A DNA stretch of 64,000 bases from Roseivirga seohaensis (lineage in GTDB: Bacteria > Bacteroidota > Bacteroidia > Cytophagales > Cyclobacteriaceae). This document shows positions 1 to 64,000 of the stretch, piece after piece. Numbering within the stretch: the stretch's first letter is position 1; each line of letters starts with the position of its first letter. The notes beneath the pieces were generated by a model. The model saw nothing but the letters and a program-made list of their open reading frames with translations. It was not told the origin of the DNA and made no database searches. The position numbers were made by a program, and so were the translations under genes. The DNA is taken from NCBI RefSeq assembly GCF_001592945.1, contig NZ_LRPB01000048.1:1-64000 (forward strand), in the 5' to 3' direction.

Positions 1-66
1 TTAAACCGTGGGCTATGTCATATAATGCAAACATTAACCGTTTCAACGGTTTTATACCATCCAAAA

Positions 67-128
67 CAAAAAAGCATCAACCATTTCTGATTGATGCTTT
101 CAATTTAACTTGAGGCGTTGAGCGGATT
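67..128. repeat. Copy A of tRNA-Cys 3'-end plus terminator direct repeat
   Basis: This stretch repeats positions 212-268 almost exactly. It contains the same hairpin (AGCATCAA at 73-80, TTGATGCT at 91-98) and then TGAGGCGTTGAGCGGATT at 111-128, which is the complement of the last 16 nt of tRNA-Cys plus two flanking bases. The copies differ by one A and by a six-base insertion (101-106). The 83 bp between them (129-211) is unrelated to the tRNA. This is either a tandem duplication or the footprint of an element that once integrated at the tRNA 3' end. I see no integrase. Positions 1-66 hold nothing I can name. Confidence 0.8.
68..100 (-). terminator. Duplicate of the tRNA-Cys terminator hairpin
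   Basis: The hairpin has an eight-base-pair perfect stem, AGCATCAA/TTGATGCT, and a 10-nt loop. It is flanked by A-rich sequence on the left and T-rich sequence on the right, so it could work on either strand. It has the same stem and loop as the hairpin at 213-247. Confidence 0.6.
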
Positions 129-211
129 ACTCATTCCCTCAGCCATGCCGCACAAACCCCTCGTGAATCTTCGATTTCGAACCGCCCGGTTCTCATCCGC
201 TTGGGTGCAAA

Positions 212-268
212 CAAAAAAAGCATCAACCATTTCTGATTGATGCTTTTACTTGAGGCGTTGAGCGGATT
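212..268. repeat. Copy B of direct repeat, overlapping tRNA-Cys 3' end
   Basis: This is the intact-side copy. It holds the terminator hairpin and the 3' 16 nt of tRNA-Cys, and it matches 67-128. The period between copies is about 140-146 bp. Confidence 0.8.
213..247 (-). terminator. Rho-independent terminator of tRNA-Cys
   Basis: Read on the minus strand just after the tRNA, AGCATCAA and TTGATGCT form an eight-pair stem with a 10-nt loop, followed by seven T residues. It lies six bases beyond the mature tRNA 3' end, which is the usual spacing for a terminator of a single tRNA unit. Confidence 0.8.
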
Positions 269-323
269 CGAACCGCTGTACGAGCTTTTGCAGAGCTCTG
301 CCTAGCCACTCGGCCACAACGCC
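253..323 (-). tRNA. tRNA-Cys (anticodon GCA)
   Basis: The gene is 71 nt long on the minus strand. The acceptor stem GGCGTTG pairs with CAACGCC. The anticodon loop is CTGCAAA, giving GCA for cysteine. The T arm AGCGG-TTCGAAT-CCGCT is perfect and the discriminator is U, as normal for Cys. The short length is typical of bacterial tRNA-Cys. CCA is not encoded. The 3' part is duplicated about 140 bp downstream (see copy A). Confidence 0.95.
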
Positions 324-335
324 CTTTCGAGAGCG

Positions 336-367
336 CAAAGATATCAATTAATGATTATGTGCCCAAT
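336..367 (-). promoter_or_regulatory. Bacteroidota-type promoter of tRNA-Cys
   Basis: On the minus strand ATTG, a 20-nt spacer and TATCTTTG match the Bacteroidota consensus TTTG-N19-21-TAnnTTTG, with one change in the -33 box. The -7 box ends 13 bases before the tRNA 5' end, so the transcript would have a very short 5' leader for RNase P to remove. Confidence 0.55.
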
Positions 368-398
368 GTTTGTTTGAATTTTAAACCTTAAAAAATAA

Positions 399-429
399 AA
401 AAAGACACCTTATTGCTAAGGTGCCTTTT
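399..429 (-). terminator. Terminator after rpsA
   Basis: On the minus strand GGCACCTTA-GCAA-TAAGGTGTC forms a nine-pair stem (one G-U) with a tetraloop, followed by TTTTTTTA. It begins about 28 bases after the rpsA stop codon. Confidence 0.85.
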
Positions 430-456
430 CTATATGTATTTGAATAAGCCTTTGCC

Positions 457-2481
457 TTATTTCTCCTCTTCAGAAGAAGCTTCGTCAGTTGTAGGTGCTT
501 CTTCGGCACTTGCTTCTTTCTTAGCTTTTGGGGCTGCTTTTTCTTTCTTTACCTCTGCTGCTTTTTTAGCTGCGTTAGCCTTTTTCGTGTTGTCTTCCAT
601 TTCGGCTTTCAATGCAGAAAGTGCATCAAGATCGCCTAAAGTAGAAACATCCTCGTTGTTAGACTTGTTCGCTGCTTTAGCTTTAGCTGGTTTGCTAGCT
701 TTAGCTGGTTTTTCAGAAGGAGCTGGTTTAGTATGAGTGTTTGTATGTGACAATACAATTCTCTTATCATCTTTAGAGAATTCAACCACAACAAAATCAA
801 TAGTTTCACCTACTTCAACTTCAGAACCATCTTCTTTCTTCAAATGCTTGTGAGTAGCAAGACCTTCTAAACCGTAAGGTAATTCAAGGGTTGCTCCTTT
901 ATCATTTTTAGAAATTACAGTACACTTGTGTGTAGATCCTTGCTGGAATACAGATTGGAAAGTATCCCAAGGGTTTTCTTCCAATTGCTTATGGCCTAGG
1001 GCCAATCTTCTGTTTTCGATATCAAGTTCTAACACTTGTACTTCAAGCTCTTCTCCTACTTTAACAAATTCAGATGGATGCTTGATTTTCTTAGTCCAAG
1101 AAAGATCAGAAACGTGTACTAAACCATCGATACCTTCTTCTAGCTCGATAAACAAGCCGAAGTTAGTTAGGTTACGAACAATACCTTTGTGGTTTGTACC
1201 CACACCGTATTTCGTTAACACATCACTCTTAGTCCATGGATCTTCAGTCAATTGCTTGATACCCAATGACATTTTTCTTTCTTCTCTATCTAGTGTCAAC
1301 ACAACCGCATCAAGTTTATCACCAATATTGATGAAGTCTTGTGGGTTTCTTAAGTGCTGCGACCAAGACATTTCTGAAACGTGAATCAAACCTTCAACGC
1401 CAGGGTATAACTCAAGGAATGCACCGTAATCGGCAACATTTACGATTGAGCCAGATACTTTAGAACCGATTTCGATTCCAGCATCTAATTTATCCCAAGG
1501 GTGCTCAGTCAATTGCTTCATACCAAGAGAGATTCTCTTCTTGTCATCGTCAAAATCAAGAACAACCACGTTTACTTTTTCGTCAAGGCTCAACACCTCA
1601 GCCGGGTCGTTGATACGGCCCCAAGAAATATCTGTGATATGCAATAGACCATCAACACCACCTAGATCGATAAATACACCGAAGTTAGTCATGTTCTTGA
1701 TCACACCTTCGAGTACTTGACCTTTCTCAAGGTTTTCAAGAATCTTAGCTTTTTGCTTCTCAAGATCTTTCTCGATAAGTATTTTGTGAGATACTACTAC
1801 GTTATCGTTAGTGTAGTTGATTTTCACAACTTTCACTTCCATTTTCTTACCTACAAAAACATCAAAGTCTCTGATTGGCTTCACATCGATTTGAGAACCT
1901 GGTAAGAAAGACTCGATTCCGAATACGTCTACGATCAAACCACCTTTGGTTCTTCTCTTCACCATACCCTCGATCACTTTGTCGTTCTCGTAACCATCTT
2001 GGATCAATTCCCAAGCCTTTACGATCTTAGCTTTTCTTCTAGAAAGTACTAATTGACCTAAAGCGTTTTCTTGCTCTTCGATGTAAACCTCTACTTGGTC
2101 ACCTACTTTTAATCCTGGAGTGTCTCTGAATTCAGAAGCACCAACTAAACCATCAGATTTGAAACCAATGTTCAAAACCAAATCTCTATCGTTGATAGAA
2201 ACGATGGTAGCCGATACAACCTTCTTCTCTTCTACAGTAGTAAGGGTGTCTTCGTAAATTGAAGCTAGTTCTTCTCTTTTCTTGCGAGAGTAACCTTCTC
2301 CAAAACCTTTTTTCTCGAATTCTTCCCAATCGAAAGCATCGTCACCTTCAGCTACTTTTGCAGCAGGGGCTTCTTTGATCGACTTTTCTTTTTTGGGAGC
2401 TTTCTCAGTAGAAGGGGCTTCTACTTCAGCAGCAGCAGTTTTCACTTCTTCTACTTCGTTTGTCTTATTTTCTTCTGACAT
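457..2481 (-). CDS. rpsA: 30S ribosomal protein S1
   Basis: The protein has 674 residues and binds mRNA on the small ribosomal subunit to help translation begin. It shows an acidic, Glu/Ala/Lys-rich N-terminus (about 1-85) and then six S1 OB-fold repeats, roughly 88-155, 170-235, 254-324, 340-410, 425-496 and 512-580. Typical S1 phrases include NFGVFIDLGGVDGLLHITDI and YGAFLELYPGVEGLIHVSEM. A low-complexity tail rich in Lys, Ala, Glu and Ser covers about 585-674; together with the N-terminal extension it makes the protein longer than the 557-residue E. coli S1. The gene is monocistronic, with its own promoter at 2593-2622, a leader of about 105 nt and a terminator at 399-429. Family assignment is firm; the role of the tails is unknown. 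Confidence 0.95.
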   Translation of the reverse strand: MSEENKTNEVEEVKTAAAEVEAPSTEKAPKKEKSIKEAPAAKVAEGDDAFDWEEFEKKGFGEGYSRKKREELASIYEDTLTTVEEKKVVSATIVSINDRDLVLNIGFKSDGLVGASEFRDTPGLKVGDQVEVYIEEQENALGQLVLSRRKAKIVKAWELIQDGYENDKVIEGMVKRRTKGGLIVDVFGIESFLPGSQIDVKPIRDFDVFVGKKMEVKVVKINYTNDNVVVSHKILIEKDLEKQKAKILENLEKGQVLEGVIKNMTNFGVFIDLGGVDGLLHITDISWGRINDPAEVLSLDEKVNVVVLDFDDDKKRISLGMKQLTEHPWDKLDAGIEIGSKVSGSIVNVADYGAFLELYPGVEGLIHVSEMSWSQHLRNPQDFINIGDKLDAVVLTLDREERKMSLGIKQLTEDPWTKSDVLTKYGVGTNHKGIVRNLTNFGLFIELEEGIDGLVHVSDLSWTKKIKHPSEFVKVGEELEVQVLELDIENRRLALGHKQLEENPWDTFQSVFQQGSTHKCTVISKNDKGATLELPYGLEGLATHKHLKKEDGSEVEVGETIDFVVVEFSKDDKRIVLSHTNTHTKPAPSEKPAKASKPAKAKAANKSNNEDVSTLGDLDALSALKAEMEDNTKKANAAKKAAEVKKEKAAPKAKKEASAEEAPTTDEASSEEEK

Positions 2482-2592
2482 AAAAAAACTCTGTGTAATA
2501 CTCCATCCGGAAACCAGAGCAAAAACCGGTGGATTTTATTTAGATTAACCTTTCGTAAATTACGAAAAGCCCGCCTTACTCAAAACGGACTG

Positions 2593-2622
2593 CAAAGGTA
2601 TGAAAATCCATTAAAAATCAAG
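2593..2622 (-). promoter_or_regulatory. Probable rpsA promoter, with structured leader
   Basis: On the minus strand CTTG, an 18-nt spacer and TACCTTTG resemble the Bacteroidota promoter (TAnnTTTG is exact, the -33 box differs by one base and the spacer is one short). Transcription would start near 2586, leaving about 105 nt before rpsA. That leader contains a dyad, CCATCCGG and CCGGTGG (about 2503-2534), which could form a stem-loop with one bulged base. S1 regulates its own mRNA in other bacteria; a similar role here is only a guess. Confidence 0.5.
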
Positions 2623-2637
2623 AATAGAAATAGAGAA

Positions 2638-3135
2638 TTAATTAAGACTCAAGTATTTGAGCCATTGTTCAGAAGTTAAGCCACTGAAGTTTCTTACAAA
2701 CATGATATAAGACGGTTTAAAAGGACGGTTTTTAAGCAGCATACCTGCTTCTTCTGGAGTTTTATCGCCTTTCATTGAATTACATTTGTAGCAGGCTGCC
2801 ACTAAGTTCTGCCAAGAAGATTTCCCCCCTCTTGATTTAGGTATTACGTGGTCTAAGGTTAAACTTTTAGTGCTTCCGCAGTACTGACATTCTTGACCAT
2901 CTCTTTTGAAGATATTCTGGCGAGAAAGCACTACACTTTTAAACGGAGAGTAAATATATTTCTGAAGTCGAATTACAGAAGGCATTGGATATTGAGCGCT
3001 AACGGTTCTCATTACTTTGCCTGGTGCATCATGAACCATGTCGGCTTTGCTTAGAAATAAGAGCAGAAAAGCCCTTTCAACAGAGCAAACTGTTAACGGG
3101 CTATAATCCTGATTTAAAACTAAGACGCGTTTCAT
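2638..3135 (-). CDS. HNH endonuclease family protein
   Basis: This 165-residue protein has a complete HNH zinc-finger nuclease core in its middle. It shows CQYCG near residue 83, then LTLDHVIPKSRGG with the HNH histidine, NLVAACYKCNSMKGDKTPEE with the asparagine and the second Cys pair. The N-terminal about 75 residues (MKRVLVLNQDYSPLTVCSVE) are typical of a widely conserved chromosomal HNH family whose substrate is not established. It heads a tight minus-strand run with the NlpC/P60 gene (one base between) and smpB. Nothing suggests restriction or homing activity. The function beyond nuclease fold is unknown. Confidence 0.85.
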   Translation of the reverse strand: MKRVLVLNQDYSPLTVCSVERAFLLLFLSKADMVHDAPGKVMRTVSAQYPMPSVIRLQKYIYSPFKSVVLSRQNIFKRDGQECQYCGSTKSLTLDHVIPKSRGGKSSWQNLVAACYKCNSMKGDKTPEEAGMLLKNRPFKPSYIMFVRNFSGLTSEQWLKYLSLN

Positions 3136-3136
3136 T

Positions 3137-3931
3137 TCATGTGTAATCCCTCAATATTCGCTTGAATTTAAATAAATGGTGTGAGTAATTATTTTGTTCT
3201 ACAGAGAAAATGCCCTGATCATCTAACTTATCAATCCTAACTTTTCCCGAAGCGTGAATGATTTCGGTTGGACTTAACACCAATCCTACATGATTCATTT
3301 TACCTTCCTTGTTGGTGAAAAAGGCTAAATCGCCTGGCATCACATCGGTAAATTTCACTTCTTTTCCTTTGGTAATTTGATCTTTGGAATCGCGTGGCAT
3401 TCTGTAACCTGCAACCCTTAGCACCATTTGGGTGAAGCCCGAGCAATCAATTCCAAATGGTGTTGTTCCACCCCATAAATAGGGAGCGTTTAAATATTTT
3501 TTAGCCAATTCTAGTGTCAAATCAACACTCCATTTTTGGTGAATACTCTTTGCTTCTCCATTAAAAGCAAAGCGTTCCTGATCCATAAATAGTGAATTAT
3601 TCAAAATAGGTAAAACCGCACCTAAAGTGATATGAATCACGCTTTTACCATAAAGGATTTGCGAAGTAAGATCGGTACATATTTTATATTCCGAATTATC
3701 AATTTGTTCGAAATATTCTTGAGAAATACGATAATGCTGCTTGGCATCTATCCAGCCTTCATAGCCATCAAAAGCATTCTTAATTAGCAGCCACTGCTTA
3801 TTCTTAGATGCCTCCAACACAGTATAATGTTCACCAAAAAGCAATTGAGAGATCATTTCAGAAGCATCTGACCCCTTTGCCCTAATTGGCACAATGCTCA
3901 AACGTGAGATTCCGTAATCAATAGGCTCCAT
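3137..3931 (-). CDS. NlpC/P60 family cell-wall peptidase with SH3 domains
   Basis: The protein has 264 residues. The C-terminal half is an NlpC/P60 papain-like domain: catalytic Cys in FGIDCSGFTQMVL, His in KMNHVGLVL, and the third polar residue probably the His in EIIHASGKV. The N-terminal half (about 15-130) looks like two bacterial SH3 domains (for example LLIKNAFDGYEGWIDAKQ). This layout is that of peptidases cleaving gamma-D-Glu-diamino-acid bonds in peptidoglycan stem peptides. No signal peptide is visible at the chosen start, so it may be cytoplasmic and act on recycled muropeptides, or be exported in another way. Its ATG overlaps the smpB stop by one base (TAATG), which suggests translational coupling. 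Confidence 0.85.
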   Translation of the reverse strand: MEPIDYGISRLSIVPIRAKGSDASEMISQLLFGEHYTVLEASKNKQWLLIKNAFDGYEGWIDAKQHYRISQEYFEQIDNSEYKICTDLTSQILYGKSVIHITLGAVLPILNNSLFMDQERFAFNGEAKSIHQKWSVDLTLELAKKYLNAPYLWGGTTPFGIDCSGFTQMVLRVAGYRMPRDSKDQITKGKEVKFTDVMPGDLAFFTNKEGKMNHVGLVLSPTEIIHASGKVRIDKLDDQGIFSVEQNNYSHHLFKFKRILRDYT

Positions 3932-4398
3932 TAGTATTTTACACGTTCTAAGTCCCTCTTAATATCTTTGTCTTTTATTGAGTCGCGTTTATCGTAAAGC
4001 TTTTTACCCTTGCCCAAAGCTATTTCTGTTTTGGCAAAGCCCCTATCGGTTATAAATAACCTTAGCGGTACAATAGACAACCCTTTTTCTTCAAGCTTCG
4101 ACTCTAGTTTAGACAATTCCCTTTTGTTTAAAAGAAGCTTTCGCTCTCTGTCGGTTACATGGTTATTATAACTTCCTTCAGAAAACTGGGCAATATGCAT
4201 TTGTTTAATATACAGTTCGCCATTTTTAAAATAGCAGTAAGCATCTTGCAGCTGCACTTTACCTTCGCGAATAGACTTAATTTCTGTGCCTTGCAATTGC
4301 ATACCCGCCACATATTTGTCTATGAATTCAAACTCATAGCTTGCCCTTCTATTCTTTATATTAATGTTGTTCGAAAACCTATTTTTATCCTTCGCCAT
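3931..4398 (-). CDS. smpB: SsrA-binding protein SmpB
   Basis: This 155-residue protein binds tmRNA and brings it to stalled ribosomes for trans-translation. The family signatures are clear: INIKNRRASYEFEFIDKYVAG at the N-terminus, GTEIKSIREGKVQLQDAYC, and the basic C-terminal tail LYDKRDSIKDKDIKRD, which folds into the decoding centre. Length is normal. It lies one base after the thioesterase gene and overlaps the start of the NlpC/P60 gene by one base. The tmRNA gene itself (ssrA) was not found in this window. Confidence 0.97.
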   Translation of the reverse strand: MAKDKNRFSNNINIKNRRASYEFEFIDKYVAGMQLQGTEIKSIREGKVQLQDAYCYFKNGELYIKQMHIAQFSEGSYNNHVTDRERKLLLNKRELSKLESKLEEKGLSIVPLRLFITDRGFAKTEIALGKGKKLYDKRDSIKDKDIKRDLERVKY

Positions 4399-4794
4399 CT
4401 ATCTTTCTAAACTAGTAAAAATTTGGTTCAACTTATCTTTCTTTAAAATTTTCTGTCCGGTACGACCAGTAGCAACCAACCTCTGTCCATCTAAAACCCT
4501 GATTTCGCAAATCAATTCGTTTTTATCAACTGCTACCAGTTTGGCTTCAAAACTCAGCTCTGTGTTAAAAAGTGCAGGAGAAACATGCTTTATCTCCAAC
4601 ATAGTACCAATTCCTTCTTCGTCTGCCTCTTTCATTTCTAAAGCAAACAAACGCGAAGACCATTCCATTTCTCTAGCTATGGCAAAAGTACTCATTACCT
4701 GATGTACTTCGCCAGCATCAAAAGTTGCGGCATCGGTATTTTTAACTACATACCGGTGGGTTTTAACAGCACCAATTTCAACCTTATTTACCAT
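4399..4794 (-). CDS. Hotdog-fold thioesterase family protein
   Basis: The protein has 131 residues and resembles the single-domain hotdog thioesterases related to fluoroacetyl-CoA thioesterase FlK. It has a conserved Thr/Asp-rich segment (NTDAATFDAGEVHQVMSTFAIAR, about 20-40), then EEGIGTMLEIKHVSPALF and a terminal GRTGQKIL strand. Such proteins hydrolyse acyl-CoA thioesters; the real substrate cannot be read from the sequence. Its start overlaps the end of the upstream coiled-coil gene by 11 bases and its stop is next to smpB, so it is part of the tsaD-to-HNH gene run. Confidence 0.75.
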   Translation of the reverse strand: MVNKVEIGAVKTHRYVVKNTDAATFDAGEVHQVMSTFAIAREMEWSSRLFALEMKEADEEGIGTMLEIKHVSPALFNTELSFEAKLVAVDKNELICEIRVLDGQRLVATGRTGQKILKKDKLNQIFTSLER

Positions 4795-5104
4795 TGGCCA
4801 AACCCAATTTAGTTTTAATCAATTCAGTCTGAAGTTGTTCAGTCAGCTTTCTGCAGTCGCGCAATTTATTGGCGTATGATTCCAAACTTTCCTTTTGCTG
4901 CCTTACATAAAGATCCGCTTTAATCTGAATTTTCTCTTTAGGAGTCATCTTTTCCTTTAGCTCCTTTTCTGTTTTTAGTGCTGCTTCCAGTTTTTTTCGC
5001 ATTTTAAACTGGTTTTCCACTTCTGCTTTTAGCGCCTCATTTTCTTTTTGAAGCACCGCTATATAATTCTTAGCAACAATCAGTTGTTCGAAATCTGATT
5101 TCAT
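4784..5104 (-). CDS. Coiled-coil protein of unknown function
   Basis: I do not recognise this 106-residue protein. It is highly charged (Lys/Glu rich) and almost wholly helical, with heptad-like spacing of Leu, Ile and Ala (for example VLQKENEALKAEVENQ and KLRDCRKLTEQLQTEL), so it probably forms a coiled coil or helical bundle in the cytoplasm. It has no signal peptide or membrane segment. It starts seven bases after tsaD and overlaps the thioesterase gene, so it is likely co-transcribed with both. Confidence 0.7.
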   Translation of the reverse strand: MKSDFEQLIVAKNYIAVLQKENEALKAEVENQFKMRKKLEAALKTEKELKEKMTPKEKIQIKADLYVRQQKESLESYANKLRDCRKLTEQLQTELIKTKLGLANGK

Positions 5105-5111
5105 ATTTCTT

Positions 5112-6125
5112 CTAAAATTTCATTCGTGGCAAAGCACTTACCTCTTGGGTAGTGAATTCTCCTGCTAAATATTTATAATGGGCAGCCATTCCAATCATAG
5201 CTGCATTATCGGTACAGTACTCAAAAGCAGGAACAAAAACTTTCCAGCCTTCTTTTTCCGCCATATTGTTCAACCCATTTCTTAAACCACTATTGGCCGA
5301 TACGCCACCAGCCAACGCAATGTTTTTAATATTAAACTGACGAGCCGCTTTTCTCAGTTTCTGTAAAAGCATTTCAACTAGTGTATGCTGAATGCTCGCA
5401 CAGATATCGTTAAGGTTTTCATCAATAAAATTCTCATTCTTTTTAAGTTCATCTCTCAAGAAATAAAGAATTCCTGTTTTAATTCCGCTAAAAGAATATT
5501 CTAAATCAGGCATTTCAGTTTGTGGAAGGGGAAAACGATGCGGATTGCCCAATTGTGCATATTTATCAATTAGTGGCCCACCAGGGTAACTTAAGCCTAA
5601 AAGTTTAGCCGATTTATCAAAAGCCTCTCCTACTGCGTCATCACGAGTTTCTCCCACAATTTCCATATCTAAATGGCTTTTCACCAATACAATTTGAGTA
5701 TGGCCTCCACTTACGGTTAAGCATAGAAAAGGAAATTCTGGCTTAGGGTCGTCAATAAAGTGGGCCAAAATATGGGCTTGCATGTGGTTCACTTCAATCA
5801 AAGGGATATTCAAAGCCAAGGCCATTGATTTGGCAAACGAAGTACCTACCAATAGCGCTCCTAAAAGCCCTGGCCCACGGGTAAAAGCAATTGCCGATAA
5901 ACTCGTTTTATCTATGGCTGCATTTTTGAGTGCTTGGTCTACTACAGGCACAATATTCTGCTGATGAGCGCGTGATGCTAATTCGGGCACAACTCCACCA
6001 TAATTTCCATGGACAGATTGTGTAGCGATTATATTATTAAGTACTTTGCCGTTATCTACAATAGCTGCAGAAGTTTCATCGCAAGAAGATTCAAGGGCCA
6101 GTATTTTGATATCGGAGGTGGGCAT
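5112..6125 (-). CDS. tsaD: tRNA N6-adenosine threonylcarbamoyltransferase
   Basis: This 337-residue TsaD (Kae1/Gcp family) transfers the threonylcarbamoyl group to A37 of tRNAs that read ANN codons, working with TsaB, TsaE and TsaC/TsaC2. Seen directly are ALESSCDETSAAIVD at about 9-23, the metal-binding NHMQAHILAH with His113 and His117, the nucleotide-binding FPFLCLTVSGGHTQIV, and ALAGGVSANSGLR near the C-terminus. Length is normal. It starts a minus-strand run with a coiled-coil gene and a thioesterase. Its ATG (6123-6125) shares its last base position with the TTG start of the divergent tamB gene, so its promoter must lie inside tamB. Confidence 0.97.
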   Translation of the reverse strand: MPTSDIKILALESSCDETSAAIVDNGKVLNNIIATQSVHGNYGGVVPELASRAHQQNIVPVVDQALKNAAIDKTSLSAIAFTRGPGLLGALLVGTSFAKSMALALNIPLIEVNHMQAHILAHFIDDPKPEFPFLCLTVSGGHTQIVLVKSHLDMEIVGETRDDAVGEAFDKSAKLLGLSYPGGPLIDKYAQLGNPHRFPLPQTEMPDLEYSFSGIKTGILYFLRDELKKNENFIDENLNDICASIQHTLVEMLLQKLRKAARQFNIKNIALAGGVSANSGLRNGLNNMAEKEGWKVFVPAFEYCTDNAAMIGMAAHYKYLAGEFTTQEVSALPRMKF

Positions 6126-9100
6126 TGACAGAGAAAATTAAAAGATCGCAAGTTATTAAAAAACGGATAGTCAAATCAATAATATGGTTGTGCCTTTCGC
6201 CAATCATTCTATTATTTATTGTTATTGGGTTAATCCACCTTCCACCCGTTCAGAATTACTTGGCAGACAAAGCCGCAGACTACTTAACCGAAAATACAGG
6301 TTATCGTTCCGAAATTGGTTATACAAATATTCGATGGTTCAATTCTGTTACTATTGATGACTTAACGGTTTACGATCAGCATAACGAAAAAATGATAGAT
6401 GTACGTGAGGTCGTAATCTCTTTTAATCTGAAAGAACTGATTGGCGGAAAAGATATTTTAATCAATGAAGCATGGTTGAACAAAGCTTCGGTAAACTTAA
6501 GAAATGAAGGCGAGAGCGGATTAAATATTGACAACTGGGTGGCAAAAATCACCGACCTGACTTCATCATCTAACCCTGACACGACAAGCCTTAGTGTATT
6601 TTCAATTGATAAGGTTACTCTTCTCAATTCGGAATTTAGCCTTTCTGACTCTAGAAAGGATTCTATCGCTGATGGCTTTGACTACAACCATTTCACCCTA
6701 AAAAACTTAAGAACCGATATTCGCAACTTAGAATCCGTTGGTGGCGATTTTGAAATTAACGTCCAGTTTTTAACTGCCGAAGACCAAGCCTCGGGCTTAA
6801 AAATAGATAAGCTAGAAACCATTTTTCAGACCTCTCAAAAGAAAATGGCTTTTATTAATCTTGATCTTCTGATGGGAAAAAGTCACATCAAAGACTCTAT
6901 TATTTTCAATTTTGAAGACCCTTCGGCCATGAGTGAATTTGTGACTGAGGTAGATATTAATGCCAATTTCGAAAATTCAGTTTTGCATTCTGATGAACTC
7001 AGTTTTTTTGTGCCCGAATTCAAGCAATATGATCAAGAGATAGAAATTAGTGGTCGTTTTCAGGGGAAAGTGAATTCCTTCTACTCTGATGACTTTGCTA
7101 TTTCTTTTGGAGAGTATTCTAAACTGAATGGCCGACTAGATATTGAGGGCTTGCCCAATATTAACGAAACCATTTTCGACATCGATTTGGACGATTCGTT
7201 CTTGAAAGCCACCGACTTAAGGCAGTTTATCAACGACCGTACTTTTAAAATATCCAACAAGCTTGGGTTGGTCAAACTAAATGGTCAGTATGATGGATTA
7301 ATCAATGATTTTGTGGCAGACGGAGAGTTTAGAACGGCACTAGGTTACGTTAAACCAAACGTTCAAATCACCTTACCAGAAAGCAAACTTGCCTCATACA
7401 GCGGCCGACTAGAGTTACAAGACTTTAATGTAGGTATACTTACTGAAGACAGCGTTTTTCAAAAAGTAAATTTAAATGGAAGTGTTGAAGGTGAAGGCTT
7501 TACGCTTGAGCAAGCCAATTTCAAACTCGATGCAAAAGTGAGTAAAATAGGCATTTTAGGTTATGAGTATGTTGATATTACAACTAACGGAACCTTTGCA
7601 CAGTCCTTTTTCTCTGGGGAAATCGCTGTTGACGACCCGAACTTAATTTTCAAAGCAACAGGTTCTGTAGATTTAAGAAATAACAAAAGACTTTTCAAAA
7701 TTAATGGGCGGTTGTCTCGTGCCGATTTGACCGCGATCAACCTAACTGAAGACGAACTCTTTGTTGCCTCCGATTTTAACCTCGATTTCGAAGGAGTTAA
7801 ACTCGACAGTCTGTTGGGTAATTTTCATCTTACCGATACCTACCTAAAATATAGAAGTGAAGATATTTTGGTTGACTCTGTTTTCTTTTCATCACAGCGT
7901 AGCGCTAGAAATAGAAGTGTAAGGTTTAACTCTGATTATTTCAACATTAATATGGATGGCCAATTTGAGTTTTCAACTTTAATTACGGAGCTAAAGAACA
8001 TCAACGGCCAATACAAACTCGTTTTCTCTAGCCGAAGCAATGAAATTCCTGAATACTTGAAAACAAATGGCCGAAGTCCACAAGCCTTTGATATTACTTA
8101 TTCTGCACAATTACCCAATATCAATCCAATTATTCAACTTTTCGATACTGCTATTTATGTGGGTAAAAATGCTTCGTTGAATGGCCGGTTCAACAATTCG
8201 AACACCGAAGATTTTCAGTTGAATGCAAAAATCGACTCGCTTATTTATTCAAACATATCGTTTTTAAATAATGAGATTGATGTGAATGCCAGCAGTTTAC
8301 GCGACCCCGATAAAGTTATGGCCTTGGGTTATTTGTATTCTCAGAAGCAAATCTACGCCAACACTTCAGAAACAGACGCTCTTACTTTGGAGACAGTTTG
8401 GGATGGGAAAAGAATTGAATTACGACAAAACATTGAACAGACCTCTAGCGGCAATTATGCAGAAATAGGAGCTGGAATTGATTTCTTTGAAAACAGAACC
8501 GAACTCAGGTTTCAAGAATCAAACATTATTGCACTAGACCAAACCTGGAATATCACCGAAGACAACGTAGTTGTTTTTGGTAAAAACAATATTAGTATTG
8601 AGAACTTAGACATCTATAACGACACTCAGTCGATCACTTTAGACGGTAATATTTCTGTATCTAAAGACAGTACAGAGAGTATGAAAATAGCCTTTGAGAA
8701 TGTTGAAGTGGAAAACTTAAATACACTTACGCTTAAGTCATATTCAGGGAAAGTCAATGGTGCTATTAATATTCAAAACTTATTGTACAACCCATTAATA
8801 TTTGGCGATATCAGTATTAATGAGTTTAAAATTGACGAGTTTTTAGTGGGCGATATAAGCGGTGCTTTGCTTTGGAATGACTTCAATAGAAAGTTTGACA
8901 TCAATATGATTGTTGACCGATTGGGTAAAAAGATCATTCAACTTGAAGGTGATTTTTATCCGACAAGAACCACAAATCAACTGGATTTGGATCTAATACT
9001 CAACGAAGCCAACCTCAATATTGGAGAACCTTATATTGAAGATTACTTCACTAAAATAGGTGGAACAATTAGTGGTAAACTAACCGTTGGCGGAACCGTT

Positions 9101-10687
9101 TCAGACCCCTTGATTAGAGGCAACGGCACCATTAAAAACGGTGGTATAAAAATTAATTATTTAAACACCCAATATATGTTTGGTGGTGGAGTGAAGTTCG
9201 ACAAGAACCTTATTTCACTCTCCGAATTAGATTTCTTAGATATTAATGGAAACCCAGCTCAATTTGGTGGCGAAGTAAAACATAACTCTTTCCGCGATTT
9301 CACCCTTGACCTCTACGGAAACCTCGACAAGTTTCAAGTACTAAATACAACCATCGACAATGGCGACTTGTATTACGGTAACGCCTACGCCTCAGGAACA
9401 GTAAACCTTAGAGGGGCGGCCAGCAACCTAACCATTAATGCCGATGTTACCACAAGCCCGAACACCCAAATTTATATCCCAATAAGTGAAGGGGTTGATG
9501 ACACCTCTGTTGATTACATCAACTTTATTAACTTGACTGACACCACTCAAACCTATAACTCGAGCGGTGACGAGGTAGATAAAATGAAAATCGAAGGCCT
9601 AAAGCTCGATTTGAATATTAATGTTACACCAGACGCCTACACCGAAATCATCATTGACCCCAAAACGGGAGATATTATTAGAGGTCGAGGTAATGGCCAA
9701 CTTAGGTTGCAAATAGATACCCAAGGAGATTTTCAAATGACGGGAGGGCTAAATATTACCGAAGGGGCTTACAATTTCTCTTTGTACAACATTATTACCA
9801 AAGAGTTTGATATTGAACAGCCAAGCAGAATTACATGGTCTGGCGATCCTTATACGGGCATAATGGACATTAATGCCTCTTATTCGCAAAACACCTCTTT
9901 AGCCCCTATTTTAAAGCAAACCGGCTTTGACGATGAGAATTCTAACGTAGCCAACAGAAGGTACCCCACCAAGGTGCTTTTGCGACTGAACGGCCCTTTA
10001 CTCTCTCCTGAAATTGATTTTGATATTGATTTCTCGGAAGTGAATGCACAAGATTTTGAACTACAAACTGCCCTAAACGCTTTTAAAAACCGACTGGCCA
10101 GTGATGAGCAAGAGCTAACCAGACAAGTAGTAAATGTAATTGTGCTCAACAATTTTTCTGACAGTAATACCCTAAATATTGGTGGGCAAACGGCCTCGCA
10201 AAACGTGAGTCAACTTCTTTCCAATCAATTGAGTCAGTTAGTAGCTCAGTTAGATGAAAACCTAGAAATAGATTTCGATTTGGCCTCGTTAGACCAAAAT
10301 GCTTATAACACTTTCCAATTGCGATTATCATATACTTTTCTGAATGGCCGCTTGAGAGTAACACGCGAAGGCGGACTCACAAACCAAGTTGACGCAGACA
10401 GCTATGCTACAGACATTAATAGCATTGCTGGCGACTGGACGGCAGAGTATTTACTTACTTCTGATGGCCGTTATAAAGTAAAAGTTTATTCTAGAAGTAA
10501 TTACAACTTGGTAACCGCTGTCTCGGGCGGAACTACCCAAACCAGTGGTGCCAGTATTACTCAATCAAGCAGTTTTAATAGTTTAAGAGAGTTTTTCACT
10601 GGGGTGGATAGAAAGCGTAAAAAGAGACGAGAAGAAAATACCGCCAAAAAGGAAGAAGAAAATAATTCTGGCAACGGCTCGAACTAA
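6125..10687 (+). CDS. tamB: TamB / DUF490 translocation-assembly module protein
   Basis: This very large protein (1520 residues) has a basic N-terminus and one membrane anchor (about 20-40, WLCLSPIILLFIVIGLI), followed by long beta-rich repeats of AsmA/TamB type and a C-terminal DUF490 domain (about 1100-1480, including LNAFKNRLASDEQELTRQVV). Members span the periplasm and help outer-membrane protein insertion or phospholipid transport. The TTG start at 6125 is supported by GGAGG six bases upstream, by the lack of any nearby in-frame ATG, and by its position right before the anchor. The tail is Lys/Glu/Asn rich. The divergent tsaD-tamB arrangement is familiar in Bacteroidota. Exact function in this phylum is inferred. 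Confidence 0.9.
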   Translation: MTEKIKRSQVIKKRIVKSIIWLCLSPIILLFIVIGLIHLPPVQNYLADKAADYLTENTGYRSEIGYTNIRWFNSVTIDDLTVYDQHNEKMIDVREVVISFNLKELIGGKDILINEAWLNKASVNLRNEGESGLNIDNWVAKITDLTSSSNPDTTSLSVFSIDKVTLLNSEFSLSDSRKDSIADGFDYNHFTLKNLRTDIRNLESVGGDFEINVQFLTAEDQASGLKIDKLETIFQTSQKKMAFINLDLLMGKSHIKDSIIFNFEDPSAMSEFVTEVDINANFENSVLHSDELSFFVPEFKQYDQEIEISGRFQGKVNSFYSDDFAISFGEYSKLNGRLDIEGLPNINETIFDIDLDDSFLKATDLRQFINDRTFKISNKLGLVKLNGQYDGLINDFVADGEFRTALGYVKPNVQITLPESKLASYSGRLELQDFNVGILTEDSVFQKVNLNGSVEGEGFTLEQANFKLDAKVSKIGILGYEYVDITTNGTFAQSFFSGEIAVDDPNLIFKATGSVDLRNNKRLFKINGRLSRADLTAINLTEDELFVASDFNLDFEGVKLDSLLGNFHLTDTYLKYRSEDILVDSVFFSSQRSARNRSVRFNSDYFNINMDGQFEFSTLITELKNINGQYKLVFSSRSNEIPEYLKTNGRSPQAFDITYSAQLPNINPIIQLFDTAIYVGKNASLNGRFNNSNTEDFQLNAKIDSLIYSNISFLNNEIDVNASSLRDPDKVMALGYLYSQKQIYANTSETDALTLETVWDGKRIELRQNIEQTSSGNYAEIGAGIDFFENRTELRFQESNIIALDQTWNITEDNVVVFGKNNISIENLDIYNDTQSITLDGNISVSKDSTESMKIAFENVEVENLNTLTLKSYSGKVNGAINIQNLLYNPLIFGDISINEFKIDEFLVGDISGALLWNDFNRKFDINMIVDRLGKKIIQLEGDFYPTRTTNQLDLDLILNEANLNIGEPYIEDYFTKIGGTISGKLTVGGTVSDPLIRGNGTIKNGGIKINYLNTQYMFGGGVKFDKNLISLSELDFLDINGNPAQFGGEVKHNSFRDFTLDLYGNLDKFQVLNTTIDNGDLYYGNAYASGTVNLRGAASNLTINADVTTSPNTQIYIPISEGVDDTSVDYINFINLTDTTQTYNSSGDEVDKMKIEGLKLDLNINVTPDAYTEIIIDPKTGDIIRGRGNGQLRLQIDTQGDFQMTGGLNITEGAYNFSLYNIITKEFDIEQPSRITWSGDPYTGIMDINASYSQNTSLAPILKQTGFDDENSNVANRRYPTKVLLRLNGPLLSPEIDFDIDFSEVNAQDFELQTALNAFKNRLASDEQELTRQVVNVIVLNNFSDSNTLNIGGQTASQNVSQLLSNQLSQLVAQLDENLEIDFDLASLDQNAYNTFQLRLSYTFLNGRLRVTREGGLTNQVDADSYATDINSIAGDWTAEYLLTSDGRYKVKVYSRSNYNLVTAVSGGTTQTSGASITQSSSFNSLREFFTGVDRKRKKRREENTAKKEEENNSGNGSN

Positions 10688-10728
10688 TCACCTTCTGATC
10701 GGTTATTTTTCCAAATTCTAAGTTACTC

Positions 10729-12027
10729 ATGTCGAAAATCAATGTATTCTGGTTCAGAAGAGATCTACGTTTTGAAGACAATACAGCACTTTATTACGCC
10801 CTTAAAGAAAATCTTCCTCTACTCCCCATCTTTATTTTTGACAAAAACATACTTGATGACTTAGAAAACAAACAAGATGCAAGAGTAGAATTCATTCAGA
10901 ATACCATTACTGAAATGAATAGCAAATTAGGAGCAAAAGGAGCAAGACTAAAAACCTTCTACTCTACCCCTATTGACGCGTACAAGGCACTTACAGATCA
11001 GTATGAAATTGAGTCGGTTTACACGAATAGAGATTATGAGCCTTATGCCAAGGAAAGAGATAAAGAGATAGAATCCTTCTTAAAAGAAAGAGGAATCGGT
11101 TTTTTCACATTTAAAGACCATGTAATTTTCGAGAAAGAAGAAATTGTATCTGGAAGCGGTACATTCTACAAAGTTTTCACCCCTTACAGTAAGGCCTGGT
11201 TAGAAAAATACACAACGAACAAACCAACCATATTACCCAATGGCCTGAACTCCGATAATTGGTTCTCTACTGAGCAAGCAGAAATCCATTCGTTAAAAGA
11301 AATGGGTTTTCAGAAAACTGAAATTAATATACCCTCAAACAGCCTGAAAGAAGAACTGATAAAAAAATATGATGAGTTAAGAGACTTTCCAGCCCAAGAT
11401 GCCACTTCGCGTTTAGGTATTCATTTAAGGTTTGGCACCATAAGTATTAGGCAATTGGCACAAAAAGCCGAAAGCATTAACAAAACCTTTCTTAACGAAC
11501 TGATCTGGAGAGATTTTTATGCAATGATCTTAGCCAATAATCCCCACGTGGTGAATAATGCATTTAAGCCCCAATACGACCATATTCCTTGGTTGCAAGA
11601 TGAAGAAGGTTTTGAAAAATGGTGTGCCGGAAACACAGGTTACCCCATTGTTGACGCTGGCATGAGGCAACTGAACCACACGGGATTTATGCATAACAGA
11701 GTAAGAATGATTGTAGCGAGTTTTCTTACTAAACACCTACTGATAGATTGGCGCTGGGGCGAAGCCTATTTTGCTGAAAAATTGCTCGATTTTGATCTGG
11801 CCTCAAACAATGGCGGCTGGCAATGGGCGGCAGGAACAGGTACCGATGCTCAACCCTATTTCCGTATTTTCAACCCCGAATCACAAACCAAAAAATTCGA
11901 CCCAGAATTAAAGTACATTAAAAAATGGGTGCCCGAATTTGGCACTTCAAAGTATCCAAAACCAATGATTGACCATAAGTTTGCCCGACAAAGAGCACTT
12001 GACACTTACAAAGCGGCACTTGCTTAA
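10729..12027 (+). CDS. Cryptochrome / deoxyribodipyrimidine photolyase family protein
   Basis: The protein has 432 residues with both domains of the family. The N-terminal Rossmann-like antenna domain starts MSKINVFWFRRDLRFEDNTA, and the C-terminal FAD-binding domain contains FLNELIWRDFYAMIL, WCAGNTGYPIVDAGMRQLN and LDFDLASNNGGWQWAAGTG. The conserved Asn and Trp residues around the flavin look intact, so it should bind FAD and either repair cyclobutane pyrimidine dimers with blue light or act as a cryptochrome-like sensor; the two cannot be separated by reading alone. It stands alone between tamB and a response regulator, with a terminator right after it. Confidence 0.9.
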   Translation: MSKINVFWFRRDLRFEDNTALYYALKENLPLLPIFIFDKNILDDLENKQDARVEFIQNTITEMNSKLGAKGARLKTFYSTPIDAYKALTDQYEIESVYTNRDYEPYAKERDKEIESFLKERGIGFFTFKDHVIFEKEEIVSGSGTFYKVFTPYSKAWLEKYTTNKPTILPNGLNSDNWFSTEQAEIHSLKEMGFQKTEINIPSNSLKEELIKKYDELRDFPAQDATSRLGIHLRFGTISIRQLAQKAESINKTFLNELIWRDFYAMILANNPHVVNNAFKPQYDHIPWLQDEEGFEKWCAGNTGYPIVDAGMRQLNHTGFMHNRVRMIVASFLTKHLLIDWRWGEAYFAEKLLDFDLASNNGGWQWAAGTGTDAQPYFRIFNPESQTKKFDPELKYIKKWVPEFGTSKYPKPMIDHKFARQRALDTYKAALA

Positions 12028-12041
12028 AATCAGTATTTACT

Positions 12042-12065
12042 AAACCTATTCTAGGTGCTTTTTTT
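12042..12065 (+). terminator. Terminator after the photolyase gene
   Basis: ACCTA-TTC-TAGGT (12044-12056) is a five-pair hairpin followed by GCTTTTTTT. It lies about 15 bases after the stop codon. The stem is short, so efficiency is uncertain. Confidence 0.55.
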
Positions 12066-12114
12066 AGGCCTATTTAATTAATATCTTCGCGATGCTCGTC
12101 AGCCAAGCTTTTTA

Positions 12115-13482
12115 ATGGAATATATACCAGAACCAGTTAAGATTTTTATTGTAGAAGATGACCCAGTCTATCAGAAGATGCTTAGGTACATCGCTGAGTT
12201 AAATCCAGACCATGTGGTTAAAGTGTTTTCTAATGGAAAAGATTGTATTGCTCACTTGAATGAGAATCCTTCAGTAGTGACCCTTGACTACTCGCTACCC
12301 GACATAACAGGAAGCGAAGTTTTAAAAGCCATTAAAAGGAATAATCCCGAAACAAACGTAATTGTAGTATCTTCTCAAGAAGACATTAATACGGCTGTTG
12401 GTTTGTTAAAAGTAGGCGCCTATGATTACATTACTAAAGACGAGGAAACCAAGGATAGGCTACTGAATGCAATTAATAATGCTAAGAAAAACGCATCATT
12501 AAAGGAAGAAATCATTCAGCTTCGCGAAGAAATTGGTGAAAAATACGAATTTGAAAAAAGTATTATTGGTGAAAGTAAGGCCATTCAAAACGTATTCAAG
12601 CTTTTAGCCAAAGCCATAAAAACCAACATTACCGTTTCTATTACTGGTGAAACAGGAACAGGAAAAGAAGTAATTGCAAAAGCCATTCATTACAATTCTG
12701 CCCGAAAAGGAAAACCTTTTGTAGCTGTGAACATTGCCGCTATTCCAGATAATCTTATTGAAAGCGAATTATTTGGCCACGAAAAAGGTGCATTTACAGG
12801 TGCTATGGCACGAAGAAAAGGGAAATTTGAAGAGGCAGATGGTGGCACTATTTTCTTAGATGAAATTGGTGAAATGGACATTAACCTTCAGGCCAAACTA
12901 CTGAGGGTTATTCAAGAAAGAGAACTGAACCGTATTGGCGGAAATGAGTCTGTAAAATTTGATGTTAGAATTTTAGTTGCCACCCATAAAAACCTAGCAG
13001 AAGAAGTTAAAAACGGCACTTTCAGAGAAGATTTGTATTATAGGTTATTAGGTATTCCAATCGAACTTCCACCGCTAAGAGACAGAGATAAAGACATCAT
13101 ACTCATTGCCAAACACTTATTAAATAACTTTGCCAAAGAAAACAGTTTAGGTAAAATTAGTCTAAGCCGAGGAGCTCAAACCAAGCTTTTAAAATACGGT
13201 TATCCTGGCAATGTAAGGGAGCTAAAATCTATAATTGAATTGGCTGCCGTAATGTGCGAAAACAATCAAATTGAGGAAGAAGACATTACCTTTAACTCAT
13301 TAGCGAAAGAAGGCCAGTTCTTAATGGATGAAATGACCTTGAAAGAATATACCTTTAAAATTATTAGACACTTTTTGGACAAGCATGACAACAACGTGCT
13401 TTTAGTGGCCAGCAAACTCGATATAGGTAAGTCTAGTATTTATAGGTATTTAAAAGAAATGGAAGAAGAAGAAGGTATTTAG
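12115..13482 (+). CDS. Sigma-54-dependent response regulator (NtrC family)
   Basis: The protein has 455 residues in three domains. A receiver domain (about 8-120) has the acidic pair EDD near residue 14 and phospho-acceptor Asp58 in VVTLDYSLPD. An AAA+ domain (about 148-380) has Walker A GETGTGKE near 178, the sigma-54 loop GAFTGA at about 225-230, Walker B GGTIFLDEIGEM and the R-finger region. A Fis-type helix-turn-helix ends the protein (about 410-455, VASKLDIGKSSIYRYLKEM). All catalytic parts for activating sigma-54 RNA polymerase are present. No histidine kinase is adjacent; the partner is unknown. It converges on a single-domain receiver gene eight bases away. Confidence 0.95.
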   Translation: MEYIPEPVKIFIVEDDPVYQKMLRYIAELNPDHVVKVFSNGKDCIAHLNENPSVVTLDYSLPDITGSEVLKAIKRNNPETNVIVVSSQEDINTAVGLLKVGAYDYITKDEETKDRLLNAINNAKKNASLKEEIIQLREEIGEKYEFEKSIIGESKAIQNVFKLLAKAIKTNITVSITGETGTGKEVIAKAIHYNSARKGKPFVAVNIAAIPDNLIESELFGHEKGAFTGAMARRKGKFEEADGGTIFLDEIGEMDINLQAKLLRVIQERELNRIGGNESVKFDVRILVATHKNLAEEVKNGTFREDLYYRLLGIPIELPPLRDRDKDIILIAKHLLNNFAKENSLGKISLSRGAQTKLLKYGYPGNVRELKSIIELAAVMCENNQIEEEDITFNSLAKEGQFLMDEMTLKEYTFKIIRHFLDKHDNNVLLVASKLDIGKSSIYRYLKEMEEEEGI

Positions 13483-13489
13483 TTTGCCT

Positions 13490-13855
13490 TTACACCTCAT
13501 TCAGCATTCTCGACACAATACTTTTTAACGAAGAAAGCTCAACTGATTTTTGGAAGTAAGGGCAGTCGCATTTGATTTTTTTCCGTACTTGTGCTTCATC
13601 TAAACTTGAAGTAACCAAAATTGGTATATCACGAAACCTATCATCATTTCGAGCTCTCGCAATAAATTGAAAACCATCCATTTTAGGCATTTCTAAATCC
13701 GTTATAATCAAATCCGCATTATTGCCTTTTTCCAACCAAGCTAAGCCTTCTAGCCCATTTTCATAAATCGACAAATCGTATTCTGTAGAAAGATAATGCG
13801 TCAAGAGAAACCTTGTAGCTGAGTCATCCTCTAGAATTAATATACTTTTCTTCAT
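13490..13855 (-). CDS. Single-domain response regulator (receiver)
   Basis: This 121-residue CheY-like protein consists only of a receiver domain. It has the acidic pocket EDD at 9-11, phospho-acceptor Asp53 in LIITDLEMPKMDG, the signal-relay Thr/Ser in ILVTSSLDE and a conserved Lys near the end (YFQKSV). With no output domain it must act by protein contact, for example in a phosphorelay or motility system. It is transcribed toward the sigma-54 regulator; whether the two work together is unknown. Confidence 0.88.
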   Translation of the reverse strand: MKKSILILEDDSATRFLLTHYLSTEYDLSIYENGLEGLAWLEKGNNADLIITDLEMPKMDGFQFIARARNDDRFRDIPILVTSSLDEAQVRKKIKCDCPYFQKSVELSSLKSIVSRMLNEV

Positions 13856-14150
13856 AGCACCACTAACTTTCGTTCTAAAGTCGTGCCTAAAAAGCCCAAA
13901 GTGCTTAAAATAGTTAAATGAATAGATTTGAATCGTATATCAAATTTTGTTAAGTGCTTAGCGTTCCCAATTCGGGATTCTAATTCCCAATTACTGGCTA
14001 AACTTCAATAATTACCTCTTATAAAAAGCCAAACCTCAAGTGTTTCTTTTTTAGTTATTTTTCCATGTTCAAACTAAGCAAAGTAAAACACTATGCTTAG
14101 CTTACATTGCCTTTGAAAAAATGAAAGTCGACAATCAAATATCAATTACC
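13856..14150. other. Intergenic region between divergent genes
   Basis: This 295-bp AT-rich gap lies between the receiver gene (minus) and the S9 peptidase (plus) and must hold promoters for both. I see no full TTTG-N19-TAnnTTTG match on either strand. A weak inverted repeat around CCCAATTCGGGATTCTAATTCCC (in about 13966-13992) has no T-run and I cannot assign it. Confidence 0.4.
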
Positions 14151-16535
14151 ATGAAGAAATTTTTACTCACGATTAGCTTTTTAATCGTATCAGGCTTCTT
14201 AGGTTTTGCCCAACAAAAGCCACTTTCTCAACTTACTGTTGAAGAGTTAATGCAAGAGCCCGACCAGTTTGTGGGTATTTTGCCCTCAAGGCCTCAGTGG
14301 TCTAAAGACAGCAAAACCCTCTTTTTTATGTGGAACCCAAGTGGAGAGGGATTTCCTAGTTATCATAAAGTAGGCTTAGATGGCAACAATCCACAAGAAG
14401 TGGAAGATATCAGCGAAGGTTTCCCTTCAAACTACCAGTACAATAAAGACCGTTCAAAAATAGTTTTCGAACGCTCTGGCGACATCTACACAATGGATGT
14501 AAAAACCATGACTGAAACGAAAATCATTTCTACAGTAGCCAGAGAGTCTAACCCTTCTTTCCATAGTGATGAATCTGTAATCACCTTTATTTCAGACAAC
14601 AATTTATTTTCGATTGACACTAAGTCAGGTTTAATCAAACAATTGACGAATATTAAAATAACAGAAGATGATGAAGATAGACCTAACCGTCCTTCAACCT
14701 CTAGAAATGGCAACAGAGACCAAGACAAATGGATTTCTGATGACCAACAGACTACTTCTGAAATTTTAAGAGAGCAAAGAAATAGACCAAGACGTTTTTC
14801 CGCTGCGGGGCAAAGGTTCTTCCAGCAAAGCCAAGGCGAAGGAAGAATGTCACAAATTGAACTAGACAACGTAAGTGGACTACAACTTTCGCCTGATGGG
14901 AAATATGTGAGTTTCAGCGTTTGGGTTGCAGCTGAAAACCCAGCAAAAAACACAATTGTACCTAACTATGTAACCAGCAGTGGTTACACTACTGATATTA
15001 ATGCAAGACCTAAAGTTGGCGGAGACCAATCTTACAGAGAAATTGGTATTTATAATATAGAAGCTGACAGTTTTTACATTTTAGATACTAAGCAATTACC
15101 AGGTATTTCAGACCTACCAGATTATGTGGAAGATTATCCTGATAAAAGCTTTTCTAAAGAACCTAGAAAAGTATCGGCTAGCAATATTGTATGGTCAAAT
15201 GATGGTAAATATACTGTTGTACAATTCTCATCATTAGACAATAAAGACCTTTGGATCATGAGATTGCTTCCGTCTTCAGGTGATTTAATCCCTGTAGATC
15301 GTCAACGCGATGAAGCTTGGATTGCAGGCCCTGGAATTGGAAGAGGAATGAACTTCTTGCCAGATAATAAAACTATATATTATCAGTCAGAAAAGTCTGG
15401 TTATTCTCACCTCTATACACACGATCTGTCGACTGGTGTAGTAAAACAGCTTACTTCTGGCAACTACGAAGTGTATGATCCTCAGCTTTCTAATGATGGA
15501 AAAACTTGGTATTTCACTGCAAACATGAAGCACCCAGGCATTCGTCATTTCTATTCGATGCCGCTTAAAGGCGGAAAACCAACTCAGATCACTTCAGAAG
15601 ACGGACATAATGATGTAACGCTTTCTCCTGATGAGAAATACTTGGCCATTCTTTATTCCTACACCAACCGCCCTACCGAATTATTTATTCAACCTAACAA
15701 GCCAGGCGCAGCTAAAAAGAAGGTAACAGAGAGTTTGCAAGCGGGTTTCAAACAATACAATTGGTATCAACCAGAAGTAATTACCTTCAAAGCCCAAGAT
15801 GGCGAAATGGTACACGCAAGAGTTTACAAGCCTGAAAACCCAAATGGAGCGGGTGTAATTTTTGTTCACGGAGCTGGTTATTTGCAAAACGCACATTACG
15901 GATGGAGTAGCTATTTAAGAGAATACATGTTCAATAACATGCTAATGGCAAAAGGTTATACTGTATTAGATATTGATTATCGCGGTAGTGCTGGTTACGG
16001 AAGAGATTGGAGAACTGGAATTTACCGACATATGGGCGGAAAAGACCTTTCAGACAATATTGATGGAGCCAAGCTATTGGTAAGTGAATATGGTGTTGAT
16101 CCGGGTAAAATAGGAATGTATGGTGGGTCTTATGGTGGTTTCATTACGTTGTTTGCTATGTTCAATCACCCAGATGTAATCACTTCAGGCGCTGCATTAA
16201 GATCAGTTACCGATTGGGCTCATTATAACCACGGATACACTTCTAACATTTTGAATACTCCAATTGAAGACCCAATTGCCTACAAAAGAAGTTCGCCTAT
16301 TTACTTTGCAGAAGGTTTACAAGGCAACTTGTTGATTGCTCATGGTATGGTAGATACCAATGTTCATTTCCAAGATGTAGTGAGACTGGCACAAAGGCTT
16401 ATTGAACTAGGTAAAGACAACTGGGAAATGGCACTTTATCCTGTAGAAAATCATGGTTTCACTACCCCTAGTAGCTGGACAGACGAATACAAAAGGATTT
16501 TCAAGTTGTTTGAAACAACCATAGGCAAGAAATAA
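14151..16535 (+). CDS. Secreted S9 family prolyl oligopeptidase-like peptidase
   Basis: The start at 14151 is chosen because MKKFLLTISFLIVSGFLGFA is a clear signal peptide; an in-frame ATG 30 bases upstream adds only a polar stretch. The mature protein has an N-terminal beta-propeller of WD40-like/TolB-like blades (for example LSPDGKYVSFSVW) and a C-terminal alpha/beta hydrolase domain. The triad is Ser about 660 in MYGGSYGGF, Asp in HGMVDTNVHFQD and His in VENHGF. It should be an exported serine peptidase taking short peptides, in the DPP/acylaminoacyl peptidase group. The gamma-glutamyltransferase gene starts six bases after it, so the two likely form an operon for extracellular peptide and glutathione use. 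Confidence 0.92.
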   Translation: MKKFLLTISFLIVSGFLGFAQQKPLSQLTVEELMQEPDQFVGILPSRPQWSKDSKTLFFMWNPSGEGFPSYHKVGLDGNNPQEVEDISEGFPSNYQYNKDRSKIVFERSGDIYTMDVKTMTETKIISTVARESNPSFHSDESVITFISDNNLFSIDTKSGLIKQLTNIKITEDDEDRPNRPSTSRNGNRDQDKWISDDQQTTSEILREQRNRPRRFSAAGQRFFQQSQGEGRMSQIELDNVSGLQLSPDGKYVSFSVWVAAENPAKNTIVPNYVTSSGYTTDINARPKVGGDQSYREIGIYNIEADSFYILDTKQLPGISDLPDYVEDYPDKSFSKEPRKVSASNIVWSNDGKYTVVQFSSLDNKDLWIMRLLPSSGDLIPVDRQRDEAWIAGPGIGRGMNFLPDNKTIYYQSEKSGYSHLYTHDLSTGVVKQLTSGNYEVYDPQLSNDGKTWYFTANMKHPGIRHFYSMPLKGGKPTQITSEDGHNDVTLSPDEKYLAILYSYTNRPTELFIQPNKPGAAKKKVTESLQAGFKQYNWYQPEVITFKAQDGEMVHARVYKPENPNGAGVIFVHGAGYLQNAHYGWSSYLREYMFNNMLMAKGYTVLDIDYRGSAGYGRDWRTGIYRHMGGKDLSDNIDGAKLLVSEYGVDPGKIGMYGGSYGGFITLFAMFNHPDVITSGAALRSVTDWAHYNHGYTSNILNTPIEDPIAYKRSSPIYFAEGLQGNLLIAHGMVDTNVHFQDVVRLAQRLIELGKDNWEMALYPVENHGFTTPSSWTDEYKRIFKLFETTIGKK

Positions 16536-16541
16536 CCTCAA

Positions 16542-18248
16542 ATGAAAAAACTTATAACAGCGATTTTGGTACTGGCCCTTGTGGCCTGCCAAAATCAAGA
16601 ACCCATTGACGATCCAAACATTGCCAGAGGCCTTATTGCTGCTAAAGCTATGGTGGTTTCTGCACACCCAATTGCTTCAAATGTTGGGAAGGAAATTATG
16701 CAAAAAGGCGGAAACGCAGTAGATGCAGCAGTAGCCGTTCAGTTTGCTTTGGCTGTTGTATATCCTGGCGCTGGAAATATTGGAGGCGGTGGTTTCATGG
16801 TCACTCGTATGGCCGATGGCACAGCCAGTACGCTCGACTTCCGTGAAAAAGCACCAAATGCAGGTGGACGTGACATGTACCTTGACGACAACGGAGATGT
16901 TATTTCTAGTTTGAGTACACGCGGCCATTTGGCTGCTGGGGTTCCTGGTTCTGTAGCTGGAATGGTAGAAGCCCATAAAAAATATGGAAAATTAGATTGG
17001 GCCGATCTGGTTCAACCTGCCATCGATATTGCTTCAAAAGGATGGGTACTTACCGCTAGGGAAGCTTCTGGCCTGAACAGCAACCGTAAGTCTTTTATGG
17101 AGTTCAATACGGTTATGCCCGATTTCTTTTTGGCTGAAGAAGGCAAAGAATGGAAAGAAGGCGACTTAGTGAAAATTCCAGAACTGGCAAAAACCCTAGA
17201 AAGAATTCGCGACAAGGGTCGTGACGGGTTCTATAAAGGCGAAACTGCCGATTTAATTGTAGCCGAAATGAAAAGGGGCAACGGTATTATTTCACATGAA
17301 GATTTAGAACAATACCAGGCCGTTTGGCGCACTCCTATTCAAGGTAATTATGGCGAATACGAGTTTATTTCCATGCCACCTCCATCAAGTGGAGGAATTG
17401 CATTAGCCCAACTTTTCGGAACCATGGAAAACTACAAACTGAGCGATATGGATTTCCATAGCACCGAAGCAGTTCATTTAATCGTTGAGGCCGAAAGAAG
17501 AGCTTATGCCGATCGTGCCGCACATTTGGGTGACCCTGACTTCTATGATGTTCCCTTAAAAGGTCTTCAAGACCAAGATTATATTAAGGACAGAATGAAG
17601 AGTTTTGACCCTAACAAAGCAACACCAAGTAGCGAAGTGAGTGCAGGTCAGCCTGCTCCTAATGAAAGTATGGAAACTACTCATTTTTCAATTGTAGACC
17701 CACAAGGTAATGCCGTATCGATTACTACCACACTCAATGGTGGTATGGGTTCTAAAGTATTTGTGGGTGGCGCAGGCTTTCTGTTAAACAATGAAATGGA
17801 TGATTTTAGTGTAAAACCAGGCGTTCCCAATATGTATGGTTTAGTAGGTGGCGAGGCTAATGCTATTGCTCCTGGTAAAAGAATGCTAAGTTCTATGACC
17901 CCCACCATCGTTTCTAAAGATGGAAAGCTCTTTATGGTGGTAGGAACACCAGGTGGTTCAACCATTATCACTTCAGTTTTTCAAACCATTATTAATGTTG
18001 TTGATTTTGGAATGGGAATGCAAGAAGCAGTTACCGCTCCTCGTTTCCACCATCAGTGGTTGCCAGATCAAATCACTTATGAGCGTGATGGACTAAGTGC
18101 TGAAGTAATTCAAGCCTTAGAAGCCAAAGGTCATAAATTCAGAACTACGGGAGGAATTGGTCGTGTAGACGCTATTTTGGTAATGCCAAACGGTAAATTA
18201 GAAGCTGGAGCAGACCCACGTGGTGACGATGCCGCTTCGGGTTTTTAA
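16542..18248 (+). CDS. ggt: Gamma-glutamyltransferase, lipoprotein
   Basis: The 568-residue protein has a lipoprotein signal ([11 protein letters not shown], Cys16 lipidated), so it is anchored in an envelope membrane. It is a complete Ntn-hydrolase of the GGT family: the precursor cleaves itself before the catalytic Thr at about 380 ([16 protein letters not shown]), and [28 protein letters not shown]-like and GTPGGSTI substrate-pocket motifs are present. It hydrolyses or transfers the gamma-glutamyl group of glutathione and related compounds. It follows the S9 peptidase by six bases and is followed by a hairpin terminator, suggesting a two-gene operon. Confidence 0.94.
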
Positions 18249-18294
18249 GAGTAAAAAGAAGAGCTACAAGGATTTAACCTTTCTTAAACCCATT

Positions 18295-18360
18295 TAGCCT
18301 GTAATTGACTCCATTTATCAATCGATAATTTTTAGAGACCAATTACAGGCTATTTTTATT
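18295..18360 (+). terminator. Long-stem hairpin after ggt
   Basis: TAGCCTGTAATTG (18295-18307) and CAATTACAGGCTA (18340-18352) pair perfectly over 13 bp around a 32-nt loop, followed by TTTTTATTTTAT. It probably ends the S9 peptidase-ggt transcript. The loop is unusually large for an intrinsic terminator. Confidence 0.65.
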
Positions 18361-18382
18361 TTATAACTTTAAAATAAAATCC

Positions 18383-19723
18383 ATGAAGAAGCTGCTTTTC
18401 ATCTCCCTCCTATTCAGTAGTGTTATTCTTTCTGCCCAAGAATTTGACAAACAAAAGTTAGACACTTACATCAATTCACTTCAAGCAAACAACAAAGCAA
18501 GCTTGGCCGTTGCCATCTCCAAATCCAATAACCCCGTTTACGAAAACTATGCTGGATTTCTTTCAGGTAAGCACGAACGAAAAATTGATTCCAACACAAA
18601 ATTCAGGATTGGTTCTATTACTAAAACCTTTACCGCAGTAATTATTTTTCAACTGATCGAGGAAGGCAAAATCACTTTAGACACAAAAGTGAGTCAGTTT
18701 TTTCCAGAGATAAAAAACGCTGATAAAATCACCATAGCGCACCTTTTAAGTCACCAAAGTGGTATTTACAATTTTACTGATGCGCCTTCATTCATGAGCA
18801 TAATGACTCAAGAAAAATCTAAGGAAGAACTATTAGAAATCATTAAAAGTCAACCTTCTGATTTTGAACCGGGCACTCAAACTTCCTACTCCAATAGCGG
18901 CTATGTACTCTTAGGTTTAATCATTGAAAAACTCACAGGCGAAAGCTATGAAAGTCATTTAAACACAAGAATCATTGATAAGTTAGGATTGAAAAACACG
19001 GCCTATGGCGATAAAATTGAACTAGAGAAAAACGAAGCCAATTCAATGAATTTCCAAAACGGGAAATGGACTAACTTTCCCTTAGAATCGAATATGAGCG
19101 TTCCATTTTCAGCAGGTGCAATCGTTTCTACTCCAAATGACTTGAATAAGTTTACCTATGCCCTATTTCATAACAAGTTAGTTTCAGCTAAATCATTAGT
19201 GAAAATGAAAGAGATCAAAAATGGTTTGGGGCATGGCTTGTTCTCGGTTCCTTTTTATGACAAAAAGGCTTTTGGCCACAACGGTAAAATTGACAATTTT
19301 GAGGCCAGTGCTTACCATTTTGAGGTAGACGATTTGAGTATTTCCGTTTTAACCAATGGGCTAACAATCAGCTTTAATGATATACTAGTTGGTGTGCTAA
19401 GCATTTACTACAACAAGGAGTTTACCCTACCTAATTTTGATCAAAAGTCCATCGAACTGAAAGCTGAAAGCTTAGAAAAATACTCGGGTCTGTTTTCATC
19501 CGAAGCCCTACCTATTCAAATCGTAATTAATGCCGAAGGTGGAAAAATAACTGCACAGGCCACAGGGCAAGCTGCTTTTCCTCTTACCCCTTTTAGTAAT
19601 AGAGAGTTCCGGTTTGATCAAGCCGCAATAGTTATTCTATTTGGAGGAACCGAAAATGAGGTGGATTATTCCACTTTTACGCTCAAGCAAAGCGGTCAGC
19701 AATTTGTTTTCAAGAAACAGTAA
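18383..19723 (+). CDS. Secreted serine hydrolase, class C beta-lactamase/DD-peptidase-like
   Basis: The protein has 446 residues with a signal peptide (MKKLLFISLLFSSVILSA). The beta-lactamase-like fold shows the SxxK motif in FRIGSITKTFTAV and the YxN motif in SYSNSGYVLLG; HNGKIDN may serve as the third motif (HxG in place of KTG). A separate C-terminal domain of about 100 residues follows (from about 350), as in many Bacteroidota serine hydrolases. Such proteins can be D-aminopeptidases, esterases or peptidoglycan peptidases; a real beta-lactamase function is not implied. It is probably a single-gene unit. Confidence 0.88.
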   Translation: MKKLLFISLLFSSVILSAQEFDKQKLDTYINSLQANNKASLAVAISKSNNPVYENYAGFLSGKHERKIDSNTKFRIGSITKTFTAVIIFQLIEEGKITLDTKVSQFFPEIKNADKITIAHLLSHQSGIYNFTDAPSFMSIMTQEKSKEELLEIIKSQPSDFEPGTQTSYSNSGYVLLGLIIEKLTGESYESHLNTRIIDKLGLKNTAYGDKIELEKNEANSMNFQNGKWTNFPLESNMSVPFSAGAIVSTPNDLNKFTYALFHNKLVSAKSLVKMKEIKNGLGHGLFSVPFYDKKAFGHNGKIDNFEASAYHFEVDDLSISVLTNGLTISFNDILVGVLSIYYNKEFTLPNFDQKSIELKAESLEKYSGLFSSEALPIQIVINAEGGKITAQATGQAAFPLTPFSNREFRFDQAAIVILFGGTENEVDYSTFTLKQSGQQFVFKKQ

Positions 19724-19846
19724 TCAAAAGAAAACACTCAGACGAAATCATTATTCGTAGAATTTACCTAAAGCCTACTATATTAGTGGTTGGTTGTTAA
19801 TAATGGTATTTCAGCTCCTAAGCTGTCAATCAATGTTTTATACGCA

Positions 19847-20857
19847 ATGATTTCTCTGTCAAGAATTCGATTTTGTATTGCCACACTACTGTTCTTATGT
19901 CTTTTCGGCTATGCTAAGGCACAAGAGCAAAACATTGACTTTTTTCCACCAGAACTATCTAAAGCATTAATTACTCAACCTACTGAGGGCAACCCTCGCT
20001 CGTACACTATTCAAACGCAGGAATATACAGATAAGGCAACGCATATTTCCTTATCAGAAATAATTCAAGAGTACTTGCTAGAGAACAACCGCATTTATCA
20101 GGTAAATCTGAATGCCAGAAAAACAACTCTGGCCAGCTATACCTTCGATTCATTAATTAGAATCAAAGCGATCAGATACTTTACAGACGATGCCCCAACA
20201 CCTTGGATTTTCTACCAATACAACGACATTGAAAACACAAAAACAGAGCTACGATTAAGACGAGACTCAACCGTGTACACTAAAACCGTTCTAACCTTTA
20301 ACGAAAACGATTTACTCATTTCTAGAAAGGAATATTTTGGCGAAAGTGATCTAAAAAGTGAACAAAGGTTTGTTTACAATGACTATGGAGATGTTGAAAG
20401 CGAAGTTTCTTTGGGTAATCAGAACCAAAACAATTATGTATATAAATACCAGTATAGTAGCGATGGCAACAAATTAATGCGTCAGAAATTCAATAATGAA
20501 AAGCTTGAAAGTAGAGTTGAATATCAATACTTCCCTGATTCATCCGTACAAATCCTGACTGAATATGGCTTTAATAAAAGGCCAAAATCTCAAAACCTGA
20601 CTGTGCTGCAAGATTCCTTACGAGTAGAAATTGTAGGTTACTTTTCAAGCATAGACACCACTGAATACCGGTCTAGTTTTAAGGAATTATATGTGGGTGA
20701 AGATTTATTAGAATACGAAAGCAGAACCATCAATGGCGTTTTTGTAAACCGTTTCAAAACTTTTTATGAGTATGATTCGCATGGCAATTGGATCAAACGA
20801 ATGACATACGAAAACAACAAATTGATTAAGGTGGAAAATCGCTTGTTTAGGCATTAA
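19847..20857 (+). CDS. Secreted protein of unknown function with YD-like strand repeats
   Basis: I do not recognise a named family. The start at 19847 is preferred because it gives a signal peptide (MISLSRIRFCIATLLFLCLF, cleaved after AKA); an in-frame ATG 57 bases upstream gives a poor one. The mature part has recurring strand motifs with Tyr and Gly/Asp (VYNDYGDVESE, YDSHGNWIKRMTYENNKL), similar to cell-surface YD/RHS-like strands seen in many Bacteroidota lipoproteins and secreted proteins. It has about 335 residues without enzyme motifs that I can see. It lies alone between a serine hydrolase and an S10 peptidase. Confidence 0.7.
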   Translation: MISLSRIRFCIATLLFLCLFGYAKAQEQNIDFFPPELSKALITQPTEGNPRSYTIQTQEYTDKATHISLSEIIQEYLLENNRIYQVNLNARKTTLASYTFDSLIRIKAIRYFTDDAPTPWIFYQYNDIENTKTELRLRRDSTVYTKTVLTFNENDLLISRKEYFGESDLKSEQRFVYNDYGDVESEVSLGNQNQNNYVYKYQYSSDGNKLMRQKFNNEKLESRVEYQYFPDSSVQILTEYGFNKRPKSQNLTVLQDSLRVEIVGYFSSIDTTEYRSSFKELYVGEDLLEYESRTINGVFVNRFKTFYEYDSHGNWIKRMTYENNKLIKVENRLFRH

Positions 20858-20956
20858 CAGAACGAATACTTAAACTTTAAAATCCCCTTGAATGGAATTA
20901 TCCTTCCTCATTAGAATTCCTTAAATTCAGCCAATCAATTCTTACTTTTTGTAATT

Positions 20957-22438
20957 ATGAAACACTTCTGTTTAATCTTCACCATTCTGCTTTGTTCAAC
21001 CTCTAACTTTTACGCCCAAGAACAAAAAAGTGCCATAATCCCTGCCCCTAAAGAATTCATCACCCAACACGAGGGCATTTTTGGCGGCAAAAAGATAAGC
21101 TACACTGCCACGGGTAGCGAAATGTATTTGACCAATTCAAAGAACGAACCCACAGGTTCCATGTGGTCGGTGGCCTATACCAAATCGGGCAGTATTGAGC
21201 AAAGTACCCGCCCCGTTACTTTCGTTTTTAACGGAGGCCCAGGCTCTGCTTCTATGTGGCTTCATGTCGGCTTCTTTGGCCCAAAAGTAGTGCGTGTAGA
21301 TAGCGATGCCATTGAAGATGACGGTGGTGCGCCCTACCCTATTGAAGAGAATAAATTCGGCCTTTTAGACATCACTGATTTGGTATTCATCGACCCAATT
21401 GGAACAGGCTATAGTCAATTGATTGGTAATGGTAAGGGAGAAGAGTATTGGGGCTTGAACCAAGATGCACAGTCGGTGGCTACATTCATTCGCCAATGGG
21501 TAACTGAAAATAACCGATGGATGTCGCCAAAATATATTGCTGGCGAAAGTTTCGGGACTACCAGAGCAGCAGCAGTTTCGCAAGCACTGGAAGGCAACGG
21601 ACAGGCTTTGGCTTTAAACGGCTTGATTCTAATTTCTCAGGCCTTAGATTATGAGGGTTCAACTTCGATTGATGACAACATTACTTCTTATGTTACCTAC
21701 ATGCCTACCATGGCGGCCACGGCTTGGTACCATAAAAAAGCAGGACAAGGCAAAACACTAGAAGCTTTTGTGCAAGAAGCCCGCGACTTCGCGTATAACC
21801 AATATGTATCTGCTCTCTATAAAGGCGATCTAATCTCAAATCAAGAAAAGGATGCCATTGCTCAAAAGCTGGCTTATTTCTATGGAATTGACATTAATTT
21901 TATAAAAAGAGCCAACAACAGAGTTTTGACAAGTCGATTCAAAAAAGAACTTTTAAGAGACCAAGGTGTAGCTTTAGGCACTTTGGATTCTCGCTACTAT
22001 GGCGATGACCCCGATGACACAGCCGATTCTCCCGAACTGGGTGATGCCTCTAGCTATAAAGTTTCTGCAGCCTATACCGCAGCGTTGAATCATTATTTCA
22101 CCAATGATTTGCAAATCACAATGGACAGACCTTACCTCACAAGCGGACGATTGAGCAGCTGGGATTGGGGCGCTGGTGGCGAGCCCAAGTATGTAAAAAC
22201 CTCTCGTAGACTGGCGAACGCCATGCGCAGAAATGAAGGAATGAAAGTATTGGTGGCCTGTGGATATTACGATATGATTACCCCCTTTTTCGATGCTGAA
22301 TTCACCTTTTCCCGTAATGCCATCCCAATGGATCGTGTGAAATTAACTTACTATGAAGGTGGCCATATGATGTACAACCATCAGCCCGATTTCGAAAAAC
22401 TAGCCAAAGACATAAGGGAGTTTATTACTGAGAAGTAA
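20957..22438 (+). CDS. Secreted S10 family serine carboxypeptidase
   Basis: The 493-residue protein carries a signal peptide (MKHFCLIFTILLCSTSNFYA) and the hallmarks of peptidase family S10. It has the oxyanion/substrate loop FVFNGGPGSASMWLH, the PIGTGYSQ motif, catalytic Ser about 198 in GESFGTTRAA, catalytic Asp in GYYDMITPFFDAEF and His in YYEGGHMMYNHQPD. It should remove C-terminal residues from peptides outside the cytoplasm. With the S9 peptidase and GGT nearby, the region looks geared to external peptide breakdown, though each may be independently transcribed. Confidence 0.93.
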   Translation: MKHFCLIFTILLCSTSNFYAQEQKSAIIPAPKEFITQHEGIFGGKKISYTATGSEMYLTNSKNEPTGSMWSVAYTKSGSIEQSTRPVTFVFNGGPGSASMWLHVGFFGPKVVRVDSDAIEDDGGAPYPIEENKFGLLDITDLVFIDPIGTGYSQLIGNGKGEEYWGLNQDAQSVATFIRQWVTENNRWMSPKYIAGESFGTTRAAAVSQALEGNGQALALNGLILISQALDYEGSTSIDDNITSYVTYMPTMAATAWYHKKAGQGKTLEAFVQEARDFAYNQYVSALYKGDLISNQEKDAIAQKLAYFYGIDINFIKRANNRVLTSRFKKELLRDQGVALGTLDSRYYGDDPDDTADSPELGDASSYKVSAAYTAALNHYFTNDLQITMDRPYLTSGRLSSWDWGAGGEPKYVKTSRRLANAMRRNEGMKVLVACGYYDMITPFFDAEFTFSRNAIPMDRVKLTYYEGGHMMYNHQPDFEKLAKDIREFITEK

Positions 22439-22542
22439 GGAGATGAGCTAACTGAATAATGAAACATTTAAGACCTGTAGTTTGAATATACCAGCACTTT
22501 TTTGTTTCATTATAGAACGTTCATTTTAATTAAGAAAAAGCT

Positions 22543-23436
22543 GTGAAAATCTATATATCATTACTCTTACTATTAATAGTCTCTAACCTATCCTTTTCCC
22601 AAGAAAGTATTTTCCATAATAAAAGATCAAATACATTACTTGACTTTAAAGTAATAACAGATTATTACGAGAGAGTAAATAATCAAGATGGTTCGGATTC
22701 TGGGGTAAATATCTACGCATCAACCAACGGTTATTTAGTGTTAATTGAAAGTGGAGAAAAGACCAGAAAAATAGCAGATGAAAAATTGAGCTGGTTAAAT
22801 ATGATTTTCAAATCCGTTAACATTACTCAAAAAGCAAGCGACCTCTTTGAACATGAGGTATTGATCAATACCGATGATGGTAAATATTGGTTACCTATTC
22901 AAAAGCAATTATACGGGTTTTGGGAGAAGGAAATGAAACTCAATAAGCAGGCGCTTATTTTCATAAGGGCTTTTGGTTCAACAGACGATGAAAAGGAAAA
23001 CAGGTTCCTATTTACAATCAATTCCTTTAGTGGTAATTTTTATGATGGATTATGGGAAGAAGCCATAAAAAGCTATGATGTTAAAGATGATGTCAATGCA
23101 AATAACATCGTTAAAAAACTCATAGAACTCGACCCAAAAGATGGAAGAAACTATGCGATGTACGGTTATCATTATTATGACAAGGGCTATCCTGACAATA
23201 GACCCTTATTACAAAAAGCTGACTCACTCTTCAGTATAGCTGAAAAATTATCACCTGACTATAGTTATGGGCATTACCAAAGATCACTGGTAAAGTTTCA
23301 GCTTGGCGAATACATAAAAGCTTGGGAAGCTCTTGATAAAGCAAGAAACTTAGGAGAAACTAATATTGAAGGCTATATTTTAGAGCGTTTTGAAGCTAAG
23401 CTGCCCTACGCTGAGTATCTGAAAGTTAAAAAGTAA
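22543..23436 (+). CDS. Secreted TPR-like protein of unknown function
   Basis: This 297-residue protein starts at a GTG; the following KIYISLLLLLIVSNLSFS is a good signal peptide, which supports the start. The N-terminal half is beta-rich and unrecognised. The C-terminal third contains TPR-like helices (AMYGYHYYDKGYPD, GHYQRSLVKFQLGEYIKAWE). No catalytic motif is visible. Upstream is the S10 peptidase (104-bp gap), downstream a REP-like repeat. Possibly a protein-interaction or scaffold role outside the cytoplasm; this is only inferred from the TPR-like part. Confidence 0.65.
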   Translation: MKIYISLLLLLIVSNLSFSQESIFHNKRSNTLLDFKVITDYYERVNNQDGSDSGVNIYASTNGYLVLIESGEKTRKIADEKLSWLNMIFKSVNITQKASDLFEHEVLINTDDGKYWLPIQKQLYGFWEKEMKLNKQALIFIRAFGSTDDEKENRFLFTINSFSGNFYDGLWEEAIKSYDVKDDVNANNIVKKLIELDPKDGRNYAMYGYHYYDKGYPDNRPLLQKADSLFSIAEKLSPDYSYGHYQRSLVKFQLGEYIKAWEALDKARNLGETNIEGYILERFEAKLPYAEYLKVKK

Positions 23437-23774
23437 ATCAGATAATCAGGACAATACACGTAAAAAAGCAATGGAAGCCCCAAAATAAATCCCGTAGGGA
23501 TGGCCTGTTTGTAATGCACATATACAGCTAATAATTCCAAGCACCGTAGGTGCGACCTATTGGATATGATCATCTGAAACTGTATGAATAACCTTAAGCT
23601 CTAATACCACCTCCCACCTTTAAATAATTCTTGCTATTTTTAGCTTTAAGCCAAAGCATCAATGACTAGAACAGCATCTATAAAAGGCCAGACTATCAGT
23701 TTTATAGACGCAGTATTTTTTCATTCCTATGACATTGCGCGCTGTAAAATTAAAATGAATAAAACCGCTAAAAC
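23437..23774. other. Intergenic region with REP-like element
   Basis: This 338-bp gap holds the REP-like repeat at 23480-23563 and the presumed promoter area of the cyclase fusion gene. Immediately before that gene is a seven-codon mini-ORF (ATG at 23755, TGA at 23776) whose stop overlaps the GTG start of the cyclase, so the mini-ORF could couple translation. No other gene is seen. Confidence 0.5.
23480..23563. repeat. REP-like element with two CCGTAGG mini-hairpins
   Basis: Two small palindromes are close together: ATCCCGTAGGGAT (23489-23501) and GCACCGTAGGTGC (23541-23553), separated by TGGCCTGTTTGTA and followed by GACCTATT. Paired palindromes sharing a CCGTAGG core are the form of the REP-like intergenic repeats I know from Bacteroidota. 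I see no associated transposase in the window. Confidence 0.6.
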
Positions 23775-26105
23775 GTGATAAGTCAACAAAACCGCAGGTT
23801 GGCGGCCATAATGTTTACCGACATAGTGGGTTATACTGCCCTCATGCAGAAGGATGAAAAATCAGCTGCTATAGTAAGAGCACGTCACCGCGAGGTTTTT
23901 CAAAATAAACATCAAGAACATCATGGCGAAATCATCCAATACTTTGGGGATGGAACCTTAAGCGCTTTTCAAAGCGGTGTAGAAGCCGTTGAGTGCGCCA
24001 TTGCCATACAACGAATGTTAGGAACAGAAGATGGTATTCCCCTTCGGATTGGGCTCCATATTGGCGACATTGTTTTTGATGGTATCGAAATATATGGTGA
24101 TGGGGTAAATTTTGCTTCCAGAATAGAAAGTATGGGTGTTGCTGGAGCTATCCTGATTTCAGAACAACTCAACGAAGAGCTTAAGAATCACCTCCATATT
24201 TCAACCGTTTCGTTAGGCAGTTTCGAACTTAAAAACATCACAGAACCCGTTGAGGTGTTTGCAGTAAACAATGACGGTATTAAAACACCCTCTCCTTCTG
24301 AACTTAAAGGAAAACAGAAGAAGCATTTGAAAACGATTGCTGTTTTGCCCTTTGCCAACTTCAGTAGCGACCCTGAAAACGAATATTTTACCGATGGAAT
24401 GACCGAGGAGATTATCAACGCCTTAGCGAAGGTCAAAGCCCTAAAAGTCACTTCCAGAACTTCCTCTTTCTATTTCAAAAACAAGAACATTCCCATTTCG
24501 CAAATTGGGAAAGAGCTGAATGTAGGTATTATTCTAGAGGGCAGTATTCGCCTATCGGGCAAGGCCATTCGAATTACCGCGCAGCTTATTGATGTAGCTG
24601 AAGACTATCACTTTTGGTCGGAAACCTGGGATCGCCAGCTCGAAAATGTTTTCGAAATTCAGGACGAAATAAGCCTTTTGATTGCGGATAAATTAAGAGA
24701 ACAATTCGGCCATTTCGAAATTCAAGAACACTTGGTGACCAAGCAAACCGAGAGTCTTGACGCTTACGAATACTCCCTCAAAGCCCGATTCCATTTCAAT
24801 AAATGGAACCCAGAGGACATGCATACGGCCATTTCCCTTTATGATAAGGCCCTTGAATTGGACGACAAGCATGTTGAATCTTATTTAGGCCTGGCCGACT
24901 GCTACGGCTTTTTGGCCACCACAAGTTTTATGGATCATGCCGAAGCATGGCAAAAGGCCGCTCAGCTTACCCATAAAGCGCATCAGCTCAACGATCGACA
25001 TGCAGGGGTGTATTATCAATTGGCCAATCTCGCCTTTTTCACTGCTGTCAATTACAAAGAGGCGCTGAGGCTAACCATCAAAGCTTTAGAAATTCAGCCC
25101 AATTATGTAGAAGCTCAGCAATTCATGTCATTTCTATATTTAATTGCTGGAAAGAGAGATCTTGGATTTCTTCACCTAAATAAAGCACTAGAGATAGACC
25201 CACTTTCGCAGGAGACACTCTTTTACAAGGCCTATTATAATTATAAGACCGAGAATTATGAACAGGCCATTGAGTTGCTAGATCGATGCCTTGAGCATAA
25301 TCCAAAAAACATACCTGCAAGCACCGTCAAAAGCTACTGCCTCATCAAACAAAACCGACTAGACGAGGCTATCAATTATTTCGACACCGTTCCATCGGAC
25401 ATTGTAATTGAAGCCGATAAAATTGGCGTACAAGCCATCGCATACGCGCTTAAAAATGATGCTGTTAATAGCGAAAAACTAAGAAACCGTTTATTGGAAT
25501 TTGCGCAGAACATTGAGAATTACCATGCGCAATCCTATCTCTTTATGCTCTATGCTGCCACTGGCGAAAATGACAAAGCCTTTGAGTGGATTAGAGAAGC
25601 CATGGAAAACAACTCACCATTACTTCATCTTCATTTTGTAGACCCTTTGGTGAACTCAATCAAGACGGACCCTCGATACCTAGAGTTTCAGAAAGTGATT
25701 TTCCAGGAAGTACCCGAAATTAAAAAAGTAAAAAAGAAGAAGGCACTTCTCGATAAAGAGACGGCTCTTAATTACACAAATCAACTACTGAAATACATTG
25801 AAGAAGAGAAGTCATTTCTGGATCCAAATCTAAGTTTAAGGACTCTGGCAGAGCATATAAAGATCAACCCTAACCAGCTTTCTTGGCTGCTTAACGAAAG
25901 CTTGAATAAGAATTTCAGCGAATTTATAAATGGCTATCGGGTGCAACACTTCAAAGAAAAAGTAGCCGATGCAAGTCAACGGCACCTCACCCTTTTGGCC
26001 TTGGCTTATGACAGCGGTTTCAATTCCAAAACGGTTTTCAACACCTTTTTTAAGAAAGTCACTGGGCAAACCCCCAAGGAATACTGGAAAGAGGTAACCA
26101 AGTAA
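23775..26105 (+). CDS. Class III nucleotidyl cyclase-TolB-like-TPR-AraC HTH fusion protein
   Basis: The 776-residue protein joins four modules. An N-terminal class III cyclase domain (about 8-165) has metal-binding Asp16 (FTDIVGY) and Asp59 (YFGDG) and the transition-state pair Asn112/Arg116 (VNFASR), so it looks active; Gln55 stands where adenylyl cyclases usually have Lys. Next comes a TolB-like/FlgO-type N-terminal domain (about 186-310, AVLPFANFSSDPENEYFTDG), then TPR repeats (about 330-650), and finally an AraC-type double helix-turn-helix (about 690-776, LALAYDSGFNSKTVFNTFFK). It has no membrane segment. The GTG start overlaps a mini-ORF stop. It may sense a signal through TPRs and both make a cyclic nucleotide and bind DNA; this combined role is inferred. 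Confidence 0.85.
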   Translation: MISQQNRRLAAIMFTDIVGYTALMQKDEKSAAIVRARHREVFQNKHQEHHGEIIQYFGDGTLSAFQSGVEAVECAIAIQRMLGTEDGIPLRIGLHIGDIVFDGIEIYGDGVNFASRIESMGVAGAILISEQLNEELKNHLHISTVSLGSFELKNITEPVEVFAVNNDGIKTPSPSELKGKQKKHLKTIAVLPFANFSSDPENEYFTDGMTEEIINALAKVKALKVTSRTSSFYFKNKNIPISQIGKELNVGIILEGSIRLSGKAIRITAQLIDVAEDYHFWSETWDRQLENVFEIQDEISLLIADKLREQFGHFEIQEHLVTKQTESLDAYEYSLKARFHFNKWNPEDMHTAISLYDKALELDDKHVESYLGLADCYGFLATTSFMDHAEAWQKAAQLTHKAHQLNDRHAGVYYQLANLAFFTAVNYKEALRLTIKALEIQPNYVEAQQFMSFLYLIAGKRDLGFLHLNKALEIDPLSQETLFYKAYYNYKTENYEQAIELLDRCLEHNPKNIPASTVKSYCLIKQNRLDEAINYFDTVPSDIVIEADKIGVQAIAYALKNDAVNSEKLRNRLLEFAQNIENYHAQSYLFMLYAATGENDKAFEWIREAMENNSPLLHLHFVDPLVNSIKTDPRYLEFQKVIFQEVPEIKKVKKKKALLDKETALNYTNQLLKYIEEEKSFLDPNLSLRTLAEHIKINPNQLSWLLNESLNKNFSEFINGYRVQHFKEKVADASQRHLTLLALAYDSGFNSKTVFNTFFKKVTGQTPKEYWKEVTK

Positions 26106-26163
26106 TAGGTTCTGATTTAAAAACCCGAACGATCAGACTTTGAATAATACCCAACTTTGATTC

Positions 26164-27138
26164 ATGAAAGCGATTGAATATCACAGTTACGGATCACCAG
26201 AAGTTCTACAAATCGTAGAAAGAGAAATACCTACACCAAAAGACAATGAGATTTTAGTAAAGGTTTTTGCCACTACGGTTACGGCCACTGAAACCACTTT
26301 TCGTCAAGGAAAACCCTATTTCTCAAGGCTTTTTACGGGTTTAACAAAACCGAAAATCAAAACCTTGGGCGAAGAACTCGCGGGAGAAATAGTGGAAACG
26401 GGAAAAGCAGTAACCCTTTTCAAAAAAGGGGACCGTATTTTCGGAACTGCTGGCCCTACTTTCGGTGCCAATGCCGAATACATCACCCTTCCAGAAGATG
26501 CGGTAATCGTGCCCTTGCCTTCTAATTTGAATTATGAAGAATCAGCTTCGACATGCGATGGTTTCTTAACCGCCCTGCCCTTTCTGCGTGATACAGGAAA
26601 AATTAAACAAGGCCAGAAAGTACTGATTTATGGTGCTTCGGGCAGTATCGGAAGTTCGGCCATTCAGGTAGGAAAATATTATGGTGCGGAGGTAACAGGG
26701 GTTTGCAGCACTACCAACCTTGAGCTAGTAAGTTCATTGGGTGCCGACCATGTGATTGATTACAAAAACGAGGATTTCACGAAAAATGGTCAACAATACG
26801 ACATCATCTTTGATGCCGTTGGCAAAATTAAATACTCAAAGGCTAAAAAGGCTCTCACGAAAGAAGGACGATTTTTGGAAGCAGGTATTGGCCTCAATGT
26901 TCTTGGTCACGTACTCATTACTGCGCTATTTGGTAAAAAGAAAGCCTTGATTGCAACCACAGGTTTACGTCCGCCAGCAGAAAGAACCAAAGACCTACAT
27001 CTCCTCAAATCTCTTTTAGAAGAGGGCCGCATCAAACCAGTGATCGACAAGACCTATACTTTTAGCAACATAGCCGAGGCGCATCGTTATGTAGACCAAG
27101 GACATAAAAAAGGAAATGTGGTGATCAGAATGGTTTAA
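26164..27138 (+). CDS. NAD(P)-dependent quinone oxidoreductase-like alcohol dehydrogenase (MDR)
   Basis: The 324-residue protein is a zinc-independent medium-chain dehydrogenase/reductase. The GroES-like N-terminus starts MKAIEYHSYGSPEVLQIVER; GDRIFGTAGPTFGANAEYI and the Rossmann loop LIYGASGSIGSSAIQVGKYY follow. The catalytic zinc ligands of alcohol dehydrogenases are absent. It should reduce quinones or alpha,beta-unsaturated carbonyl compounds with NAD(P)H; the substrate cannot be set. It follows the cyclase-AraC gene by 58 bp, so it may share its transcript or be controlled by it. Confidence 0.9.
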   Translation: MKAIEYHSYGSPEVLQIVEREIPTPKDNEILVKVFATTVTATETTFRQGKPYFSRLFTGLTKPKIKTLGEELAGEIVETGKAVTLFKKGDRIFGTAGPTFGANAEYITLPEDAVIVPLPSNLNYEESASTCDGFLTALPFLRDTGKIKQGQKVLIYGASGSIGSSAIQVGKYYGAEVTGVCSTTNLELVSSLGADHVIDYKNEDFTKNGQQYDIIFDAVGKIKYSKAKKALTKEGRFLEAGIGLNVLGHVLITALFGKKKALIATTGLRPPAERTKDLHLLKSLLEEGRIKPVIDKTYTFSNIAEAHRYVDQGHKKGNVVIRMV

Positions 27139-27153
27139 TGGGATACCCGAAAC

Positions 27154-27678
27154 TCAGCAAATAGGCTTAATTGGGTTTCCGAAAACATCAGTTGCAGAAC
27201 TAGAGTTGAGATAGAAATTGCAGTCTGGCATTCGCTCTTTTAAAATGATGGCCATGTCAAGAATACTTTCTTCATCGTGTTCTGAGTCCAAAAACACTTC
27301 TTTGAGGCTTTGATTGTTTAAATTCTCACATAAATCGGATAAAGTGATTTCTGTTTTTGTGATGTTTAGGCTTTGTAAAGAAACCATTTCATTGAAAAAC
27401 GGAATACTTGCTTTGGTGATTTTATTATGGCTCCTTAAATATAGGGTTTCCAAATCCTTAAGCTTAGCAATGTGCTTGACACCTTCATCTGTAACCAGTG
27501 TGTCTTTCAAATGAATCTCTAATATGGATGAAACTCGTAAAGTGAAAAAATAGAAAAAGTCATCATCGTTTTCTGAATCTATCGACTTATAGCCGCTCCA
27601 TGCTGGAGGAATAGCATCTAGCTTTTCGATTCGAAAATGGCGTTTCCAGAATTTCTTTTCTTCTTTTAAGAGATTCAT
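27154..27678 (-). CDS. LRR-like protein of unknown function
   Basis: This 174-residue protein has several leucine-rich-repeat-like turns (LKDLETLYLRSHNKITKA, MVSLQSLNITKTEITLSDL, NQSLKEVFLDSEHDEES) in its middle and C-terminal parts. There is no signal peptide and no catalytic motif. Such repeats normally give a binding surface. It may be co-transcribed with the GlxA-like gene upstream on the same strand (49-bp gap). I cannot assign a function. Confidence 0.65.
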   Translation of the reverse strand: MNLLKEEKKFWKRHFRIEKLDAIPPAWSGYKSIDSENDDDFFYFFTLRVSSILEIHLKDTLVTDEGVKHIAKLKDLETLYLRSHNKITKASIPFFNEMVSLQSLNITKTEITLSDLCENLNNQSLKEVFLDSEHDEESILDMAIILKERMPDCNFYLNSSSATDVFGNPIKPIC

Positions 27679-27727
27679 ATTAAATCATTTACAACCTTCA
27701 AGCACCTTAATGTTTTTCTCTTAATGA

Positions 27728-28708
27728 CTAAACAGCCACCTCCACCTTAGCGTATTTATTCCGATACTCAATCGGTGTTAGCCCCGTGATTTTCTTAAAC
27801 ACATTGCGGAAAGCTTTGGTATCGGTATAGCCCACATCAAACATCACTTCATTGATGTTTTTTCGGCTGGATTCAAAACTGCGTTTGGCCGCTTCAATCT
27901 TGATCCGTTGAAGGTATTCCAACACCGTATTCCCAGTGGACTGTTTAAACCTACGCTCAAAACTTCTTCGACTTACCGCTACATGATTGGCCACTTCGTC
28001 TACTGATATTCTCTCTTGAAAATGCGCTTCTAAATATTGTTGAGCTAGCTTCACCGCTTCATCATTATGATCTTTCTGTCCATTGAAAATAGCAAAGGAA
28101 GATTGACTGCTTCTATCGATGTCTATCGCAAAATATTTGGAGGCTAGAATAGCAGTATCGCGGTCGGTGTACTTTTCCAGAATATAAAGCAGCAAATTCC
28201 AATAGGAGTTGGCACCACCGCTAGAATAGATTCCTTTCTCTTCAGTAATAATGCTTCCATCCATGATTTCTACATCCGGGAAAGTCTCTCGGAACTCGTT
28301 ATAATAGGCCCAATGGGTAGAGCATTTCTTATCTTTTAACAAACCTGTGGAAGCCAATAGAAATGCCCCAACACACAGCGAAGCCACTTCTGCCCCGTTG
28401 TTATGCTGCTCAATAATCCATGGAATTGCTTCTTGATTTACCTCCACGGCATTTTTCATATCACCAAAAAGCGCAGGAATAATGATCAAGTCAGTTTGTT
28501 TCACTTCACCAATCAACTTGTCGGCATGAACGGAAAAAACGCCTCCGTGAAGCCTCACTTCTTTAGTTAATGCCACCAATTGCACATTGAATAGTGGTGC
28601 TTTACCTGCCGCTTGCAAAAATTGATTGGCTGCAGTGAACATATAGCGAGGGTCGGCCACAGCCTCCATTACAGACGACTCTGGAACAAATATGGAAACG
28701 GTTTTCAT
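27728..28708 (-). CDS. GlxA family transcriptional regulator (DJ-1/PfpI plus AraC HTH)
   Basis: The 326-residue protein has an N-terminal DJ-1/PfpI amidotransferase-like domain (about 1-190) with the nucleophile-elbow Cys in SLCVGAFLLASTG, and a C-terminal AraC/XylS DNA-binding domain (about 220-320; VANHVAVSRRSFERRFKQST and VMFDVGYTDTKAFRNVFKK). The DJ-1 domain usually senses ligands rather than acting as an enzyme. The gene is divergent from the small-gene cluster at 28833-33126 across a 124-bp gap, so it is a natural candidate for its regulator; that link is inferred. Confidence 0.9.
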   Translation of the reverse strand: MKTVSIFVPESSVMEAVADPRYMFTAANQFLQAAGKAPLFNVQLVALTKEVRLHGGVFSVHADKLIGEVKQTDLIIIPALFGDMKNAVEVNQEAIPWIIEQHNNGAEVASLCVGAFLLASTGLLKDKKCSTHWAYYNEFRETFPDVEIMDGSIITEEKGIYSSGGANSYWNLLLYILEKYTDRDTAILASKYFAIDIDRSSQSSFAIFNGQKDHNDEAVKLAQQYLEAHFQERISVDEVANHVAVSRRSFERRFKQSTGNTVLEYLQRIKIEAAKRSFESSRKNINEVMFDVGYTDTKAFRNVFKKITGLTPIEYRNKYAKVEVAV

Positions 28709-28832
28709 ACCTAAATGTAAATCAAAAGTTTGGCGGAATCAACCCCATAAAGTGTCGGCATCTCCCCACTTACATGTAAAAGCAAATTCAGACATTTGTA
28801 GAGTAACCTGTTGAAAACCTTAACATAAAAAC

Positions 28833-29243
28833 ATGGAAAAGATCACGATTAAAGCAACCGTAAATGCGCCTATTGCTAAAGTTTGGAATTTCTGGGGAGC
28901 ACCAGAACACATTTCGAAATGGTGCCAAGCATCTGACGATTGGCATGCTCCCAGCGCTGAAAACGACCTAAGAACAGGCGGCAAATTCACCACCAGAATG
29001 GAAGCCAAAGATGGTAGTTTCGGTTTCGATTTTGGCGGAATTTATGATGAAGTAATCGAGCATCAACTGATTGCTTATACCATGGAAGATGGCAGAACCG
29101 TGAAAATTACTTTTGAAGAAAAAGAAGGCGTTACTGAAATCATTGAAACCTTTGATCCGGAAAGCGAGAACCCAGTTGAGATGCAGCGCGATGGATGGCA
29201 GGCCATCTTAGATAACTTTAAGGCTTACACGGAGAGAAATTGA
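28833..29243 (+). CDS. SRPBCC (AHSA1-like) family protein
   Basis: The 136-residue protein is a complete SRPBCC/START-like fold of the AHA1 C-terminal type: VNAPIAKVWNFWGAPEHISKW at the N-terminus, GGKFTTRMEAKDG in the middle and MQRDGWQAILDNFKAY on the final helix. These proteins bind hydrophobic ligands or client proteins; no enzymatic motif is visible. It is the first gene of a plus-strand run, with a 10-bp gap to a VOC gene and a divergent GlxA-like regulator upstream. Confidence 0.88.
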   Translation: MEKITIKATVNAPIAKVWNFWGAPEHISKWCQASDDWHAPSAENDLRTGGKFTTRMEAKDGSFGFDFGGIYDEVIEHQLIAYTMEDGRTVKITFEEKEGVTEIIETFDPESENPVEMQRDGWQAILDNFKAYTERN

Positions 29244-29253
29244 AATTATATTA

Positions 29254-29682
29254 ATGACTATGCAGAATCAAATTTATCCTTGCCTTTGGTTTGATGGACA
29301 AGCCAAAGAAGCAGCAGATTTTTACTGCACGATTTTCAAAGATTCAAAAATAACAAATGACACCCCTATGGTGGTAAACTTTGAAATCAACGGAAAAAAA
29401 TTCATGGGTTTAAATGGCGGACCCAAATATAAATTTTCACCAGCAACTTCATTTGTGATAGAATGCGAAACTCAAGAGGAAATTGATTTCTATTGGGAGA
29501 AGTTAGGAAAAGGTGGCCAATACAATCAATGTGGGTGGCTTGATGATCAATTTGGAGTGTCTTGGCAAATTGTTCCTGTTATCCTTAACAAACTTATGAG
29601 CGATCCTGAAAAATCAGAAAGAGTGGTTGAGGCATTTTTGAAAATGTCAAAATTCGAAATACAAACACTAATTGATGCCTAA
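29254..29682 (+). CDS. VOC / PhnB-like (3-demethylubiquinone methyltransferase-like) protein
   Basis: The 142-residue protein is a glyoxalase-fold member of the PhnB group: IYPCLWFDGQAKEAADFYCT, FEINGKKFMGLNGGP, and CGWLDDQFGVSWQIVP near the C-terminus. The family name refers to a sequence match, not a proven methyltransferase. It is the first of four VOC genes in the cluster; gap 10 bp from the SRPBCC gene and 9 bp to the next VOC gene. A second ATG two codons in (29260) is an equally possible start. Confidence 0.88.
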   Translation: MTMQNQIYPCLWFDGQAKEAADFYCTIFKDSKITNDTPMVVNFEINGKKFMGLNGGPKYKFSPATSFVIECETQEEIDFYWEKLGKGGQYNQCGWLDDQFGVSWQIVPVILNKLMSDPEKSERVVEAFLKMSKFEIQTLIDA

Positions 29683-29691
29683 CTCTATAAA

Positions 29692-30099
29692 ATGACTAGG
29701 ATTAGCCCCTTTTTAACCTTCAATGGCAATTGTCGCGAGGCCATGACTTTCTATCATAATTGTTTTGGTGGCGAAATTCAATTCCAAACCATTGGCGACT
29801 CTCCGTTGGGCAAGAAATTGAGTTCAGAAATACAGGAATACATTCTACATGCTTCCATTTCAACAAAGCATTTCACGATGATGGGAACAGACATGATTGA
29901 AGAACAAGGTTTAATGCAAGGTAATGCGGTTTCTATTTGGGTAGAATGCATGAGCAAAAATGAGCTGTATACTTACTATCACAAACTTGCAGAAAAAGGT
30001 GAAGCTCGCCAGCCCATTGAACAAACCTTTTCGGGTGCATTATTGGGCGGGCTTGTCGATAAATTCGGAAAGCATTGGCTATTTCATTGGAGAACATAA
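29692..30099 (+). CDS. VOC / PhnB-like protein
   Basis: The 135-residue protein has the PhnB-like pattern: ISPFLTFNGNCREAMTFYHN, ASISTKHFTMMGTDM in the middle, and GGLVDKFGKHWLFHW at the C-terminus. It is a paralogue of the neighbouring VOC proteins rather than a close copy. Metal ligands are not certain. It lies nine bases after the first VOC gene and is followed by a longer gap (93 or 129 bp depending on the next start). Confidence 0.87.
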   Translation: MTRISPFLTFNGNCREAMTFYHNCFGGEIQFQTIGDSPLGKKLSSEIQEYILHASISTKHFTMMGTDMIEEQGLMQGNAVSIWVECMSKNELYTYYHKLAEKGEARQPIEQTFSGALLGGLVDKFGKHWLFHWRT

Positions 30100-30228
30100 A
30101 CGCTAAAAACATTATACATCTCTGTCGCAATCAGCCCTTTACAATGGCGGATATACACCTCCATAAACTCATTTTATGTAAGCAAATTTGTAATGAATCA
30201 ACAAAAACTAACCTCAAATAACAGTATT

Positions 30229-30603
30229 ATGAAAAAGAGCAAAATCATCTTCTGGAGCACCACCATTCTTATCTTTCTATTCGAAGGTGTAATGCCCGCC
30301 CTTACTTCGCAAACCGAACTGGCCAAAGAAGGAATCCGCCATTTGGGCTACCCCGATTACTTTGGCATAATGCTTACCGTGTTTAAAGTGCTGGGTTCAT
30401 TGGTACTAATTATTCCAGCCGTGCCCAAGCGTGTAAAAGAGTGGGCCTATGCTGGCTTTGCCATTGACTTTATTTCAGCATTTGTCAGCCTTGCTGTAGT
30501 GGATGGATTCGGTTTGGCCTTACTTTTACCTTTAATATTTATGGTTGCGTTAGTGCTTTCTTATATTCATTATCATAAATTGAATCCAGAAATAAAAGGT
30601 TAA
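30229..30603 (+). CDS. DoxX-like family membrane protein
   Basis: The protein has about 124 residues from the start at 30229, chosen because MKKSKIIFWSTTILIFLFEG begins a clean membrane segment; an in-frame ATG at 30193 would add 12 polar residues. Four membrane helices are visible (about 7-25, 48-66, 73-92 and 98-115). The sequence matches DoxX-like inner-membrane proteins, for example KEGIRHLGYPDYFGIMLTVF. Their function is mostly unknown; some act in thiol or redox balance. It lies inside the small-gene cluster. Confidence 0.82.
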   Translation: MKKSKIIFWSTTILIFLFEGVMPALTSQTELAKEGIRHLGYPDYFGIMLTVFKVLGSLVLIIPAVPKRVKEWAYAGFAIDFISAFVSLAVVDGFGLALLLPLIFMVALVLSYIHYHKLNPEIKG

Positions 30604-30624
30604 AGCATTAATAGCAAACTGTTT

Positions 30625-30837
30625 ATGATCGAAGTTTTTGCTACAAATATTACGAGTGAGGGAAAAGCAAAAAGGATTCTAACTCAAATTGAAGAAATTT
30701 TTCCAGCCTATATAGCCAACTTCGATTTGGAAGATTGTGATAAAATTCTTCGTATCGAAACCCTTGAAGCCATCATTGACACGAAATCTATTATTCGTCT
30801 TGTAACCGAAATGAATGGCCAAGCTTCACTTTTATAA
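30625..30837 (+). CDS. Conserved small protein of unknown function
   Basis: This 70-residue protein, starting MIEVFATNITSEGKAKRIL, has the look of a ferredoxin-like beta-alpha-beta fold similar in outline to heavy-metal-associated domains, but it lacks the CxxC metal motif. FDLEDCDKILRIE is a conserved-looking core. I recall similar short proteins in other Bacteroidota, without known function. Gap of 21 bp from the DoxX gene and six to the next one support co-transcription. Confidence 0.65.
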   Translation: MIEVFATNITSEGKAKRILTQIEEIFPAYIANFDLEDCDKILRIETLEAIIDTKSIIRLVTEMNGQASLL

Positions 30838-30843
30838 TCTCAA

Positions 30844-31143
30844 ATGGCTACAGAAAAGGAAAAACAGTTACGAACGTGCCTCAAAGGACATGAATACTAC
30901 AAAAGCAGCGATTGCCCTACCTGCCCTATTTGTGAGGCAGAAAGAAAACCAACAACTGGATTTCTATCACTAATTAGCGCTCCCGCAAGAAGGGCTTTGG
31001 AAGCACATGGGATTTCCAGTTTAAAGCAACTATCTGAATACAGAGAAAAAGAAATATCAACGTTTCACGGCATTGGTCCAAAGGTCATATCTATTTTAAA
31101 AGAGGCCTTAACAGAAAATAACTTACAGTTTAAAGCAAATTAA
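30844..31143 (+). CDS. Small zinc-ribbon plus helix-hairpin-helix (RNAP alpha CTD-like) protein
   Basis: This 99-residue protein has an N-terminal zinc-ribbon-like segment with Cys spacings CLKGHEYYKSSDCPTCPICE and a C-terminal helix-hairpin-helix module (about 48-95, ARRALEAHGISSLKQLSEY and HGIGPKVISILKEAL) that resembles the C-terminal domain of the RNA polymerase alpha subunit and similar DNA-binding folds. It could bind DNA or RNA. The combination in such a short protein amid VOC genes is uncommon in my experience, and no target is known. Confidence 0.75.
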   Translation: MATEKEKQLRTCLKGHEYYKSSDCPTCPICEAERKPTTGFLSLISAPARRALEAHGISSLKQLSEYREKEISTFHGIGPKVISILKEALTENNLQFKAN

Positions 31144-31167
31144 AACCAACATCAAGAACTTAAAATT

Positions 31168-31608
31168 ATGGCATCAGTAAGCACTTATCTTAATTTTTCT
31201 CGCAATACCGAAGAAGCATTCAATTTTTACAAATCCGTTTTTGGTGGAGAGTTTTTCGGAGAAGGTATTATGCGTTTTGGCGACATTCCAGCACAAGAAG
31301 GAATGCCTCCAATGGCCGAAGAAGACAAAAACCTAGTAATGCATGTGGAATTACGAATTTTAGATTGTCACACCTTAATGGGTACAGACGCACCTGAAAG
31401 CATGGGTTTCAATGTGAATTTTGGGAACAATAGCTACATTAACCTTCAGCCCGACACTAGAAAGGAAACAAAAAAGCTCTTCGATGCGCTTTCAAATGGC
31501 GGAAAAGTAACCCAAGAGCTAGAAGAGATGTTTTGGGGCGACTATTACGGAAGCTGTACCGACAAGTTTGGAGTGCAATGGATGTTCAATTGTGGTGAAA
31601 AGGCGTAA
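31168..31608 (+). CDS. VOC / PhnB-like protein
   Basis: The 146-residue protein is a third PhnB-like VOC member in the cluster: TYLNFSRNTEEAFNFYKSVF at the N-terminus, MHVELRILDCHTLMGTDAPE in the middle, and GDYYGSCTDKFGVQWMFNCG at the C-terminus. This shape matches the Bacteroidota VOC subfamily found beside AHSA1 proteins. No substrate can be deduced. It is preceded by a 24-bp gap and followed by 15 bp. Confidence 0.87.
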   Translation: MASVSTYLNFSRNTEEAFNFYKSVFGGEFFGEGIMRFGDIPAQEGMPPMAEEDKNLVMHVELRILDCHTLMGTDAPESMGFNVNFGNNSYINLQPDTRKETKKLFDALSNGGKVTQELEEMFWGDYYGSCTDKFGVQWMFNCGEKA

Positions 31609-31623
31609 GTCAAATTTCCCATC

Positions 31624-31989
31624 ATGACTGATCACAACAAAGAGATTGCAATAGCCTTTTCCAAAGGTGAATTCAGCTCGGTATATGATAAACTGGCGAA
31701 TAATATTGAATGGAATATTGTGGGTGAAAGGTTATTAAAAGGAAAAGAAGAGGTGATTGCCTATTGCCAGAAAACAGCTCAGTATTTTTCGGAAGTCAGT
31801 ACTGACTTCCGTTTAAAAAGCATCGTTGCAGAAGGCAATCATGTAATGATTAACGGAACAGCTGAATTCATCGGTAAATCAAACAAATCCACTTATATTT
31901 CTTCATGCGATGTGTATTCCTTTAAAGAGAATAAACTTCAAGAAATCACTTCTTACTGCATAAAAACAAACAAAACAGAAACACAATGA
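31624..31989 (+). CDS. SnoaL-like / NTF2 fold protein
   Basis: The 121-residue protein has the cone-like alpha+beta-barrel pattern of the SnoaL/NTF2 family: EIAIAFSKGEFSSVYDKLAN, NIEWNIVGERLLKGKEEVIAY and a final YISSCDVYSFKENKLQEITS strand pair. Such folds serve as isomerases, hydrolases or ligand-binding proteins; active-site residues cannot be matched. Its end overlaps the start of the next VOC gene by four bases (ATGA), so they are translationally coupled. Confidence 0.8.
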   Translation: MTDHNKEIAIAFSKGEFSSVYDKLANNIEWNIVGERLLKGKEEVIAYCQKTAQYFSEVSTDFRLKSIVAEGNHVMINGTAEFIGKSNKSTYISSCDVYSFKENKLQEITSYCIKTNKTETQ

Positions 31990-32360
31990 AAATTCCTGAA
32001 GGACACCAATCTGTAATGCCTTACCTCATTTTACCAGAGGCAGAGAATTTTAGCGAATTCGCAAAGCAGGTTTTTGATGCGAAAGTAAGCTTAACTAGGC
32101 TGCGCGAAGATGAAAAAACGATCATGCATTCTGAATTAATAGTCGGCAACAGTACAATCATGTTTGCTGGGGCTACGGAGCAATTTTCTCCCCAAACCGC
32201 AAACCTTTTTGTTTATGTAAATAACGCAGACGAAACCTATAAAAAAGCACTAGACAATGGTGCTTCTTCTGTGATGGGCTTATCGGACCAAGATTACGGA
32301 AGAACCTGTGGAGTTTCAGATCCCTTTGGCAATACTTGGTGGATTACATCTGTACATTAG
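31986..32360 (+). CDS. VOC family protein (glyoxalase fold)
   Basis: The 124-residue protein starts MKIPEGHQSVMPYLILPEAE and ends with the VOC signature YGRTCGVSDPFGNTWWITS, typical of the PhnB/YdeN-like branch. It contains MHSELIVGNSTIMFAGATEQ. It is the fourth VOC protein of this cluster. It overlaps the SnoaL-like gene by four bases, so both proteins are likely made together. Confidence 0.86.
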   Translation: MKIPEGHQSVMPYLILPEAENFSEFAKQVFDAKVSLTRLREDEKTIMHSELIVGNSTIMFAGATEQFSPQTANLFVYVNNADETYKKALDNGASSVMGLSDQDYGRTCGVSDPFGNTWWITSVH

Positions 32361-32370
32361 TTAAGTTTTC

Positions 32371-32727
32371 ATGAAGCAATCCATAGAAGTTGACCAATAC
32401 ATCTCAGGCTTTTCGGATGAAGTATCATCTGTTCTTTCAAAAATCAGAACCCTTATTCAGCAAGCAGTCCCTAATGCAGAAGAATGCATAAGCTATGGTA
32501 TTCCTACTTTTAAGTTAAATGGAAAAAGCTTAGTGCATTTTGCAGCCTACAAAAAACACATAGGGTTTTATGCTACACTTACTGGTCATACTGAATTTGC
32601 AAAAGAGCTGTCGCAATACAAGCAAGGCAAAGGGTCTGTTCAATTTCCGTTAAGCCAACCTATGCCCCTTAACCTAATTAAGCGAATTGTAGAATTTAGG
32701 ATGAAAGAAGTGCTTAAGACAAATTAA
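32371..32727 (+). CDS. DUF1801 family protein (iron chaperone Fra-like fold)
   Basis: The 118-residue protein matches the DUF1801/YdhG group: VDQYISGFSDEVSSVLSKIR, CISYGIPTFKLNGKSLVHF and GKGSVQFPLSQPMPLNLIKR. A member in Bacillus (Fra, frataxin-like) helps load iron, but most DUF1801 proteins are not studied. It follows the VOC gene by 10 bp and precedes the thioesterase by six bp. Confidence 0.85.
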   Translation: MKQSIEVDQYISGFSDEVSSVLSKIRTLIQQAVPNAEECISYGIPTFKLNGKSLVHFAAYKKHIGFYATLTGHTEFAKELSQYKQGKGSVQFPLSQPMPLNLIKRIVEFRMKEVLKTN

Positions 32728-32733
32728 AGACAA

Positions 32734-33126
32734 ATGCCTGCTATTTTTGAATCTACTTTTGAAGTAACTGCTGCCGACTTGGACGCCATGCAGCATGTGA
32801 ATAACGTACGCTATTTACAGTGGGTGCAAGATGTTTCTGAAGCTGCTTGGACACAAACCGCGAAACCAGAATGGCTAGAACAATACAAATGGGTGGCTAT
32901 TAATCATTTTATAGAATACAAGAAACCCGCATTTTTAGGTGATCAAATCCAGATCAAAACACACGTAAACGAACACACTGGAGTAAAAAGTAATCGACTG
33001 GTACGTGTATTCAATGCCACCACAGGCGACCTACTCATGCAATCTAGCTCTTGGTGGTGTATGATTGACGCCAACAGCCTAAAACCCACCCGAATCCCAA
33101 AAGAAGTTACAGAGGCTTTTGTGTGA
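32734..33126 (+). CDS. Acyl-CoA thioesterase (4HBT hotdog family)
   Basis: The 130-residue protein is a hotdog-fold thioesterase of the YbgC/4-hydroxybenzoyl-CoA thioesterase group. It has VTAADLDAMQHVNNVRYLQW with the catalytic-type Asp and the HVNN helix start, then HFIEYKKPAFLGDQIQIKTH and SSWWCMIDANSLKPTRIP. It hydrolyses acyl-CoA thioesters; chain length is unknown. It is the last gene of the cluster, six bp after DUF1801, and is followed directly by palindromic repeats. Confidence 0.87.
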   Translation: MPAIFESTFEVTAADLDAMQHVNNVRYLQWVQDVSEAAWTQTAKPEWLEQYKWVAINHFIEYKKPAFLGDQIQIKTHVNEHTGVKSNRLVRVFNATTGDLLMQSSSWWCMIDANSLKPTRIPKEVTEAFV

Positions 33127-33157
33127 CTAGTTACTTTGAATCTCCATTCCAGGCGGT

Positions 33158-33306
33158 TATTGCGAGCCTGCATGCCGCAGGTATGAAACAAACCATGCGA
33201 TAGCACTGGGTTGTGACGAAGCAATCTCTAGCTTTGCTGTTCATCATTGAGATTGCTTCACGCAAGCAGCGCTGCTACGAAAAACTTTGGCAGGTTCACA
33301 ATGACG
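33158..33306. repeat. Dispersed palindromic repeat, degenerate copy 1
   Basis: Inner arms GTGACGAAGCAATCTC (33213-33228) and GAGATTGCTTCAC (33249-33261) are inverted. The outer arms, TTATTGCGAG on the left and CACAATGACG on the right, are eroded. Between them lies TGCTGTTCATC-like loop DNA. It belongs to the same family as 33391-33525, 37977-38173 and 54591-54715. Confidence 0.75.
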
Positions 33307-33390
33307 ATCAATACAGGCATATTCACTTAATAATTGACCAAACTAATTATTACGCTTAAGAGTAAATCACCACAAAAAGCCAAATCGGAG

Positions 33391-33525
33391 TGTCATTGCG
33401 AGAAATAAGCGTTGCACTAGCAAAAGCTTATGACGAAGCAATCTTAAGGATTCGTCAACTTGGTGGTGAGATTGCTTCACGCTTGCTCTTTCACTTCGAT
33501 GTACATTTGCAGGTTCGCAATGACG
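33391..33525. repeat. Dispersed palindromic repeat, copy 2
   Basis: The outer arms are TGTCATTGCGAG (33391-33402) and TTCGCAATGACG (33514-33525). The inner arms are TGACGAAGCAATCTT (33431-33445) and GAGATTGCTTCAC (33468-33480). It lies before the DPP-IV-like gene and is in frame with it, which makes a false 99-codon N-terminal extension possible. Confidence 0.85.
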
Positions 33526-33686
33526 AAGCTTTTAACCTTTGCGGCTACTTTGAGACCTTTGCGGTTAAGTTAGTTAACTTATCTTTAGACCATTTCTCCG
33601 CTTATCCCTTCAATAGTGAGTGTAAAATAAAGCCGTTGTATTTCAGATGCTTTGGGGTTATTATTGGCACAAACAACCTTAAATGC

Positions 33687-36002
33687 ATGAAAAAGATTTT
33701 AACCCTCCTGCTCACCCTAGCTGTTATACAGCTTTCGGCACAGCAGCACAAAGCTGATTTTAAAGCAGCGGAAAAGTTTAGCTCTGATAACTTGAGCAAA
33801 ATGCTGAAAAGCACGCGCGTTTCTCCGCAGTGGTTTAAAGACAGCGACAAATTTTGGTACACGTACACCACTACTTCTGGAAAGAAATTCTATGTGGTAG
33901 ATCCGGTAAAGAAAACCAAAACTCAAATGTTCGACAACAAGGACTTTGCAGCACAATTGAGCGAACTTACCCGCAAGCCTTGGAACCACAACGACCTTGA
34001 CTTAAAGGCTTTGAAATTAGAGGATGACAATACTACGCTTAAGTTTATGGTAGACAGTATCGACTACCATTTCAACTTAAACACCAAGGTAATTTCTAAA
34101 GGTGATTCTACAGAAAAGCGTAAGAAAAGAAACAACTGGGCTTCTTATTCTCCAGACAGCACCTACATCACTTTCGCTAAAAATCATAACCTGTATATGA
34201 TGATGGCAGACGATGCTGACTCTACCGAAATTCAGCTGACTGAAGATGGTGAAAGATGGTTTAGCTACGCTGGCGATGCTGGTGATACCACAAAAGACAA
34301 ACGTACAAGAGCGAGAGTAAGATGGTTTAAAGACGAAGCAAAATTCTTCGTTAACCGCTCTGACTCTAGAAAAGTAGAAGAGCTTTTTGTAATCAATGAG
34401 TTAAGCAATCCGAGACCAAAATTAGAGGTTTACAAATATGCCATGCCGGGCGACCAAAATGTTCCGCAAGAGCAATTAGAGATTTTCGATCCAAAAACGA
34501 GAGAGAGAATCATCGTTGATATTGACAAATACACTGACCAAACTATTAGTGCATACTTGCCAGGCGAAACTTCTGACAAGCTTTTCTTAACCCGAATGAA
34601 CCGTACAAGCGACACTCTTGATGTTAGCGTTGTAAATACAGCCAATGGTGACTTGAAAGTGTTATTCCAAGATGTAGATCACCCTTATTTCAATTGGGAT
34701 TATCAGCAATTGATTATTCTTGAAGAAGGAAAAGAATTGATCTGGTGGTCGGAAAGAACTGGCTTTGGACAGCTTTATTTATATGATGGCCAAACAGGCG
34801 CTTTGAAAAATAAAATCACCAACTCTGGTCATTTTGTGACAGGCCGCGTACAAAGCATTGATACGGTAGGAAGAAAAGTGTATTTCGAAGCTTTTGGTAA
34901 AGAAGAAGGCATCGACCCTTATTATTCCTTGATATACAAATCGAATTTTGATGGCTCAGGCTTTAAAGCCCTTTCTATTGAAAACGGTAATCATAGAATC
35001 AGCATGTCAGAATCTAATAAGTTCTACATCGATAATAACTCAGCGGTAGATGTTACCCCAACTTCAACCCTGAAAGACAACAACGGAAACGTAATTATGC
35101 AGTTAGAAACTGCTGATTTGAGTTTATTAGAGCAAGCTGGCTGGAAAAAACCGGAGCGTTTTACTATGAAAGCTGATGACGGCATTACCGACCTTTACGG
35201 TGTAATGTTCAAACCTTTCGATTTTGATTCTACGCGTCAGTACCCAATCATTTCTTATGTATACCCTGGCCCACAAGTAGAATCGTTTACGAATGATTTT
35301 ACCATTACTGGTGGTTACCAAACTGCCATGGCGCAATTGGGCTTTATTGTAGTAAGTATGGGCCACAGAGGCGGTTCGCCAATGCGTTCTAAATACTACC
35401 ACACTTACGGATGGCAGAACTTAAGAGATTATGCTTTGGCAGATGATAAGCGTGCTTTAGAACAATTGGCTGAAAGACACGAGTGGATCGACCTTGACCA
35501 TGTAGGTATTTTCGGTCACTCAGGTGGTGGGTTTATGTCGACTGCGGCTTTGCTTACCTACCCTAACTTTTATACTGCTGCGGCTTCTTCTGCCGGTAAC
35601 CACGACAACAACATTTATAATAAATGGTGGGGCGAAACGCACAATGGTGTGATTAAAAAGGAGAAAACGAAAAAAGATAAAGATGGTAACGAAACCACCA
35701 CAGTTACTTGGGATGGAAAAGTAAAAACCAACCAATCTTTAGCCAGTAATTTAAAAGGACATCTTTTACTTACTCACGGTACAATCGACAATAACGTACA
35801 TCCTGCAAATAGTATGCGTGTAGCTGACGAGCTGATGAAAGCGGGCAAACGTTTCGATTATATGCCAATTCCGGGTTCAAGGCATGGTTATGGCGGCAGC
35901 AAGAGAAGCTACTACGAAAAATTGATGTGGTATTTCTTTGCAGAGCATTTGCTAGGCGACTACAGAACCAATGTAGATATGGATTTACCTGACGGTAATT
36001 AA
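33687..36002 (+). CDS. Secreted S9 family dipeptidyl peptidase IV-like peptidase
   Basis: The start at 33687 gives the signal peptide MKKILTLLLTLAVIQLSA and a 771-residue protein; the open frame extends 99 codons further upstream only because it reads through a palindromic repeat. The N-terminal part is the DPP-IV-type beta-propeller (for example EEGKELIWWSERTGFGQLYL). The C-terminal alpha/beta hydrolase has YPIISYVYPGPQVESFTNDF, catalytic Ser about 612 in IFGHSGGGFMS, Asp in THGTIDNNVHPANS and His in GSRHGYGG. It should release N-terminal dipeptides from external peptides. A terminator follows. Confidence 0.93.
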   Translation: MKKILTLLLTLAVIQLSAQQHKADFKAAEKFSSDNLSKMLKSTRVSPQWFKDSDKFWYTYTTTSGKKFYVVDPVKKTKTQMFDNKDFAAQLSELTRKPWNHNDLDLKALKLEDDNTTLKFMVDSIDYHFNLNTKVISKGDSTEKRKKRNNWASYSPDSTYITFAKNHNLYMMMADDADSTEIQLTEDGERWFSYAGDAGDTTKDKRTRARVRWFKDEAKFFVNRSDSRKVEELFVINELSNPRPKLEVYKYAMPGDQNVPQEQLEIFDPKTRERIIVDIDKYTDQTISAYLPGETSDKLFLTRMNRTSDTLDVSVVNTANGDLKVLFQDVDHPYFNWDYQQLIILEEGKELIWWSERTGFGQLYLYDGQTGALKNKITNSGHFVTGRVQSIDTVGRKVYFEAFGKEEGIDPYYSLIYKSNFDGSGFKALSIENGNHRISMSESNKFYIDNNSAVDVTPTSTLKDNNGNVIMQLETADLSLLEQAGWKKPERFTMKADDGITDLYGVMFKPFDFDSTRQYPIISYVYPGPQVESFTNDFTITGGYQTAMAQLGFIVVSMGHRGGSPMRSKYYHTYGWQNLRDYALADDKRALEQLAERHEWIDLDHVGIFGHSGGGFMSTAALLTYPNFYTAAASSAGNHDNNIYNKWWGETHNGVIKKEKTKKDKDGNETTTVTWDGKVKTNQSLASNLKGHLLLTHGTIDNNVHPANSMRVADELMKAGKRFDYMPIPGSRHGYGGSKRSYYEKLMWYFFAEHLLGDYRTNVDMDLPDGN

Positions 36003-36027
36003 TTAGAAATAACACCTACTAAATTGA

Positions 36028-36058
36028 AAGGCCTGCGAGAAATTGCAGGTCTTTTTTT
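36028..36058 (+). terminator. Terminator after the DPP-IV-like gene
   Basis: AAGGCCTGC and GCAGGTCTT form a nine-pair stem (one G-U) around GAGAAATT, followed by TTTTTT. It lies 25 bases after the stop codon. Confidence 0.8.
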
Positions 36059-36224
36059 GTGGTGTACAAAAGTGAAGAACTCCCCACCATAACCTCCATT
36101 GCATCGAGGATGAACAACAAATTGGCTTTTAACCGATACTCAACACTGACTACCCTCCTACCACTAGCAACAAATTAATCTCATAATGTGTAGCAGTTCA
36201 AACATGAATAAACTATTTTAAAGT

Positions 36225-36566
36225 GTGAAAAATTTAGCCTTTATCATTTTTAAACTAGCGCTGTTCTCGGTATTGATTGGGAAAGTGTTGAATTGGTTTC
36301 TCAATTTCAGTGATCAGGTCAATCAAATTCTCAATACCAGCATGTTCTGCTTACTAGGTCTCGGCTATTTTATTGCTGGATTAGCATGGACAAACAAATG
36401 GCTGAAAGGCATATTTATAGCCTGTGGTATATACTTAATAGTTATGAATTTCATTGAAAAAAATACTTTTTTGACTGTGATTGGAATTGCCTGTATTTTA
36501 AGCCCAATGTTAATCGCTCGCTTTTCACCAGACGAAAAAGAAGAAAACGAATTAACTGAAGGTTAA
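36225..36566 (+). CDS. Small membrane protein of unknown function
   Basis: I do not recognise this 113-residue protein. It starts at GTG (next in-frame residues are KNLAFIIFKLALFSVLIGKV) and has about four membrane segments: about 3-22, 34-52, 56-76 and 82-99. The C-terminus is acidic (FSPDEKEENELTEG). It is nine bases upstream of the DUF4221-like lipoprotein gene and so is likely co-transcribed with it. Confidence 0.6.
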   Translation: MKNLAFIIFKLALFSVLIGKVLNWFLNFSDQVNQILNTSMFCLLGLGYFIAGLAWTNKWLKGIFIACGIYLIVMNFIEKNTFLTVIGIACILSPMLIARFSPDEKEENELTEG

Positions 36567-36575
36567 AATTTACTT

Positions 36576-37775
36576 ATGAAAAACTCGGTCAACACACTCT
36601 TAATTGTATTATTATTCATCTTATCCGCTTGTGGCACTTCTTCAAATAAAGAATCAGAGGCAGGAAATGTAAGTTACGAACTGACCCAGCTAGAAGATAA
36701 AGTCTTTATGCTGGATGACGAAACTTCTGTTGATGGAATTTATGCCAAATATGTTGTTGTAGATGGCGTGGGCTATTATAGCTTCTTCAATCGACCTAAT
36801 CGACACCTCTATTTTTACAATTATAAAACAGGTGAAATCGCCCACAAAATTAAACTTGCAGCAGATGGCCCCAACGAAATCATCTATCCTTATGGCTTCT
36901 TTGAATATTGGGTACATGATTTTGACAATATTTTCGTCAACACAATGCAGTTCTATTATAAAATCAACAAAGAAGGCGAAGTGCTCAAAAGAGTCAAATC
37001 TCATGAGAATTTCTCATTTAGTGACTCCAGACTTTCTTTGGACGCTAGCACTACTTTTAAAGATGGAAAGCTCTACACATCGAACACCTCGTTTGTAACT
37101 GCTGAAGGAGATACTAGCTGGTTAAGGGCCAATTTTGATTTTGAGAAAGGAGAAGTAGAAAAGTATTATTTAGATGAAAGAACCATTCTACCTGACTTTG
37201 AAGAAAAAGCCGAGAGAACTAGAGAAATGGCGAAAACAGGAGGCATTACCTCGCTAGCCTTCTTTTTTGCCGGAAACGATCAAAACCTATACGGAACTTC
37301 ACAAATAAGCGACAGCCTTTATTATTTCGAAAATAGCGAGTTTAAAGAAGCCTACTTTGCCGGAGATCCAGAGATTAAATCCACCGACTTAGATGGCTTT
37401 TTTATGTTATCTATTGTTACCAGAACCGAAAATAGTGTTTCTATTGGTCCCAATCCTACTCAGCCGCCTCATTTTGTAGGAAATCTGTATACTAGTCCAG
37501 ACAAACAGATGATTTACAGGGTATTGGTACATGGCACCAAACCTAGAATTAACCCAGAAACCAATAAAGAAGCACCAAAAGTATTTGGGGCTTCATTGAT
37601 AGTTTTTGATACCAAAACCAAAAAATCAGGAGTCATTAAGCTACCTGAAGAATTAATAAATCAAGTGGCTTTAAACAATGCTTTTGTAACCGAAGAAGGC
37701 ATCCATTTTTCACTAAAAGAAGCAAATTCAGAAAGCGAAAAAGTGTATAAAGTTGTTAAAGTGAATAAGCTTTAG
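36576..37775 (+). CDS. DUF4221-like lipoprotein, probable beta-propeller
   Basis: The protein has 399 residues and a lipoprotein signal (LLIVLLFILSACGTSSN, Cys19 lipidated). The mature part is beta-rich and shows the layout of the DUF4221 family, with a repeated hydrophobic-strand pattern (HLYFYNYKTGEIAHKIKLAA, DGPNEIIYPYGFFEYWVHDF) that suggests a beta-propeller. No enzyme residues are visible. Family match is by eye and moderately sure. It follows the small membrane protein by nine bases and probably sits in the outer membrane or periplasm. Confidence 0.65.
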   Translation: MKNSVNTLLIVLLFILSACGTSSNKESEAGNVSYELTQLEDKVFMLDDETSVDGIYAKYVVVDGVGYYSFFNRPNRHLYFYNYKTGEIAHKIKLAADGPNEIIYPYGFFEYWVHDFDNIFVNTMQFYYKINKEGEVLKRVKSHENFSFSDSRLSLDASTTFKDGKLYTSNTSFVTAEGDTSWLRANFDFEKGEVEKYYLDERTILPDFEEKAERTREMAKTGGITSLAFFFAGNDQNLYGTSQISDSLYYFENSEFKEAYFAGDPEIKSTDLDGFFMLSIVTRTENSVSIGPNPTQPPHFVGNLYTSPDKQMIYRVLVHGTKPRINPETNKEAPKVFGASLIVFDTKTKKSGVIKLPEELINQVALNNAFVTEEGIHFSLKEANSESEKVYKVVKVNKL

Positions 37776-38271
37776 TTTTGTTACTTATAGGTCAGAAGTG
37801 AGCTTATCTGCTTCTATTTGCACTTATAACACACTGGTATAGGTGCGCACTTGATTAGTTAGGTGTGAAAGCAATTCTGACGGCATTAATTATTTCTACC
37901 GAAATACCAAAAAGAAGTAAGTGAATACGGGTTGATTTGCTAGCTAATCAAGGTCTAGGCTGTTGCTCATTCGGAGCGTCATTGCGAGAAATGGAACCTG
38001 TGTTAACAAGGTTTCATGACGCGGCAATCCGTTCGTTCCAAGTTCCTTGCTAATATTCTTCAATAACGGGGTCCAATAATTAACTTATTTACATTCTAAT
38101 GGTCGTAATGAACACCAGACAGATTGCCGCGTCACAGCCTTTCGCTAACGCGAAGCCTGCTTCTCGCAATGACAAAAAAAATGAGCGTTATGCTAAAAAT
38201 AAGCCCCTGTCGCAAGCTCTTTGATTAGGCAGAACCTGGGCACTTATCAATCAAGGTTACTGTCCTTTCAC
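37776..38271. other. Intergenic region with palindromic repeat
   Basis: This 496-bp convergent gap contains the palindromic repeat at 37977-38173. The other about 300 bp contain no ORF or clear terminator that I can support. Confidence 0.6.
37977..38173. repeat. Dispersed palindromic repeat, copy 3, GCGGCAATC variant
   Basis: The outer arms are CGTCATTGCGAGAA (37977-37990) and TTCTCGCAATGAC (38161-38173). The inner arms are TGACGCGGCAATC (38017-38029) and GATTGCCGCGTCA (38122-38134). The core uses CGCGGCAATC where the other copies have CGAAGCAATC, so the family has at least two variants. It is longer (197 bp) because the loop is about 90 nt. Confidence 0.85.
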
Positions 38272-39174
38272 CTAGAAAAAAATCTCTTGAGCCAAGCGAA
38301 AGGTATTGGCGTGGGCTTCAACAATATGGGCTACTTTTTCGGAATAGCCACCACCCATACAAGCCATAATCGGAATATCGTTTTGTTTGCAAGTTTCTAG
38401 CACAATCCTATCGCGCTGCTTGCAACCTTGAAGGGTCATTCCCAAACGCCCTAGTTTGTCGGTCGCCAAAACATCTACTCCGCTCTGAAAGAAAACGAAA
38501 TCAGGCTGAACAGTATCCATTAAGGCTTTCAGGTTGGCATCTAATAAGCTCAAATAAGTATTATCATCCGTTCCATCTTTCAGCCCAACATCCAAATCGG
38601 ATTTTTCTTTGTGCAATGGATAATTGGCAGCCCCATGCATACTAAAAGTAAAAACCCTTGGTTCGTTCTCAAATATCTGGGCGGTTCCATTACCCTGATG
38701 CACATCCAAATCCACTACTAAAATCTGCTTAGCTAATCCATTATCTAGCAAATCATGGGCAGCAATGGCAATATCATTCAGTAAACAAAAGCCTTCTCCC
38801 CTGTCGGTAAACGAATGGTGCGTACCACCTGCTAAATTCATAGCAACTCCATTTTCAATGGCATAGCGTGCGGCCATTACCGAACCATGCATAATTACAC
38901 GCTCCCTTTCCACCAAAGCTGCCGAAAGTGGAAATCCCGTTTTCCGTTCTTCTTTTCTAGATAAGGAGAGTGTCTTCAACTTATTCCAATAGTCGGTATT
39001 ATGAGTACGAATAATAGACGTTTCGCTCAGTAGTTCTGGAGTGAATAAATTGCTTTCAGAAATGGTGCCTTCATATAAAAGCTGTTCGGGTAGCAGGGTA
39101 TACTTTTCCATCGGAAAGCGATGATTTGCTGGTAAAACGTGCGCGTAAATATCTTTCCAGGCTATTTTTAACAT
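38272..39174 (-). CDS. Histone deacetylase superfamily protein
   Basis: About 300 residues from the start at 39174 (MLKIAWKDIYAHVLPANHRF), chosen because the 37 further in-frame codons upstream would read into a terminator hairpin. The protein is a Zn-dependent deacetylase of the HDAC/AcuC/amidohydrolase-like superfamily: NLAGGTHHSFTDRGEGFCLL (paired His), VVDLDVHQGNGTAQIF (Asp/His metal site) and FFQSGVDVLATDKLGRLGMT (second Asp). It removes acetyl groups from an acetylated amine such as acetyl-lysine or acetylpolyamine; the target is unknown. It lies 115 bp downstream of the acidic-protein gene and is separated from it by a terminator. Confidence 0.9.
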   Translation of the reverse strand: MLKIAWKDIYAHVLPANHRFPMEKYTLLPEQLLYEGTISESNLFTPELLSETSIIRTHNTDYWNKLKTLSLSRKEERKTGFPLSAALVERERVIMHGSVMAARYAIENGVAMNLAGGTHHSFTDRGEGFCLLNDIAIAAHDLLDNGLAKQILVVDLDVHQGNGTAQIFENEPRVFTFSMHGAANYPLHKEKSDLDVGLKDGTDDNTYLSLLDANLKALMDTVQPDFVFFQSGVDVLATDKLGRLGMTLQGCKQRDRIVLETCKQNDIPIMACMGGGYSEKVAHIVEAHANTFRLAQEIFF

Positions 39175-39222
39175 ACTGCAAAAAGTAAAAACCGAACTAA
39201 ATTGTTTGTTGCAAAGCTGATA

Positions 39223-39268
39223 AAAAGGAAAATCCCTAAAAGTCGACCGAGCGACTGTTAGGGATTTT
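39223..39268 (-). terminator. Strong terminator after the acidic-protein gene
   Basis: On the minus strand AAAATCCCTAA-type arms (39229-39239 with 39258-39268, 11 pairs) enclose a second inner stem (AGTCG/CGACT), followed by TCCTTTTT. The symmetric A/T runs could let it act on both strands. Confidence 0.85.
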
Positions 39269-39288
39269 CTATGATTAAGAATCAATTC

Positions 39289-39855
39289 TTATTCTTCGTC
39301 ATCTTCATCGTCCTCATTATCCATTTGGAAAGAGAAGTAAGTTGGGTCAAGTTCCAGGGTATCGTTAGTAAAGTCTTTAATGAATTTCTCAATCACTTCA
39401 TGCGTGATTTTGTCTACATTCAAGCCTACATCTAAACCTACACCAAAGTCGATATTTTCATCAATATCTACATGTTCTTGAACTTTGACAGCATCTTCTT
39501 CCTCAAGTTCTTCCATTACCTCGGCCATATATAGCCCTATTTCTTCTTCCAAATCACCCAACGGAGCTATATCACCATTTTCGTCTTCTTCGTAAGCAAT
39601 GGCTTTGTACTCAGGGAATTTCTTTGCCGCTTCATGTTCAGCCAACTCATAAATTTCACTGGCATGCTGAATCTTCAAGGTATAAAGTGCTACATCAAAC
39701 ACTACTTCTCTACCATCATAGGATCCTACAAAATTGAAGTTCATATAATCGTCCGAATTATCTTCCGAATCGATTACAACATATGAATTTCCTGTGGCCT
39801 TAATTTTGGCCTTAAACTTTTCGATTTCCTTTGGATCAAACCCTTGATTTTCCAT
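39289..39855 (-). CDS. Highly acidic cytoplasmic protein of unknown function
   Basis: The 188-residue protein is strongly acidic, with an estimated one quarter Asp and Glu and very little Arg. The C-terminus is a near-polymer of acidic residues (MDNEDDEDDEE). It has no signal peptide, membrane helix or metal motif. It may bind cations or a basic partner such as a ribosomal protein or DNA-binding protein, but I cannot assign a function. It is a single-gene unit with its own terminator; the region before it (39856-39949) should hold its promoter. Confidence 0.7.
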   Translation of the reverse strand: MENQGFDPKEIEKFKAKIKATGNSYVVIDSEDNSDDYMNFNFVGSYDGREVVFDVALYTLKIQHASEIYELAEHEAAKKFPEYKAIAYEEDENGDIAPLGDLEEEIGLYMAEVMEELEEEDAVKVQEHVDIDENIDFGVGLDVGLNVDKITHEVIEKFIKDFTNDTLELDPTYFSFQMDNEDDEDDEE

Positions 39856-39949
39856 GGCTACGGTACTAATAAATTAACAGTTCTATTTTGAGGTGGCAAG
39901 ATAATAGCCAGTCCGAATCTTTAATAAGATAATCTTCTATTTTGAGAAA

Positions 39950-40471
39950 TCAAAAAATTGAGCGAGTCTCATTCTTAACTTGATAAACGCGTTCGTCAAA
40001 TTTGCCAGAATGATAATCTACATCAGGATATAATATCGCCTTTAAATAAGCTTCTACTTCTTCTGAATGTTCTACCGTTCTACTGGTGTTCATTCCTACG
40101 TACTTAAAGGTAGTCCACATCAAGGTTTTCAAATAACTTTTGGAGTCATCGTACATACAGTATTCCACAACCAAAGTGTTTTTGTTATACCAAATCACCC
40201 TGCTCACTATTCTAACCCATTCGGCCATATTTGCTGGTTTTAGGTAGGCAATATGATGATTATACACTACCCAAACGGCATCGAATGATTTGATGATTTC
40301 CCGCATTTCAACCCCATAAATTTTCGGAACTTGATCTTCTCTGGCATTGAAAAAATAATCGAAATATTTGGCGTTATTCAGATGACGAAGCGGGTCGCAA
40401 TCCTGAAAACGGATCAATACTCTAGATTCTGTCTCTTTAGGGTAATTGAAGTTGGGATCGATGATAAACAT
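39950..40471 (-). CDS. Acyl-CoA thioesterase family protein (hotdog fold)
   Basis: This 173-residue protein has a 4HBT-type hotdog fold: VLIRFQDCDPLRHLNNAKYF carries the Asp/His-Leu-Asn-Asn region of the active site, followed by DAVWVVYNHHIAYLKPANMA and VVEYCMYDDSKSYLKTLMW. The family splits acyl-CoA esters; substrate unknown. Its start overlaps the end of the DinB gene by one base, so they are co-translated. It is a second 4HBT-type member of the window (also at 32734). Confidence 0.83.
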   Translation of the reverse strand: MFIIDPNFNYPKETESRVLIRFQDCDPLRHLNNAKYFDYFFNAREDQVPKIYGVEMREIIKSFDAVWVVYNHHIAYLKPANMAEWVRIVSRVIWYNKNTLVVEYCMYDDSKSYLKTLMWTTFKYVGMNTSRTVEHSEEVEAYLKAILYPDVDYHSGKFDERVYQVKNETRSIF

Positions 40472-40983
40472 TATAAATACCTTTCTTTGATGATTTGAAT
40501 ATGATGAGCTACATGTCCTACTGTCATGGCGGCAAGCGCCCTAACTGTTACCTTATTACCACTGGCAATTCCTTCCGCCATAGTTTCCTCTTCCCTAAGG
40601 TTTTCAAATAACAAAATGGAAGCCGCCCGAATGGCCTCAAATTCGGCCAAATAGCTGGCTAGTGGACGAGAAGGGTTGGTGGCTGCTTCCTGATATGAAT
40701 CCTGATCCATGCCCGGAAGTGCTTGTTTGTCGCCTCTGGCAATGGCCAAAGCACGGTACGTGAAAATACGCTCTACATCATTGATATGATTCAAAACCTC
40801 TTTAATTGTCCATTTTCCTTCAGCATAAGCCGTATTCGATTTCTCTTCAGAAATGGAGTTAAATAATTCGGTTACTTCGCTTTTCTGTGCGCTAATGCGA
40901 TCTAAAACATTTTGGCCTTCTAGTTGGCTAATGTAGGTCTGATAAAAAGGGTCGTATTCGCCCTTTGAAGGTAGAGAAATCAT
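40471..40983 (-). CDS. DinB family protein
   Basis: The 170-residue protein matches the DinB/YfiT four-helix bundle: EGKWTIKEVLNHINDVERIF with a metal-ligand His, then YRALAIARGDKQALPGMDQD and AMTVGHVAHHIQIIKERYL with the second His set. Members bind a divalent metal; some are thiol S-transferases (bacillithiol or mycothiol type), but most are not assigned. It overlaps the thioesterase gene by one base. Confidence 0.88.
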   Translation of the reverse strand: MISLPSKGEYDPFYQTYISQLEGQNVLDRISAQKSEVTELFNSISEEKSNTAYAEGKWTIKEVLNHINDVERIFTYRALAIARGDKQALPGMDQDSYQEAATNPSRPLASYLAEFEAIRAASILLFENLREEETMAEGIASGNKVTVRALAAMTVGHVAHHIQIIKERYL

Positions 40984-41032
40984 ACTTCAAGGTAATTTAT
41001 TTTTTGAAAAAGGCACAAGAATAAATGAATGA

Positions 41033-41557
41033 TCATGGGTTTGGAAGATCTTCGATCCAACCACTGTACATAATGTAGTTTTCAGGCGTTTTATCGATTA
41101 CCATTCTTAGTCGTTCATCTATTTCTTTGATTTTTTTAGCGGGTGTTCCTGCATAAAGTGAATTAGGTTCAATAACGGTATTGGCCAACACTACCGCCCC
41201 GGCCGCAATCATAGAACCTGTGCCAATTACAGCATTGTCCATTACGATAGCGCCCATTCCTATTAGCACATTGTCTTCCACAATACAACCATGCACAATG
41301 GCATTATGGCCAATACTCACATTTTTGCCCAACACGGTTTTCGACATATTTAAAGTACCATGAATCACCGCTCCATCTTGAATATTGCAATTATCTCCGA
41401 TTTCAATATGACAAACATCTCCTCTCACTACCGCATTGAACCACACACTGCAATTATTGCCCATGTGCACATCCCCCACTACCGTAGCATTGTCTGCCAA
41501 AAAACATTTCTCACCAAAAACAGGCTTTACGCCCTTTACTGCCTTAATTACTGCCAT
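41033..41557 (-). CDS. Gamma carbonic anhydrase family / hexapeptide-repeat protein
   Basis: The 174-residue protein is a left-handed beta-helix made of hexapeptide turns (DNATVVGDVHMGNNCSVWFN, IQDGAVIHGTLNMSKTVLGK, SIGHNAIVHGCIVEDNVLIG). The three His residues that hold the metal in gamma carbonic anhydrases appear as IHGT, GHNAIVHGC. It belongs to the YrdA/PaaY branch, where activity varies from carbonic anhydrase to CoA thioester hydrolysis. It is 49 bp upstream of the DinB gene on the same strand. Confidence 0.9.
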   Translation of the reverse strand: MAVIKAVKGVKPVFGEKCFLADNATVVGDVHMGNNCSVWFNAVVRGDVCHIEIGDNCNIQDGAVIHGTLNMSKTVLGKNVSIGHNAIVHGCIVEDNVLIGMGAIVMDNAVIGTGSMIAAGAVVLANTVIEPNSLYAGTPAKKIKEIDERLRMVIDKTPENYIMYSGWIEDLPNP

Positions 41558-41580
41558 TGAATAAAATTATATGTACATAC

Positions 41581-41611
41581 ATTGAACTTATAGCTTCCTG
41601 ATGTAGTTTTG
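41581..41611 (+). promoter_or_regulatory. Bacteroidota-type promoter of the YceI gene
   Basis: ATTG (41581-41584), a 19-nt spacer and TAGTTTTG (41604-41611) fit the consensus TTTG-N19-21-TAnnTTTG with one change in the -33 box. Transcription would start near 41617, giving a leader of about 74 nt. Confidence 0.65.
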
Positions 41612-41690
41612 CATTCGATAAACAAAATGGGTAGTAAATCGATTACCTGTTACATCTTGAAAAGCAATTAACAATAATTAATTAAACTAA

Positions 41691-42428
41691 ATGAAAACTT
41701 TGAAATCGACTTTGTCAATTCTAGCCGCTGTTCTACTTGTAGCAGCTTGTGGACCGAAGGAAAAAACAGTTGAAACATCTGATGCAAAAGCTGTAGCTTC
41801 TGCCGAAAACGCAACTACATTGGCCATCAATACTGAAAACAGTGTGATTACTTGGATTGGAAGTAAGCCTGCGGGAAAACACAATGGCACAATTAAGTTA
41901 ACAGAAGGCCAAATTGGATTAAGCAACAATGAAATCGTAAGCGGTAATTTCACTATCGACATCAGTTCTTTGAAGAATTTGGATATGGCCGGTTCTAAAG
42001 GAGCAACAGATTTGGAAACACACTTAATGAGTTCTGAATTCTTTGATGAAGCTACTTACCCTGAAGCTACTTTTGAGTTAACTGGTGTTACACCTTATAT
42101 GGCCGAAAATTTAGAGGCTGACAAAGAAGAATTTGAAACAGAATTTACTCCGGCTACTTTAAGCGAAGTAATGGTAGAAAATCCTACTCACTTTATTTCT
42201 GGTAACTTAACCATGAGAGGAACTACAAAAAACATCACTTTCCCTGCTTCTGTTAGCATTAACAATGGCGTGGTAAAGGCTATCGCTAATTTTAACATTG
42301 ACAGAACTGAGTGGAATTTAACTTATGGCGATGAAGCTTCTGCTGTAGATAAAGCAAAAGACAAATTTCTTTACAATACTGTAAATGTAGGTTTTGAGCT
42401 TGAAGCAGGAACAAAGGCTTCACTTTAA
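41691..42428 (+). CDS. YceI family lipoprotein
   Basis: The 245-residue protein has a lipoprotein signal (SILAAVLLVAACGPKEK, Cys20 lipidated) and a YceI domain (about 40-240), an eight-strand lipocalin-like barrel that binds isoprenoid-type lipids: SVITWIGSKPAGKHNGTIKL, NFTIDISSLKNLDMAGSKGA, TMRGTTKNITFP-like strand and the final RTEWNLTYGDEASAVDKAKD. It is an envelope protein; the ligand is inferred from relatives. Its promoter is at 41581-41611 and a terminator follows. Confidence 0.92.
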   Translation: MKTLKSTLSILAAVLLVAACGPKEKTVETSDAKAVASAENATTLAINTENSVITWIGSKPAGKHNGTIKLTEGQIGLSNNEIVSGNFTIDISSLKNLDMAGSKGATDLETHLMSSEFFDEATYPEATFELTGVTPYMAENLEADKEEFETEFTPATLSEVMVENPTHFISGNLTMRGTTKNITFPASVSINNGVVKAIANFNIDRTEWNLTYGDEASAVDKAKDKFLYNTVNVGFELEAGTKASL

Positions 42429-42450
42429 TAAAAATTGAAACAGAATAATG

Positions 42451-42475
42451 AGGGAGCTTTTGGCTCCCTTTTTTA
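42451..42475 (+). terminator. Terminator after the YceI gene
   Basis: AGGGAGC and GGCTCCC pair around TTTT, followed by TTTTTT. The stem is six to seven pairs, and it lies about 22 bases after the stop codon. Confidence 0.85.
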
Positions 42476-42518
42476 TGCACATTGCTTTACTAACTTTGCA
42501 TCGCTTTAGTAAAACGCA

Positions 42519-43775
42519 TTGAAAACAACCTCCATTAATAACAAACCGCAATTCTTAGAAAAGGCCCTGCACTGGGCAAGTGGCTTTTCGCATTGTGCTT
42601 ATTTTCAATCCAACGGAATTTCTTACCCTTATCAAGGTTTTAGTGAAATATTGGCTGTTGGTGTTAAGCGTATCTTTGTACCGAATGAAAAAGATCGTTT
42701 TGAGGCGCTTTCCGCATTCCACCAAAACAAATGGCTGTTTGGCTATTTAGGCTACGACCTAAAAAACGATACTGAAGATTTATCGAGCAAGAATGCCGAT
42801 CATGTTCAATTCCCCGAAATCTCATTTTTCGAACCTCAACACCTTTTGTTCTTTAAAGGAAAAGAAATTGAGATTTGGTCGGAAGAAGATGTTTTAGGGC
42901 AAATTGAAAAAACGGAAGTCAATCTACCACAAAGCAAACTAAATGCACCACAGGCCAGCATTACGAAAGCAGCTTATTTGGATATTATTGAAAAGCTGCG
43001 CCAACATATTGAAGAAGGCGATTGTTACGAAATCAATTTCTGTCAGGAGTTTCATGGTGAAATTGAAAACATAAATCCTGTCCAACTTTACTTAGCCCTG
43101 AATCAGCTCTCTCCTAGCCCTTTTTCATGCTTTCAAAAACATGATGAGCACTATATTCTATCGGCTTCGCCAGAAAGGTTTATAAAAAAGGAAGACGATA
43201 AAATCATTTCACAACCCATTAAAGGCACACGCCCTAGAGGAAAATCTACAACTGAAGATGAGGCATTAAAAAAAGAGCTTCGATCAGACGAAAAGGAATT
43301 GGCGGAAAACATGATGATTGTAGACTTAGTCCGAAATGATTTGGCACGTTCGTCTAAAATAGGAAGCGTTAAAGTAGAAGAGATTTTCGGTATTTATTCG
43401 TTTCAGCAGGTGCATCAAATGATTTCCACCATTGTTTCAGAAAAGCGAGAAGATGTGAGTGCTTTTGAAGTCATTAAAAATGCTTTTCCTATGGGCAGTA
43501 TGACGGGTGCTCCAAAGGTAAAAGTAATGGAGTTGATTGAACAATACGAAAGTACTAAGCGTGGTGCTTTCTCTGGAGCCGCTGGTTATATTAGCCCCAA
43601 CGGAAATTTCGATTTTAATGTGTTGATCCGCAGTCTATTTATAAACAGTGCATCAAAGACCTATTCCTTTCAAGCAGGAAGTGCCATTACCTACGATTCC
43701 ATACCCGAAAAAGAGTATGAAGAATGTATGGTAAAGGCCAAAGCCATAATTTCCCTTATTCAGCAAGGTGTATAA
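42519..43775 (+). CDS. pabB: Aminodeoxychorismate synthase component I (anthranilate synthase-like)
   Basis: The 418-residue protein has the chorismate-binding domain of the TrpE/PabB family: ILSASPERFIKKEDDKIIS, QPIKGTRPRGKSTTEDE with the substrate Lys, AENMMIVDLVRNDLARSS, MGSMTGAPKVKVMELIEQYE and AGSAITYDSIPEKEYEEC. It makes 4-amino-4-deoxychorismate for folate, with a PabA glutaminase partner not found in this window. TrpE is an alternative, but the N-terminus and length favour PabB. The start at 42519 is TTG. TAACTTTG at 42491-42498 is a good -7 box, giving a leader of about 15 nt; the -33 box is weak. Confidence 0.85.
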   Translation: MKTTSINNKPQFLEKALHWASGFSHCAYFQSNGISYPYQGFSEILAVGVKRIFVPNEKDRFEALSAFHQNKWLFGYLGYDLKNDTEDLSSKNADHVQFPEISFFEPQHLLFFKGKEIEIWSEEDVLGQIEKTEVNLPQSKLNAPQASITKAAYLDIIEKLRQHIEEGDCYEINFCQEFHGEIENINPVQLYLALNQLSPSPFSCFQKHDEHYILSASPERFIKKEDDKIISQPIKGTRPRGKSTTEDEALKKELRSDEKELAENMMIVDLVRNDLARSSKIGSVKVEEIFGIYSFQQVHQMISTIVSEKREDVSAFEVIKNAFPMGSMTGAPKVKVMELIEQYESTKRGAFSGAAGYISPNGNFDFNVLIRSLFINSASKTYSFQAGSAITYDSIPEKEYEECMVKAKAIISLIQQGV

Positions 43776-43776
43776 A

Positions 43777-43808
43777 AAAAGCCCCTGAGATTACTCTCAA
43801 AGGCTCTT
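43777..43808 (-). terminator. Terminator between convergent genes, best on minus strand
   Basis: AGCC-TGAGA and TCTCA-GGCT form a broken stem of four plus five pairs around TTAC. On the minus strand it is followed by TTTTTTTATA, on the plus strand by no good T-run, so it mainly ends the lipoprotein transcript (43962-45608). Confidence 0.6.
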
Positions 43809-43961
43809 CAATATGGCAGAAAAATCTCTGTTATATACTGTCAGAATTAAACAACCTTAGTCAACCCTCCGAAAGTTATTACCCATTTTTTATCTGATAA
43901 AAGTGCACAAACAGAGGTTGTATTCTTAACTTTTGGAAGGTTCTAAACTAAGATGAATATT

Positions 43962-45608
43962 CTAATTGTTTACAGTGTTCTTAGTCACCGTTACCTTCCA
44001 GATTTTACTAGAAGCAGCGGATTTCCCTCTCCCAAAAGTACCTGGAGTATTCTCAAAAGCCTCAATACCTCCGTAAATAAAGCCCAAATCGAAGCCTTGT
44101 CCTTCTTGGAAAGTCTTATCTGCGTCAATCACTTCAGTCGCGTCACCATTCACCGTCATAAATGAAATAGGCTGACTGCTGTTAAAAATGAATTCCGTTT
44201 CGGCACCATAAAATGAACTACCTCCAAAAATATTCTGATCAATTACTTTTGGAGTGCTCTTACCAGTGCTCAAATCATAACGCACCTGAGTAAGGCTATT
44301 GGTAAAAGGAGAAAGTGTCTGTGGACCTTGGTAGGTACCATCACCAATTCCGCCCATTAAAAAAGTACTCACAGTACCTGACACAGCATCATAAAGTTCG
44401 AAATCTGCACAAGCGTACACGTTAAAGTTCTTCTGATTGTAGTCTGAATCAATCGTGTATTTAGCTGACAAACTGGGCGTTACGTAAATAGCGGTGTTCC
44501 ATGCACGCAAATAGCTTGTAGTATCCTTATTTACAATCACCACGCTGTCAGGCTGAAAAACGCCTCCATAAAAGGCTAAGCCTTCGGTCAGGTTTTTATT
44601 AGAGTCCATGTACAAGGCCGAAACAATTGGCCCATCTCTTCTTCTAAATTTAGAAGTAGCATCTGCAGCTGGCGTTCCAATTGTAGTTGGCACATCTGTA
44701 ATTGGTGCACTAACAGTAATATCTAAGGCCAAAGGGTTGCTTGCTGATACAGACATTGTAAAAGGATAAACAGCATCTACATATTGCTGACTGTTGGCCG
44801 TAAAGTTATGCCCCCCAGCCAAATAGAAAGTAGATCCTATTTTAAACAACTCACCTCCAGTGCTCACCAATTTCCCATCTGTGACCACCTGTTTTGTTTT
44901 ACCATTAATGACAATGGGGTCTATCGTTCCGCTTCTACCAAAGGCGACTAAACTTTGCCAATCAGCCAAAGTCAATGCATTCAAATCTCCCTTGATCACA
45001 TTAATCATAGACGGCACATTAATTTTAGCCACCTGGTCAAAGGTAATGTAGGCATTCCCACTGTCTGTCTGATCCAAAGGAGTACCATAACCACCTACTA
45101 CATACATATAATTTCCCTCTTGCATTACCAATGGATTAGTAGCTCTAAATACTGTTCCATTAGCTTTTAAAGCTGAAGCAATTTGAGGGATCAACGCGGT
45201 AATTGCAGCGGCATCGGTTGAACCACTGGCAGGTGTAAAACTGCTGATTTCACTCACCATTTCATTAAATGATAAGGCTGAAACTTCATCCTTTTCTACA
45301 TTATAAACGAAGATGTCGTCATTATACGAAAGCGGTAAAAAAGAAGTATTTGTGTAATTGGCATTCAAGTCATGTAGTCCACCATCGTCATTAATTCGAT
45401 TAGTTCTACCTGCAAAAAGTAACCAATCAGCTCCATTTACACCATGTGCATAAGATTGCAATGCTGGGGCATTTTGTTGTGTTACTTGTGTAACATTTAC
45501 AACGTACTCAGGAATTAGAACAGTAGCCTCTTCCTTTGTAGGTTTACAAGATAAAAAGCAGGTAGTCAACACAATAAGCATTGCGCTACCAAGGGTAAAT
45601 CGTTTCAT
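43962..45608 (-). CDS. Kelch-like beta-propeller lipoprotein of unknown function
   Basis: The 548-residue protein has a lipoprotein signal (SAMLIVLTTCFLSCKPTKE, Cys20 lipidated). The rest is beta-rich with GG turns (NYMYVVGGYGTPLDQ, STFYLAGGHNFTAN, VSTFLMGGIGDGTYQGP) typical of Kelch-type propellers, spanning most of the protein. I do not recognise a specific family. It likely faces the outside or periplasm. It is alone: its neighbours point toward or away from it. Confidence 0.68.
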   Translation of the reverse strand: MKRFTLGSAMLIVLTTCFLSCKPTKEEATVLIPEYVVNVTQVTQQNAPALQSYAHGVNGADWLLFAGRTNRINDDGGLHDLNANYTNTSFLPLSYNDDIFVYNVEKDEVSALSFNEMVSEISSFTPASGSTDAAAITALIPQIASALKANGTVFRATNPLVMQEGNYMYVVGGYGTPLDQTDSGNAYITFDQVAKINVPSMINVIKGDLNALTLADWQSLVAFGRSGTIDPIVINGKTKQVVTDGKLVSTGGELFKIGSTFYLAGGHNFTANSQQYVDAVYPFTMSVSASNPLALDITVSAPITDVPTTIGTPAADATSKFRRRDGPIVSALYMDSNKNLTEGLAFYGGVFQPDSVVIVNKDTTSYLRAWNTAIYVTPSLSAKYTIDSDYNQKNFNVYACADFELYDAVSGTVSTFLMGGIGDGTYQGPQTLSPFTNSLTQVRYDLSTGKSTPKVIDQNIFGGSSFYGAETEFIFNSSQPISFMTVNGDATEVIDADKTFQEGQGFDLGFIYGGIEAFENTPGTFGRGKSAASSKIWKVTVTKNTVNN

Positions 45609-45849
45609 AGTAATTTGGTTGAGTTGATAAAAAATTCTAAAAATAGAAACAAGTCAGTCGTCAAAGCTTTTATAAATGATGAATTAATTCAATCAATACA
45701 ATAGTTCAATAACTAGCCATTTCATGTTTCCAAATATAGTACATAACAAACCTTGCGATGTACCTCAAAAGAGGTATTCGGAAAATAAATATTTAGGCAA
45801 TTCTCCTAAACACACTTGCTATTCAATCATAAATAGTTAAATTGTTTTT

Positions 45850-46077
45850 ATGGAAATCTCTGACATATTAATTCCCGCAGTAATTTTGCTTGCTATAGTA
45901 TTATGGGCTTGGGCCTTGTTGGACTTGTCTAAATCAAGGTTTAAGTCGGGCAGAGCCAATTTAATATGGCTTTTGATTATTCTTTTCTCCCCAGTGATGG
46001 GTTCAATTCTTTATTTTCAATTAAAGAAGGGCTATACTGAAAGGCGTCCAAGACAATTTCAACCGAAATTTAATTAG
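45850..46077 (+). CDS. Small PLDc_N domain membrane protein
   Basis: The 75-residue protein has two membrane segments (about 7-25 and 40-58) and matches the PLDc_N family: LLDLSKSRFKSGRANLIWLL and FSPVMGSILYFQLKKGYTE. In longer relatives this domain precedes phospholipase D nucleases, but stand-alone copies like this one carry no catalytic part. Its role is unknown. The preceding 241-bp gap has only one small palindrome (TACCTC-AAAA-GAGGTA, 45761-45776). Confidence 0.8.
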   Translation: MEISDILIPAVILLAIVLWAWALLDLSKSRFKSGRANLIWLLIILFSPVMGSILYFQLKKGYTERRPRQFQPKFN

Positions 46078-46161
46078 GTATATTTTACACCATACATAGT
46101 GCACAAAATTGCTTTGAGCAGATTATTTAGTTAACTATCGGTACTAAATAATTTAACAACT

Positions 46162-48999
46162 ATGTTGAAAAAAATAACCCTAGTAGCTGTATTACTCTTA
46201 TCAGCCTTTGCTTGTACCCAAAAAAGCGAAGTTCCGAAAGTCGATTTTAAAGTCGATTATGAAAAATTCACCCTCAACAATGGCCTTCAGGTCATTCTTC
46301 ATGTAGATAAATCCGACCCTGTTGTAGCGGTGGCCCTTACTGCCCATGTGGGTTCTGCAAGAGAAGTGGAAGGAAGAACTGGATTTGCCCACCTTTTCGA
46401 ACACTTATTATTCTTAGAGTCTGAAAACCTAGGTAAAGGTGGACTTGATAAAATGAGTGCACGAATTGGGGGCTCAGGCGCAAACGGTTCTACCAGTCGA
46501 GACCGTACTAATTATTATCAAACCGTACCCAACGATGCGCTTGAAAAAATGATTTGGGCTGAGGCTGATAAACTCGGTTGGTTTATTAACACCGTAACCG
46601 AACCCGTATTGGCCAAAGAAAAAGAAGTAGTTAAAAACGAAAAACGACAAGGAGTTGACAATCAGCCTTATGGTCATACTTCATACGTAATCGATAAAAA
46701 CCTTTACCCAGAAGACCATCCTTATAACTGGCAGGTTATCGGTTCGTTAGAAGATTTACAAAATGCTACGCTTCAAGATGTAAAAGATTTTTTCAACCGT
46801 TGGTACGTACCAAATAATGTAACGCTCACCATTGCAGGTGATTTTGACCCTGAACAAGCCAAAGCTTGGGTGAAAAAGTATTTTGATGAAATCCCTACGG
46901 GTGAACCAGTTAAACCGCTCTCTCCTCGTCCGGGAAAAGTAGCGGTAACCAAAAGGCTATATCACGAAGATAATTTTGCCCGTGTGCCTGCACTTACTTT
47001 AACCTGGCCTACCGTAGAGCAATACAGTGCTGATGCCTACGCACTGGATGTATTAAGCAATTATCTTTCTAATGGTAAATCAGCTCCGTTAAACCAAGTT
47101 TTGGTGGAAAACAAGAAACTAACTTCTGGTGTAGGCATGTATAACCAAGCCTCTGAATTAGCGGGTCAGTTACAACTTTCTGTAAGGGCTTTTGCCGATA
47201 CGGATTTGGACGAAGTGTTAACAGCGATTGAAGAAGGATTCGCCAAGTTTGAAAAAGAGGGCATTCCACAAAAGGATTTAGAAAGAATTAAAGCAGGACA
47301 GGAAACAGGCTTTTATAACAGCCTTTCTAGTGTTTTAGGCAAGGGATTCCAATTGGCACAATACAACATTTTCGCCAACGACCCGGGCTTTATTAGCAAA
47401 GACATTGAGAATATTCTTGCTGTAACTACTGAAGATGTAATGAATGCCTACAATAAATACATCAAAGGCAAAAATTATATCGCGACCAGTTTTGTACCAA
47501 AAGGGCAAAAAGATTTAGCTCTAGAAAATTCTGAAATGGCCGAAGTGGTAGAAGAAAAAATCGTTGAAGGTGCCGAAGATGATTTCAACCCTAAAATTGC
47601 AGCTACCTACGAAAAAACGCCTTCTACATTTGATCGTTCTAAAGAGCCTCCAAGTGGTAATGCTCCAGAAGTAAAAACTCCTGAAGTATGGCAAGAATCA
47701 CTTGAAAACGGACTTAAGGTGTATGGAATTGAAAGTAAGGAAGTTCCGCTAGTTCAACTCAATTTGGTGATTGATGGTGGCCAATTATTGGACGACCCGA
47801 ACAAAGGCGGAGTAGCTAACCTTACCGCACAAATGATGACTAAAGGCACTGCATCTAAAACAACAGGCCAGCTAGAAGAAGCCATCGAGCAACTTGGTGC
47901 TTCCATCAGAGTATCGGCATCAACAGAGAGCATCAATATCTCGGTAAATACTTTAAAACGTAACTACAACGCGGTAATTGACTTGATGGAAGAGATTTTG
48001 TTGGAACCAAGATGGGACGCCAGCGAATTTGAATTAGCCAAACAAGCCGTTATTTCCAGAATCAGACAACAAGAAGCCAGCCCAAATTCTGTAGCCCAAA
48101 ACGCTTATAATCGCTTGATTTATGGCGAAGGGAACATCAGAGCTCAGAATATTTTGGGTACTGTAGAGTCGGTGAATGAAATCACTATGGAAGATTTGAA
48201 GAAATACTACGATAGTTACATCTCTCCTTCCGTGGCCAAATTGCATGTTGTAGGCGATATTAATACAGTTGGTGTAATGACTTCTTTACGTGACTTGAAT
48301 TCTAAGTGGGAAGCTAAAGCGGTGCAAATTCCAACTTACGATCCACCGGCAAGACCCACTGAAGCCACTGTTTACTTCTTTGATATTCCAGACGCAAAAC
48401 AGTCTGTATTAAACTTTGGTTACCCAGCTTTAGCCGTTACAGACGAAGATTACTACCCTGCTACGGTAATGAATTATATTCTTGGTGGTGGCGGTTTTGC
48501 CTCTAGGTTAACCCAAGAGTTAAGAGAAGACAAAGGCTATACTTATGGCATTCGATCTGGTTTTTCAGGCAGTAAAACCCGAGGCGCTTTCACCATCTCT
48601 AGTGGAGTAAGAACCAATGTAAGTTATGAATCATCTCAATTAGTGAAAGACATACTGACCAACTACGGGAAGACTTACACGGAAAAAGACCTTGAAACTA
48701 CCAAAAGCTTTATGATTAAAAGTGGAGCAAGGGCTTTTGAAACTGCGGGTGCTAAACTAAATATGCTCGAAAACATGAGTGAGTACGGCTGGAGTGCTGA
48801 CTATGTAAAAGAGAGACAACAAATTGTAAAAGATATGACCGTAGAGGAAATTCAGCGTTTGGCTAAAGAATACCTCGATCCAGAAAAAATGATTTGGTTA
48901 GTAGTAGGCGATGCTAAAACCCAGTTGAAAAAAATGGAGCAATTAGGCTTTGGCCAACCTGTTTTGATTAACAAAACTTCTGGTCCAGAGAATAGATAA
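46162..48999 (+). CDS. Two-domain M16 family metallopeptidase, lipoprotein
   Basis: The 945-residue lipoprotein (LVAVLLLSAFACTQK, Cys18 lipidated) contains two M16 halves. The N-terminal half has the active inverted zinc motif HLFEH (His77, Glu80, His81) and the downstream Glu helix EKEVVKNEKRQGVDNQPY. The C-terminal half (from about 510) repeats the fold (QESLENGLKVYGIESKEVPL, LREDKGYTYGIRSGFSGSKT) without HxxEH, as in pitrilysin-like pairs where the second half only shapes the chamber. It should degrade short peptides in the envelope. A clear terminator follows. Confidence 0.93.
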   Translation: MLKKITLVAVLLLSAFACTQKSEVPKVDFKVDYEKFTLNNGLQVILHVDKSDPVVAVALTAHVGSAREVEGRTGFAHLFEHLLFLESENLGKGGLDKMSARIGGSGANGSTSRDRTNYYQTVPNDALEKMIWAEADKLGWFINTVTEPVLAKEKEVVKNEKRQGVDNQPYGHTSYVIDKNLYPEDHPYNWQVIGSLEDLQNATLQDVKDFFNRWYVPNNVTLTIAGDFDPEQAKAWVKKYFDEIPTGEPVKPLSPRPGKVAVTKRLYHEDNFARVPALTLTWPTVEQYSADAYALDVLSNYLSNGKSAPLNQVLVENKKLTSGVGMYNQASELAGQLQLSVRAFADTDLDEVLTAIEEGFAKFEKEGIPQKDLERIKAGQETGFYNSLSSVLGKGFQLAQYNIFANDPGFISKDIENILAVTTEDVMNAYNKYIKGKNYIATSFVPKGQKDLALENSEMAEVVEEKIVEGAEDDFNPKIAATYEKTPSTFDRSKEPPSGNAPEVKTPEVWQESLENGLKVYGIESKEVPLVQLNLVIDGGQLLDDPNKGGVANLTAQMMTKGTASKTTGQLEEAIEQLGASIRVSASTESINISVNTLKRNYNAVIDLMEEILLEPRWDASEFELAKQAVISRIRQQEASPNSVAQNAYNRLIYGEGNIRAQNILGTVESVNEITMEDLKKYYDSYISPSVAKLHVVGDINTVGVMTSLRDLNSKWEAKAVQIPTYDPPARPTEATVYFFDIPDAKQSVLNFGYPALAVTDEDYYPATVMNYILGGGGFASRLTQELREDKGYTYGIRSGFSGSKTRGAFTISSGVRTNVSYESSQLVKDILTNYGKTYTEKDLETTKSFMIKSGARAFETAGAKLNMLENMSEYGWSADYVKERQQIVKDMTVEEIQRLAKEYLDPEKMIWLVVGDAKTQLKKMEQLGFGQPVLINKTSGPENR

Positions 49000-49018
49000 A
49001 CCGAGGTTTAATCTCACT

Positions 49019-49055
49019 AAAAAGCCCTGTATTCGTAAGAAAACAGGGCTTTTTT
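49019..49055 (+). terminator. Terminator after the M16 gene
   Basis: AAAAAGCCCTGT (49019-49030) and ACAGGGCTTTTT (49043-49054) pair over 12 bp around a 12-nt loop, with the stem itself carrying the T-run. It may work on both strands, because the next gene (49068) converges from the right. Confidence 0.88.
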
Positions 49056-49067
49056 ATGCGTACACAA

Positions 49068-49631
49068 TCAGTTTTTTGTCCAAATTCTTATTAATCCATA
49101 TTTAGCATCAGCCCCATAAATAGAGAGTGGAGCATGTTTGTCAATACTAATATGATCGATGTTTCTAGGCTTCAAAACAGAAATTGATTGTTTTGCCTCT
49201 TTAATACTCAATTGTTTGTCATTTACCATAAAAGCAGGAGGTTCAAAGGTATTGGAAAGCATTTCTATAACCTTCCGCAATTCCTTTTTCTTGTCCTTCA
49301 ACTTTAAGGGTGAAGCTTTATGAATCAAGACAATCAATAAATTGGGTCTAAAAACAGTTATTGAAATTGAATCAGAAAAGAGATACTCTATGGAGAGAAA
49401 TCTATCGTAACGATTGTATTTAATGAGTTTAGATTCGATTCCAATACAATCATAAAGAACACCATCAACAACATATAGTTTTTCCTTCTCTCCAAACTTC
49501 ATCCCTGGCTGACTCATCTTAATATACTGATTAAGATACTCTACGGTAAGTGATTGCCCGAGTAACCATTTAGATTGAAAAACGACTAAAAGGAAAAGTA
49601 GAATTATTGTACGCATAGATTTTCGTATCAA
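49068..49631 (-). CDS. Secreted protein with TonB-plug-like C-terminus
   Basis: I do not recognise this 187-residue protein as a named family. A signal peptide fits (MRTIILLFLLVVFQSKWLLG, starting from the second Met). The C-terminus HAPLSIYGADAKYGLIRIWT has the pattern of the TonB-dependent receptor plug, usually seen as AAIYGSRGANGVILITTK, and YVVDGVLYD upstream recalls its beginning, but no barrel follows. It overlaps the TPR-propeller gene by ATGA, so the two are translated together. The first Met (49631) is kept because of that overlap. Confidence 0.65.
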   Translation of the reverse strand: MIRKSMRTIILLFLLVVFQSKWLLGQSLTVEYLNQYIKMSQPGMKFGEKEKLYVVDGVLYDCIGIESKLIKYNRYDRFLSIEYLFSDSISITVFRPNLLIVLIHKASPLKLKDKKKELRKVIEMLSNTFEPPAFMVNDKQLSIKEAKQSISVLKPRNIDHISIDKHAPLSIYGADAKYGLIRIWTKN

Positions 49632-50893
49632 TTCAACTTAATCCTTCTAATTTCAATGGGCTTTACTTTGCTTAAATCAAGTTCCCTGTCTTCATTGTAA
49701 GCAATCCATGGACTGTTGGCTAAATAATAGAAATAACCATCTTTTACTTGTCCCAAAGTGGGTTCGCCTAATGAGGGTCCTCCTTGATTAATCACTCTTC
49801 CGAACAAAATGTACTGGCCAGTTTCATCTAAAAAATATTGCATTACCCTATATGGTTTCACCCCATTGTGGATGGCGATTAAACTGTTCTCATAGTAATA
49901 CAATCCGTCAATTCCTTTCAACAAAATTTCTTCTGGAGCGAAGACTTTTACTACATCATCCGTTTCGGTATCAATGCGATGAATTCCTGTAATATAATCT
50001 GCCAAATAGAGATACTTTTCGTCTTCATTTAAAACCAAACCTTGTAGGTTGAAAAAGCCATTCGATAAGTCGAATTGCTTTCTAATAAAAGCACCAGTAA
50101 AATCGGTTGTATCTGTATTGTCTCTGCCTAAAGTAGGTTCTAGTGAATTAGAAAGCCAAATTCTGGATTCTTTGTCAATTGCCAAATCACCGATGATTGT
50201 GCCTTCATCATATTCTAAACCTTGAATTACCTCGCCCGAAGTTGGATCTATTTGCATAATCAAACTTTTACCTTTATCGGCTGGGTTGTAATCGAGCATT
50301 TCGGGTAAGGCTGCGGTGGCTGCCCAAAGCAATCCATTAGCCGAATCAATGTGCATTCCCAACACGGCATATTCCGTTTTCACTAAATCAATTTTATTAC
50401 CATCGGGATCCACCCGAATGATTTTCTTTTCGCGAATACTTCCTAATAGAATATCGCCATTATCCATAACTACAAAGCTTTCAGGATGAATTTCACCAGC
50501 ATCTATAATTCTAAAAACCTCATCATGCTCCTCTACTCTATTCAATTTTGCTTGAAGGGCAATTAATTCTTCATAGCCTTTATTTCTTCTTATGTTGTCA
50601 AAATCTTCATTTTGTTGAAAATCATAAGTAGCGTCCATCAATAGCAATTGATTGAGCTTTTGAATACTTCTGATTTTCCTTCCATTCAAAGCATAAGCAC
50701 CCGCCAGATTATAAACCACCATTGGGTTGTTAGGTCTAATTTCATCAATCGTTTCCATGGCCTCTAAATACAGTTTGTAATCTTTGGCCTCATAGGCGGC
50801 ACGGCCTTCTTGAAAATATTCGTTCAAGGTTTTTTGGCTAAAAACGGAAGTAGAAATAAAAAAGAATAAGAGTGTTAAGTACGATTTGTTCAT
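49628..50893 (-). CDS. Secreted TPR-beta-propeller protein
   Basis: The start at 50893 (MNKSYLTLLFFFISTSVFSQ, a clean signal peptide) is preferred; an in-frame ATG at 50908 lies directly in the T-run of the preceding terminator. The mature protein has TPR-like helices at about 25-120 and then a beta-propeller of SMP-30/NHL type (ASDEFRI-like blades; DPDGNKIDLVKTEYAVLGMH and LVLNEDEKYLYLADYITGIH). It likely binds a ligand or protein in the periplasm. Overlap with the plug-like gene suggests joint function. Confidence 0.75.
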   Translation of the reverse strand: MNKSYLTLLFFFISTSVFSQKTLNEYFQEGRAAYEAKDYKLYLEAMETIDEIRPNNPMVVYNLAGAYALNGRKIRSIQKLNQLLLMDATYDFQQNEDFDNIRRNKGYEELIALQAKLNRVEEHDEVFRIIDAGEIHPESFVVMDNGDILLGSIREKKIIRVDPDGNKIDLVKTEYAVLGMHIDSANGLLWAATAALPEMLDYNPADKGKSLIMQIDPTSGEVIQGLEYDEGTIIGDLAIDKESRIWLSNSLEPTLGRDNTDTTDFTGAFIRKQFDLSNGFFNLQGLVLNEDEKYLYLADYITGIHRIDTETDDVVKVFAPEEILLKGIDGLYYYENSLIAIHNGVKPYRVMQYFLDETGQYILFGRVINQGGPSLGEPTLGQVKDGYFYYLANSPWIAYNEDRELDLSKVKPIEIRRIKLN

Positions 50894-50909
50894 AATCGGA
50901 ATGACCATA

Positions 50910-50941
50910 AAAAAAGGAATTCCAGTGTTTAGCTGGAATTC
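50910..50941 (-). terminator. Terminator after the CoA transferase gene
   Basis: On the minus strand GAATTCCAG and CTGGAATTC (nine pairs, 7-nt loop) are followed by CCTTTTTTT. It ends 17 bases before the likely start of the next gene, separating the two transcription units unless read-through is regulated. Confidence 0.85.
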
Positions 50942-51035
50942 AAGGTAGTTAATGTGAAGCTATTTTCTCCTCAAAATGTCTTGTTCAAATAACACTTAGA
51001 AAAAAAATTACCCTTACTCTACATTGTGCACGTAT

Positions 51036-52310
51036 CTAAAAATGTACAAATCGGGTAAAAGCTTCACGCTCCAAACGTTCTCTATGATCTGGGTGCGCGA
51101 TATCAATTAGTGCCTTGGCCCTTTGTCTTAATGATTTACCATATAGGTTAGCCACACCATATTCGGTAACAATATAATGTACGTGGGCTCTTGTAGTAAC
51201 CACACCCGCTCCTGGTTTTAGAAAAGAAGCAATTTTACTTTCTCCTTTATTGGTTACAGACGATAATGCGATAATTGGCTTTCCTCCCTCTGAAAGCGAG
51301 GCTCCACGAATAAAATCCATTTGCCCACCTACACCAGAATAAATTTTAGTACCAATACTATCGGCACAAACCTGCCCCGTGAGGTCCACTTCTATTGCAC
51401 TATTGATACTAATTACTTTGGGGTTTTGCCTGATTACACGGGTGTCGTTTACGTATTCAATATCTAGCATTCTGATGGAAGGGTTATCGTCTACGAAATC
51501 ATATAGTTTTTTAGAACCCACCATAAAACCAGAAACCAATGCATAAGGATGTTTCTTCTTGTACTTATTATTGATTACGCCACTCTCCATTAAAGGAACA
51601 ACCCCATCGGAAAACATTTCGGTATGCACTCCCAAATCTTTATGGTTTCCTAGCGAAGCCAAAACAGCATCGGGTATTGACCCTATTCCCATTTGTAATG
51701 TAGAACCGTCCTCAATCATTTCTGCGATATAACCACCAATTTTCACCTCAGCATCTGTTAATTGGTGTTTTTTAGCTTCATAAATTGGTTCTTCACTCCA
51801 AACCATCGCATCAAAGTTTCTGATATGAACCATCCCATCACCATGGGTTCGAGGCATATTAGGATTCACTTGAGCGATTATCGTTTTAGCACTTTCAGCT
51901 GCAGCCAAACTTGCGTCTACGGAAACTCCCATAGAAGTAAAACCGTGGGCATCGGGTGGTGAAACTTGAATTAAGGCCACATCAATAGGAAGCACACCTC
52001 TTCTGAACATAATGGGTACTTCGCTTAAAAAGCAGGGAATAAAGTCAGCATCCCCTTCATGTATGGCATTTCTGCAATTTCCTGCAACAAATAATGAGTT
52101 GGTATGAAAACTACCAGCAAACTCCTTTTTAGCATACGGAGCTTCGCCCTCTGTATGTAAATGAAATATTTCGACATTGCGCAATTCATGCGAACGCTTG
52201 GTCATGGCTAGAACCAAAGCTTGAGGTGTAGCTGCTGCGGTGTGAATAAACACCCTATCACCTGATTTTATCAATTCAACTGCCTTTTCGGCTGTGGTAT
52301 ATTCCATCAT
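51036..52310 (-). CDS. Acetyl-CoA hydrolase/transferase (4-hydroxybutyrate CoA-transferase-like)
   Basis: The 424-residue protein belongs to the class of CoA transferases with two alpha/beta domains. It shows VQVSPPDAHGFTSMG-like, GDGMVHIRNFDAMVWSEEP, GIGSIPDAVLASLGNHKDLG, the active-site region INSAIEVDLTGQVCADSIG, GGQMDFIRGASLSEGGK, and VTEYGVANLYGKSLRQRA. It moves CoA between acetyl-CoA and another acyl acid, or hydrolyses acetyl-CoA. The minus-strand TACCTTTG at 52336-52329 is an exact -7 promoter box 18 bp before the start, so a short leader is likely; the -33 box is not clear. Confidence 0.9.
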   Translation of the reverse strand: MMEYTTAEKAVELIKSGDRVFIHTAAATPQALVLAMTKRSHELRNVEIFHLHTEGEAPYAKKEFAGSFHTNSLFVAGNCRNAIHEGDADFIPCFLSEVPIMFRRGVLPIDVALIQVSPPDAHGFTSMGVSVDASLAAAESAKTIIAQVNPNMPRTHGDGMVHIRNFDAMVWSEEPIYEAKKHQLTDAEVKIGGYIAEMIEDGSTLQMGIGSIPDAVLASLGNHKDLGVHTEMFSDGVVPLMESGVINNKYKKKHPYALVSGFMVGSKKLYDFVDDNPSIRMLDIEYVNDTRVIRQNPKVISINSAIEVDLTGQVCADSIGTKIYSGVGGQMDFIRGASLSEGGKPIIALSSVTNKGESKIASFLKPGAGVVTTRAHVHYIVTEYGVANLYGKSLRQRAKALIDIAHPDHRERLEREAFTRFVHF

Positions 52311-52425
52311 ATTTCCTTTTTCTTAAACCAAAGGTAAAGGCAATACAATGCATCAGGACTGATGACGCTTAGATAAAAAGATGACTTATATCAGTTAAGG
52401 TTACTGACTTAAATTGCGCAAGAAA

Positions 52426-53346
52426 CTAGTCTAATATTTCGCTTACATGAATTCTGTAATTGATTGAAAAAGTATCCCAATCCCACTGCCTCAAACCGTG
52501 ATGATAGCCTAAACTTATGGCTCCGCCATTCAGTTGCCTAGTCAAATTAAAGCGAAGAAAAGAAGGGTTATCGCGGTGCTTTTGGTAACCTTGATAGTTT
52601 GACCAATCTGTATCTATTTGCCACTTTGAATGATGATACTCTAAACCCAAGCCATATAAAGGAGCGTCATTTTGTCTTTCAGTAGAACCATTGATTAAAC
52701 GGTTAACATTGGTTTGAAAAGTATAAAAGCCCAACATCATTTTACCTAAAAAGCGAGATTCATCATTTCTGAAAAATGACTTGCTGAATGTGCCTTCCCA
52801 ATAAAACATTCCAGCATCGGTATATCGGGCATTGGCCAAGTTTCCGCCTGTGGTAGTTTTTGAATGGGCACGCATAGCAAAATTAAATGGCCCCAGTTTG
52901 TCTTCATCAAATATTTTGTAAATAATTCCAAAGGCAATATCTCCCGTAGTTTTTCCTTTTCCTGAAATACCAGTCATTCTGCGCTCATCTCGTGTTGAGG
53001 CTTCTACATTCCAGTTTTCGATTGGAATACTATTTACATAGAATAAGGCTCGATCTTTTTTAATGGGGAAATTGAACTGCAAAAAGGCGTTATCGGTAAT
53101 GTCTCCATTCCCTACATGGTGTTCGTAGCGAATATCAAATGAAATATAATTGTCAATAATCACGTTTCCCAAAACAGGCATTCGGAGGGCATTGGGCCCC
53201 ATATAACCGGGCGAAATAGAAATATAATCGAGTCGGTCTGGGCCTGCGGCATTAGGATAATTATGTAGTCGATCCCACCAATCCATATCTTGAGCTTGAA
53301 CTTGCCCCATCAATATCAAGGCAAAAAAAGTCGTTAGAAATTTCAT
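52426..53346 (-). CDS. Outer-membrane beta-barrel candidate of unknown function
   Basis: About 306 residues with a signal peptide from the second Met (MKFLTTFFALILMGQVQA, cleaved before QDMDWWD). The mature part is a run of alternating hydrophobic/polar strands with aromatic ends (YISFDIRYEHHVGNG, APLYGLGLEYHHSKWQIDTD, ISLGYHHGLRQWDWDTFSIN), the pattern of a membrane beta-barrel. The last residues are YRIHVSEILD, so no strong C-terminal Phe/Trp signal is present. I do not know its ligand or family. Confidence 0.6.
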   Translation of the reverse strand: MKFLTTFFALILMGQVQAQDMDWWDRLHNYPNAAGPDRLDYISISPGYMGPNALRMPVLGNVIIDNYISFDIRYEHHVGNGDITDNAFLQFNFPIKKDRALFYVNSIPIENWNVEASTRDERRMTGISGKGKTTGDIAFGIIYKIFDEDKLGPFNFAMRAHSKTTTGGNLANARYTDAGMFYWEGTFSKSFFRNDESRFLGKMMLGFYTFQTNVNRLINGSTERQNDAPLYGLGLEYHHSKWQIDTDWSNYQGYQKHRDNPSFLRFNLTRQLNGGAISLGYHHGLRQWDWDTFSINYRIHVSEILD

Positions 53347-53425
53347 CGTTCGAAATAACAAAATTTTCTACTAATCCAGGAAATCATTTATTTCATGTGA
53401 GATCAATTAGGCGTATTTATCAACA

Positions 53426-53455
53426 TACAACAACCGAGAATTCTCAGCTGTTGTA
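53426..53455 (-). terminator. Near-perfect dyad after hisB, possible operon terminator
   Basis: The 30-bp sequence centred on GAGAATTCTC is inverted with only two mismatched pairs, and lies 17 bases after the hisB stop. There is no good T-run after it, so it may be a weak terminator, an mRNA-stabilising 3' hairpin or a protein-binding site. Confidence 0.4.
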
Positions 53456-53471
53456 ATTAATTGTCGCAAAT

Positions 53472-54569
53472 CTAAAGCACACCTTTGGTACTCGGCAGAA
53501 TGTCCATTTCATCTGCATTTCGTTTTACCGCCATTTTAATGGCCTTAGCAAAAGCTTTAAAAATAGACTCGATTTTGTGATGCTCATTATCGCCTTCTAC
53601 CTTAATATTTAGGTTGCATTTGGCGGCATCGGAAAAGGATTTAAAGAAATGCATAAACATTTCTGTTGGCATATCGCCCACCATTTCACGCTTGAATTCA
53701 GCTTCCCAAACCAACCAAGGCCTTCCACTAAAGTCGATGGCCACTTGAGCCAAAGCTTCGTCCATGGGAAGTAGAAAACCATAGCGGTTCAAACCCTTTT
53801 TATCCCCTATAGCCAATGCATAAGCTTCGCCCAAAGCTAAAGCGGTATCTTCAATCGTGTGGTGTTCATCAATATGTAAATCACCTTTCACCTTTACGGT
53901 TAAGTCTGCTCCAGAGTGTTTCCCCAATTGATCGAGCATGTGATCGAAAAAGCCCAAACCAGTTTCATTATTGCATTGGCCTGTTCCGTCTAAATTTAAC
54001 TGAATGAGAATATCCGTCTCTTTGGTTACACGATGTACTTCTGCTTTTCTCTGAGGCATTTGCAAGAACCTGAAAATCTCATCCCAACTATTCGTACTTA
54101 ATGCTGCTTTAGGGTTTTGTTCTTCAGTAATAAAAATCGCCTTTGCCCCTAGGTTTTCTGCCAATTGAATGTCGGTTTCCCTATCGCCCAAAACAAAAGA
54201 ATTTGCCAAATCATAATCACCACTAGTGAATTGAGTAAGCAAAGCCGTTCCAGGTTTACGCGTTGGTGCGTTCTCGTGGGCAAAAGTACGGTCGATGATA
54301 ATTTCATCAAAAACAACCCCTTCACCCTCAAGAGTTTTGAGCATTTTATTCTGCGCTGGCCAAAAAGTTTCTTCTGGGAAAGAATCCGTCCCTAATCCAT
54401 CTTGATTGGTCACCATCACAAGTAGATAGTCTAGCTGCTCGGCAATTTTCCTTAGGTTAGAAATGGCCCCAGGCAAAAACTCAAGTTTTTCTAAAGAGTC
54501 TACTTGAAAGTCGGTTTTGGGTTCAACGATGATCGTACCGTCACGATCTATAAAGAGTATTTTTTTCAT
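53472..54569 (-). CDS. hisB: Bifunctional histidinol-phosphatase / imidazoleglycerol-phosphate dehydratase
   Basis: The start at 54569 ([17 protein letters not shown]) is chosen because the open frame continues 46 codons upstream only by reading through a palindromic repeat. The protein (about 365 residues) has a HAD phosphatase half with the DxD motif FIDRDGT and a dehydratase half with two metal motifs, [17 protein letters not shown] and [17 protein letters not shown]. It catalyses steps 7 and 9 of histidine synthesis. It is the last gene of the his cluster here; hisH, hisA, hisF and hisIE are not present in this window. Confidence 0.95.
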
Positions 54570-54590
54570 CATTTGGTTAAATAGGTTGTT

Positions 54591-54715
54591 CGTCATTGCG
54601 AGGAGGCTTTCTTGCGATAGCAAAGAAAGGTGACGAAGCAATCTCTTTATAAGGTACAGTGAGATTGCTTCGTCACGAGCCATTGCTTTCGCATGGTTCG
54701 TTTCTCGCAATGACG
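54591..54715. repeat. Dispersed palindromic repeat, copy 4, between hisC and hisB
   Basis: The outer arms CGTCATTGCGAG (54591-54602) and CTCGCAATGACG (54704-54715) match perfectly over 12 bp. The inner arms GTGACGAAGCAATCTC (54630-54645) and GAGATTGCTTCGTCAC (54661-54676) match over 16 bp. This is the most complete copy. It starts three bases after the hisC stop codon and ends 21 bases before hisB, so it sits inside the operon and would form a long hairpin in the mRNA. Confidence 0.9.
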
Positions 54716-54718
54716 GGT

Positions 54719-55765
54719 TTAATTTAAGTTTTTGAGCGCTTCAATTAGCAATTCATTTTCTTTTTCAGTGCCCACAGTAATTCTAATTCCGCCTTCGCAA
54801 AGCGCTACTTTAGAACGGTCGCGCAGAATGATTTTCTGTTCGATTAGCTTTTTATATACTTCTGAAACATTCTCTAATTTCACTAAAAAGAAGTTTGAAT
54901 CCGTAGGGAAAATCGTTTTAATCATAGGGATTTGCTTTAAAGCTTCTCCTAAAGATTCTCGGTTTTTCAAAATTTGATCAACCATCCTATCCTTCTTCAT
55001 AAGGTTTTCTAATGCTTTTAAAACAGTTTTTTGAACTAAGCCACTTAGGTTATAAGGTGCTTTAATTTTGTTCAAAATGGCCAGTATTTCTTCCGAAGCT
55101 AAAGCCATTCCTAGCCTTAGGGCCGCTAAACCCCAAGCTTTACTGAAAGTTTGAAGCACCAACAAGTTGGGGAATTCTTCAAGCCTCAGCGCAAAACTCT
55201 GTCTACTTGTAAAATCTACATAAGCCTCGTCTACCAAAACAATACCTTTGAAAAACCGCAATACTTCTTCGATCTTATCCAAGGAAACATCATTGCCTGT
55301 TGGGTTATTGGGCGAACAGATAAAGATGATTTTCGTGTTTTCGTCAACGGCCGATTTAATTGCCTCCACATCCAAATCATAATCGGCTGTTAGCAGTACT
55401 TCGCGTGCTTCTACATTATTGATGTCGGCACTTACCTTATACATACCGTAAGTAGGCGGATTGATGATCACATTATCCTTTCCCGGCTCGCAGAAAGCTC
55501 GGAATAATAAATCTATAGGTTCATCGCTACCGTTTCCTAAAAAGATGTTTTCTGACCTCACCCCTTTGATTTGAGCAATTCTAGTTTTCAACTCCTTTTG
55601 GTATGGATCAGGATAGCGATTCCAATCCTCTTCCGTAATTGAACCCAGTGGGTTTTCGTTGGCATCCAAAAAGACGCCTTCATTGCCTTTATAATCATCT
55701 CTGGCAGACGAATAAGGCACCAACTTCTGCAAGTGCGTTCTTAAAAGTGCGTTCGGATCAAACAT
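54719..55765 (-). CDS. hisC: Histidinol-phosphate aminotransferase
   Basis: The 348-residue protein is a class I/II PLP aminotransferase of the HisC type: [50 protein letters not shown] and the PLP lysine in [20 protein letters not shown]. It converts imidazole acetol phosphate and glutamate to histidinol phosphate. Its start overlaps the hisD stop by eight bases and it is separated from hisB by a palindromic repeat of about 125 bp. Confidence 0.96.
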
Positions 55766-57047
55766 TGTTCAATGATTTAAGTCTCAAAGTAACCGCATTC
55801 TTATGTGCTTCAAGCAATTCAGCTTCGGCCATAATTTCTACCACAGGCCCTAAATTCTTAAGTCCTTCTTCAGTAATTTCCTGATAGGTAATTTTCTTCA
55901 CATAACTATCTAAAGAAACACCGCTGTACATTTTTGCATAGCCATTGGTAGGCAAAGTATGATTTGTACCCGAAGCATAATCACCTGCCGATTCTGGCGT
56001 ATAATTCCCAATAAATACAGAACCTGCATTAATAATTTGATCCGCTACTTCCCATGGTTTCTCAACACATAGAATCAAGTGCTCCGCTCCGTATTCGTTT
56101 AATAAATCAATGGCCTGATCTCTATTCTCTAACACAATTGACACACTGTTTTTCAAGGCCTTGGAAGCTAATTCTGCGCGTGGTAAAGCTAATAATTGCG
56201 TTTGCACTTCTTGTTGAACCGCATTAACAATTTCGTCAGAAGAAGCCACCAACACCACTTGAGAGTCGGCACCGTGTTCTGCTTGCGAGAGCAAATCCGC
56301 AGCTACGAAAGCTGGAATGGCTGTTTCATCTGCATACACTGCAACTTCCGATGGGCCAGCAGGCATATCAATAGCCAATCCATATTTGGTGGAAAGCTGT
56401 TTGGCAGCAGTTACATACTGGTTTCCTGGCCCAAAAATTTTATTCACTTTCGGAATAGTGGCGGTTCCAAATGTTAAAGCTGCAATGGCTTGGGCTCCGC
56501 CTACTTTGTAAACCTTAGTGACGCCCACCAGTTGTGCCGTAAACAAAATTGCTGGGTTTACATTTCCGCTTTTATCTGGAGGCGTACATAACACAATTTC
56601 TTTACAGCCTGCAATTTTAGCCGGAACGGCCAACATCAAAACGGTAGAAAATAGTGGCGCAGTACCTCCAGGGATGTACAAACCAACCTTTTCAATGGCT
56701 ACCGATTTGCGATAGCAATTCACACCGGGCATGGTTTCAACCTTCAATACTTCCCCTTTTTGGGCAGCGTGAAAAGTCTCAATGTTCTGTTTTGCCATGC
56801 GAATAGCAGCTTTCAATTCTTCTGGCACCAAACCTATGGCGGCATCTAGTTCAGCCGAAGACACCTCGAAATTGGTAATTTCCACTCCATCAAACTTCTT
56901 GGTAAAGTCGATCAAAGCCTGATCTCCTTCTGTTTTCACGGTTTCCATTACAGGCTTTACTATGGCCTCAATGGTTTCCAATTCCATAGTAGGCCGCTTT
57001 AATAAAGCTTCCCACTCTTCTCTTTTGGGGTTAATAGAAAGAATCAT
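55758..57047 (-). CDS. hisD: Histidinol dehydrogenase
   Basis: The 429-residue protein oxidises L-histidinol to L-histidine in two NAD-dependent steps with zinc. It has the conserved GLYIPGGTAPLFSTVLMLA, FGPGNQYVTAAKQL, DMPAGPSEVAVYADE, LLSQAEHGADSQVVLV and TPESAGDYASGTNHTLPT motifs. Length is normal. It overlaps hisG by four bases at its start and hisC by eight bases at its end, so the three are translationally coupled. Confidence 0.97.
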   Translation of the reverse strand: MILSINPKREEWEALLKRPTMELETIEAIVKPVMETVKTEGDQALIDFTKKFDGVEITNFEVSSAELDAAIGLVPEELKAAIRMAKQNIETFHAAQKGEVLKVETMPGVNCYRKSVAIEKVGLYIPGGTAPLFSTVLMLAVPAKIAGCKEIVLCTPPDKSGNVNPAILFTAQLVGVTKVYKVGGAQAIAALTFGTATIPKVNKIFGPGNQYVTAAKQLSTKYGLAIDMPAGPSEVAVYADETAIPAFVAADLLSQAEHGADSQVVLVASSDEIVNAVQQEVQTQLLALPRAELASKALKNSVSIVLENRDQAIDLLNEYGAEHLILCVEKPWEVADQIINAGSVFIGNYTPESAGDYASGTNHTLPTNGYAKMYSGVSLDSYVKKITYQEITEEGLKNLGPVVEIMAEAELLEAHKNAVTLRLKSLNNV

Positions 57048-57904
57048 AGAATCATTTTTTCAATTGGCACCACTAAAATCCCTTGCGCTCCTGCATTACG
57101 GAGTTCCTCAATAATCTCCCAAAAATCATCCTCCTGTATTACAGAGTGAACAGAACTCCAACCCTCAGTCGCCAAAGGCAAAACAGTTGGGCTTTTCATT
57201 CCAGGAAGAATATTGATAATGCTCTCCAAAGAATTATTAGGCGCATTTAACAATATGTACTTATTGTTTTTTGCCGTCTGAACTGAATCAATTCTAAAAA
57301 TAAGTCGATCGAGGATTTCCTTTTTCTCCGCTGAAAGATTCTTGTTGGCCAGCATTACTGCTTCCGACTTAAAAATTACTTCTACCTCCTTAAGGCCATT
57401 GCTCATTAAGGTAGAGCCAGAACTAACGATGTCACAAATTCCATAGGCCAAACCAATGCTCGGGGCAATTTCTACAGAACCACTAATTTCGTGAATGTCG
57501 GCATTGATGTTATTCGCTTTGAGGTAATCGCCTAAAATTTTCGGGTACGAAGTGGCCAAGCTCTTGCCTTCAAAATCTTGAATTCCATTGTAAGTTTCTG
57601 CTTTATCTATAGCCAAAGAAAGGCGGCATTTTGAAAAGCCGAGCTTCTTCACCCAATCCACTTGTTTATCCTTTTCTTCAGCTTCATTGGCGCCTACAAT
57701 TCCAATATCTGCAATTCCATCTTGAACGTAACCCGGAATATCGTCATCCCTTAAAAAGAGAAACTCCATAGGAAAATTTGAAGCTTCGGCCTTAAGCTTA
57801 CCCATGCCGTTATTTACTTTAATACCACATTCTTTAATTAATGCGAGGGAATCATCGCTTAATCTGCCACTTTTCTGTACTGCTATGCGCAAAGTATTTT
57901 TCAT
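57044..57904 (-). CDS. hisG: ATP phosphoribosyltransferase, long form
   Basis: The 286-residue protein catalyses the first step of histidine synthesis, joining ATP and PRPP. It is the long type: catalytic domain about 1-215 (LRIAVQKSGRLSDDSLALIK, GYVQDGIADIGIVGANEAEE, DIVSSGSTLMSNGLKEVEVI) and a C-terminal ACT-like regulatory domain (about 216-286), which allows feedback inhibition by histidine. It therefore should not need HisZ. It is the first enzyme gene of the operon, 184 nt after a His-rich leader peptide ORF. Confidence 0.96.
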   Translation of the reverse strand: MKNTLRIAVQKSGRLSDDSLALIKECGIKVNNGMGKLKAEASNFPMEFLFLRDDDIPGYVQDGIADIGIVGANEAEEKDKQVDWVKKLGFSKCRLSLAIDKAETYNGIQDFEGKSLATSYPKILGDYLKANNINADIHEISGSVEIAPSIGLAYGICDIVSSGSTLMSNGLKEVEVIFKSEAVMLANKNLSAEKKEILDRLIFRIDSVQTAKNNKYILLNAPNNSLESIINILPGMKSPTVLPLATEGWSSVHSVIQEDDFWEIIEELRNAGAQGILVVPIEKMIL

Positions 57905-58088
57905 CTGTATGATTTTGTAGAGTTCAGGTAAATCAAATTTTAAAGCATACCTAACCCTAAATGTTTAGAAATTGATTTGATTTTTTTCAGAAAAGCGAGC
58001 ATAAGCGAACTGCTAAACTGAAATGGGTAATAAATTGAATCGAATGTGCCGACAGAACCTGCCGGGTAGGGTGTTATATATATCTCTC
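57905..58088 (-). promoter_or_regulatory. his operon leader RNA, candidate attenuator
   Basis: This 184-nt stretch lies between the leader-peptide stop and hisG. On the minus strand CCGGCAG-GTT-CTGTCGG (58065-58049) forms a seven-pair hairpin with one G-U, and TTTCAG/CTGAAA arms (58023 and 57985) enclose about 27 nt. Just upstream, ATCTCTC-GTAA-GAGAGAT spans the leader stop (58099-58082), and TGCAC-CTCAT-GTGCA lies within the leader (58125-58111). These could be alternate structures of an attenuator, but none has a good U-tract, so the stop mechanism is unproven. Confidence 0.55.
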
Positions 58089-58157
58089 TTACGAGAGATG
58101 ATGGAAATGATGCACATGAGGTGCAGTAGTAGAAGCGATATGTGTGTTTTTCAACAT
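58089..58157 (-). CDS. hisL: His-rich leader peptide of the his operon
   Basis: A 22-codon ORF (ATG at 58157, TAA ending at 58089) encodes six histidines, five of them in PHVHHFHHLS at the end of the peptide; the first is residue 6. It lies on the same strand as hisGDCB, only seven bases after the promoter -7 box and 184 nt before hisG. This matches the logic of enterobacterial his leader peptides: scarce charged tRNA-His makes the ribosome pause and lets transcription go on. The reading frame, His content, promoter and position agree. Sequence is unlike the known E. coli leader outside the His run. Confidence 0.88.
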   Translation of the reverse strand: MLKNTHIASTTAPHVHHFHHLS

Positions 58158-58163
58158 CGAGAG

Positions 58164-58194
58164 CAAAGGTAACTAAGCAAATGGTTTAGACAAA
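58164..58194 (-). promoter_or_regulatory. Bacteroidota-type promoter of the his operon
   Basis: On the minus strand TTTG (58194-58191), a 19-nt spacer and TACCTTTG (58171-58164) match the Bacteroidota consensus TTTG-N19-21-TAnnTTTG exactly. The ATG of the leader peptide lies seven bases downstream of the -7 box, so transcription would start at or a few bases before it and leave almost no 5' untranslated region. Confidence 0.8.
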
Positions 58195-58363
58195 AGTTAT
58201 TTTAAAAAAGGTAGATATTCGCGTCTTCAATACATTCTAACCTTATCATAAGATTTTCTCCTACCTTAATTTTATTTAATCAGCTTAATGAATTAACAAA
58301 AGTTAGATTGTATTAAATTGCTCTCCTCAAAATATTTCAAAACATTATACAACCATTCTTAAC
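58195..58363. other. Promoter-side gap before the thioredoxin-like gene
   Basis: This AT-rich region must contain the promoter of the plus-strand gene at 58364. I see no clear -33/-7 pair and no other gene. Confidence 0.4.
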
Positions 58364-59245
58364 ATGAAGTTATTTTTTTCAGTCCTGCTCACTTTTTTAA
58401 TCTTTAACGCTACTGCTCAGGAAATTACCACTTATAAAAACGCTGAAGGGCAAAGTCATTTGGCTGGAAAATTCCCCGTGGAATACTTACAGCAGGATAG
58501 TGTTTATCAGCAGTGGTTTAATAAAAATTATGCTGAATTCACGGTAGAAAAAGGCGATAACAAATGGAAGAAAGCCTTGAAAAACACTCAGGTGGATATC
58601 TACTTAGGCACATGGTGTGGTGACAGTCAAAAATGGGTACCGAGTTTTCTGAAATTATGGGATGAATTGGGTTTAGATCGAAATCAACTCTCTTTTACTG
58701 CGCTTTATGATGGAGAAGAGAAATACAAACAAGGACCAAAAGGAGAGGAAAAAGGTAAGAAAATTCACAGAGTACCAACTTTCATTTTCAAGAATAATGG
58801 AGAAGAATATGCTAGAATTGTAGAAACTCCGCGCAATGATTTAAAAACCGACTTGGCCCAAATTGCCTTAGGCTATCCTTCAGAACCCAATTACAGAGCA
58901 GCTACCTATTTGCTTGATTTATTCGAGCAAAATTCCATGACAGACATATATAAGGATGCGAATACTCATCTTAATGAGGCCTACCACTTGGTTGGCAAAA
59001 GTAGCGAATTACACACTTTAGGCAGAGTTTTAATGAGTTCTGACAGGGTTGAACAAGGGTTGTTGGTATTACAGTTCAACACAATCATTAATCCTTATAC
59101 TCCGAGTGTGCTTAATCGTTATGGAAATGCTCTGGCTGAAAATGGTCAAAAAGAAATGGCCATCGCTACTTTTGAAAAGGTTATTCAAATAAACCCAGAA
59201 GACGAAAATGCTTTAGCTCAACTCAAGAAATTAAAAGGAAACTAA
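58364..59245 (+). CDS. Secreted thioredoxin-like TPR protein with a single Cys
   Basis: The 293-residue protein has a signal peptide (MKLFFSVLLTFLIFNATA). A thioredoxin-fold domain (about 70-175) is marked by IYLGTWCGDSQKWVPSFLKL and HRVPTFIFKNNGEEYARIVE, the latter with the cis-proline. The usual CxxC is reduced to CGDS, so it has one Cys and cannot form the classic disulfide. The C-terminal part (about 190-293) has TPR-like helices (LNRYGNALAENGQKEMAIAT). It could be a thiol-transferase or a binding protein rather than an oxidoreductase. Confidence 0.78.
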   Translation: MKLFFSVLLTFLIFNATAQEITTYKNAEGQSHLAGKFPVEYLQQDSVYQQWFNKNYAEFTVEKGDNKWKKALKNTQVDIYLGTWCGDSQKWVPSFLKLWDELGLDRNQLSFTALYDGEEKYKQGPKGEEKGKKIHRVPTFIFKNNGEEYARIVETPRNDLKTDLAQIALGYPSEPNYRAATYLLDLFEQNSMTDIYKDANTHLNEAYHLVGKSSELHTLGRVLMSSDRVEQGLLVLQFNTIINPYTPSVLNRYGNALAENGQKEMAIATFEKVIQINPEDENALAQLKKLKGN

Positions 59246-59259
59246 AAAGCGAATTTGAC

Positions 59260-59616
59260 TTAGTCCATCTTCAAGAACTCTTCTTTAACCTTCTTGGGTA
59301 AACCTTCCACTACAAGGTTATAGGAGTGATCTATCAGTTCTTTTAGTAGATTTTCTGAAACTGTACCATCGGTTTTTACAGAATTCCAATGCTTTTTGTT
59401 CATGTGCCAGCCCGGGGTAATTCCGGGCTCTCTTTCACGTAATTCGGCAGCGTATTCAGGATCACATTTTAAATTGATGTATTCATAAACATCGAGGCCA
59501 GTGAGTGCAAACATTTTGCCCATTACTTTCAAAACCAATGTATCTGGCCCAAAAGGAGTGTGTTCTGTTACCCCTTTTTTAGCAATACAATATTCTCTGA
59601 ATTCATCAATGTACAT
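59260..59616 (-). CDS. MmcQ/YjbR family DNA-binding-fold protein
   Basis: The 118-residue protein has the YjbR double-wing pattern: FREYCIAKKGVTEHTPFGPD at the N-terminus, VLKVMGKMFALTGLDVYEYI and GWHMNKKHWNSVKTDG in the core, and a final helix LLKELIDHSYNLVVEGLPKK. The fold is like CyaY/DNA-binding proteins, but the function of these proteins is not established. It is 27 bp downstream of a small membrane-protein gene on the same strand, probably in one transcript with ispG. Confidence 0.88.
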   Translation of the reverse strand: MYIDEFREYCIAKKGVTEHTPFGPDTLVLKVMGKMFALTGLDVYEYINLKCDPEYAAELREREPGITPGWHMNKKHWNSVKTDGTVSENLLKELIDHSYNLVVEGLPKKVKEEFLKMD

Positions 59617-59643
59617 AGTTTAAAAAATTAGGTGAGACTATAC

Positions 59644-59868
59644 TTACATCCTTCCAATCGCTCTGCTTACTATCACAATTACTGCGATTAGAAACATTAT
59701 GATTGAAATTTTATTGATGGTGTGCATGGCCTTGATATTGAAGTTGGTAGGCCGCGAAGGATCCTTCTTTCTGAAAAAATATCCCAAAACAGGACCAAAA
59801 TTAAAGGCTTCTTTGGCGGTTAGTTTTGTATCCCTTTGCTCTTCATTTTTAATTTCTTCACTCATCAC
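59644..59868 (-). CDS. Small single-span membrane protein of unknown function
   Basis: The 74-residue protein has a charged N-terminal half (EIKNEEQRDTKLTAKEAFNF) and one membrane helix at about 53-71 (ISIIMFLIAVIVIVSRAIG). I recall similar small proteins beside ispG in Bacteroidota, which suggests a conserved neighbour but not a role. It begins 10 bases after the ispG stop. Confidence 0.7.
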   Translation of the reverse strand: MMSEEIKNEEQRDTKLTAKEAFNFGPVLGYFFRKKDPSRPTNFNIKAMHTINKISIIMFLIAVIVIVSRAIGRM

Positions 59869-59877
59869 ATTTCTATT

Positions 59878-61863
59878 TTAAAGTTCAGCACCTACCAATT
59901 CGGGTTCTAACCATTTGCCGTCTTCGCGAATAATGTCAATCAATTCGTCCACAGCCTTTTCAGAGGCTACTCCCCTTTTCATTACTTCCTGACCTTTATA
60001 CAAGGTAATCTTTCCTTTGCCCGAGCCCACATAACCGTAATCAGCATCGGCCATTTCGCCTGGGCCGTTTACGATACAACCCATGATTCCAATTTTCACT
60101 CCTTTCAAGTGATCGGTGCGTTTTCGGATCATAGCCGTAGTTTCTTGTAGATCGAACAAGGTTCTTCCGCAAGACGGACAAGAAATATATTCGGTTTTGG
60201 TCATTCGCGTACGAGCCGCTTGTAAAATACCAAAGCCTGTCTCGTTCTTCAACTTTAAATCAGCCAGTTGAGTTTCCTTATCGGACTGCTTATCTACTTG
60301 AAGCATTACACCGTCTCCAAATCCATCGACCAACAAACCACCAAAATCTGTAGAAGCATGAATCAAAAACTCTTCGGCATCAGTAACGGTGTAGTTTCTC
60401 GATACGATTACCGGAACCGATAATTTCCTTTTCACAAGTTCGAAAAAGAAACGTCTCAAAGCAGGCATGGCATGTTGATTCTCAGTTTCCAAAATCACAA
60501 CCAAGTTAGAAGCCTCCAACACCGTCATTACATCTTCCGACAATTCATCGGCTTTTAACTTTATGAAATTGAGTTGATCATCAGCATTTTCTGCTTCGGC
60601 CAATTGATCGAAAGTAAAAACAGGGTAACGATTCGTTTTATCTTCCAAGGCATTCCATTGCGGGTAATCAACCAATTCCTTCAATCCATTCGGCAGCATG
60701 AAATCGATCGCCTTATTGCCTGAATAAACGTAGTCTGCACCTTGGTCATTCATTCGCCATTTATCGGGTTCTGGCAAATAAAAGTGTCCAACGTTCTTTA
60801 AATCTTTAATGGTAATTTCTTCAAACTGACTCAAATCGGCAATAACACGCGGCACATTGGAAGCGCCAATATTCACTACTTCTCTCGACTGACGTTTGTG
60901 ATACAAGAATGGGGCAATTGGGTTTTCGTCAATCTCGGCAATGGTTTTGTGCTCATGTCGGTTATGATAACGATCGACAAGCTTTTGCGCCACTGGGGCT
61001 TCAAACTCTGGTTCCTCCGTCAACGAAACACGGACAGTGTCTCCTAGCCCATCTTCTAACAAAGTTCCAATCCCCACTGCGGACTTGATTCGGCCGTCTT
61101 CAGCTTCGCCTGCTTCGGTTACGCCCAAATGTAGCGGATAAGGTTTTAAGCCTTCTTCGTCTAATTTCTGTACCAACAAACGATAGGCCTCTACCATCAC
61201 TTGCGTGTTGCTGGACTTCATAGACAGCACGATATTATAGTACTCCAAGTCTTCGCAAATGCGCAAAAACTCAAGTGCCGATTCCACCATACCCAAGGCG
61301 GTATCGCCATAACGGCTCATGATTCTATCCGAAAGCGAGCCGTGATTCGTACCAATTCGCATGGCAGTTCCATGCGCTTTACAAATTTCTACTAAAGGCG
61401 TAAAACGCTCACGAATCCTGTCCAGCTCCGCCTGATAAGTTTCGTCAGTGTATTCTATATTTTCGAATTTCTTTTTATCGGCATAGTTGCCTGGGTTCAC
61501 CCTTACCTTTTCCACAATTTTGGCCGCCAGTTCGGCAGCATTTGGGGTGAAATGGATGTCGGCTACAAGTGGAACATTACAACCACGCTTTTTCAATTCT
61601 TCCTTAATAGCACGAAGATTTTCGGCTTCCTTTAAGCTTGGAGCCGTAATACGCACCAATTCGCAACCCGAAGCCACCATGCGCAAAGTTTGTTCCACCG
61701 AACCCATGGTGTCCATGGTATCAATGGTGGTCATCGACTGCACCACAATAGGGCGATCGCCACCAATGGTTACGCTGCCCACCTGAACCGGAATGGTTTT
61801 TCTTCGACTGTATTTTACTAGGCTGTTGCAGTATTTCTTTACTGCGCTTACTGCTGAATCCAT
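59878..61863 (-). CDS. ispG: 4-hydroxy-3-methylbut-2-enyl-diphosphate synthase, long form
   Basis: The 661-residue protein makes HMBPP in the methylerythritol phosphate isoprenoid pathway using a 4Fe-4S cluster. The N-terminal TIM barrel has VGSVTIGGDRPIVVQSMTTI and VPLVADIHFTPNAAELAAKI; the C-terminal cluster domain has SCPSCGRTLFDLQ and KIGIMGCIVNGPGEMADADY, giving the three Cys ligands. The about 270-residue insert between them is the known long form found in Bacteroidota and plants. TAACTTTG at 61888-61881 is a good -7 box, about 18 bases before the start. Confidence 0.96.
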   Translation of the reverse strand: MDSAVSAVKKYCNSLVKYSRRKTIPVQVGSVTIGGDRPIVVQSMTTIDTMDTMGSVEQTLRMVASGCELVRITAPSLKEAENLRAIKEELKKRGCNVPLVADIHFTPNAAELAAKIVEKVRVNPGNYADKKKFENIEYTDETYQAELDRIRERFTPLVEICKAHGTAMRIGTNHGSLSDRIMSRYGDTALGMVESALEFLRICEDLEYYNIVLSMKSSNTQVMVEAYRLLVQKLDEEGLKPYPLHLGVTEAGEAEDGRIKSAVGIGTLLEDGLGDTVRVSLTEEPEFEAPVAQKLVDRYHNRHEHKTIAEIDENPIAPFLYHKRQSREVVNIGASNVPRVIADLSQFEEITIKDLKNVGHFYLPEPDKWRMNDQGADYVYSGNKAIDFMLPNGLKELVDYPQWNALEDKTNRYPVFTFDQLAEAENADDQLNFIKLKADELSEDVMTVLEASNLVVILETENQHAMPALRRFFFELVKRKLSVPVIVSRNYTVTDAEEFLIHASTDFGGLLVDGFGDGVMLQVDKQSDKETQLADLKLKNETGFGILQAARTRMTKTEYISCPSCGRTLFDLQETTAMIRKRTDHLKGVKIGIMGCIVNGPGEMADADYGYVGSGKGKITLYKGQEVMKRGVASEKAVDELIDIIREDGKWLEPELVGAEL

Positions 61864-61995
61864 GCGTTTTATGCTTGCTCCAAAGTTAACTTGAAATGAA
61901 TTAAAATGTTAGACGAAATAGGGAAAGGTTGGGTGATCGTAGTAACTTCAATAATTGGTTTAAACAAAACTCAATAGCCGCATTCCAATTAAATC

Positions 61996-62637
61996 ATGAG
62001 AACTATCAGCTTCGATGCCACAATATTTACACCGGGGAAAGGTATCTCTTTGAAAATCACTTCTCGAAGATTAATGAATTTCAGCTGGTCTGGCATTATA
62101 TTTATCGCAATAACTTATTCATATTTCGACTTAAACAGCCCCCCCGATCACCCAGTTACTTACGTTATTGCAGTTTTAGCATCATTAATGCCCATTGCAA
62201 GTTATTGGGGTTATCATGCGAAAGAACATAAACATGGAAAATTAGAAGGAGAGCTATCCGTCACGAATGATGGCATAACCATTAATGAAGAAACCTACAG
62301 TTGGCCCAAAATCAAAGATTTACAATATAAAGTCGGCCATACTTTAAACGAACTACTATTTGACGACATCTTGTTTGACAGATATAGATATTATGGAGGA
62401 CCAGCTTATTCAGCCGGTGTAGATAGTTACATATCTTTCAAATATAATGACGAGTATTTTAAATTTCGCTTTAGGTTAGAAACACCTTCTCATTTAGTTC
62501 AGTACAGAAACTTGATAAAGAGTCTTTACTATAATGACTATCTTCCACTCAATAAAACTTACGAGGGTCTACAGTTAGAATATGAAGAAATACAAATACT
62601 AAAGGAAGCTAAGAGACAACTGAAACAAACTTCATAA
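61996..62637 (+). CDS. Membrane protein of unknown function
   Basis: The 213-residue protein has two membrane helices (about 33-48 and 56-76) separated by only a short loop and followed by a cytoplasmic, beta-rich domain of about 135 residues (GELSVTNDGITINEETYSWP, SYISFKYNDEYFKFRFRLET), which may be a PH-like fold. I do not recognise it. Its stop overlaps the sufU stop by six bases (convergent). The start ATG at 61996 is kept because it leads into the first strand. Confidence 0.6.
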   Translation: MRTISFDATIFTPGKGISLKITSRRLMNFSWSGIIFIAITYSYFDLNSPPDHPVTYVIAVLASLMPIASYWGYHAKEHKHGKLEGELSVTNDGITINEETYSWPKIKDLQYKVGHTLNELLFDDILFDRYRYYGGPAYSAGVDSYISFKYNDEYFKFRFRLETPSHLVQYRNLIKSLYYNDYLPLNKTYEGLQLEYEEIQILKEAKRQLKQTS

Positions 62638-63060
62638 AACCTCCTTCAGCTTTTCCCAGGCTAGGTTGGCGCAGGTTAGGCGTTCAGGGAATTCTCGGGC
62701 GGAAGCAAAGGCCAAAAATTCTTCATCTGAAGTTAACGATTCGGGTGATTCACTGCTCTCAGGGTTAATTAGCTTCAAAAACAGCTCAACCAATACTTTT
62801 GCTTCGCTTTTGCTTTTCCCTAACAGTTGCTTTATGAGTACCGAAGTTGAAGCCTTTGAAATAGCACATCCGTAACCTCTAAAGGAAGTATTCTGAATAA
62901 CATCTCCTTCGAACTTTAAGTACAGGTCAAATTGATCGCCACATACTGGATTATAAGCTTGAAGCTTATGGGTATAATCTTCCAAAACACCTTCATTAAA
63001 AGGATTTTTGGCATGGGCCAATATTTGGGTTTTGTAAAGTGCTTTTAGACGGTCGTTCAT
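62632..63060 (-). CDS. sufU: SufU-like iron-sulfur cluster assembly protein
   Basis: The 142-residue protein has the IscU/SufU fold with three conserved Cys: YNPVCGDQFDLYLKFEG, FRGYGCAISKASTSVLIK and FPERLTCANLAWEKL, plus the Asp next to the first Cys. SufU takes sulfur from SufS in Gram-positive and some other bacteria. Its start overlaps the sufS stop by four bases, so both are translated together, which supports the assignment over a classic scaffold IscU. Confidence 0.93.
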   Translation of the reverse strand: MNDRLKALYKTQILAHAKNPFNEGVLEDYTHKLQAYNPVCGDQFDLYLKFEGDVIQNTSFRGYGCAISKASTSVLIKQLLGKSKSEAKVLVELFLKLINPESSESPESLTSDEEFLAFASAREFPERLTCANLAWEKLKEVL

Positions 63061-64000
63061 AAGAAGAAGCTTCTGATTTCGACTAAGGTATTTTTAAGTA
63101 AATCCACTTCTTCTTCAGAATTATAAATATTGAAAGAAACCCTCACCGTCCCTGCAATGTCAAGTTTTTGCATTAACGGATACGTGCAATGGTGACCCGC
63201 ACGAACGGCAATGCCCTTTTCGGCTAAAAATGCTGCAATATCATGCGGATGAATTCCTTCCATCGTAAAAGAAAGGATGGCAGTACTTTTAGCATCTTTT
63301 GCAAAGAGTGTTAAACCTTCAATTTCTGATAAACGCTTCACCGCGTATTTTCTTAACTCAGCACCGTGTCTACCGATTTCCTCCACACCGACTGAATTGA
63401 TAAAGTCAATCGCAGCTGCTAGACCAATTGTTCCTGCAATATTGGGCGTTCCGGCTTCGTGTTTGGCTGGCAAATCGGCCATCATTGTTTTATCTATACT
63501 CACTTGCTGCACCATTCCTCCACCATAAGCCAAGGGAGACATCTTTTCCAACAAAGCTTGCTTTCCGTACAAAATGCCAATCCCTGTTGGACCAAAAACC
63601 TTGTGTCCTGAAAAAGCCAGAAAGTCACAATCCATGTTCTGCACATTAATCTTTTCTGAAAGGGGCAGTTGCGCGGCATCTACAAAAACCTTGATGTTAT
63701 GTTGATGAGCTAAATTGATAATACTCTTTAAATCATTCTTCACCCCCAGCGTATTGGAAATGGCAGTAATGGCCAGAATTTTCACCTTGTCAGTCAACAT
63801 TGCAGCAAACTTGCTAAGATCTAAATTCAGCCCTGCATCTAGCGGAATCACTTTCAGTTTCGCGCCTTTTGATTGACAGGCTTGTTGCCAAGGAACGAAA
63901 TTACTATGGTGCTCCATTTCTGAAACCAGCACTTCATCACCTTTTTCCAATTGCGGCAACAAAAAAGAGTTGACTACTTTATTAACAGCATCAGTGGTTC
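63057..64000 (-). CDS. sufS: Cysteine desulfurase SufS (5' end outside the window)
   Basis: The reading frame stays open to the window edge, so the N-terminal part is missing. The visible C-terminal about 314 residues show EMEHHSNFVPWQQACQSKGA, FLAFSGHKVFGPTGIGILYG with the PLP lysine, and the catalytic Cys in VRAGHHCTYPLMQKLDIAGT. This is the class II cysteine desulfurase SufS/CsdA group, which gives persulfide sulfur for Fe-S clusters. The next gene is sufU. The first Met inside the window (63962) is not a real start. Confidence 0.95.
   Translation of the reverse strand, partial: TTDAVNKVVNSFLLPQLEKGDEVLVSEMEHHSNFVPWQQACQSKGAKLKVIPLDAGLNLDLSKFAAMLTDKVKILAITAISNTLGVKNDLKSIINLAHQHNIKVFVDAAQLPLSEKINVQNMDCDFLAFSGHKVFGPTGIGILYGKQALLEKMSPLAYGGGMVQQVSIDKTMMADLPAKHEAGTPNIAGTIGLAAAIDFINSVGVEEIGRHGAELRKYAVKRLSEIEGLTLFAKDAKSTAILSFTMEGIHPHDIAAFLAEKGIAVRAGHHCTYPLMQKLDIAGTVRVSFNIYNSEEEVDLLKNTLVEIRSFFL

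Follow-up and report, generated by a model that had tools for sequence, protein, structure and literature searches.

The hisGDCB operon of Roseivirga seohaensis is preceded by a short ORF with a run of histidine codons, and this leader is very probably a histidine-responsive leader-peptide attenuator that acts by some means other than an intrinsic terminator. Judged from the sequence, the new point is how such a leader ends: in place of a U-tract terminator, two conserved hairpins with compensatory base changes are found, P1 at the leader stop codon and P2 farther downstream. The window, i.e., the whole stretch of DNA analysed, comprises 64,000 nucleotides (positions 1 to 64,000 of contig NZ_LRPB01000048.1), and its relevant features are collected in Table 1.

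Table 1. Coordinates of the his leader region and of the his genes in the window
Feature	Position	Strand	Remark
−33 box TTTG	58191..58194	−	exact match, 19 nt ahead of the −7 box
−7 box TACCTTTG (TAnnTTTG)	58164..58171	−	exact; the leader ATG follows after 6 nt
Leader ORF (MLKNTHIASTTAPHVHHFHHLS-stop)	58089..58157	−	22 codons plus TAA
Hairpin P1 (ATCTCTC-GTAA-GAGAGAT)	58082..58099	−	7 bp; in the MFE fold
Unpaired linker P1–P2	58066..58081	−	with ACACCC; C-rich counterparts in relatives
Hairpin P2 (CCGGCAG-GTT-CTGTCGG)	58049..58065	−	in the MFE fold
Spacer P2 to hisG	57905..58048	−	without U-tract terminator
hisG	57044..57904	−	TIGR00070, TIGR03455 above cut-off
hisD	55758..57047	−	TIGR00069 above cut-off
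hisC	54719..55765	−	TIGR01141 above cut-off
hisB (bifunctional)	53472..54572	−	PRK05446 model above cut-off

The leader ORF and its conservation in Bacteroidota

Six codons of the leader ORF specify histidine, five of them inside the seven-codon stretch HVHHFHH, and 184 nt separate the leader stop from the ATG of hisG (57904). An earlier reading of the same DNA from its letters (below, the sequence-only reading) had described a 22-codon ORF with six His codons at this distance from hisG, and both its coordinates and its codons check out. The ATG at 58157 is the likely leader start, since the alternative in-frame TTG (58166) falls within the −7 box. The four his genes were identified by NCBIfam models, the curated cut-offs being exceeded in each case; the hisB ORF is listed from 54710, and its family match starts at residue 47. 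When the window was searched against Rfam, a tRNA was the sole match at the gathering score, and under relaxed settings the leader had two matches, both far below their own gathering scores.

Conservation was assessed on 195 hisG loci, composed of 30 loci, 25 new ones, 80 more (the best 80 of 579 matches), and 60 hand-chosen regions drawn from a list with matches in 155 of 192 genomes; after removal of ten loci (six duplicates and four short ones), 185 were counted. A short ORF with at least four His in eight codons lies on the sense strand of 93 of the 185 hisG upstream regions from Bacteroidota, as compared with 0/185 on the antisense strand and 0.43% of 3700 dinucleotide shuffles, conservation p-values being too small because the rows are related. 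With at least five His, the counts are 61/185 sense and 0/185 antisense. The sequence-only reading had held such a run unlikely to arise by accident, and the difference between the strands bears this out. The other 92 sampled upstream regions fall below four His in eight codons, some of them being missed leaders. The genome of the window is no special case: across the Bacteroidota sampled, His leaders are a widespread feature ahead of hisG.

Within the genus (the genome itself and 18 others), the leader ends in HHL(S/G/V)-stop in 19 of 19 cases, so that the conserved His-rich ORF in close relatives, on which the sequence-only reading had made its case depend, does exist. At least four His in eight codons are present in 18 of these 19, the exception (L017) having three and no ATG start. 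Of 39 relatives searched with a covariance model of the leader built from 49 sequences, 21 gave a single match each, always just upstream of hisG; in a phylum sample searched with strict filters, matches were obtained in 5 of 296 genomes, all in the family of the window. The closest named relative, Roseivirga pacifica (L056), has a HisG protein 87% identical to that of the window (among the best 80 of 579 matches), and the 200 nt ahead of its hisG are those of L005 (G018), a member of the window's own genus.

The distance from the leader stop to hisG is longer in the subclade of the window (184 nt; 132 nt in L004) than in other members of the genus (85–102 nt). Further hairpins are predicted in this subclade within the region corresponding to 57905–58048.

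Two architectures, the promoter and the hairpins

The sampled His leaders fall mainly into two architectures. Type 1 is marked by closely packed His codons, as a rule HHHH(H), with a U-tract hairpin behind them; it is found in Chitinophaga, Sediminibacterium, and others, as well as in L028 from the order of the window and in L030, L176, and L190 from its family, and a classical antiterminator is recognizable by eye in L030. Type 2, to which the window belongs, comprises leaders ending in HHxHH(L/S)S without a U-tract terminator and is represented by Roseivirga, Algoriphagus, Echinicola, Marivirga, and genomes of family f13 whose leaders resemble that of Pontibacter L128.

No U-tract terminator was found between leader and hisG in any of 63 type-2 leaders, and the opening 250 nt of hisG likewise contained none at all 58 testable type-2 loci. 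A simple terminator scan of 57850–58370 in the window detected one site, on the plus strand, and none on the strand of the his operon. The type-2 set was selected on the peptide ending and not on the absence of a terminator; the type-1 set was hand-picked from leaders showing one, so the presence of a terminator in 27 of 27 type-1 leaders is circular. L173, in which a terminator is present, was excluded from the latter set owing to the 388 nt between its ORF and hisG. When run on 49 loci, model R1 recovered six leaders missed by the peptide pattern (L021, L023, L026, L034, L067, and L128) and found the set members L079 and L188, while the looser members L022, L060, L068, L074, L094, and L122 were not found. 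One branch (support 99/97) of a HisG tree with 125 rows separates all 25 type-1 rows (together with one other row) from all 58 type-2 rows; L028 and L030 sit on long branches, which makes their placement unsure, and the tree does not include L176 and L190. The sequence-only reading had taken the ORF for an attenuator leader: a real, conserved His-codon leader it is, but it is incomplete as a classical attenuator, given the missing U-tract terminator throughout type 2.

Some leaders belong to neither set. His-rich leaders without a terminator occur, for example, in L027, L090, L102, L118, L154, and L164, and short ORFs rich in both His and Arg, likewise of neither type and without a U-tract terminator, precede hisG in L027, L121, L127 (Runella), L090 (Cesiribacter), L154, L157, and L161. 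With regard to codon usage at 62 type-2 loci, histidine is encoded by CAT in 285 of 334 codons of the leaders; over the initial 600 nt of hisG, the share is 46 of 83 (Fisher p 3e-8), and four-fold sites are AT-richer in the leader ORFs than in hisG.

Taken by itself, the promoter string carries no significance, with two copies in the window versus 2.2 expected; as chance would supply the string this often in such a window, the weight of the promoter comes from its placement and conservation. An exact TAnnTTTG positioned 4–11 nt ahead of an in-frame ATG is seen in 58 of 63 type-2 leaders, in 15 of 27 type-1 leaders, and before 10 of 1744 antisense ATGs. The exact TTTG-N19-TAnnTTTG arrangement that the sequence-only reading had placed directly before the ORF is present in the window, and the spacing from its TAnnTTTG part to the ATG is what recurs in other leaders. 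A scan for sigma-70-type promoters at the leader region gave no match. The conserved spacing of the −7 box implies a very short 5′ UTR, so that the leader mRNA would be near-leaderless. At Cyclobacteriaceae loci such as L032, L037, and L058, a conserved TAnnTTG-like box (GTATATTGC, GTAACTTGC) lies a few nt ahead of the hisG ATG itself; in Algoriphagus and Echinicola, this box might be a putative second, leaderless promoter bypassing the leader.

P1 starts within the last His codon and encloses the leader stop codon. Over 49 of the 63 type-2 leaders, 92.4% of its cells are paired, and two pairs show double changes (27 cells), which largely amount to one split, the genus versus the rest; the pairing score of P1 exceeds every shuffle and slide. 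P2 was counted in 17 of the 19 genus members (15 distinct sequences), L013 and L019 being excluded because P2 aligns differently there; 98.9% of its cells are paired, with double changes at four of six pairs. The linker between the hairpins carries the motif CATATCGCCC (with at most one change), located 14–16 nt from the leader stop, in 17 of 63 type-2 leaders. The fold of the window's leader is more stable than those of its shuffles (z −2.74). A search for conserved stems in four clade alignments, which could have yielded a mutually exclusive antiterminator, returned P1, P2, and weak or invariant stems only.

Loci with the CATATCGCCC linker include L020, L031, L032, L036, L037, L059, L069, L087, L169, L183, L184, and L186. 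In nine Roseivirga leaders, a CATATCGC-like string is found inside the leader ORF instead of CATATCGCCC in the linker.

The trp genes of the same genus provide an internal control. Outside the window (L201, G000:C45 near 72787), trpE of the same genome is preceded by a near-leaderless Trp leader, MRNTNLHSAWWWHLTELS, which does have a U-tract terminator. Among 24 trpE loci, 19 are full-length, and 17 of these (16 genus members and G028) have a WWW run; the exact box lies 2–13 nt from the ATG in 13 of the 17 WWW leaders, and a U-tract terminator is present in all 17, as detected by the same code that found none in the type-2 his leaders. Since the genus possesses ordinary terminators in its trp leaders, the absence of a terminator is specific to the his leader. 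At ilvD, one short ORF behind an exact box was found in 20 loci, and it has no branched-chain run. Bacteroid-trp (RF01692) had no match in the 19 relatives searched.

Proposed mechanism and the output step

Histidine shortage is very probably sensed by ribosome stalling on the His codons, as suggested by the Trp twin and by established attenuation biology. RNA polymerase would start just before or at the ATG, at about 58160–58157, and the ribosome would initiate at the nearly 5′-terminal AUG of the leader. If charged tRNA-His is scarce, the ribosome would stall on HVHHFHH, with the leader end and P1's 5′ arm covered, and hisGDCB would be expressed. If histidine is plentiful, the ribosome would reach the stop codon inside P1 and depart, P1 and P2 would form, and the RNA downstream of the leader, C-rich and G-poor, would become bare. 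The likeliest output, Rho-dependent termination, might then occur before or early in hisG, much as in the tna operon, though with stalling on the His codons as the signal.

This last step is a tentative first guess, to be given somewhat less than an even chance. In its favor, the 45 nt before hisG have a C/G ratio of 2.49, as compared with 1.09 ahead of 29 other ORFs (p 2e-6, the rows being related), and rho is present in the genome, scoring above its family cut-off. Counting against Rho, the leader ORF shows no enrichment in C at its four-fold sites (C/G 0.186/0.136 versus 0.289/0.160 in hisG), and the excess of C ahead of hisG is weak both in the subclade of the window (0.163/0.115) and in the Pontibacter/Hymenobacter-like group (0.191/0.142).

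It is rather unlikely, though next in rank, that P2 itself serves as a pause or termination site without a U-tract, which would make the system a classical transcription attenuator with an unusual terminator. P2 is indeed strongly conserved, covarying, and positioned like a terminator, and P1 may resemble a pause hairpin; however, the trp leaders of the same genus carry ordinary U-tract terminators, and no standout alternative stem excluding P1 or P2 emerges from the four clade alignments.

A little less likely still is translational attenuation, in which the freed leader RNA (Phe-His codons, UUCCAUC) would pair with the hisG start (GAUGGAA) and block initiation unless a stalled ribosome prevents the pairing. 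Few complementary pairs are conserved across 15 genus members, and TCCATC/GATGGA is one of them. Complementarity between leader and hisG start occurs in part of the group, the duplexes being stronger than for shuffled leaders (−7.19 versus −5.9), and pairing probability averages 0.111 in type 2 (0.39 in the window) versus 0.003 in type 1. Yet own and swapped leader–start pairs are equal in energy (−7.19 both), blocking of the His region makes the start no more accessible (0.538 to 0.542), and CAU complements AUG anyway; moreover, hisG of the window starts with ATGAAAAAT, which allows just a short bulged pairing, and hisG of L169, L184, and L186 starts with ATGCT. The pairing shows no covariation, because the complementarity within the genus never varies. 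As a general mechanism, pairing of His codons with the hisG start was rejected on account of the lacking covariation and the equality of swapped pairs.

That the ORF is non-regulatory, encoding a small protein with its own function (e.g., metal binding) or being a chance ORF, is highly improbable: although conservation extends over the HHxHH(L/S)S end, where the residue separating the His pairs is mostly hydrophobic too, the N-terminal halves differ between genera, the P1 arm accounts for the two terminal residues, the 21 model matches in relatives all precede hisG, a Trp-run twin stands ahead of trpE, and a chance ORF is excluded by the contrast between sense and antisense upstream regions.

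Returning to the reading with a Rho-like output, type 2 could tentatively be regarded as an attenuator class of its own, a proposal that falls a little short of being an even bet. It would combine a leaderless sensor ORF, a stop codon in a conserved hairpin, a conserved C-rich linker, and a second hairpin, with the His-stalled ribosome governing factor-dependent termination (by Rho or another protein), and it would replace the terminator-based attenuator of related Bacteroidota. More broadly, leader-peptide control of histidine synthesis is indicated as widespread in Bacteroidota and appears to be read off near-leaderless messages. With a textbook attenuator for trp and a his leader that has no terminator, the genus offers a ready comparison for the coupling of stalling to gene expression without an intrinsic terminator, and if Rho is the output, the leader would be a small natural reporter useful for work on Bacteroidota Rho.

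Relation to known systems

In the classical his attenuator of Proteobacteria (hisL), a short ORF with a His run precedes hisG and is followed by hairpins. The leader of the window shares this arrangement; it differs in having no U-tract terminator, no antiterminator that was found in the conserved-stem search, a near-leaderless start, and a hairpin at the stop codon. With type-1 leaders of Bacteroidota it has in common the His run, often near TAnnTTTG, whereas type 1 possesses a U-tract terminator and HHHH rather than HHxHH(L/S)S. The tna operon is under Rho-dependent leader control and senses free Trp for catabolism; a ribosome stalled on a leader ORF and a possible Rho output (putative in our case) are the shared elements, the sensing of free Trp being the difference.

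Bacteroidetes/Chlorobi were reportedly mentioned among the attenuator finds of Vitreschak and co-workers in 2004, and for this reason no priority is claimed for His leaders in the phylum. In the open-licence literature, subscription papers being outside the scope, no title on a Bacteroidota his leader was found. The suggestion of the sequence-only reading that the leader is an undescribed unit holds for part of it: clues to leader-peptide attenuation upstream of amino-acid operons have already been reported in Flavobacterium psychrophilum, where leaderless mRNAs make up 5.5% (PMC9723704), and Rfam contains Bacteroid-trp (RF01692), a trp motif for Bacteroidetes (PMC2864571). Leader-like sORFs are mentioned for B. 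thetaiotaomicron (PMC7366714). As stated in a 2010 survey, before its own Bacillus His leader no leader-peptide system was known outside Proteobacteria and Actinobacteria, erm aside (PMC2965389), and the word "leader" is absent from a 2021 paper on Bacteroidota his genes (PMC8305728). Bacteroidota Rho is under active study (PMC13269538).

Bacteroid-trp (PMC2864571) resembles the his leader in being a cis-regulatory RNA of a Bacteroidetes amino-acid operon, though it concerns trp. Terminator-less conserved Cys leaders of Actinobacteria have been ascribed to Rho, tentatively and weakly (PMC1262725), which speaks for Rho here as well. Closer in layout are the leaderless polycysteine short ORFs of mycobacteria (Canestrari et al. 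2020, as cited in PMC9031893 and PMC13236596), which likewise are leaderless ORFs with a run of the regulating codon attenuating downstream genes; they differ in using Cys, in belonging to Actinobacteria, and in reportedly regulating downstream translation, for which the corresponding test was negative in general for the his leader. Finally, E. coli toiL-topAI (PMC12121999) shares with the his leader a stalled leader ribosome and a possible Rho output, the difference being that toiL senses antibiotics via start masking.
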